The notes under the pieces are model-generated. The model searched no databases and was not told the origin of the DNA. It was given only the letters and a program-made list of their open reading frames with translations. From a virus: a DNA stretch of 31,904 nt. The translations under genes were made by a program, and so were the position numbers. How positions within the stretch are numbered: the stretch's first letter is position 1; each line of letters starts with the position of its first letter. The stretch spans positions 1 to 31,904 of IMG/VR virus record IMGVR_UViG_3300021962_000394; one strand, given 5' to 3'. Positions 1 through 31,904 of this stretch are shown one piece after another.

Positions 1-3000
1 ATCTTTCAATGCTTGCGCTTGCTGTCTTGTTACCGCAATCCAAGCTTTCCCTTTAAAGGCGCCTTGCTCAAGCTGTTCATTCAAAGACTTCAGGCTTTGA
101 ACATTTCCTTCGTAACGCTGGGCCGCAGTCCGAGCCTCAGCGCCGGTCATTGCAGCAATAGCACTGGAAGCGTTTCGCGCTTTGGTCTTAATATCATCAA
201 GCTGCTGCTTCGTTGCCATGAGCTTCTCAATCAGCATGCTCAGGCCAACAATTACCAGGCCAATCCCTGAAGCCGAGAAGAATGTCCTCAGCGTTACGCC
301 AGCAGCTCTAATAGAAGATGCAGTGGTCGATGCTGTTGCACCTGTTGCTGCCATCATTCCACGGAAAGCAGTTAATGTACTCGTGCCAGTAGCAATTCGT
401 GCATTAAATACTGCCAATTGAACTGCGTTGGCTGCCCATAGCCCCCTGGCTATAGACAAGGCGGCATTCAATGGAAGGAAAATTAGGTATAGCTTTGCAA
501 GATATCCGACAATTGGGTTGCCAGCAATCTGAAGAAATACCTTGCCAAGCTCTAAAGCAACTTGAGCTAGACCAAGAAGCTGCCTTGCAACCTCGCCTAC
601 GTTCTTCTGGATGCCTTCAAAAGCAGGACGAAGCTTCTCCAGTTCTTGCGCAATACCAAAGCCACCAGCGCTCTTGGCAGCAGCCCCCGTAAAGAATGCG
701 TTCAGTCCATCAGTAAGTGTTTTAATGCCGTTAGAAAATGGCGTAACAACACTATTAAGGAAATTAACAGCTAGGGGCTCAAATGCTTCATACAAAAGTT
801 TGGCCGAATTTCCCATTCGGTTCATCGCACCCTGGAACGTCCTGGCCGCACCTTCTGCTCCAGGGCCAAATTCCGAATTCATAATCAAGCTTACGTTCGT
901 AAGCAATTGCTTCATCGCCTCTCCCTTATACGCGCCATCCTCAAGGGCCTGAGAGAAGTCGCTAATAGCCTTTTCTCCTTTAAACCCTGCGGCCTCAGCG
1001 AAAATAGCCATTGCGCCAGGCAATACGTCACCAAGCTGGCCTTTCAGCTCTTCTGACATAACCTGGCCTTTGCTGGCCATTTGAGCAAAGGCATAATTCA
1101 CGCGATCAACCTTGTCGGCGCTCATTCCGAACGTTGCCGCAGCCTTGCTGATGCCAGTAAACAATCCGCGAATTTCTTCTCCACTAAAACCAGCAGGCTC
1201 CATCGACGCATAAAGCCTGGTAAAACCTTCCCGAGCAGACTGCAGAGGAATATTGTATTTATCAACCAGATCCAAAATCAACTGATTTGAATCCCTAAAT
1301 TCACTACTGGTAGGAGTGATGGCTCCCAATGTGTTCCTAAAGTTCTGCAAAGCAGAAACTGCCTCGACCACTTGAGCAGGGAAATTGGTTATTACAGCGA
1401 GAGCTTTGTAAGCAGCGCCAAAAAGCAACACTTGTTTTGCTGCAAATCCAAACTCATCACCCATTTCACGGATGAGTCCCTGTCCCGGCAGAGAAGAAGG
1501 CATTCTTCCTGAGAAGAACCCCCCAAGTCCGCCGCCACCACCGCCGCCACCGCCTCCGCCGACACCACCACCCCCAGCCCCGCCTGGAGGCAAAAAGCGC
1601 GCTGCAGTGCCCAGTGGCACTTGGCCAGATGCGACTTCCATGCCCCTCCGTTGAGAGGCGCGAGCTGCATCTTCAGCGAAAATAACTGCAGATCGAGCAG
1701 CAGATCTTGTACGCGCCTCTAGTTCCCGAAGCGCGAGTGCAGCGGCTCGTGAAGCTTCAGCGGTGCCAGCAGGACCAAGCAACCCAGCAACACGAGTGGG
1801 TGCGGGTGTTGAGTCGAAAATACCTCGCACCGGCAGCGAAGGTCCTTGCATTCGGGGCTGAGACATTCCATAAGGAACAGCTCCTGCCCGGCCAATAAAT
1901 CCAGTGCCATATGCACCAGGCATCCCCGGTGGATAATTCACAAAACCAGGAGAAATAGCACTCCTACCGATGTAACCAGTAGAAAGAACGCCTGGATTTA
2001 CAACGCCACCAGTAAAGAGACTTTGATTTACGCCAGTACCAGCACCAAAGCCTCCACCAGCAGAAGCGAGTGCTTCAATAAGACTTGCAATACGGCCTGG
2101 GCGAGGCGTTTGACGCCCGCCCATATCAGGGGCACGATATTGCTGACCATAAAGACCCTGTAAGCGAGCGGTAAGCTCACGCGGATCCATGCCAAACATC
2201 AGCGGCAGTGCTGCTGCAAAGGCAGGGGCGCTGGCCGCAGCGCCCCTTGTGGCAGCTCTGGTCGCTTGAATATTTCCCAATGCGGGGCCAGCCATTGCCG
2301 CGTTAATTCCAGCGCCGGTTTGCAACAAGCGGCCACGCTGTTGACGATTACCAGGAAGCTGGACGATGCCAGCCATGGCGGCAATCATCGTTGCTTGAAG
2401 GCGAGCTGCACCAGACTGGGCTTCACCTTGCAAAGCGCGGAACAGGCTTCGCATTTCTTGAATGCCCATCCGAGTGGCTTCACTCAAGCCATTCTTTAAC
2501 CCTTGCTCAAAACCTTCTCCAGAGTCTTCACCAACTTTCCTAAACTCTCGCGATGGAGACGCGATACCAAGGACATCCTTGATAGAGCGAAGCGTATCTT
2601 CTCCAAGCTTCGCGGCAGCTCTTCCTACTTTTGACGATCCACCTTTCAAGCCATTTGCAAGGCCATTTACTGCCTCTTCTCCACTGTCACTAAACGCCGG
2701 AACAAGAGCAGCACGAATTTCTTCGCTGGTAGACCTTGCGAGACCTTTGCTTAATTGACCAACGGCTAAATTGGCCTCACGAAACAGACCATAAACAGCC
2801 TGAAGTTGCCCTCGGCTAAGTCCTTCTACTGCCTGAGCACCAGCTAGTCGACCAGTAACAGCACGCGAAGCAGTGCCACCAAATCCCGCAGGCGGCTTGC
2901 CTTGCTCCGTATATTTGATCTTAATTTCAATGGGAGCTGCAACTGCTCGGCGAAGAGTTGCAAGACTCCGATTCAGTTGCCCTAGATTTGCGCGTGCTCC

Positions 3001-3195
3001 AACAATCTGCGAATCATTAACGTTGATGCGCAATTCTTTCGTGAGTCCAGCCATTTGGCGCTGGAAATCACGCTTGTCAATACTGAGCTTTACTTTCCCG
3101 GAGAACTCAGACGCAGCAATCTGGCTCAGCTTGCCAAGCTGTTGGCGAAAATATACAAGGTCAAATGATACGCCAAGCCGGAGTTCCGCCGCCAT
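1..3195 (-). CDS. Tail tape measure protein (C-terminus outside window)
   Basis: Open from an ATG at 3195 through the left edge, so 1065 codons are visible and the C-terminus is missing. It sets tail length and is expelled during DNA ejection. Residues about 1-420 are Ala/Gly/Arg rich. Residues about 535-557 are nearly pure glycine. Residues about 580-790 resemble the tape-measure N-terminal domain family, with the stretch GQLGDVLPGAMAIFAEAAG. Two hydrophobic stretches lie near residues 890-925 and 970-992, as expected for a channel-forming tape measure. It follows the frameshifting tail chaperone pair, the canonical position. No strong Shine-Dalgarno precedes the ATG. The call is firm from size, composition and context; the total length is unknown. 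Confidence 0.9.
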   Translation of the reverse strand, partial: MAAELRLGVSFDLVYFRQQLGKLSQIAASEFSGKVKLSIDKRDFQRQMAGLTKELRINVNDSQIVGARANLGQLNRSLATLRRAVAAPIEIKIKYTEQGKPPAGFGGTASRAVTGRLAGAQAVEGLSRGQLQAVYGLFREANLAVGQLSKGLARSTSEEIRAALVPAFSDSGEEAVNGLANGLKGGSSKVGRAAAKLGEDTLRSIKDVLGIASPSREFRKVGEDSGEGFEQGLKNGLSEATRMGIQEMRSLFRALQGEAQSGAARLQATMIAAMAGIVQLPGNRQQRGRLLQTGAGINAAMAGPALGNIQATRAATRGAAASAPAFAAALPLMFGMDPRELTARLQGLYGQQYRAPDMGGRQTPRPGRIASLIEALASAGGGFGAGTGVNQSLFTGGVVNPGVLSTGYIGRSAISPGFVNYPPGMPGAYGTGFIGRAGAVPYGMSQPRMQGPSLPVRGIFDSTPAPTRVAGLLGPAGTAEASRAAALALRELEARTRSAARSAVIFAEDAARASQRRGMEVASGQVPLGTAARFLPPGGAGGGGVGGGGGGGGGGGLGGFFSGRMPSSLPGQGLIREMGDEFGFAAKQVLLFGAAYKALAVITNFPAQVVEAVSALQNFRNTLGAITPTSSEFRDSNQLILDLVDKYNIPLQSAREGFTRLYASMEPAGFSGEEIRGLFTGISKAAATFGMSADKVDRVNYAFAQMASKGQVMSEELKGQLGDVLPGAMAIFAEAAGFKGEKAISDFSQALEDGAYKGEAMKQLLTNVSLIMNSEFGPGAEGAARTFQGAMNRMGNSAKLLYEAFEPLAVNFLNSVVTPFSNGIKTLTDGLNAFFTGAAAKSAGGFGIAQELEKLRPAFEGIQKNVGEVARQLLGLAQVALELGKVFLQIAGNPIVGYLAKLYLIFLPLNAALSIARGLWAANAVQLAVFNARIATGTSTLTAFRGMMAATGATASTTASSIRAAGVTLRTFFSASGIGLVIVGLSMLIEKLMATKQQLDDIKTKARNASSAIAAMTGAEARTAAQRYEGNVQSLKSLNEQLEQGAFKGKAWIAVTRQQAQALKD

Positions 3196-3247
3196 TACTG
3201 CGCTTACAGCATTCTTCTATTAAGTGTAGCTTTAACGAGGCATGATA

Positions 3248-3757
3248 TTACTCATCACTCCGTATTGAAGAGTTTTTAAGCTCCTCGGCCAGCATCGAAA
3301 CCACTCTTGGATCCATCTTTCGCGTCTTCATTAGACGCTTGAGTACCGCAGCACTCTCTTCCGTAATTCCTGTTTCTTTCTTAAGCTTGCGCGTATCAAA
3401 AGGCAGGAAGTCGTCGGGCGTCACTGATACTTTTTTGCCTCCCAGCGCATGAGCAACCATTGTCGCCATCTTGGCCACTGATACACTCTGCAAATTCAAT
3501 TGCGTGTGATCATGCCGCTCCAAAAACCTTAGAGCGGCTAGCACATCCTTGACTTTTTGCCTGGAAAAATTCTCCGGCGTCCACCTATCATCTTTCAACG
3601 ATGATGCATTAAGCCGAAAGAAAATAGCATTCCAATCAGTAAGGCCTTTTAGAAACGCACGCGCCTTTTTCTCTATTCGTTCGGCAAGGCTTCCCCCTTG
3701 GTTTTCCTCTTCGATTTTTTTGCTTGCGCTGCTTTCACCTCCGCATCTTGTTCCTCA
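3248..3757 (-). CDS. Tail assembly chaperone, frameshift extension (GT-like second part)
   Basis: This minus-strand frame is open from just after a stop at 3755-3757 to the stop at 3248, with no ATG near its beginning; the first start-like codon is a TTG at 3598. It lies in the -1 frame of the preceding chaperone gene. The A AAA AAA heptamer at 3721-3715 would join the two, giving an extension that begins IEEENQGGSLAER and ends SSIRSDE. In lambda and many siphoviruses such a G/GT pair immediately precedes the tape measure and helps tail assembly. Conserved-looking stretches include DDRWTPENFSRQKVKDV and KKVSVTPDDFLPF. The extension would contain about 155 residues. Independent initiation at the TTG is possible but less likely. 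Confidence 0.75.
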
Positions 3758-4218
3758 GCGATAAATTCCAGCACCCTGCTTTGCATTTCGCGAGTCATGG
3801 TCTTTGTGTCTTCAATAGACCAATCGTCAAGTCGCTGCCAGTCTTCACCAATTTTGCCCTCACCACGACAGCGCATAAACGCGGTAATGAGCTTGGCATT
3901 GCCAAGTTCTGCTGATCCGCCCGAAGTGACCATGGAGAGGGTCTCTTCAGTGTAGTCCGATAGCAATTCAGCCTCAGTGAAGCCGCCGCCACCTTGAAGC
4001 ATCTCAAACGCTTCATCCAGAGGAATGTCTTTTGCTGCCGCAATTTTTTTGGCAAGCTGCACAGCCTTGATCGTGCTCTGGCTTTGAGCCTTAGAGATTT
4101 CCTCTTGCTCAATGCTTTCAGCAACAAGCCAACCACCATGACGCTGCAAACGCAGCGTCGAAGTGAGTTCAAAGTAGCTGGCCTCTTCAGATGCCAGTAG
4201 GAAGCTGTACTTGCTCAT
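3673..4218 (-). CDS. Tail assembly chaperone (G-like first part)
   Basis: An ATG at 4218 opens 181 residues beginning MSKYSFLLASEEASYF. It lies between the tail tube and the tape measure, where the lambda G-type chaperone is expected. It is an acidic, mostly helical protein with a lysine-rich end, AQAKKSKRKTKGEALPNE. That end contains A AAA AAA at 3721-3715, ahead of the zero-frame stop at 3673. The gene overlaps the upstream 88-aa gene by 32 nt. I recognise no signature domain, so the function is inferred from position, length and the slippery site. Confidence 0.75.
   Translation of the reverse strand: MSKYSFLLASEEASYFELTSTLRLQRHGGWLVAESIEQEEISKAQSQSTIKAVQLAKKIAAAKDIPLDEAFEMLQGGGGFTEAELLSDYTEETLSMVTSGGSAELGNAKLITAFMRCRGEGKIGEDWQRLDDWSIEDTKTMTREMQSRVLEFIAEEQDAEVKAAQAKKSKRKTKGEALPNE
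3715..3721 (-). other. Candidate -1 ribosomal frameshift site A AAA AAA
   Basis: Seven consecutive A residues on the minus strand are read in the zero frame as GCA AAA AAA TCG, which fits X XXY YYZ. A -1 slip enters the frame that ends at 3248. The -1 frame has a stop at 3757-3755 just upstream, so it can only be reached from the zero frame near here. No strong stem-loop was evident immediately downstream. Confidence 0.75.
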
Positions 4219-4453
4219 AACTCAGAATTGCCAATGGCACATTAAACGCTTTAAGACGCTCGCCTTTCGTTCGCACGTCTTCAGGCAGTTCAATCAGAAA
4301 CGAATGTTGCTCGCTTGAGATTCTAATAGTGGTTTCCGAAAAAGAAATAACGCAGAGAATGCCCGCCTCAAGGGTGGGTCCATCCACCCTGGCGTTAATC
4401 ACATGCACTTCTCCAGAGTCACTCTCTAGATAATCAATGGGACCATCAACCAT
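4187..4453 (-). CDS. Small hypothetical protein between connector and tail chaperone genes
   Basis: An ATG at 4453 opens 88 residues beginning MVDGPIDYLESDSGEV. I do not recognise a family. The sequence is beta-rich and acidic. It overlaps the upstream connector gene by 8 nt and the downstream chaperone by 32 nt, so it is probably translationally coupled within the tail operon. Its position suggests a tail completion or accessory role, which is inference only. Confidence 0.6.
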   Translation of the reverse strand: MVDGPIDYLESDSGEVHVINARVDGPTLEAGILCVISFSETTIRISSEQHSFLIELPEDVRTKGERLKAFNVPLAILSYEQVQLPTGI

Positions 4454-4895
4454 TGAGGCTTTGATCGATGCGGGCCATTAGTCTACTCTTGATATCACTG
4501 TCTTCAAACAAGAATTCAGAAGCCAGTTCATCTGTCCATCGACGCGCCTCTCGTGAATGAGGCCCTTGCCCTTCATGAACAAACCATGCGTATTCGTCGC
4601 CGCTTGAATTCTTTGCGTTCCAATGCCAATTAGCTTCGGCGCCATTGGGCACGCTTGAGTAACGATAACTTTCTACGCCACTGTCGTACAAAGCTTCGGT
4701 GTCAAGAATGTCACGAGGGTTGCCAGCTACTTCGCCGTTTTTTCGCGACGTGAGAGGCCCCGGATAGACATATTGTTCTTCAAATTTTTCTCGCCAATAT
4801 TCTTTGTTTACATCCTCTTCTGTCCATTGCTGAAATGCTCTTATTAACGCCTCCTCTACTTTCTTGGTGCCAATAATCCTTGCAATACCAGCCAT
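4446..4895 (-). CDS. Putative neck / head-tail connector protein (HK97 gp10-like)
   Basis: An ATG at 4895 opens 149 residues beginning MAGIARIIGTKKVEEAL. A central segment reads YAWFVHEGQGPHSREARRW, with the aromatic, Val-His-Glu-Gly pattern common in small neck proteins of the HK97 gp10 kind. The ending KSRLMARIDQSLN suggests a C-terminal helix. It lies directly upstream of the chaperone genes and downstream of a tail-terminator candidate. The family assignment is by motif impression and gene order. Confidence 0.5.
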   Translation of the reverse strand: MAGIARIIGTKKVEEALIRAFQQWTEEDVNKEYWREKFEEQYVYPGPLTSRKNGEVAGNPRDILDTEALYDSGVESYRYSSVPNGAEANWHWNAKNSSGDEYAWFVHEGQGPHSREARRWTDELASEFLFEDSDIKSRLMARIDQSLNG

Positions 4896-4904
4896 AAGCG
4901 CTCC

Positions 4905-5315
4905 TTATTCGTTAGCTACTGGGCGGTACTGCGTGGCAATTTCAATGTCTGGGATAATAAAGCGAGCATATTGATATTCCCTGTCGCTTGATGGAAATCC
5001 CTGGAGTGTCGCATCCGGGAAATGCCTCAACATTCGATCAACGGCATCATCCATGTCCTCGCTTGACGGGTCATACTGCGACAACACCACTTCCCATGCT
5101 TTCCGCATCTCCACCATCCCCATCAGGGGGCGGCTACGGCGCACTGGATACTGCTTTATGGACGCCTCCATACCACGCACCTTCCAACCCTTCGGCACGC
5201 CGCTTCTGCCGTCCACCCACAATGCCGGTACTGTCGTGCCGTTGGGCAGCGTATAGCTGCCCAACAAATCTGACAATAATTGCGAAACCGTATCCCTAAC
5301 TTGAAGGATGTTCAT
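4905..5315 (-). CDS. Putative tail terminator / tail completion protein
   Basis: An ATG at 5315 opens 136 residues beginning MNILQVRDTVSQLLSDLLG. The alpha-beta pattern, the central RSRPLMGMVEMRKAWEVVL strand region and the size fit tail terminator proteins that cap the tail tube at the neck. It is separated from the upstream tail tube gene by a strong terminator at 5320-5344, so read-through or an internal promoter is needed for expression. The ATG lacks a visible Shine-Dalgarno. Confidence 0.45.
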   Translation of the reverse strand: MNILQVRDTVSQLLSDLLGSYTLPNGTTVPALWVDGRSGVPKGWKVRGMEASIKQYPVRRSRPLMGMVEMRKAWEVVLSQYDPSSEDMDDAVDRMLRHFPDATLQGFPSSDREYQYARFIIPDIEIATQYRPVANE

Positions 5316-5319
5316 ATCA

Positions 5320-5344
5320 ATAAAATAGCCCCCTTTCGGGGGCT
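5320..5344 (-). terminator. Rho-independent terminator after the tail tube gene
   Basis: On the minus strand the stem AGCCCCC/GGGGGCT closes a GAAA loop and is followed by ATTTTATT. It sits between the tail tube stop and the next tail gene, so it probably raises the tail tube transcript over downstream tail genes. Confidence 0.85.
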
Positions 5345-5369
5345 TGCGGGACTTTCTCTATGGAAAGGA

Positions 5370-5948
5370 TCAGGAATTAGGAGCGGTGGGCAGGATTGCG
5401 CCGGAGATGGTGCAACGGCCAGTGCCGTAGGTGCCACGGCTCATAAGGTCAAAAGTGGTCTCAACGAGGTTATCAGCAGGATAGCTCTCGTTGTAGTTCA
5501 TCACAGTAGCAGCGAAGCAGGTGAGGTCATAAGTTTGACCACCCAGGAATTTAAAGATCTCTACATAGATTTCAAAATCCTTTTCGGTGCGACCGCGCAG
5601 AATCACATCCATTGCCTCATCGAAAGCAGTGCTATCAATGGAAGTGCCGTCCAGATCCTTCTGGAAGTAGGAAGTGATAGAAGCTTGGCAACGCTGGGTA
5701 ACTTTCACGCTATCAGCGAAGCCGCCGCCACCAAGCAGGTAGTATTCTTGTTCGCCATCGTTAAACGAAACGGTGGCATTGGTGACACCGCCCAGGAAAT
5801 ACATGTTGGCGGGAACGCCAGACGAAGGACGGGAGAGAACGCCGGCAGAAGCCGGGGTGATCACAGGACGAGTGGCGCCAGACAGGGCACCCACATACAC
5901 GATGGTGTCCTGACTCTTGATGATCTGAGTGGGATGTTGAATGGCCAT
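5370..5948 (-). CDS. Major tail tube protein
   Basis: An ATG at 5948 opens 192 residues beginning MAIQHPTQIIKSQDTIVYVG. The protein is rich in Thr, Ser and Gly and predicted beta strands, with segments VTNATVSFNDGEQEYYLLGG and EIYVEIFKFLGGQTYDLT. Length, composition and place (after connectors, before chaperones and tape measure) fit the protein that stacks as hexamers into the tail tube. A strong terminator follows directly, which is common after highly expressed structural genes. No exact family name is claimed. Confidence 0.75.
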   Translation of the reverse strand: MAIQHPTQIIKSQDTIVYVGALSGATRPVITPASAGVLSRPSSGVPANMYFLGGVTNATVSFNDGEQEYYLLGGGGFADSVKVTQRCQASITSYFQKDLDGTSIDSTAFDEAMDVILRGRTEKDFEIYVEIFKFLGGQTYDLTCFAATVMNYNESYPADNLVETTFDLMSRGTYGTGRCTISGAILPTAPNS

Positions 5949-5971
5949 TGAAACAATGCGAAGGAGCGTGA

Positions 5972-6361
5972 TTAACGATTAAGGACACTTCCTGCTCCCA
6001 CAACTCTAAAGTAGCCGTGGATTGGGGTGCCCAAAAACTGACGGTAGTGGTCAGTCATTTCGGTCGTAGGGAGTAGTTCAAAACGCCCCTCCTGATTTTC
6101 AATGGTGGCTGCTGCCACACTTCCAGGGGGCACTCCCGAAAAAGCTAATGGGCTAACTAATCTGCCTTTCATATAAATGGCAGTTTCATCAGCCCCAAGC
6201 CGCTGATCATACCGAGGATCCCTGCTCTGCTTCAATGTGGCGTAGTACGTAGCGTCTCCTGTGAGTTCTACGTAATTACCAGTGGCCGAATCTGTTGCGT
6301 ATCCGCTCGCCACTGCAAATACCAGGGTGGCATTGGCTAGTGGCGGGGCAGGATTAGTCAT
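5972..6361 (-). CDS. Putative head-tail stopper / joining protein
   Basis: An ATG at 6361 opens 129 residues beginning MTNPAPPLANATLVFAVASG. It shares one base with the stop of the upstream connector (TGATG), indicating translational coupling. A beta-rich pattern (NYVELTGDATYYATLKQSRD, GYFRVVGAGSVLNR) and the position between adaptor and tail tube fit a stopper protein. The family is not recognised with certainty. Confidence 0.5.
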   Translation of the reverse strand: MTNPAPPLANATLVFAVASGYATDSATGNYVELTGDATYYATLKQSRDPRYDQRLGADETAIYMKGRLVSPLAFSGVPPGSVAAATIENQEGRFELLPTTEMTDHYRQFLGTPIHGYFRVVGAGSVLNR

Positions 6362-6672
6362 CAGACAACAAAACCAAGCAGAGAAGATGATGCCGCTTCA
6401 GTGAGACGCTTGAACTCCTGGCCATACAATGTGGCTTCTAGTCCCTTGCCATACACCTTGCCATCTGTAGCGCCAATTTGAACGCCCATTTGAGCAAGTT
6501 GGATGGAAATGATGTGAGCAGCTAGAAAACGTACAGCTCGGTCAGTCTGATCACCAAAGATGTCGGACGATACGTCTGCAGAAGCGCTTTCAATGGCGCC
6601 GTTCACAATTCCCGAAGGATGGGGACTGAACTCAGGAAAGCGCTGTAGGAAACCAGAATAAGTGACTGTCAT
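6361..6672 (-). CDS. Head-tail adaptor (DUF4054-like)
   Basis: An ATG at 6672 opens 103 residues beginning MTVTYSGFLQRFPEF. The pattern F..RFPEF followed by helices (VNGAIESASADVSSDIFGDQ, AVRFLAAHIISIQLAQMG) is typical of the DUF4054/gp6-type connector ring that binds below the portal. It overlaps the upstream gene by 4 nt (ATGA). The call is by recognisable pattern and context. Confidence 0.65.
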   Translation of the reverse strand: MTVTYSGFLQRFPEFSPHPSGIVNGAIESASADVSSDIFGDQTDRAVRFLAAHIISIQLAQMGVQIGATDGKVYGKGLEATLYGQEFKRLTEAASSSLLGFVV

Positions 6673-7055
6673 GCCTTTCCTGTGCGAATAGCTTCAAGGC
6701 GACGGTTAATCGCGTTGCGCACCCTCACGCGGCCTTCAATCTTCTTCCAATCCCCGAGTTTGTCCTCATCGTGGAGAAGTTCAATAGCCTGGATGGCCTG
6801 ACTAAGAGGAAGCTGTGAAAGATTTTCGGCGGATTTGGGAATGGTCTCAATCTCCACCCTCTCTTTCATCTCCTCAATGGCTCCAATACGAAGAAGACCC
6901 TGCACCGTTGGGTTCAGTTTTGCTTCTTCCCATTGTTCATCAGGAATTTCCTGATTAAGGCCGGGGGCGAGGCTAATCATGCCTCGCTTTGTAATCACTC
7001 CGAAACTGGCCTCTCGCGGCGGATTCTCAAGTTCAGGGCGGTAAGCAATAAGCAT
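6669..7055 (-). CDS. Hypothetical structural-module protein
   Basis: An ATG at 7055 opens 128 residues beginning MLIAYRPELENPPREASFG. I recognise no family. The N-terminal half contains short strands, and the C-terminal half is helical and charged (QAIQAIELLHDEDKLGDWKK, RVRVRNAINRRLEAIRTG). It lies directly after the capsid gene and overlaps the adaptor by 4 nt, so it is probably a small head or head-completion protein. Confidence 0.6.
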   Translation of the reverse strand: MLIAYRPELENPPREASFGVITKRGMISLAPGLNQEIPDEQWEEAKLNPTVQGLLRIGAIEEMKERVEIETIPKSAENLSQLPLSQAIQAIELLHDEDKLGDWKKIEGRVRVRNAINRRLEAIRTGKA

Positions 7056-7123
7056 TGTGTGTTCAAAAAGAACTGCAAATTAGCTTAACCACCCTTTTCT
7101 TGATGAACTACCTAGGGGCTTCC

Positions 7124-8038
7124 TCAGGGAGCCTGAACGTAGATGACGCTCTTGGGATAGTACAGAGCGACACCACCCACGCGAGCATGGGCAGGAACGA
7201 TAAACTCAAGACCGCGCTGTTGGGGCGGGAAGAGTTCCAGCGGTTGAGGAATGTGCAGTTGCACCTTGCCGGGATCACGCTTGTAGATGACCATCCGGTT
7301 CTTGCTCAGCTCGCTCTTGTCAGCATCGAGCTGGTTGATGGGCTCAACGTTACGGATGAAAGGGTTGGTGCGCAGGAAGTACTCCAGCACAGTCACATCC
7401 GAAGAGTCAGAGTTACGAGTGGTGGAAACCACGTTGTAATCTTCCCAGGCCATCAGGATGGTGTCGGGCTGCTCCTTCATGTTGGAGCCATTGATGATGG
7501 CGGTAACACCCTGGTTCAGCAGAGCCAGCATGTCCTGAGCGGTGGTGCCAGTGGCAGTAGCGCCAGTGAACCACTTATCAGCAGCCAGCACGTCAACAGT
7601 TGCGTTGTTGAAGAAACCAGCCAGGCTCACCGAAGCCTCACCGAACAGAGCAACTTGCTCCACTTTCTCTTCGTAAGCGCGACGCACAGCGGCGGCACGA
7701 CGCTGCTCAAGAGCCACGTTGGCCATTTGAGCGGCACGCAGTTCCTGCACGGTGTAACCGAAGGAACCACCAAAGGAGCGGATGTTGAGGCTCTTCTCGG
7801 TTTGGCTCACATCAGCACGCGGCAGATCGTCTGCAGCGTCCGAGATGAGCTTGAAGTCACCAGTCGCATCCATGATGCGATAGGTGAAGGTTTGGGCGCC
7901 AGGACCAGCTTCGCTGGTTACAGGCAGGATTGTGGGGTATTTGATGTCGGCATATTCGACTTCAAACACTTGAGGGCGGATGTACTCAAGCTGGCGCTCA
8001 AGAAACAGACCCGCTTCATCCATACGAAATTCGCTCAT
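7124..8038 (-). CDS. Major capsid protein (DUF2184-like, HK97 fold)
   Basis: An ATG at 8038 follows a clear AGGAGG Shine-Dalgarno, consistent with very high expression. The 304 residues begin MSEFRMDEAGLFLERQLEYI. The N-terminal pattern of acidic, aromatic residues, then FEVEYADIKYPTILPV, fits DUF2184-family capsid subunits. A middle segment LPRADVSQTEKSLNIRSFGG and the C-terminal AHARVGGVALYYPKSVIYVQ also fit. It follows the protease/scaffold and decoration genes, the standard order. Residues 6-24 recur in the portal C-terminal extension, which is described separately. Confidence 0.88.
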   Translation of the reverse strand: MSEFRMDEAGLFLERQLEYIRPQVFEVEYADIKYPTILPVTSEAGPGAQTFTYRIMDATGDFKLISDAADDLPRADVSQTEKSLNIRSFGGSFGYTVQELRAAQMANVALEQRRAAAVRRAYEEKVEQVALFGEASVSLAGFFNNATVDVLAADKWFTGATATGTTAQDMLALLNQGVTAIINGSNMKEQPDTILMAWEDYNVVSTTRNSDSSDVTVLEYFLRTNPFIRNVEPINQLDADKSELSKNRMVIYKRDPGKVQLHIPQPLELFPPQQRGLEFIVPAHARVGGVALYYPKSVIYVQAP

Positions 8039-8049
8039 GGTGCCTCCTA

Positions 8050-8622
8050 TCAGGAATCTGCGTCAAGGGTGAAGCTGGGGCCATTCAGCTCCAGCAGGGC
8101 GATGCCAGCGCCAGTGGTCTTGGACACCCAACGGGCACCGCCAAGACGGCGAGTTTTGCCGCTCACAAATGCATGCGAGAAGCGGCCAGGGTGTGCGCCA
8201 GCAGTGGTGCCAGTGTGAGTGGCGTAGTACACGCGCACGGGAGAGGTGAGATCAACAGCGCCGGTCACATAAACGGCAACCACGCCTTTGTTCATCACAT
8301 TCAGAGCCTGCTTGTCAGAAGCGGCGGGGCGACCATTAGCGTCGGTAGCCTTCTCTTCGATGTAGGTGAGAGCATTAACGCCCACCACGGTGTCGCCAGT
8401 AGCAGCGATGGTCTTGGCAGAATTGCCCACGGTGCCTGCAGTGTTGACAACCAGCAGATCACCAAAAGCAACGCCAGCGCCAGTTTCGTTCACGAAAGTG
8501 GCGACATTATTGTCGGCAATGTCAGCAAACTGACCTTCCAGAGCAGCAGTCAGTTCCAGCTCGTAGCTGGACTGCACGCCGCCGGCAACGCCAGTGACAG
8601 TGGTGGTAAAAGTTACGGCCAT
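8050..8622 (-). CDS. Capsid decoration / structural cement protein (DUF2190-like)
   Basis: An ATG at 8622, preceded by AAGGAGG, opens 190 residues beginning MAVTFTTTVTGVAGG. The protein is almost entirely small residues (Ala, Thr, Val, Gly), as in trimeric decoration proteins that stabilise expanded HK97-type capsids. Segments such as GVAFGDLLVVNTAG and NVMNKGVVAVYVTGAVDLTS resemble the DUF2190 cement family. It sits between protease and capsid, the usual location. The call is from composition and gene order. Confidence 0.7.
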   Translation of the reverse strand: MAVTFTTTVTGVAGGVQSSYELELTAALEGQFADIADNNVATFVNETGAGVAFGDLLVVNTAGTVGNSAKTIAATGDTVVGVNALTYIEEKATDANGRPAASDKQALNVMNKGVVAVYVTGAVDLTSPVRVYYATHTGTTAGAHPGRFSHAFVSGKTRRLGGARWVSKTTGAGIALLELNGPSFTLDADS

Positions 8623-8625
8623 GGA

Positions 8626-9822
8626 TTACTTAGCCTCCTTAGAAATGGAGAGAGGGGACTTCCAGGCATTCTGCAGCTTTTCCATGTAGGAAGAAGGTGC
8701 GGAAGCAGGGGTGGCAATGGAAGCCACGGCCTTACGCAGATCCTCGGTGGAATCAGCGCGACCGGCAGCGTCTTCAGAGATGGTGTCGAACATTGCTTGG
8801 ACGTAATCGTCGGAACGCTCGTCCAGAGCAACAGAATCACCGCGAACTGCCTTGATGGCATCCACCATCACCTCGCGGGCGCTCTTACCGCTGAATTCAT
8901 AGGCAGAATCCAGCACAGGCTTGGCCTTGGAAATCAGAGCCAGACGATCTTCAACGATGGAATCAACGTTGATTTGCTTGGCTTCTTCCAGTTCAGCCTT
9001 CAGGGAGTCAACTTGCTCGGCCAGAGCATCGGCCCGCCCTTCAGCGGAATCCATTTTGCCCTTCATTTCCTCAGCCATGGCGTCCATTTCGGACTTCATG
9101 GAATCAGCGGCGGCCTGCAGCTCGTCGTACTTCTTCTTCATGTCCTCGTAGGACATCTTGGCGTCTTCTCGTTCTTTGGTGATCGCCAGAGCAACGCTCT
9201 CGCTCACCTCAAACTCAGCGCCGTCAAAATTGACTTTTGCGCTCATGGTTTGGTTTTCCTCAATGGAAATTAGAGATGGATCAGCGGCATCTAGACGATC
9301 CAAATGCAACCTCACCTGCGGGCCAGCTCGGCCTCGACGAACGATAGCGACGTGATTACCACTGATCTCCTTTTGGATGCCGTCGTAATGCTCACCGCTA
9401 TCGGTAACGCCAGGCGTCGGATCATAATTGACCCTATAGCCAGCGCTCACTTCACGAACATCGCCGCGCATCACCTTATCAATGGTTTCGCGGTCAGTCA
9501 CGGTCATGACGGCTTTAACAAAGCCATTGTCATAAACAATTTCTGAGCCAGTGAAACCGATTTGGTAATCCTTGGTGTTCTCACTGTCCAAAAGAACAGG
9601 AGGATGTTCCATCGTGATTGCCTTCCCCGCAAATGAGGCAAGGCTTTCTGGAGACGCCACTTCAGTTTCAGGACGGAATTCCTTCCTGATGGAACCGTCA
9701 GCATCTGTGTAATGCTGAATGCCAGTACGAGCAATTGAAGCCCACACCCGAAGATAACCCTCAGGTGTCATTTCATACTTCTCAATAGGAGAAACGTCGT
9801 ACCGACAAGATGTGGTGCTCAT
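8626..9822 (-). CDS. Prohead protease (DUF2213-like) fused to scaffold-like coiled coil
   Basis: An ATG at 9822 opens 398 residues. The N-terminal 170 residues fit the DUF2213 prohead protease family. H73 (MEHPP), S126 (REVSAGYR) and H157 (GNHVAIV) are the likely catalytic set of this Ser-His protease. Residues about 209-290 form a strongly charged coiled coil (DMKKKYDELQAAADSMKSEM), typical of scaffolding domains, and a C-terminal tail follows. An internal in-frame ATG at residue 193 (position 9246, GAGGA upstream) could start a separate scaffold protein, as in lambda C/Nu3. The adjacent cement and capsid genes support the role. Confidence 0.85.
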   Translation of the reverse strand: MSTTSCRYDVSPIEKYEMTPEGYLRVWASIARTGIQHYTDADGSIRKEFRPETEVASPESLASFAGKAITMEHPPVLLDSENTKDYQIGFTGSEIVYDNGFVKAVMTVTDRETIDKVMRGDVREVSAGYRVNYDPTPGVTDSGEHYDGIQKEISGNHVAIVRRGRAGPQVRLHLDRLDAADPSLISIEENQTMSAKVNFDGAEFEVSESVALAITKEREDAKMSYEDMKKKYDELQAAADSMKSEMDAMAEEMKGKMDSAEGRADALAEQVDSLKAELEEAKQINVDSIVEDRLALISKAKPVLDSAYEFSGKSAREVMVDAIKAVRGDSVALDERSDDYVQAMFDTISEDAAGRADSTEDLRKAVASIATPASAPSSYMEKLQNAWKSPLSISKEAK

Positions 9823-9882
9823 ACATATACTGTAAGGGCTTCAATTCAATAGTATAGTAGTCATTATGCTATTCTGCATGAA
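9823..9882. promoter_or_regulatory. Divergent intergenic region between protease and XRE regulator
   Basis: This 60-nt AT-rich gap separates divergently read genes. It contains TATAGT on the plus strand and TATACT on the minus strand, overlapping at about 9852-9859, plus TATGCT at 9865-9870. No clear -35 boxes were found, so promoters are likely here but not resolved. The regulator could act on this site. Confidence 0.4.
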
Positions 9883-10173
9883 ATGACGCAAAGAAGGCTG
9901 ACGGCCCGTAAAGTAAAAAGCCCGCAAAGCTCCCTCTCGGAAGCCAAAATTCTCATTGGTTCCCGAGTGCGGGAAGCTCGCCTTAGCTGCGGACTTTCGC
10001 AGCGAGCCCTTGCAGAAATTCTCTATTGCGATCAAGCAACAATATCTCGCATTGAAACAGGTATTCTTTCTCCAGATATCGCCCAAATCAAAGTGATGAG
10101 CGGCGTGTTTCAACTCAGCGTGCTTTGGCTAATGGGCTACCCATCATTCGTTGTCCACGCCACGCAAGATTAA
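9883..10173 (+). CDS. XRE/Cro-family helix-turn-helix regulator
   Basis: An ATG at 9883 opens 96 residues. The helix-turn-helix spans about residues 25-80: GSRVREARLSCGLSQRALAE, then YCDQATISRIETGILSPDIA, then a third-to-fifth helix LWLMGYPS. This is the classic XRE/Cro fold with the conserved Q..IS.IE.G core. It is the only plus-strand gene inside the minus-strand head operon and ends tail-to-tail with the next gene (3-nt overlap through TTAA). It may repress its own promoter or the head operon downstream; that is inference. Confidence 0.85.
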   Translation: MTQRRLTARKVKSPQSSLSEAKILIGSRVREARLSCGLSQRALAEILYCDQATISRIETGILSPDIAQIKVMSGVFQLSVLWLMGYPSFVVHATQD

Positions 10174-10484
10174 TCTTCGTCTTCTTCGTCGTCTTCTTCG
10201 CGAATGGAAGCAAGTTGCTCTTCAATGCCTTCCATGATGTAAGCCTTTGCCATTGCTACGGCTTCAAAAACAAGAAACTTGGCTGGCTCAAACTGCGAAT
10301 CAGGGATGTCATAAACACTCACCACATATTCGTGTGTTTCTTCAAGGCGTCCATTCTTGAACACCTGCTTCTCCACCAATTCCCAGCGGGACGTGTTGCG
10401 ATGGGCATTCCGGGAAAGAATTTGCAGCGCCTGCATCACGCTGATGCCGTCCTCTTCTTCGCGCACGATTCTGATCCCTTCCAT
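10170..10484 (-). CDS. Hypothetical protein with acidic C-terminus
   Basis: An ATG at 10484 opens 104 residues beginning MEGIRIVREEEDGISVM. I recognise no family. Strand-like segments (RWELVEKQVFKNGRLEE, HEYVVSVYDI) precede helices and a highly acidic tail, IREEDDEEDED. It follows the frameshift pair by 2 nt in the minus operon, so it is probably co-expressed. The acidic end suggests binding to a basic partner or DNA mimicry, which is speculation. Confidence 0.65.
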   Translation of the reverse strand: MEGIRIVREEEDGISVMQALQILSRNAHRNTSRWELVEKQVFKNGRLEETHEYVVSVYDIPDSQFEPAKFLVFEAVAMAKAYIMEGIEEQLASIREEDDEEDED

Positions 10485-10486
10485 CG

Positions 10487-10879
10487 CTACTTTGAACGGT
10501 TTTCCAACATCTTAAGCGTGCGATTTGCCCACGCTCTCCCCGCATCGCCTCCCCATAGTTGCCAGGCGATATAACCAGCATCATCTTCGCCGCCGCTCTT
10601 GTTCTTTTCGTGGCGCAAAAAGAACGCAACCATGCGCCGCAAGGTAGCCTCGCTCACCTTCATGCCATTGGCCAAGCTCGTGGCCCTCGCCACACCACTG
10701 CCAATTCCTTGCTTCCCAGCCTCGCCCGTCGTCAGTCCGCCTTTGCCATGCTTTCGGCGTAGCTCAAGGCCACGTCGTGCAGCATTCCTTACCGCCTGAG
10801 GAGGGGCGAAGCCTTCAGCGTCGCCCCTCAGTTCTTTTTTTTCTTCAAAGACGAAAGGTAGCCACGGCAGCGAGCCTCA
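10487..10879 (-). CDS. Phage domain with LWGGDAG motif, reached by -1 frameshift
   Basis: This frame is open from about 10879 to the stop at 10487 but has no ATG before its conserved part; a GTG at 10693 would cut that part off. The complete domain reads FAPPQAVRNAARRGLELR, then GIGSGVARATSLANGMKVSE, then MVAFFLRHEKNK, then AGYIAWQLWGGDAG. It is a recurrent phage domain of unknown function, often a C-terminal module of structural-region proteins. It is in the -1 frame of the DUF6496-like gene and is joined to it by the A AAA AAG signal at 10840-10834. Confidence 0.65.
10801..10842 (-). other. Candidate -1 frameshift signal: A AAA AAG plus stem-loop
   Basis: On the minus strand the zero frame reads TTG AAG AAA AAA AAG AAC TGA, containing A AAA AAG at 10840-10834, the heptamer used by E. 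coli dnaX. Four bases later comes a 9-bp stem, GAGGGGCGA (10829-10821) with TCGCCCCTC (10809-10801), and an 11-nt loop. A -1 slip bypasses the stop at 10828 and enters the frame ending at 10487. No T run follows the stem, so a terminator is unlikely. Confidence 0.75.
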
Positions 10880-11139
10880 GCAGCATTCGCATCCATCTCC
10901 TCCTCTTCTCCTTCCTCTTCTTCCATGCCCTCTTTGCTCATCGAGCCACACATGGTGTCGATGTAGGCGTCCCAATATGCATCGCTCTTGTCTTTTTTCG
11001 TCATGCCAGCTTCGCTCATCGCAATGGCGATGGCTTGCTGACGATTCTTTACGGGCTTGCCGTCGCTGCCCTTAAGAGTGCCAGCCTTAAATTCACGCAT
11101 CACCTTACGAACTTTCGCCTGTTTTTGTTTCGCGGTCAT
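10828..11139 (-). CDS. DUF6496-like small protein (zero-frame product)
   Basis: An ATG at 11139 overlaps the methyltransferase stop by 4 nt (ATGA). The first 50 residues match the DUF6496 pattern: KVRKVMREFKAGTLKGSDGK, then QAIAIAMSEAGMTKK. A very acidic linker follows (MEEEEGEEEEMDANAAEA), then a lysine-rich end SSLKKKKN at the slippery site. DUF6496 proteins are common in phages and have no known biochemical function. The zero-frame protein has 103 residues; a -1 product would append the LWGGDAG domain. Confidence 0.75.
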   Translation of the reverse strand: MTAKQKQAKVRKVMREFKAGTLKGSDGKPVKNRQQAIAIAMSEAGMTKKDKSDAYWDAYIDTMCGSMSKEGMEEEEGEEEEMDANAAEARCRGYLSSLKKKKN

Positions 11140-11678
11140 TTTTTGACAAGCCCCCAGAAATACAAATCGTGGCTATTCGTATTCACACTAAAACAATAGT
11201 CCTCAAACATGCTGTCCATGTCAAAGGCATCCCGAAAATCAGCTTCAGTGAGATTTTCGTAGTATTCCCAGCCTTTCCCAACTGTCAGAGGGCTGCTGCC
11301 TGCATCACTCCTGCTAGTTCCGTGCTCTGGACGCCCAGTGGTGGCGCAAGTCATTACTACTAGCCCTTCGTCGCGCACCATGCGAACCATATTGAGGAAT
11401 GTGGCTTGCCAATGGGGATTGTGCTCAAAGCATTCAACGGAAATAGCCACGTCAAAACTGTCCGTAGCCCCGTCATAATCCTGCCCTTCACACACCACAT
11501 CCACGCCACGTCCAGGGCCAAGATCCACGCCAACGTATTCAAGAGGCTTCTCAAAGAAGCCTCTCACGCTGCCGTTGATATCAAGACTGCCAATTTCGAC
11601 AATCCGCCCACCATTAAAGAACGACGGGAAAGATGCTTTGACGCATTGAACGAATAGCTGTTGCTCAGCATGAGCCAT
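11136..11678 (-). CDS. Class I SAM-dependent methyltransferase
   Basis: An ATG at 11678 opens 180 residues. The Rossmann methyltransferase motifs are visible: motif I GRIVEIGSLDINGSVR, post-I LEYVGVDLGPGRGVDVV with the acidic Asp that binds the SAM ribose, and motif IV-like SFDVAISVECFEHNPHW. A later strand is EGLVVMTCATTGRPEHG. It follows two glycosyltransferases with 2-nt spacing, which suggests methylation of a sugar or surface glycan rather than DNA. No DNA target domain is visible. Substrate unknown. Confidence 0.8.
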   Translation of the reverse strand: MAHAEQQLFVQCVKASFPSFFNGGRIVEIGSLDINGSVRGFFEKPLEYVGVDLGPGRGVDVVCEGQDYDGATDSFDVAISVECFEHNPHWQATFLNMVRMVRDEGLVVMTCATTGRPEHGTSRSDAGSSPLTVGKGWEYYENLTEADFRDAFDMDSMFEDYCFSVNTNSHDLYFWGLVKK

Positions 11679-11680
11679 GA

Positions 11681-12367
11681 CTACTTACCAAAAGGCGTTT
11701 TGTATTCCTCGTGGCCAGGCAAGCCTCCCCACTTGGTTTGATAGTAAGCTTTGTTCCGCTCAAAGCAACACCAATGCATTCTTTTGTAGCGATCATCTCC
11801 GCTATGCAGCGTGCTGCTATTGTCGTGTGACCACGACGGCAAATTCACCTTTACAACAGGATTGTCAGCGACCAATAGTCGCCATCGGCAATCATTGTCT
11901 TCAAAATAAGCTGGTGCGAACAGCTCATCAAAGCCGCCCATATCGAGCCACCTTTCGGGGCGATTCACGTAGAAAGTAGAGAAGCCTCCTACTGAATGAT
12001 TTGTCTCCAGCAAAATGCATCCAGGATTGGCAGTTGCGGCATCTAAAAATGCCGCAATATCGTTCAGGCCAAACATCACATCATCATTGGCAATAATGCA
12101 TTGCCCAAGCTGATGAATGAGATAATTCCACGACTTTGCCACGCCAAGGTTGTACGGCGGTACAGCAACCTTCCATTTCGACAAGTCACAACATTCAGCC
12201 AGCGCATCCACGGCCGAACTATCTTTCATTCGTCCGCCGTTATCAAGAATGAGCACTTCTGCTTCAATGCATGGGTGCTCATCATTCAATAGGTGGTTAC
12301 ATAAACGAATGAGCTTGTCGTAACAAGAAAGCGTGGGAATACCCACGCTGATGCGACGCTTAGTCAT
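11681..12367 (-). CDS. Family 2-like glycosyltransferase (GT-A fold)
   Basis: I chose the ATG at 12367 (MTKRRISVGIPTLSCYDKL), which overlaps the preceding glycosyltransferase stop by 8 nt; a longer frame begins at 12400. The 228 residues show the GT2 nucleotide-sugar strand RISVGIPTL, the strand AEVLILDNG, the pattern PPYNLGVAKSWNYLI, and IANDDVMF as the DXD-like metal motif. The later GGFDELFAPAYFEDNDCRWR resembles the ED catalytic motif. It likely adds sugar to a phage or host surface structure, together with its neighbours. Confidence 0.82.
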   Translation of the reverse strand: MTKRRISVGIPTLSCYDKLIRLCNHLLNDEHPCIEAEVLILDNGGRMKDSSAVDALAECCDLSKWKVAVPPYNLGVAKSWNYLIHQLGQCIIANDDVMFGLNDIAAFLDAATANPGCILLETNHSVGGFSTFYVNRPERWLDMGGFDELFAPAYFEDNDCRWRLLVADNPVVKVNLPSWSHDNSSTLHSGDDRYKRMHWCCFERNKAYYQTKWGGLPGHEEYKTPFGK

Positions 12368-13556
12368 TGCTAAAACCTTTGCCGGCAGTGGGCTCTTCAA
12401 GCGTTCGCTTGATAATGCCGTTCACCAAGGCACCGATGTTCTCCCACTTGTATTCGTCCGACTGGAGGCGGTCATAGCACCAACCAGCCACCTTGTCAAG
12501 GTCTTCTCGATTGTTGTAATAGTGGTTCAGGATTGTCACCAGCCCTTCAACCGAAGGCACTCCACGATCAAGGCCATAATTGCAATCAACCTCCCAACTT
12601 TCGATGGGAATGCGCGGGATTTCGTAGAAGATTTCCTTTAGCGATGTGTGGTCTGGAACAATCTGAGCAGTGGCAGTGGCAGCATGCTCAAAATTAACAA
12701 GCCCCCAGCCCTCGCCAATGCAAGTGTTAATGCCTACATCCACCGAGTTGTAAACAAGATTAAGGCGATCAACTGGCAAGCAGTTGGTCACGTCAAAATC
12801 TTTGCTAGTCAACACCAGCTTGCCTGTTGCGTCATAACCCATATCACGAGCCATGCGCTTAAACAGTGGAATCAAATCCCACCCCTGATCCTTCTTGCCC
12901 ATGTTGAGCCACAAACGAGCATCAGGCTTATCAAGAGCAAATTCAATGAATGCTTTAATGGTTAAATCAATTCGCTTACGCGGCTGATTTCGATTGCCAT
13001 TAAATACAAAGAACACATCCTGCGGGAGGCCCATAGCCTCCCGCGCTTCTTCCTTTTTCACCGGGAAGAATGTCGATGTGTCGATACCATGGGGAATCAC
13101 ATCGCACGGCATTTCACAGCCAGCCTTGCGTACCTCCTCAAGGCCAAACTGTGTATAAGTGCCCATGCCATCCCATTCTTTGCAGTCTTCAAACACCTCA
13201 GGGAAGAAGCCATAGCTATCAGTGGGGAAATAACCGTACCACTTGAAGCCAAGTTGCTCCTTCAGGGGCTTAGCCACCTGCCAAAGCCTATTCAAAATCC
13301 AAATATCATTCACCGCAAATACAAGGTCAGGGCGCTCCTTGATTAGCAGCTCCTGCATGCGATGGGAGCCAAACGGATCGGAGCCGCCAGCAATAGCCGG
13401 ATACATCTTGTACGGCAGCTCATGAGGATCACCCCACCAGTTCGTACACATTGCGACGATTTCGTGTTCCTTGCTTAGCTCAGCAAGGAGCGCTTCGCCC
13501 ACTCGTCCAAAACCCGTTTGAACAGCAAGGTCGCCACAGTAAAGGATTTTAGCCAT
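12360..13556 (-). CDS. Family 4-like glycosyltransferase (GT-B fold)
   Basis: An ATG at 13556 opens 398 residues beginning MAKILYCGDLAVQTGFGRVG, the N-terminal glycine-rich strand of GT-B enzymes. The linker region has DVIPHGIDTSTFFP (about 152-165), typical of GT4. The C-terminal domain begins FFVFNGNRNQPRKRIDL and carries the EX7E donor-binding motif, E282 to E290 in GEGWGLVNFEHAA. Full length for the family. It heads the glycosyltransferase-glycosyltransferase-methyltransferase cassette inserted between the head genes. Confidence 0.85.
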   Translation of the reverse strand: MAKILYCGDLAVQTGFGRVGEALLAELSKEHEIVAMCTNWWGDPHELPYKMYPAIAGGSDPFGSHRMQELLIKERPDLVFAVNDIWILNRLWQVAKPLKEQLGFKWYGYFPTDSYGFFPEVFEDCKEWDGMGTYTQFGLEEVRKAGCEMPCDVIPHGIDTSTFFPVKKEEAREAMGLPQDVFFVFNGNRNQPRKRIDLTIKAFIEFALDKPDARLWLNMGKKDQGWDLIPLFKRMARDMGYDATGKLVLTSKDFDVTNCLPVDRLNLVYNSVDVGINTCIGEGWGLVNFEHAATATAQIVPDHTSLKEIFYEIPRIPIESWEVDCNYGLDRGVPSVEGLVTILNHYYNNREDLDKVAGWCYDRLQSDEYKWENIGALVNGIIKRTLEEPTAGKGFSND

Positions 13557-13590
13557 GGAAATAAATCACTCGCCAAAATCATAGTGGCAC

Positions 13591-14094
13591 TTACTGAGGC
13601 AGGAAGAACTCTCCGGCATGAGGCTTGACCACTTTCTCCCAAGCTGCTATCGCCTCTTCCTTCGTCGCAAATGAGCCGATGTATTTGCCCCTGTAGCGAG
13701 CCTCCCAGCGAGTTGATGCTCCCCAGAAGCGAGCACGAATGCCTCTAAGGCCAGATTTGCACCGTTTTTGACAGCCCGTGTTCCATTTGTTTTGACTTTC
13801 GTCAGCAAGACGTAAGTTCTCTGGGCGGTTATCAGAAGGATCGCCATTAATGTGGTCTATTTCCCATCCAACACTGTCAACGCCGTAAGCAAGATAGTAA
13901 ACAATGCGGTGATATCCATAAGCTCGGCCTTTGATCATTATCTGCTTGTGGTTGCGCACAGAGGATCGTCCCGCAGGTGTTCCGGCCTTTATGGTCGGGT
14001 GCGGAGATTTTTTCCACACAACAATCCCGTCATCGAATAAATCAAGGTATTCGTCTATAAGGCCAGTTGGCAGCGGTCTCCTTGCCTTCGCCAT
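13591..14094 (-). CDS. HNH homing endonuclease with AP2-like DNA-binding domain
   Basis: Start taken as the ATG at 14094 (167 residues); a TTG nine bases upstream is also possible. The HNH core is YHRIVYYLAYG then EIDHINGDPSDNRPENLRL, with H62, D80-H81 and N89/N93. The C-terminal part (about 115-155: GLRGIRARFWG, WEARYRGKYIGSFATKEEA) is the three-strand-plus-helix AP2/ERF-like DNA-binding module. This is the usual architecture of free-standing phage homing endonucleases. It lies between the MuF-like head gene and the glycosyltransferases, so it may have mobilised into the head operon. Confidence 0.88.
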   Translation of the reverse strand: MAKARRPLPTGLIDEYLDLFDDGIVVWKKSPHPTIKAGTPAGRSSVRNHKQIMIKGRAYGYHRIVYYLAYGVDSVGWEIDHINGDPSDNRPENLRLADESQNKWNTGCQKRCKSGLRGIRARFWGASTRWEARYRGKYIGSFATKEEAIAAWEKVVKPHAGEFFLPQ

Positions 14095-14121
14095 TTCTCC
14101 CAAGCATTAATCGTCATCACT

Positions 14122-14784
14122 CTACACGGGACTTGTCGGCACCGCGTTGCGTTTGTATTCAACAGAACACCGACACCTTGCGCGACACTCACAACGCTGC
14201 CCCGGCATTGGCAGGCTCCCCATCGCAACAAGACCAGCTCTTGCGTAACGCAAGCAGTCATCACAATGCTTTGCCTGTGGGTCCAAAATGCGCCGCATTA
14301 GGGAATATCCCTGCTTGCCTTGGCGAAGACTGGCACCTTCCCAGTAAGAACTTCGCACGCTTTCAGCATATAGCTGCACACGAGCAAGAGCCATGGCAGG
14401 AGAAACGCGGCCAGCCAAAATATCGCTAGCAAAGCTCTGAAGGTAAGTGTATTCCGCACGAAGCCTCTGACCGATGCGGCCATACTCTGCACTGCCCATA
14501 CCATCCTTGCCACCATGCCCAAGCACTGTTGCCTGAATATGAGCAGCCTTAATTGCCTCGCGGACACTCCCTTGCCATTGGTCAATTGTGATGTTGCCAT
14601 CGGCCAGCATCTGCGTGAATCGCCGTAGATTCTGACCGAGTTTGTCGATGCGACCATCCACAAGCGCCATCACGGCCTTTTGGCTCATGAACTGCCCAGA
14701 GGGGCGCCTATAGCGCCCCAAGTTGGCGTCATACGCCCACTCCGCGTCAAAACGCGGCCACGGATCACTCAGTGGGCTCAACAT
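14122..14784 (-). CDS. MuF-like minor head protein
   Basis: An ATG at 14784 overlaps the portal stop by 20 nt and opens 220 residues. The C-terminus carries a Cys/His cluster, AKHCDDCLRYARAGLV then MPGQRCECRARCRCSVEY, the zinc-like signature of MuF/SPP1 gp7-type minor head proteins. The preceding helices (YTYLQSFASDILAGRVSPAM) also fit. It follows the portal gene, the typical place. Such proteins enter the prohead with the portal. Confidence 0.82.
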   Translation of the reverse strand: MLSPLSDPWPRFDAEWAYDANLGRYRRPSGQFMSQKAVMALVDGRIDKLGQNLRRFTQMLADGNITIDQWQGSVREAIKAAHIQATVLGHGGKDGMGSAEYGRIGQRLRAEYTYLQSFASDILAGRVSPAMALARVQLYAESVRSSYWEGASLRQGKQGYSLMRRILDPQAKHCDDCLRYARAGLVAMGSLPMPGQRCECRARCRCSVEYKRNAVPTSPV

Positions 14785-16867
14785 TGCCAGCCTCCAGAAT
14801 GTCCTTAAAGCGATCAGGCGCTTCTTCTTTCCACTGGTTCAAAGCTGCGTCAATGTCAGCTTGTGTCACGAGAGAAGCTTCGTCAATGTCGCCCAGGATG
14901 AGACCTTCTGCCTTGAGCGGTTCAATGGCATCAGTTTTACTGCTCACCATCTTGGCTGGACCACGACGCTCAGGATTGGGATCGGCCTTGCGTTTGCGGG
15001 CAACGATGCGCTGCCGCTCTTCCTTCGACATCCCCTGCGCCTTTGCCTGGGGCAGGCACTTTGGCTTGCCCTCACCCTGCTCGCGAGCGCCACATGGCCC
15101 CATGATTTCACCATTGGCACCAATCCTCACCCACTTTTCCTTGAACCATTTATCAAGATCATCGGCATGAAGCTCTTCGCCGTCGCCTTTGAAGGCGCCG
15201 CTCAGAGAGCCATGCTTCTCCTTGTACATTTGCTTGTATTTCTGCACGACATAACCACTGGCGTAGGCAGAAGGCCACACCTTGAACTTGGACTTGGCAG
15301 CGCTAACGGCTCGTGAATGCAGAGTTTTGTCGGTGAATGTCACGTCGCCACGCACCTTCTCTAGATCGCGAGACATGTAAAGGCCCGCTTCATCCATCGT
15401 CTCTTCCGCTGCGCTTTCCGAAGCTTCTCGCGTACCATCCATGGGCAGACTGCCGTTCTGCTGATCCAACGGATCGCGACCACCCGGAGGAACGGCCATC
15501 TTGCCGTCGCCAGGCTTCTGCGGCATTTCCCGCTTGATCGATGGATCAATGGTGGTTTCAATGCTGTATTCGCTCTTTCCGAACCGCGAATCTGCCACTT
15601 CCTGCGGCGTAAGCACACCCACTTGGATGTAACGAGCATCAACTGCAGCCACACGCGCACGCACGTCTGCCAGCTCGCGCTCGTTCATTTCAAACAGAGG
15701 CTTAAAGCTCACGCGCCAGTTATCAGGCACTTTCCCTCCCGTAGGACCACTCTTGCTCAGCATGATGTATTCCATCAGCTTCGTCAGAGGCTTGCGGAAG
15801 TGCGTCTCTTGGTAGTGATGGCAAGTCTTTGCGAAGTCACGCTCTTCACTGCGGCCCGTAGCACCCAGGCCAGACGGCGACTGACCGAATAGCAATGTAT
15901 GGGGAATGCCGGCAGCGGCAATCACATCAATCCGCAGCTTCTCCAGGATTTCACTCACGCCACCAAACTGCCGGCTAACAAAGGCCAGCTCTTCCTTCTC
16001 TGCATCAATCGCGTAGCCGCGATAGATGCTCTTGCTCATGTCGTTCAGTTGCAGGCGATCCCTTACTTGCCCTTCCTTGCCGGCGGCCAACATTGAAGCT
16101 AGCCCCCTCACCTTATGCACAAAGATGTCAAATTCAGTGAGCAGGGTGGCAATGGAGGCAGTGCCGCTGTAGTAGTGCTTGAAGCTGTCATAGACGCTCT
16201 GCAGCACGCTCATACCCCAGCCATAGTTCTTCTGCCGCGTGCGATACGGAAGCCAGATGCCGTCAAACCGCAGAATGCGATCCTTGTGGATGGCACGAAG
16301 ATTGGGCTGCTGAATTAGATCGCCGGAAATAATCTGGTAATAAGTTGCTTTGGAATAGTCATACAGGCTGTCTTCGCTGATGATCGGTGCAATCTGGTGC
16401 CGATCCAAACAGTCCATGCCTTCCACGGCACGAATATTGTTCTTATCGACGGGCATGTCAGACGGACGCCCATCGTCGATATAGAGCAACAACGCACTGC
16501 CGCCATACAGGCGTGAAGTTTTAGCCGCCTCGTTAAAGCCAGGCAGAATTTCCAGGTCTTCAATAGCTTGCTCAACACCAGAAAGCGTTTCAGCGTTCAC
16601 GCCCTCCCCGCCAAACAAAATCTCAAATCCCTCGCGGGTGCATTCATCCGCAACAATGTCGACAATACGACGCATGAGCCAATGCGCATAAAGACCCTCA
16701 AGGTCTTCATGCCCCATGAAGGACACCGGTTTAACAGTGGTCCTGGTGGTCTTATCACGGCTCGTGCCCATCCCGGTGAACACATTTTGCAGGCCATCAG
16801 CACGGATGCCACCTGCTGTGGCATGGCCGAGTGACACCATATCCCCACCTTGTGTAACGTCAGCCAT
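14765..16867 (-). CDS. Portal protein (DUF1073-like) with C-terminal extension
   Basis: Start chosen at the ATG at 16867 (MADVTQGGDMVSLG), with AGGA about 12 nt upstream; a TTG at 16891 is less likely. It has 700 residues. Residues about 20-450 fit the DUF1073/phage portal family (AHWLMRRIVDIVADECTREG, IPHTLLFGQSPSGLGATGRS). The portal forms the dodecameric DNA gate. The extension beyond residue 450 is unusual: residues 491-509 resemble the capsid N-terminal arm, 528-550 read FKVWPSAYASGYVVQKYK, and about 579-630 (WVRIGANGEIMGPCGAR, KCLPQAKAQGMSKEERQR) resemble a DUF5872-type small phage domain normally found separately. Confidence 0.88.
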   Translation of the reverse strand: MADVTQGGDMVSLGHATAGGIRADGLQNVFTGMGTSRDKTTRTTVKPVSFMGHEDLEGLYAHWLMRRIVDIVADECTREGFEILFGGEGVNAETLSGVEQAIEDLEILPGFNEAAKTSRLYGGSALLLYIDDGRPSDMPVDKNNIRAVEGMDCLDRHQIAPIISEDSLYDYSKATYYQIISGDLIQQPNLRAIHKDRILRFDGIWLPYRTRQKNYGWGMSVLQSVYDSFKHYYSGTASIATLLTEFDIFVHKVRGLASMLAAGKEGQVRDRLQLNDMSKSIYRGYAIDAEKEELAFVSRQFGGVSEILEKLRIDVIAAAGIPHTLLFGQSPSGLGATGRSEERDFAKTCHHYQETHFRKPLTKLMEYIMLSKSGPTGGKVPDNWRVSFKPLFEMNERELADVRARVAAVDARYIQVGVLTPQEVADSRFGKSEYSIETTIDPSIKREMPQKPGDGKMAVPPGGRDPLDQQNGSLPMDGTREASESAAEETMDEAGLYMSRDLEKVRGDVTFTDKTLHSRAVSAAKSKFKVWPSAYASGYVVQKYKQMYKEKHGSLSGAFKGDGEELHADDLDKWFKEKWVRIGANGEIMGPCGAREQGEGKPKCLPQAKAQGMSKEERQRIVARKRKADPNPERRGPAKMVSSKTDAIEPLKAEGLILGDIDEASLVTQADIDAALNQWKEEAPDRFKDILEAGNVEPTE

Positions 16868-16938
16868 GCATAAGGAATCCTGATATTGCAATCATTCTAG
16901 AACTGGGTACATTGTCGTGTACTGAAACATTCCTCAAC
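16868..16938. promoter_or_regulatory. Divergent promoter region between portal and terminase operons
   Basis: The 71-nt gap separates the minus-strand virion operon from the plus-strand terminase operon, so both may be promoted here. It contains an inverted repeat GTACA (16907-16911) and TGTAC (16918-16922) with a 6-nt spacer, an operator-like dyad, and TAGAAT on the minus strand. No convincing -35 was found. Confidence 0.4.
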
Positions 16939-17469
16939 ATGCCCCAACACATTGTGTGGCAGTTGTCCCCTTCAGAAAAGGCGTTGGCCATAGCCGAAGG
17001 CGAACGCCGGCAAGAAACCAACGCAAAACAAGGAAAGCTGGGCCGAAATAACGGCCCAGCCCTAGGTGACGACGCCCTCCGCATGCACATCCTTGGTGCC
17101 GGTGGTGAAATGGCAGTGGCGAGCTTCCTTGGCCTAAAAGCTTTCGTATTTCAAGAAACAGAAGCCACCAGAGGAAGTTGTGACCTGCCTTTCAATATCG
17201 ATGTGAAAACACGTTCACGCCATTACTATGATCTAATCTGCCTTCTCGATGAAAGTGAAGACAAGACCCTGGTATTGGTTACGATACAAAACCAGGAAAT
17301 TAGGCTCCATGGTTGGCTACATGCCCATCAAGCCAAGCAAAAACAATGGAGGAAAGAGCATGTGCCGGGGCGCCCGTGTTATTTCGTTCCTAAAGACAAT
17401 CTTCGCTCCATGGAGGAGCTGAAACAATGCTTAGATGCTCAGACTTCGCAAAGCACGCCCTTCGATTAG
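16939..17469 (+). CDS. PD-(D/E)XK nuclease-like protein in the small-terminase position
   Basis: Start taken at the ATG at 16939 (MPQHIVWQLS, 176 residues); a TTG at 16912 is an alternative. Residues about 51-100 show GAGGEMAVASFLGL (E57), then CDLPFNIDVKTRS, in which D82 and D88-V-K90 fit the PD-(D/E)XK core. A beta-strand rich region follows (TLVLVTIQNQEIRLHGWL). It overlaps the terminase large gene by 43 nt, where a small terminase subunit is usual, but it lacks an obvious helix-turn-helix. It may be a packaging nuclease or an unrelated restriction-like enzyme. Confidence 0.65.
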   Translation: MPQHIVWQLSPSEKALAIAEGERRQETNAKQGKLGRNNGPALGDDALRMHILGAGGEMAVASFLGLKAFVFQETEATRGSCDLPFNIDVKTRSRHYYDLICLLDESEDKTLVLVTIQNQEIRLHGWLHAHQAKQKQWRKEHVPGRPCYFVPKDNLRSMEELKQCLDAQTSQSTPFD

Positions 17470-18791
17470 CCCTCTATCCCAAACAGGCTGAAATCCTCGA
17501 TTCGTTTTTTGAAGGAGGTTTCTCACAGGCGACATGGGCGCTGGGCCGCCGTAGCGGCAAAACGCTTATGGCCGCTGTTGCATGCGTCTACATCTGCTTT
17601 GTCCTAGAGGATAAGTACAAAGCGAAGGTGCGAAAAGGAGAGAAATGGTACGTTCTGACCGTCGCAAACAGCCAGGATCAGAGTCGCATTGCTCTTAACA
17701 ATATTCGACAGCTCATCTTGGACAGTCCGTTTGCGCAGGAAATCTCTCGCGAAACCGCTGATCAAATTGAGATGAGCAATGGGTGTGTGTTCAAAGCGAT
17801 TCCAACGTCCGGCCGTGCTGCTCGTGGTCTTGCCTGCTGCGCCTGCGTATTTGACGAGCTTGCGTTCGCCGTGGACGGCGACGCAAACTCTGGCGCCAAC
17901 GGCATCTATCAAGCACTCTCTCCTGCAGTGGCACAGTTCGGCAGCGATGGCAAAATCCTTGAACTGTCTTCACCATGGCTAACTGACGGCCTCTTCTATC
18001 AGCACTTCAAGGAGGCAGCCTCTGGCCGCTTTCCACATCTGCAGGCAGTCAACCTCCCAACGTGGGAGATGAACCCAACCATCTCCCGCGACTTCCTGGA
18101 CCTAGAACGCCAGCGCGATCCCGATAAGTTCAACGTTGAATACGGAGCGCAGTTCTCCGCCAACCTCTCAGCCCTCATCTCTCCCGATGTGGTGGAGGCG
18201 TGCATTGACGACAAACGCAAAGCGCTCCCCCCAGAGGAGCGCTTCATCGGTTCCTACGTGTTATCGCTTGACCCCGCTCGCGGCGGCATTGGAAGAGATA
18301 ATTACACAGCCTGTATTGTTCACTTTGATAATGGAATATTAGTTGTGGACAAGTTCCACACGTTCGTGGCGGATTTTGAAATTAACGGTAGAAAAGAAGT
18401 TAACATTAATGCCGTTGAAGATTGGATAAGGGAGCAACATAAGCTCTATGTGTTTGAAAAGATTGTGATGGACCAGTACAACAGTGCCGGCACAATCCAG
18501 GCCCTCACTGGCGACTACCCCATCGAAGAACTCACTTGGACAATCTCCTCTAAAACAAAAGCATTCTCAAAGATGCGCGAACTGTTCAATGCGGGACAGG
18601 TGAACATTTACAATCACGAGAAGGCTATTAGTGAAATTAAAGGCCTCACTGTTGTGTATAAAGCAGGGGGACAATGGAGCGTCACTGGCGGCAAACAGAC
18701 CGGCATTGACGACCATGCTTTCGCTTTGGCCGCGGCAATTCATGCAGCCAATAAAGACGATGAATCCAATTGGCTAGAAAATTTCCTGTGA
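17427..18791 (+). CDS. Terminase large subunit
   Basis: An ATG at 17427 opens 454 residues. ATPase: Walker A at 40-46 (GRRSGKT), Walker B at about 141-144 (VFDE), and coupling segment LELSSPW at about 179. RNase H-like nuclease: D282 (SLDPARGG), D349 (VMDQYNS) and D428/D429 with H430 (GIDDHAFALA). The protein cuts concatemers and pumps DNA through the portal. Complete length for the family, with both domains intact. It is transcribed divergently from the portal operon. Confidence 0.93.
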   Translation: MLRCSDFAKHALRLALYPKQAEILDSFFEGGFSQATWALGRRSGKTLMAAVACVYICFVLEDKYKAKVRKGEKWYVLTVANSQDQSRIALNNIRQLILDSPFAQEISRETADQIEMSNGCVFKAIPTSGRAARGLACCACVFDELAFAVDGDANSGANGIYQALSPAVAQFGSDGKILELSSPWLTDGLFYQHFKEAASGRFPHLQAVNLPTWEMNPTISRDFLDLERQRDPDKFNVEYGAQFSANLSALISPDVVEACIDDKRKALPPEERFIGSYVLSLDPARGGIGRDNYTACIVHFDNGILVVDKFHTFVADFEINGRKEVNINAVEDWIREQHKLYVFEKIVMDQYNSAGTIQALTGDYPIEELTWTISSKTKAFSKMRELFNAGQVNIYNHEKAISEIKGLTVVYKAGGQWSVTGGKQTGIDDHAFALAAAIHAANKDDESNWLENFL

Positions 18792-18828
18792 GCCTCTAGT
18801 ATGTTCAAGAATTTATCTTCACCATGAA

Positions 18829-19026
18829 GTGGAAACGCTTGAGCTTAATCTTCAGGAAGCACAGTTCCTGCTAGCCATCTTTGAAGGCGATCGTCAAACA
18901 GCCCTGCAACTTCTCGCCGCAGAGCATTTCTATCAGCCTTCTCTACTGCCGCGTTTGCGTAAAGTTTATCAAGTGTTGAAAAAACAACAAAAACTACAAC
19001 AATCTTCCGAAACAGAATTAGCCTGA
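18829..19026 (+). CDS. Small hypothetical helical protein
   Basis: A GTG at 18829 opens 65 residues, beginning METLELNLQEAQFLLAIFEG; an ATG five bases upstream is out of frame. The protein is predicted helical, with a basic, glutamine-rich end (KVYQVLKKQQKLQQSS). I recognise no family. It follows the terminase in the same direction and precedes another small gene with 19-nt spacing, so it is probably part of the same transcript. No Shine-Dalgarno is visible. Confidence 0.5.
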   Translation: METLELNLQEAQFLLAIFEGDRQTALQLLAAEHFYQPSLLPRLRKVYQVLKKQQKLQQSSETELA

Positions 19027-19045
19027 GAGTATTCGCAGTTCTTCA

Positions 19046-19288
19046 ATGGACGACGAAACTCTCCATCAGGCTTTCGCCAAAGTGGTAGACGCTTCCTTCG
19101 ATTTCACCATGGCCTTCAATACGCATGGCGCCGACAGCGAAGAAGCTCATCAGGCCATGAGGGCCTACGAAAAGGCCATGGCTGACTATCAAAGGGATGC
19201 AAAGCGCCCTTTCGACGCTGCAACACACTGGGGCAGTTTCTGCAGCCTCAATCCCAGCGCACTGGAGTGCCGCATTTACGACGTGTGA
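19046..19288 (+). CDS. Small hypothetical protein
   Basis: An ATG at 19046 opens 80 residues (MDDETLHQAFAKVVDASFDF). Helical N-terminal two thirds, rich in Ala and acidic residues (EAHQAMRAYEKAMADYQRDA), then a Trp/Cys-containing end. No family recognised. The stop overlaps the start of the next small frame as GTGTGA, suggesting coupled translation. Confidence 0.6.
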   Translation: MDDETLHQAFAKVVDASFDFTMAFNTHGADSEEAHQAMRAYEKAMADYQRDAKRPFDAATHWGSFCSLNPSALECRIYDV

Positions 19289-19425
19289 ACGGCGATACAG
19301 TCTGCATGCAATACTTCCTCAAGGGGCGCAAGCACCAAGCTTGCGTCCCGCTCCGGGAAGCTAGGCACCATCATCGATGGGTGATCGAGCAAGGTGGCGT
19401 GGTGTATTGGTCATGGCGCCAATAG
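19285..19425 (+). CDS. Very small basic protein, coupled to its neighbours
   Basis: A GTG at 19285 overlaps the previous stop by 4 nt and opens 46 residues: VNGDTVCMQYFLKGRKHQAC, followed by a His-rich stretch (REARHHHRWVIEQGG) and VVYWSWRQ. The overlapping start and stop on both sides and the strand-like end argue that it is real. It is below common length cutoffs. No family is recognised. Confidence 0.5.
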   Translation: MNGDTVCMQYFLKGRKHQACVPLREARHHHRWVIEQGGVVYWSWRQ

Positions 19426-19655
19426 CTGCCAGGTATCGGCAAATTTTCATTCCCGGCGAATATTACGAAACCCTGAAAAACCGCTATAGTTTCTGGGCAT
19501 TCGCGATGCACCACGAGGGGACGCCCAAGTGGTTTAGAGGATGTATCAGGCATCCTCGGTTGCAATGGGGAGAGTGGAAGCTCCCCTTTGCTGTTGCTGT
19601 ACCAGGCGACGATGAAGCAAGCAGGAGGTCCGCCGCACGGACGTTATGGAGCTAG
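19413..19655 (+). CDS. Small hypothetical protein rich in Trp/Arg
   Basis: An ATG at 19413 overlaps the previous stop by 13 nt and opens 80 residues beginning MAPIAARYRQIFIPGEYYET. The middle reads YSFWAFAMHHEGTPKWFRG. A longer frame from 19377 exists, but its first 12 residues look like the other frame of the preceding gene. No known family. It may be a minor member of the terminase transcript. Confidence 0.45.
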   Translation: MAPIAARYRQIFIPGEYYETLKNRYSFWAFAMHHEGTPKWFRGCIRHPRLQWGEWKLPFAVAVPGDDEASRRSAARTLWS

Positions 19656-19705
19656 CGCGCTCCGCTCCTGCCCTTGCGCAAGCTTTGATACACTGAAGGT
19701 ACGTT

Positions 19706-19760
19706 GGCCCCAGCGATGGGGTGCATGAAAATACAGGCATGCAACGGGGCCTGTTTTTCG
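19706..19760 (+). other. Structured RNA leader upstream of the 39-aa gene
   Basis: Nested arms are visible: GGCCCC (19706-19711) with GGGGCC (19746-19751), and TGCATG with CATGCA inside, plus an alternative stem CCCCA/TGGGG. A T run follows (TGTTTTTC), and the small gene starts 12 nt later. It resembles an attenuator or leader element. I could not match it to a riboswitch family by eye. Confidence 0.4.
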
Positions 19761-19771
19761 GGAACACGACC

Positions 19772-19891
19772 ATGAACCCTCTCGCTCTCATCAAGCAGCA
19801 GCTTGAGAAGGCTGCTCGCCTACGCGAAGCACAAATGGCAAGCCTTGTTTACCGAGGCGTTGCCTACGTGCCTAAACCTCATTGGTTCTGA
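19772..19891 (+). CDS. 39-aa protein with DUF4278-like motif
   Basis: An ATG at 19772 opens 39 residues: MNPLALIKQQLEKAARLREA, then QMASLVYRGVAYVPKPHWF. The segment SLVYRGVAYVP matches the short L.YRG..Y core typical of cyanobacterial DUF4278 proteins. It is the last gene before a strong terminator and is preceded by a structured leader. Function unknown. It supports a cyanobacterial host because that motif is mostly cyanobacterial. Confidence 0.6.
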   Translation: MNPLALIKQQLEKAARLREAQMASLVYRGVAYVPKPHWF

Positions 19892-20091
19892 AGACAACGG
19901 CCCGCTTCGGCGGGCCTTTCTTTTTCCCAGTGCCTAATCACGCCAGCCACAATGAACACATTGGTGGCCATGTATGAAAATAAGATGAAAGTTCGCACTA
20001 AAGCAATAACATCTGCTTCCTTCTCATGCCTCCCTGCTTTCTCCCCCAGGGCTAGAGCCCAAAGCCTCCACACTGTTTTTCTCTTGCTCAT
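19879..20091 (-). CDS. Small membrane protein with one TM helix
   Basis: An ATG at 20091 opens 70 residues beginning MSKRKTVWRLWALALGEKAG. A hydrophobic stretch (FILFSYMATNVFIVAGVI, about residues 35-53) is a probable transmembrane segment. Positively charged N-terminus. I recall similar small proteins in cyanophages but cannot verify this. The C-terminal codons run through the terminator hairpin of the opposing operon, and the gene overlaps the upstream 81-aa gene by 68 nt. Confidence 0.6.
   Translation of the reverse strand: MSKRKTVWRLWALALGEKAGRHEKEADVIALVRTFILFSYMATNVFIVAGVIRHWEKERPAEAGRCLQNQ
19899..19925 (+). terminator. Strong rho-independent terminator of the terminase operon
   Basis: The stem GGCCCGC/GCGGGCC closes a TTCG tetraloop and is followed by TTTCTTTTT. 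The opposite-strand membrane protein gene reads through the same hairpin at its 3' end. Confidence 0.93.
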
Positions 20092-20269
20092 ACACCCAAG
20101 CCTTCAGCTCCCTCACATATTGCCTGATGATATCGGCCTTCTCTAAATGCCAAGGATTGTGGTCTTTGAAATACTGAGAGTTATGCCAATCCACTGCCTG
20201 TAGCAGGCGATGGATGATTGGATTGAGCGGCTCACGCAGCGGCGTGTTGAACGTTCGACGCTCGTTCAT
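20024..20269 (-). CDS. Small hypothetical protein after metallophosphoesterase
   Basis: An ATG at 20269 opens 81 residues (MNERRTFNTPLREPLNPIIH). It is helical, with aromatic and His residues in LLQAVDWHNSQYFKDHNPWH. It overlaps the metallophosphoesterase end by 38 nt and the membrane protein start by 68 nt, unusual but common in compact phage genomes. No family recognised. Confidence 0.5.
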   Translation of the reverse strand: MNERRTFNTPLREPLNPIIHRLLQAVDWHNSQYFKDHNPWHLEKADIIRQYVRELKAWVYEQEKNSVEALGSSPGGESREA

Positions 20270-20783
20270 TCGCGAAGTGCGCCTTTATCTCCTCATATGC
20301 TACAGGCGTAAAGTTATTAACTTCCACGCAGGCGTTGAAATAGAACGGATCGGGCATTCCTTGATACATCACAGTGTGACGATGGAGATGGCCATGCACA
20401 TTGCCCCAATAACGCTCTGAAATAAAGCAATCACGATGGAGGGGGATATGACTAAATACCAAGCCATCTCTGTAGTGACACCCGCGAATGTCGTAAAAAT
20501 ACTTCGCGTAGTCAGCCATCTTGAAGATATCGTGATTGCCGCGAATGAGAATCTTTCTTCCATTGAGACGCTCCAGCACGCGCAGCCCACTGCGCGGGAT
20601 GGCTACGTCTCCCAAGTGGTAAACAGTGTCGCGAGGATTTACGACACTATTCCACCTTTCCACCATCGTCTCGTGCATCTCTTCCACAGAAGAAAACGGA
20701 CGCACGGGAGTACCGTCAGTATGCACGAAAGTAAGCATTTTGGCATGACCCCAGTGCGTGTCTGACGTGATGAAGAGGCTCAC
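20232..20783 (-). CDS. Calcineurin-like metallophosphoesterase
   Basis: A GTG at 20783 opens 183 residues. All signature motifs of the family are in order: SDTHWGH (D8, H10), YHLGDVAI, RGNHD, and late VFSHIPLH and VHGHLHRH. These bind two metals and hydrolyse phosphoesters, in nucleotides or RNA. Phage copies are often annotated as generic phosphoesterases. It lies next to a tRNA-like element. The exact substrate is unknown; the enzyme class is clear. Confidence 0.9.
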   Translation of the reverse strand: MSLFITSDTHWGHAKMLTFVHTDGTPVRPFSSVEEMHETMVERWNSVVNPRDTVYHLGDVAIPRSGLRVLERLNGRKILIRGNHDIFKMADYAKYFYDIRGCHYRDGLVFSHIPLHRDCFISERYWGNVHGHLHRHTVMYQGMPDPFYFNACVEVNNFTPVAYEEIKAHFANERASNVQHAAA

Positions 20784-20800
20784 GAGAGTGCCATAAGAAT

Positions 20801-20868
20801 GGGGACTGCTGGGAATCGAACCCAGTATTCCATGCTATTTGCATGGCGTGTGCCAACACCTCAGATCC
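20801..20868 (-). tRNA. tRNA-like cloverleaf, atypical or degenerate
   Basis: Read on the minus strand, 68 nt fold like a tRNA. The T arm CTGGG TTCGATT CCCAG is perfect. The 32-38 loop CAAATAG sits on the 5-bp stem CCATG/CATGG. The D-arm stem GTGT/ACAC holds a loop of only 4 nt. The acceptor GGATCTG/CAGTCCC has two mismatches. Position 33 is A instead of U and no CCA is encoded. The literal anticodon reading is AAT, but with these defects it may be a decayed tRNA, a tRNA-like RNA, or a leftover attachment sequence. Confidence 0.35.
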
Positions 20869-20897
20869 AGAGGCTCCTCTGTTTGGGCGTCATCTCT

Positions 20898-20933
20898 GGA
20901 GACCATATTGTTGGCGCCAACAAAATGGTCTCC
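20898..20933. repeat. 36-bp inverted repeat, nearly perfect
   Basis: Arms GGAGACCAT (20898-20906) and ATGGTCTCC (20925-20933) flank one A-A mismatch pair and a perfect central 16-bp palindrome, TTGTTGGC|GCCAACAA. No T run follows on either strand, so it is not a standard terminator. Confidence 0.85.
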
Positions 20934-21004
20934 GTCCGAGAGCTAAGCCCGAGGAGCGTTCAGCCCGATGCTAACGCAGAGCGGGAACTTGGTAACTATA
21001 GCCT

Positions 21005-21532
21005 CTATTCTTCGCCACGAGTGCGCCTGGTCTCGTTGCCTTTATAGCCATGGCGCTCCTTGCGTTTGTCTATTGACTCACCGGCAGATCGCGCAATTAA
21101 ATAAGTGTGCGCATCAAAAAGTACATTGGGGTCATCGTGCGCCAAGCCAAGCATCGCATTGCAAGGCGAGCATAAAATTCCCCTCACATGCCCCATCGTG
21201 TGGCAATGATCTACTACGAAGTTCCTGCTGGTATTAAGAGGATCCGTGGACCCACAAATCGCGCAGCGATAATTTTGCGCCGCAAACATGTCATTCCATT
21301 CCTGGATTGTCATGCCATAAAGTTTCATCAAGCTTTTGGCCCGATTCTTTTGTGCGCAGTATTTCTCTTTATGCGCAGCAAGCACTTCTTCTTTTCTTGC
21401 CTGATAGCTACTACTTGCAGCCTTGCGTGTGCACTCTTTACACCTGGCCGTGAGTCCATCGCTGACGCGCTTTTCTTTGTAGAAATCTGCATGCGGCTTT
21501 GACTGCCCGCACATGACGCAAGTTTTTCGCAT
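21005..21532 (-). CDS. Recombination endonuclease VII-like protein
   Basis: Start taken at the ATG at 21532 (MRKTCVMCGQSKPHADFYKE, 175 residues). N-terminal CxxC and CKECTR zinc pattern, then the endonuclease VII core YRCAICGSTDP, FVVDHCHTMGHVRGILCSP and CNAMLGLAHDDP. The DHCH motif with two CxxC pairs is diagnostic. The enzyme resolves branched DNA or acts as a homing endonuclease. The ATG lies next to the T run of an upstream terminator, and no Shine-Dalgarno is seen. Confidence 0.9.
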   Translation of the reverse strand: MRKTCVMCGQSKPHADFYKEKRVSDGLTARCKECTRKAASSSYQARKEEVLAAHKEKYCAQKNRAKSLMKLYGMTIQEWNDMFAAQNYRCAICGSTDPLNTSRNFVVDHCHTMGHVRGILCSPCNAMLGLAHDDPNVLFDAHTYLIARSAGESIDKRKERHGYKGNETRRTRGEE

Positions 21533-21533
21533 G

Positions 21534-21569
21534 AAAAAAGGCGTGCTCAAAGAAGAACTTTAGCACGCC
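21534..21569 (-). terminator. Terminator after RNR beta
   Basis: On the minus strand the stem GGCGTGCT/AGCACGCC, extended by AAAG/CTTT inside, is followed by TTTTTTC. It ends one base before the endonuclease VII ATG. Confidence 0.9.
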
Positions 21570-21593
21570 CAGTTTGGCCTGAAATTCCTGCGC

Positions 21594-28161: not shown

Positions 28162-28467
28162 TCAGGGCCTCTTGAATTTACGCAAGTGCATGTTCCACAT
28201 GCCTGAGCTCATGTCACCTGGGCGATAGAGCACATAATCAGGCTTACCAAGCACAAAATCCCCTTCACCATCGCTCACGGGCTCGCTTTCATCCACCCAA
28301 ATGCCTTTGCATTCCCCATCATCGTCAAACACGCCAATCTGGAAATCACCGTCTTCCATGCAGGTGCGCACATGGAAAATGATGTCTTTCAGGCGGGCTG
28401 CATGAAACTGCCCCTGAGTGGGCGAGAAATAGGGGCCGTTGCTGTTGTAGTTGCAGACGAAATGCAT
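28162..28467 (-). CDS. Hypothetical protein with FSPTQGQ motif
   Basis: An ATG at 28467 opens 101 residues. Begins MHFVCNYNSNGPYFSPTQGQ, then charged and acidic segments (FQIGVFDDDGECKGIWVDES). The FSPTQGQ motif recurs in the gene at 28713-28997, suggesting distant paralogues. No known family. The 52-aa gene follows after 2 nt. Confidence 0.7.
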   Translation of the reverse strand: MHFVCNYNSNGPYFSPTQGQFHAARLKDIIFHVRTCMEDGDFQIGVFDDDGECKGIWVDESEPVSDGEGDFVLGKPDYVLYRPGDMSSGMWNMHLRKFKRP

Positions 28468-28471
28468 GGTT

Positions 28472-28657
28472 TCAGGCTTCGATGATGCGGAAATCAGGGT
28501 CGTTGTCCTTTTTAATCCATCGGCACTGGTTTAGCTCAGGAAAAACCAGAAAAAGCTTGTCGTGATGGTTTTGTTCGACGATGGCAGTGGTGAGCTTGGT
28601 GCCGATGCGGCTCTTGCCCTTTTTGCTGATAGCCAGCACGTTCACAGCGTCTTGCAT
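28472..28657 (-). CDS. Small basic protein
   Basis: Start taken at the ATG at 28657 (MQDAVNVLAISKKGKSRIGT, 61 residues). The protein is strand-rich and charged, ending RWIKKDNDPDFRIIEA. The leader has GATATATATCCC upstream of the ATG. No family. A longer frame would run through the upstream hairpin and is rejected. Confidence 0.65.
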   Translation of the reverse strand: MQDAVNVLAISKKGKSRIGTKLTTAIVEQNHHDKLFLVFPELNQCRWIKKDNDPDFRIIEA

Positions 28658-28685
28658 GGTTCTGGGATATATATCGAAATGAGGC

Positions 28686-28708
28686 GGGCCGCTTGAGGCG
28701 GCCCTTTT
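28686..28708. terminator. Hairpin between 61-aa and 94-aa genes
   Basis: GGGCCGC, loop TTGAG, GCGGCCC, with TTTTG on the plus strand. On the minus strand there is no T run, so termination of the 94-aa gene may be partial. Confidence 0.5.
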
Positions 28709-28712
28709 GTGA

Positions 28713-28997
28713 TCAAGCGGCTTGCTTTGCTTCCCATTGTTTCTCCAGCCATGCCTGACGGTCGCTGACGTGCTCAAACAGAGCTACGGGCTCATCGCTA
28801 GTGGGCAGGCTGCAGAAGAACTTCTGAGTGATGTGCTTACCAGTGCGAGCGTGACGGAAATCAGCAGTCCAGAGGAAGAAGCCCATCTGGGAAGCCACCA
28901 GGCTCACGCGGCGTTCCACATCAGTGTTGGAACGATCAGACCACCACTGCCCTTGAGTGGGGCTGAAGGAATCCATGGTGAAGATGAGGCGGGTCAT
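28713..28997 (-). CDS. Hypothetical protein with FSPTQGQ motif (second copy)
   Basis: Start taken at the ATG at 28997 (MTRLIFTMDSFSPTQGQWWS, 94 residues), which follows the GAGA-hairpin leader. Contains GFFLWTADFRHARTGKHITQ and ends WLEKQWEAKQAA. It shares FSPTQGQ with its neighbour at 28162. No family recognised. Leader-driven single-gene transcription is likely. Confidence 0.68.
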   Translation of the reverse strand: MTRLIFTMDSFSPTQGQWWSDRSNTDVERRVSLVASQMGFFLWTADFRHARTGKHITQKFFCSLPTSDEPVALFEHVSDRQAWLEKQWEAKQAA

Positions 28998-29040
28998 GAC
29001 TATCAGGTGGTTGTGGAGCGTCTCCGCCCCGGACATGAGC

Positions 29041-29063
29041 AAACATAAAGCCCCTTGCGGGGC
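29041..29063 (-). terminator. Terminator with GCAA tetraloop
   Basis: GCCCC/GGGGC stem closes a GCAA loop on the minus strand and is followed by TTTATGTTT. It ends the 129-aa gene transcript directly ahead of the next leader. Confidence 0.75.
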
Positions 29064-29071
29064 CTGTCAAG

Positions 29072-29461
29072 CTATTCGGCCACATTGGCGCAAAGGCTGG
29101 CCACCATCATGGCCTCCCCTGGTTTTGAGCCCTTGGCGATGGGGCTACGCCAGCCTTGCCACTTGCCTGGTTCAGCAGGGCTGGTGGTGTTCACCTTTAG
29201 CAGTGAGCAGCTCACGGCCACGCTCACGGGCGTTTGCACAGATTCGCCCTTGCAGGTGCGGAAGGTGGTTCTGACGCCTTCGGAATTGAGCTTCCACTGG
29301 TCCCAGATATATATGCATTCACCAAAGGAGCGCTCAGAGGCAGCAGCAGGAGCCTGCTGCATAATCTGCTCCAGGATGGCTTGCTGGCGGGACTGAACAG
29401 GCTTGGGTTGCGCCACGGGAGGCAGTTCAGGCAGTGCAGTGGCGAGCAGAATGGGCAGCAT
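29072..29461 (-). CDS. Hypothetical, possibly exported protein
   Basis: An ATG at 29461 opens 129 residues. The first residues, MLPILLATALPELPPVAQPK, look like a short signal peptide or hydrophobic leader. Then helix, then FGECIYIWDQWKLNSEGV and FRTCKGESVQTPVSVAVSCS, with several cysteines that could form disulfides. The leader lacks a Shine-Dalgarno and contains three CTCTGCCC-type repeats. No family. Confidence 0.62.
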   Translation of the reverse strand: MLPILLATALPELPPVAQPKPVQSRQQAILEQIMQQAPAAASERSFGECIYIWDQWKLNSEGVRTTFRTCKGESVQTPVSVAVSCSLLKVNTTSPAEPGKWQGWRSPIAKGSKPGEAMMVASLCANVAE

Positions 29462-29511
29462 GGTTTCAGGAAGCGATGGAGGGCAGAGTTAGGGGCAGAG
29501 TCGGGGCAGGG

Positions 29512-29769
29512 TCACATTTGATCGCAGATGCCCATCAGCACTTCTCCCACATAGTGCTGGGCCTGACGGAGTTGATCGAAAGCTGCCGCCCGCTCATCGC
29601 GGGCTTTGTAGTAGGCGTCAGAGCCCTGCGGATAAAAATCACGGGCATTGCACGTCGCGGCCACCAGGGCGTCTACGGCCTTGCCGATGGCGTCGTATGC
29701 AGCAGCGTATTCATCACGCAGGGTGGTGGCACCAGTGCCGTTGAGGTGGATGGTGGGGATGGTGGCCAT
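29512..29769 (-). CDS. Helical hypothetical protein
   Basis: An ATG at 29769 opens 85 residues beginning MATIPTIHLNGTGATTLRDE. Mostly helical (EYAAAYDAIGKAVDALVAAT, DERAAAFDQLRQAQHYVGEV). No family. The leader holds CATATATATCC, a possible -10 region. Independent unit in the small-gene array. Confidence 0.68.
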   Translation of the reverse strand: MATIPTIHLNGTGATTLRDEYAAAYDAIGKAVDALVAATCNARDFYPQGSDAYYKARDERAAAFDQLRQAQHYVGEVLMGICDQM

Positions 29770-29818
29770 GGAAAGAGGGTGGGGAGGATGCGGAGGCTGC
29801 GGAGGATATATATGGGGC

Positions 29819-30022
29819 TCACCAGCCAGGCTGCTGGATGCCGTTGGTGGGCATCAGGCGCCAGTGAGTGGGGCTATTGGGATCGAAGTGCACCACCTTC
29901 AGCGAGCCTGCGGGCCAGCGCTCGCTCTTGTTCAAGATGGCCAGCGCCATTTCGGCGTAGTCCTTCGCCCAGTAACGCTTGTCCCAGGGCGATGTGTAAT
30001 CGACGTTGATTTGAAGGGCCAT
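29819..30022 (-). CDS. Small hypothetical protein
   Basis: Start taken at the ATG at 30022 (MALQINVDYTSPWDKRYWAK, 67 residues), preceded by the GAGA-hairpin leader (30023-30072). The longer frame would cross that leader. Trp/Tyr-rich, ending RLMPTNGIQQPGW. No family. Confidence 0.68.
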   Translation of the reverse strand: MALQINVDYTSPWDKRYWAKDYAEMALAILNKSERWPAGSLKVVHFDPNSPTHWRLMPTNGIQQPGW

Positions 30023-30072
30023 GATCGTCAGGAAGTGAGGCTCTCGCCCCGTGCAAGAAATATACAGCATTG
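30023..30072 (-). promoter_or_regulatory. GAGA-hairpin leader, copy for 67-aa gene
   Basis: On the minus strand: GCTGTATATTTC (a TATATT -10 candidate), then GGGGC-GAGA-GCCTC, then CACTTCCTGACGATC and the ATG. No Shine-Dalgarno. Confidence 0.65.
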
Positions 30073-30076
30073 GAAG

Positions 30077-30097
30077 GCGGGGCCTTGGTGGCCCCGC
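30077..30097 (-). terminator. Hairpin before the leader at 30023
   Basis: GCGGGGCC/GGCCCCGC stem with a 5-nt loop, between the stop at 30112 and the next leader. The T tail is absent, so it may be a weak terminator or insulating structure. Confidence 0.5.
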
Positions 30098-30111
30098 TCC
30101 TGGCTTAACAA

Positions 30112-30477
30112 TTAGTCATTACAGAGGGCAGTCTTGATGCCATGGGCCTTGGCGTTGCGCCACAGCTCACGAGCCTCTTCTGCATCGGTGATGCACTTCA
30201 CCCACTTGTCCTTGCCCCACTCCTTCATTTGACCATGGGAGGGGCTGGTGTAGCACTTCCAGGTGCGGCAACGCAGGTAGGCTTCAAAGAACTCTCCCTT
30301 CCATTTGAACACTTCCAGGATCACATCGGTGTTGTCGCCGATGAAGGTCTTAAAGGTGATGGTGCCGGTGCCGCCACAGGCGAAGCAAGTGCCGTTAGCG
30401 ATGTGGCTGTAGTGGGGGAGTCTGCCGGTGCCGTCGCAGTTGGGGCAGGTGACGGTTTCGTTGATGGTGGTGGTCAT
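30112..30477 (-). CDS. DnaJ-type zinc-ribbon small protein
   Basis: Start taken at the ATG at 30477 (121 residues). Two CxxCxGxG units, CPNCDGTGRL and CFACGGTGTI (about residues 11-40), form the zinc-binding motif of DnaJ central domains. The remainder has FEAYLRCRTWKCYTSPSHG and a helical end. No J domain is present, so it is not a full DnaJ. It may bind a protein partner or nucleic acid. Preceded by the GAGA-hairpin leader. Confidence 0.75.
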   Translation of the reverse strand: MTTTINETVTCPNCDGTGRLPHYSHIANGTCFACGGTGTITFKTFIGDNTDVILEVFKWKGEFFEAYLRCRTWKCYTSPSHGQMKEWGKDKWVKCITDAEEARELWRNAKAHGIKTALCND

Positions 30478-30532
30478 GACTGTCAGGAGGTGGTGGAGGC
30501 TCTCGCCCCCGATGACAGAACTATACAGCACA
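30478..30532 (-). promoter_or_regulatory. GAGA-hairpin leader, copy for zinc-ribbon gene
   Basis: On the minus strand: GCTGTATAGTTC (TATAGT), then GGGGGC-GAGA-GCCTCC, then ACCACCTCCTGACAGTC and the ATG. The stem is one base pair longer than in the copies at 30023 and 30975. Confidence 0.65.
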
Positions 30533-30534
30533 AC

Positions 30535-30562
30535 GAAGCGGGGGCTTTGGGAGCCCCGCTTC
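30535..30562 (-). terminator. Hairpin before the leader at 30478
   Basis: GAAGCGGGG/CCCCGCTTC 9-bp stem; no clear T run. It separates the 128-aa gene from the next leader. Confidence 0.55.
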
Positions 30563-30587
30563 TGGCGATACATATCGTTACAAACGG

Positions 30588-30974
30588 TCAGTCCCAGTGG
30601 TTGCTATACACCTGCTTGCCGTTCCAAATGCGCAGGGTGCGCTTGAGTTTGCTGTTCCACAGCCACTCTTCACCATCGTTGTGACGTTTGATGCGGAAGC
30701 TCTTGATGGGAGCTGGCACGAGCTCACCACCTTCACCATCAGCGCGGTTCTGGAACACCAGCTTGGGCTTGCGTGTCAGCTCGGGAACAGCGTGGCCGCC
30801 TTCAGGGCCTTTGTCCACTTCGCAGCTCTCGATCTGCTGCACCCAGGCAGTCTTCTCGGTGCAGCGCACCACCACATAGAAATCCACGATGGTCATGGAG
30901 TAGCCCCATGACGAAGTGAGGATGGTGCCGGGCTGGAGCTGCGTGCCCTGGAGGGGAGGAGCAATGAGGGTCAT
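30588..30974 (-). CDS. Hypothetical protein, beta-rich
   Basis: An ATG at 30974 opens 128 residues beginning MTLIAPPLQGTQLQPGTILT. Strand-like segments (MTIVDFYVVVRCTEKTAWVQ, PIKSFRIKRHNDGEEWLWNS) suggest an SH3/OB-like fold. No family. The GAGA-hairpin leader precedes it. Confidence 0.7.
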   Translation of the reverse strand: MTLIAPPLQGTQLQPGTILTSSWGYSMTIVDFYVVVRCTEKTAWVQQIESCEVDKGPEGGHAVPELTRKPKLVFQNRADGEGGELVPAPIKSFRIKRHNDGEEWLWNSKLKRTLRIWNGKQVYSNHWD

Positions 30975-31026
30975 GACGGTCAGAAGTGGTGAGGCTCTCG
31001 CCCCGTGAGCAAAATCTTACAGCATT
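30975..31026 (-). promoter_or_regulatory. GAGA-hairpin leader, copy for 128-aa gene
   Basis: On the minus strand: GCTGTAAGATTTT (TAAGAT), then GGGGC-GAGA-GCCTC, then ACCACTTCTGACCGTC and the ATG. Confidence 0.65.
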
Positions 31027-31030
31027 GCCG

Positions 31031-31243
31031 TCAGGGGCGCAAGCTTTCGATGCAGAATGGTCCTAAACGACTGCGGCGCAAGGCTTTTTCGCGAACGAAC
31101 TGCTGGCTGTTGGTTTTGGTGTTGCGGATTTTGTAAAGCGTGCCACCAGTTTCGGAGGGTGACTTGATGACGATGTATTCCCCTCGCCATTGGCGGAAGC
31201 CCACGTCGTAAAGATCGACGAGGTCACCAATGGAGAAGGACAT
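31031..31243 (-). CDS. KOW/SH3-like small protein
   Basis: An ATG at 31243 opens 70 residues: MSFSIGDLVDLYDVGFRQWR, then GEYIVIKSPSETGGTLYKIR. The FSIGDLVDLYD...G.Y.V.......YKI pattern is that of small beta-barrel (KOW or SH3-like) proteins. It probably binds protein or nucleic acid. No further assignment. Confidence 0.68.
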   Translation of the reverse strand: MSFSIGDLVDLYDVGFRQWRGEYIVIKSPSETGGTLYKIRNTKTNSQQFVREKALRRSRLGPFCIESLRP

Positions 31244-31321
31244 GGCTTAATAATTGCTATAGGATGAGTGTTCCCAATGATTTCTTCATGGGGGCGTTAC
31301 CCGCTACGGAGCAGGCGGTGA

Positions 31322-31347
31322 GGGCTGGGCCTCGTGAAGCCCAGCCC
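31322..31347 (-). terminator. Hairpin after the 101-aa gene
   Basis: GGGCTGGGC/GCCCAGCCC 9-bp stem with an 8-nt loop, directly after the stop at 31382. T tail weak. Confidence 0.6.
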
Positions 31348-31381
31348 AGCTCCAACCATAAGTTGATCGGACTACTGGGCT

Positions 31382-31687
31382 TCAAGCACGCAACTTGGCA
31401 AGTAGATCTGCCGTTTTCTCAGCCAGCTTGCAGTAGCTGGTGCCTTCATCGCTGGAAACGATGTGCGGGCAAGTGGAGTTTGGTTGTTCAATCCAGTTGC
31501 CGAGAGCCTGTTGCAGAGCTGTGAATTCTTCCCAGGTCATGGAAAGCGACTGGTGGCCTCGGCTTAGATGAATGTCAAAGCCTTCAGCGTTTGTCCATTC
31601 TGTGACTTCTAGGAAGTCATCACCCTTTCTATCAATGTTGTAGTTCTTGAGTTCAACAAAGCGGCAGGTGCGTTGATATTCTTTCAT
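31382..31687 (-). CDS. Hypothetical protein
   Basis: An ATG at 31687 opens 101 residues (MKEYQRTCRFVELKNYNIDR). Strands in the first half, then helical WEEFTALQQALGNWIEQ and a short Cys-containing stretch, ending LAEKTADLLAKLRA. No family. Confidence 0.68.
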   Translation of the reverse strand: MKEYQRTCRFVELKNYNIDRKGDDFLEVTEWTNAEGFDIHLSRGHQSLSMTWEEFTALQQALGNWIEQPNSTCPHIVSSDEGTSYCKLAEKTADLLAKLRA

Positions 31688-31705
31688 GGTGATTAGTGAT
31701 GTTGA

Positions 31706-31879
31706 CTAATCGGGCAGGGATTCAAGAGCGCGGCGGATGATTTCCAAATCGCATTCTTCATCTTCTGCTGAATCGTGTCCATCCGGGTTCATGAACCTGA
31801 GCCACGCTTGTTTAGCTTGGTCCTTAAGGCTCGCGGATTTAGGGCGGCGGAAAGATCGAAGATCGGGAATTTTGCGCAT
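31706..31879 (-). CDS. 57-aa hypothetical protein
   Basis: An ATG at 31879 opens 57 residues: MRKIPDLRSFRRPKSASLKD, then QAKQAWLRFMNPDGH, then DSAEDEECDLEIIRRALES. Basic N-terminus and acidic helical C-terminus. Below common length cutoffs, but it fills the only open slot and fits the array. No family. Confidence 0.55.
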   Translation of the reverse strand: MRKIPDLRSFRRPKSASLKDQAKQAWLRFMNPDGHDSAEDEECDLEIIRRALESLPD

Positions 31880-31904
31880 ACTTAAAGGTTGGCATGCCAG
31901 CCAC

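Follow-up and report, generated by a model that had tools for sequence, protein, structure and literature searches.

We examined the junction between two reading frames in a 31,904-nt stretch of a cyanophage-like virus (IMGVR_UViG_3300021962_000394 of IMG/VR, positions 1-31,904), referred to here as the window. The gene pair is flanked by a methyltransferase gene on one side and the prohead protease gene on the other (Table 1). The product of the upstream, zero-frame ORF comprises a DUF6496 domain followed by an acidic linker and a Lys-rich end, and in Pfam it matched PF20106 (DUF6496) above the gathering cut-off (E 2.6e-9; 37.8 bits against a cut-off of 24). Its orthologue in Synechococcus phage S-CBS4 is gp018, with 79% identity. 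The LWGGDAG domain lies in the −1 frame, which after a slip reads GAA CTG AGG GGC GAC ..., encodes ELRGDAEGFAPPQAVRNAARRGLELRRKHGKGG...GYIAWQLWGGDAGRAW... and closes with TAG (10489-10487, minus strand). This part had been described in an initial annotation as a known phage domain, and we found that it matched PHROG 2859 (E 1.4e-15; function label unknown) and no Pfam family in the Pfam search. The first ATG, GTG or TTG codon of the −1 frame in the window is the GTG at 10693, well within the domain. A fusion of both parts would have 217 aa and 23.8 kDa, and not the approximately 21 kDa given by the initial annotation.

Table 1. Features of the DUF6496-LWGGDAG junction and the neighbouring protease gene, in positions of the window.
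Feature	Position	Strand	Remarks
Prohead protease gene (DUF2213)	8626..9822	minus	PF09979, E 5e-44; downstream of the gene pair
−1 frame, LWGGDAG domain	10487..10834	minus	ELRGDAEGFAPP... from heptamer to TAG; C-terminal part of the predicted 217-aa fusion
Putative stimulatory hairpin	10801..10829	minus	arms 10829-10821 and 10809-10801, loop 10820-10810
Zero-frame stop TGA	10828..10830	minus	second codon past the heptamer, after AAC
Zero-frame DUF6496 gene	10828..11139	minus	103-aa short product; ORF translation
Slippery heptamer A AAA AAG	10834..10840	minus	zero-frame phase, inside the A8 run
A8 run	10835..10842	minus	contains the heptamer

The 3' end of the DUF6496 gene reads ...TTG AAG AAA AAA AAG AAC TGA. 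After a spacer of 4 nt, GAGGGGCGA (10829-10821) pairs with TCGCCCCTC (10809-10801) on the minus strand in a 9-bp stem that encloses an 11-nt loop. The heptamer 4 nt before a GC-rich stem, the stop two codons on and a downstream domain lacking a start had all been reported by the initial annotation, and all are present in the window. The 53-nt stretch with the hairpin had a minimum free energy of −22.4 kcal/mol, and with an energy z of only −1.8 against shuffles the window signal taken alone could be chance. The Rfam search returned no match to a frameshift element and only two snoRNA scores at chance level.

We collected relatives from IMG/VR protein scans, taking the best 80 of 372 and the best 80 of 449, and added further loci by a DNA-pattern scan for the stop and the stem, with the heptamer left out of the pattern. 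Among the relatives collected, at least 132 distinct sequences, which were gathered by similarity and are thus related to each other rather than independent samples, had the LWGGDAG domain in the −1 frame of the upstream DUF6496 gene. All 132 carried an in-frame heptamer at the same position: 90 were A_AAA_AAG, 35 were G_GGA_AAG and 7 were C_CCA_AAG, with no other heptamer among them. The comparative signal is not chance, judging from an in-frame X_XXA_AAG at one position in 132 of 132 sequences. When all 64 −1 motifs were measured in E. coli by Sharma et al. (PMC4066793), C_CCA_AAG, G_GGA_AAG and A_AAA_AAG were the most efficient with stimulators, a ranking that comes from E. coli and not from cyanobacteria. 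The zero-frame stop was TGA in 79 relatives and TAA in 47, in both cases 3 nt past the heptamer, and TAG directly after it in the remaining 6. The stem began 5 nt past the heptamer in all 132, so that the conserved geometry is an 8-bp stem at 5 nt, with a ninth G-C pair only where the stop is TGA. A Shine-Dalgarno-like string was found upstream in 47 of the 132, a count confounded by Glu-rich codons, and we detected no consistent pattern of such a stimulator in these sequences.

On a tree of the domain DNA downstream of the stem, in which many deep branches are weakly supported, the heptamer switched at least 11 times among its three forms and the state, shifted or single-frame, changed at least 9 times. 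Loci found with the DNA pattern were left out of this tree and of the stem count, because the pattern imposes the stem. Median pN/pS in the LWGGDAG frame was 0.106 over 1123 pairs of relatives, against 1.9 and 2.4 in the other frames; by this measure the frame is under purifying selection. The cultured isolate S-CBS4 carries the same element, annotated as two hypothetical genes, gp018 and gp019. The GenBank start of gp019 (L082, 9345-9653; HQ698895, 13217-13525) is a GTG within the conserved domain, and the two-gene annotation is probably wrong.

In the 64 distinct junctions recovered by the protein search alone, which give a stem count free of the pattern's bias, 97.5% of the cells of the eight stem pairs were paired. 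Stems slid by 1-3 columns paired in only 54-68% of cells in a 40-sequence set, in which the covariation score was 0.183 against 0.095 for shuffled alignments, with 0 of 500 shuffles reaching 0.183. The main covarying pair was C-G, A-U or U-G, where a synonymous Gly codon change is coupled with Ala to Ser; in the second, a change of G-C to A-U replaces Gly by Asp and Ala by Val. Part of the stem conservation is explained by protein constraint, to judge from the conserved R-G-D...F-A/S-P-P codons, and relatives that encode both domains in one frame therefore provide a fair control.

At least 29 distinct relatives among those collected had DUF6496 and LWGGDAG in a single frame, the two domains following each other as in the fusion (e.g. 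L035, L036, L051, L079 and L109). The heptamer was absent from all of them except L108. In these relatives 77% of the stem pairs formed, and the full stem was present in 2 out of 25; mean stem dG was −6.1 kcal/mol, against −15.8 kcal/mol in the shifted sequences. The Arg codon was AGG in 89 out of 89 shifted relatives and in 10 out of 25 single-frame ones. By this comparison, the hairpin is decayed in the single-frame relatives, which need no signal. Since the single-frame forms are distinct sequences and lack the heptamer, apart from L108, they are best read as an alternative gene arrangement and not as corrected sequencing errors. The comparison of homologous loci thus bears out the dnaX-like −1 frameshift that the initial annotation proposed, with both heptamer and stem conserved. 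The same annotation had held that single-frame relatives would argue against the shift; such relatives were indeed found, yet they are sequences in their own right and, L108 apart, have no heptamer.

L108 (1501-2148) is a single-frame gene in which the stem is complete and seven A stand in a row; one A separates it from the shifted form, and it may reflect a homopolymer error or a fusion of very recent origin. L095 and L147 have near-identical LWGGDAG domains, the one in a single frame and the other behind G_GGA_AAG; this points to exchange of the gene's 5' half by recombination.

We weighed four other explanations of the junction. The A8 run of the window could hide a sequencing or assembly indel in what is really a one-frame gene, and homopolymer indels do occur in these data: L006 lacks one A that L005 has, L254 resembles a similar loss, and L108 carries an extra A relative to junctions that are otherwise similar, while its stem is intact. 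Yet the −1 arrangement is common to 132 distinct sequences, 42 of which have merely a 3-A run (GGGAAAG or CCCAAAG), it is present in the isolate genome of S-CBS4, and the stem is retained only where a shift is needed. We consider an indel extremely unlikely, and for the family as a whole these comparisons have already refuted it. The separate listing of gp018 and gp019 in GenBank, the latter from a GTG, together with 28 sporadic ATG, GTG or TTG codons in the −1 frame near the junction, would suit a pair of genes in which LWGGDAG has its own start, either a GTG at the Val codon or a rare start used by coupled re-initiation. There is, however, no conserved start: 91 of the 132 relatives lack any −1-frame start ahead of the Arg codon, and the Val codon, which sits within the conserved protein, is a GTG in no more than 40 of the 132. 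A separate start would also leave the invariant slippery heptamer unexplained, and 29 relatives encode one fused protein; we find this reading highly unlikely.

Slippage might instead take place during transcription, with an extra A in the mRNA yielding the fusion. The A8 of the window is long enough for this, and A7 or A8 is present in 16 of the 90 A-type sequences, but the other 74 A-type sites are A6, and the runs of G_GGA_AAG and C_CCA_AAG comprise only three bases, with the same phase and the same stem. The conserved hairpin at 5-nt spacing fits ribosomes. Transcriptional slippage does not account for the G- and C-type heptamers, and we judge it very unlikely as the source of the fusion, though it may add to a ribosomal shift at the A8 of the window. 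Finally, as single-frame forms are present among close relatives, the downstream domain could be the remnant of a fixed frameshift mutation in a decayed split gene. The low pN/pS of the LWGGDAG frame speaks against this, as does the recurrent and precise conservation of heptamer, stop and stem, and in the shifted lineages the −1 frame showed neither relaxed selection nor stops; we give decay practically no credence.

The DUF6496-LWGGDAG junction is thus very probably a conserved −1 programmed ribosomal frameshift that gives an extended product with an accessory domain. The features that define such a shift are found together here, namely the phase of the heptamer, the structure downstream of it and a −1 frame that is under selection and has no start of its own, and from these we infer that the slippage is ribosomal. 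Most ribosomes on the DUF6496 gene would terminate at the TGA, TAA or TAG that lies 0-3 nt past the heptamer, giving a protein of about 100 aa. Some would stall at the hairpin that starts about 5 nt downstream of the heptamer, both tRNAs would move back by one base on X_XXA_AAG, and the shifted ribosomes would continue through the LWGGDAG domain to a fusion of about 217 aa. Because the motifs are of the top rank and the hairpin is GC-rich, the predicted shift rate is probably well above 1%.

We compared the junction with known systems. It has in common with E. coli dnaX the A AAA AAG heptamer, a GC-rich hairpin a few nt downstream and a stop close behind. The dnaX shift shortens the protein, whereas the DUF6496 shift adds a domain, and the DUF6496 relatives are without a consistent Shine-Dalgarno-like stimulator. 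The tail-assembly chaperone G/GT frameshift (Xu, Hendrix and Duda 2004, as cited in PMC10885494) is likewise a phage −1 shift that gives a short and an extended form, and G_GGA_AAG is also used in that class (PMC5009743). The DUF6496 pair differs from it in its genes, in its position, which is in the head cluster and not between the genes for the major tail protein and the tape measure, where G/GT lies, and in the conserved hairpin after the site. Elsewhere in the window, an A AAA AAA heptamer (3721-3715, minus) stands in zero-frame phase within a 181-aa ORF (4218-3673), and the next ORF (3598-3248) is open in the −1 frame; the position and order of these two ORFs suggest that they are the G/GT pair. 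This site is the other frameshift candidate to which the word "second" in the initial annotation points.

Frameshifting is also known in the capsid genes of phages A2 and T3, and C-terminal Ig-like extensions are put on phage structural proteins in this way (PMC5009743). As in these cases, the DUF6496 shift would give a fraction of the protein molecules an accessory domain at the C-terminus, and in both systems other phages carry the fusion without a shift. Here, though, the added LWGGDAG domain is predicted to be all-helical rather than Ig-like, and the N-terminal part is DUF6496, not a major capsid or tail protein. The single-frame DUF6496-LWGGDAG proteins have the same domains in the same order; their one frame can give only the fusion, and their stem is decayed.

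The AlphaFold model of the LWGGDAG domain is all-helical (mean pLDDT 85), and in BFVD it matched prohead proteases, XkdF and portals with TM of 0.7-0.9; entry A0A6J7WW40 is a 183-aa match to the domain. Sequence-profile and fold searches of the PDB gave no significant match, and therefore no biochemical function could be read from structure; the matches to lambda cI were weak (E about 0.9 or worse, TM about 0.3) and were rejected. A pattern search for the domain in bacterial and archaeal genomes gave 272 matches, and no relative was among them.

The genes that follow the prohead protease encode the cement (PF22758) and major capsid (PF09950) proteins, and the S-CBS4 counterpart of the protease gene is annotated as head maturation protease. 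The LWGGDAG domain was also found in prohead proteases (Halogranum tailed virus 1), capsid-maturation proteases, protease-capsid polyproteins (Roseobacter CRP phages, S-CBS1) and portals (Halorubrum viruses), and in Vibrio phages a protein whose gene lies a short way upstream of the capsid gene begins with it. Pseudomonas phage PaBG is an exception, with the domain among DNA-metabolism genes. From gene position and domain company, our best guess is that LWGGDAG is a head-associated accessory domain put on part of the DUF6496 population.

Three further features of the window were recorded. The portal gene (14765-16891, minus, PF06381) ends in a DUF5872 domain (residues 520-630), a small accessory domain in the same head cluster. 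A helix-turn-helix-like regulator ORF (9883-10173) lies on the plus strand within the head cluster, in the place occupied in S-CBS4 by the transcriptional regulator gp021. ARAGORN called a 68-nt tRNA-Ile (20801-20868, minus) with anticodon AAT, which is unusual for bacteria; this call is probably spurious.

The mechanism of −1 programmed frameshifting is already known, and the gene pair appears undescribed in the open-access papers searched. Within that literature, as distinct from subscription journals, we found no description of a frameshift for DUF6496-LWGGDAG, and nothing relevant on DUF6496, on S-CBS4 with frameshifting or on programmed frameshifts in cyanophages; the statement of the initial annotation that none had been described is not contradicted. 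The junction enlarges the set of recoded genes in aquatic phages by a well-supported family, found in the isolate S-CBS4 and in metagenome contigs, whose members automatic annotation splits into two hypothetical genes. Natural series of this kind are rare: the three top E. coli slippery motifs swap in place, and the lost need for slippage accompanies the loss of the hairpin, which makes the family well suited to testing frameshift rules beyond E. coli. It further suggests that phages use frameshifting to add not just Ig-like domains but a second kind of accessory domain to part of a protein population. More tentatively, the shift might fix a ratio of short to long DUF6496 that is important for head building or maturation, with lineages alternating between a tuned mixture and the fusion only. 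This is possible though doubtful; if true, the need for the short DUF6496 form could be read from evolution.
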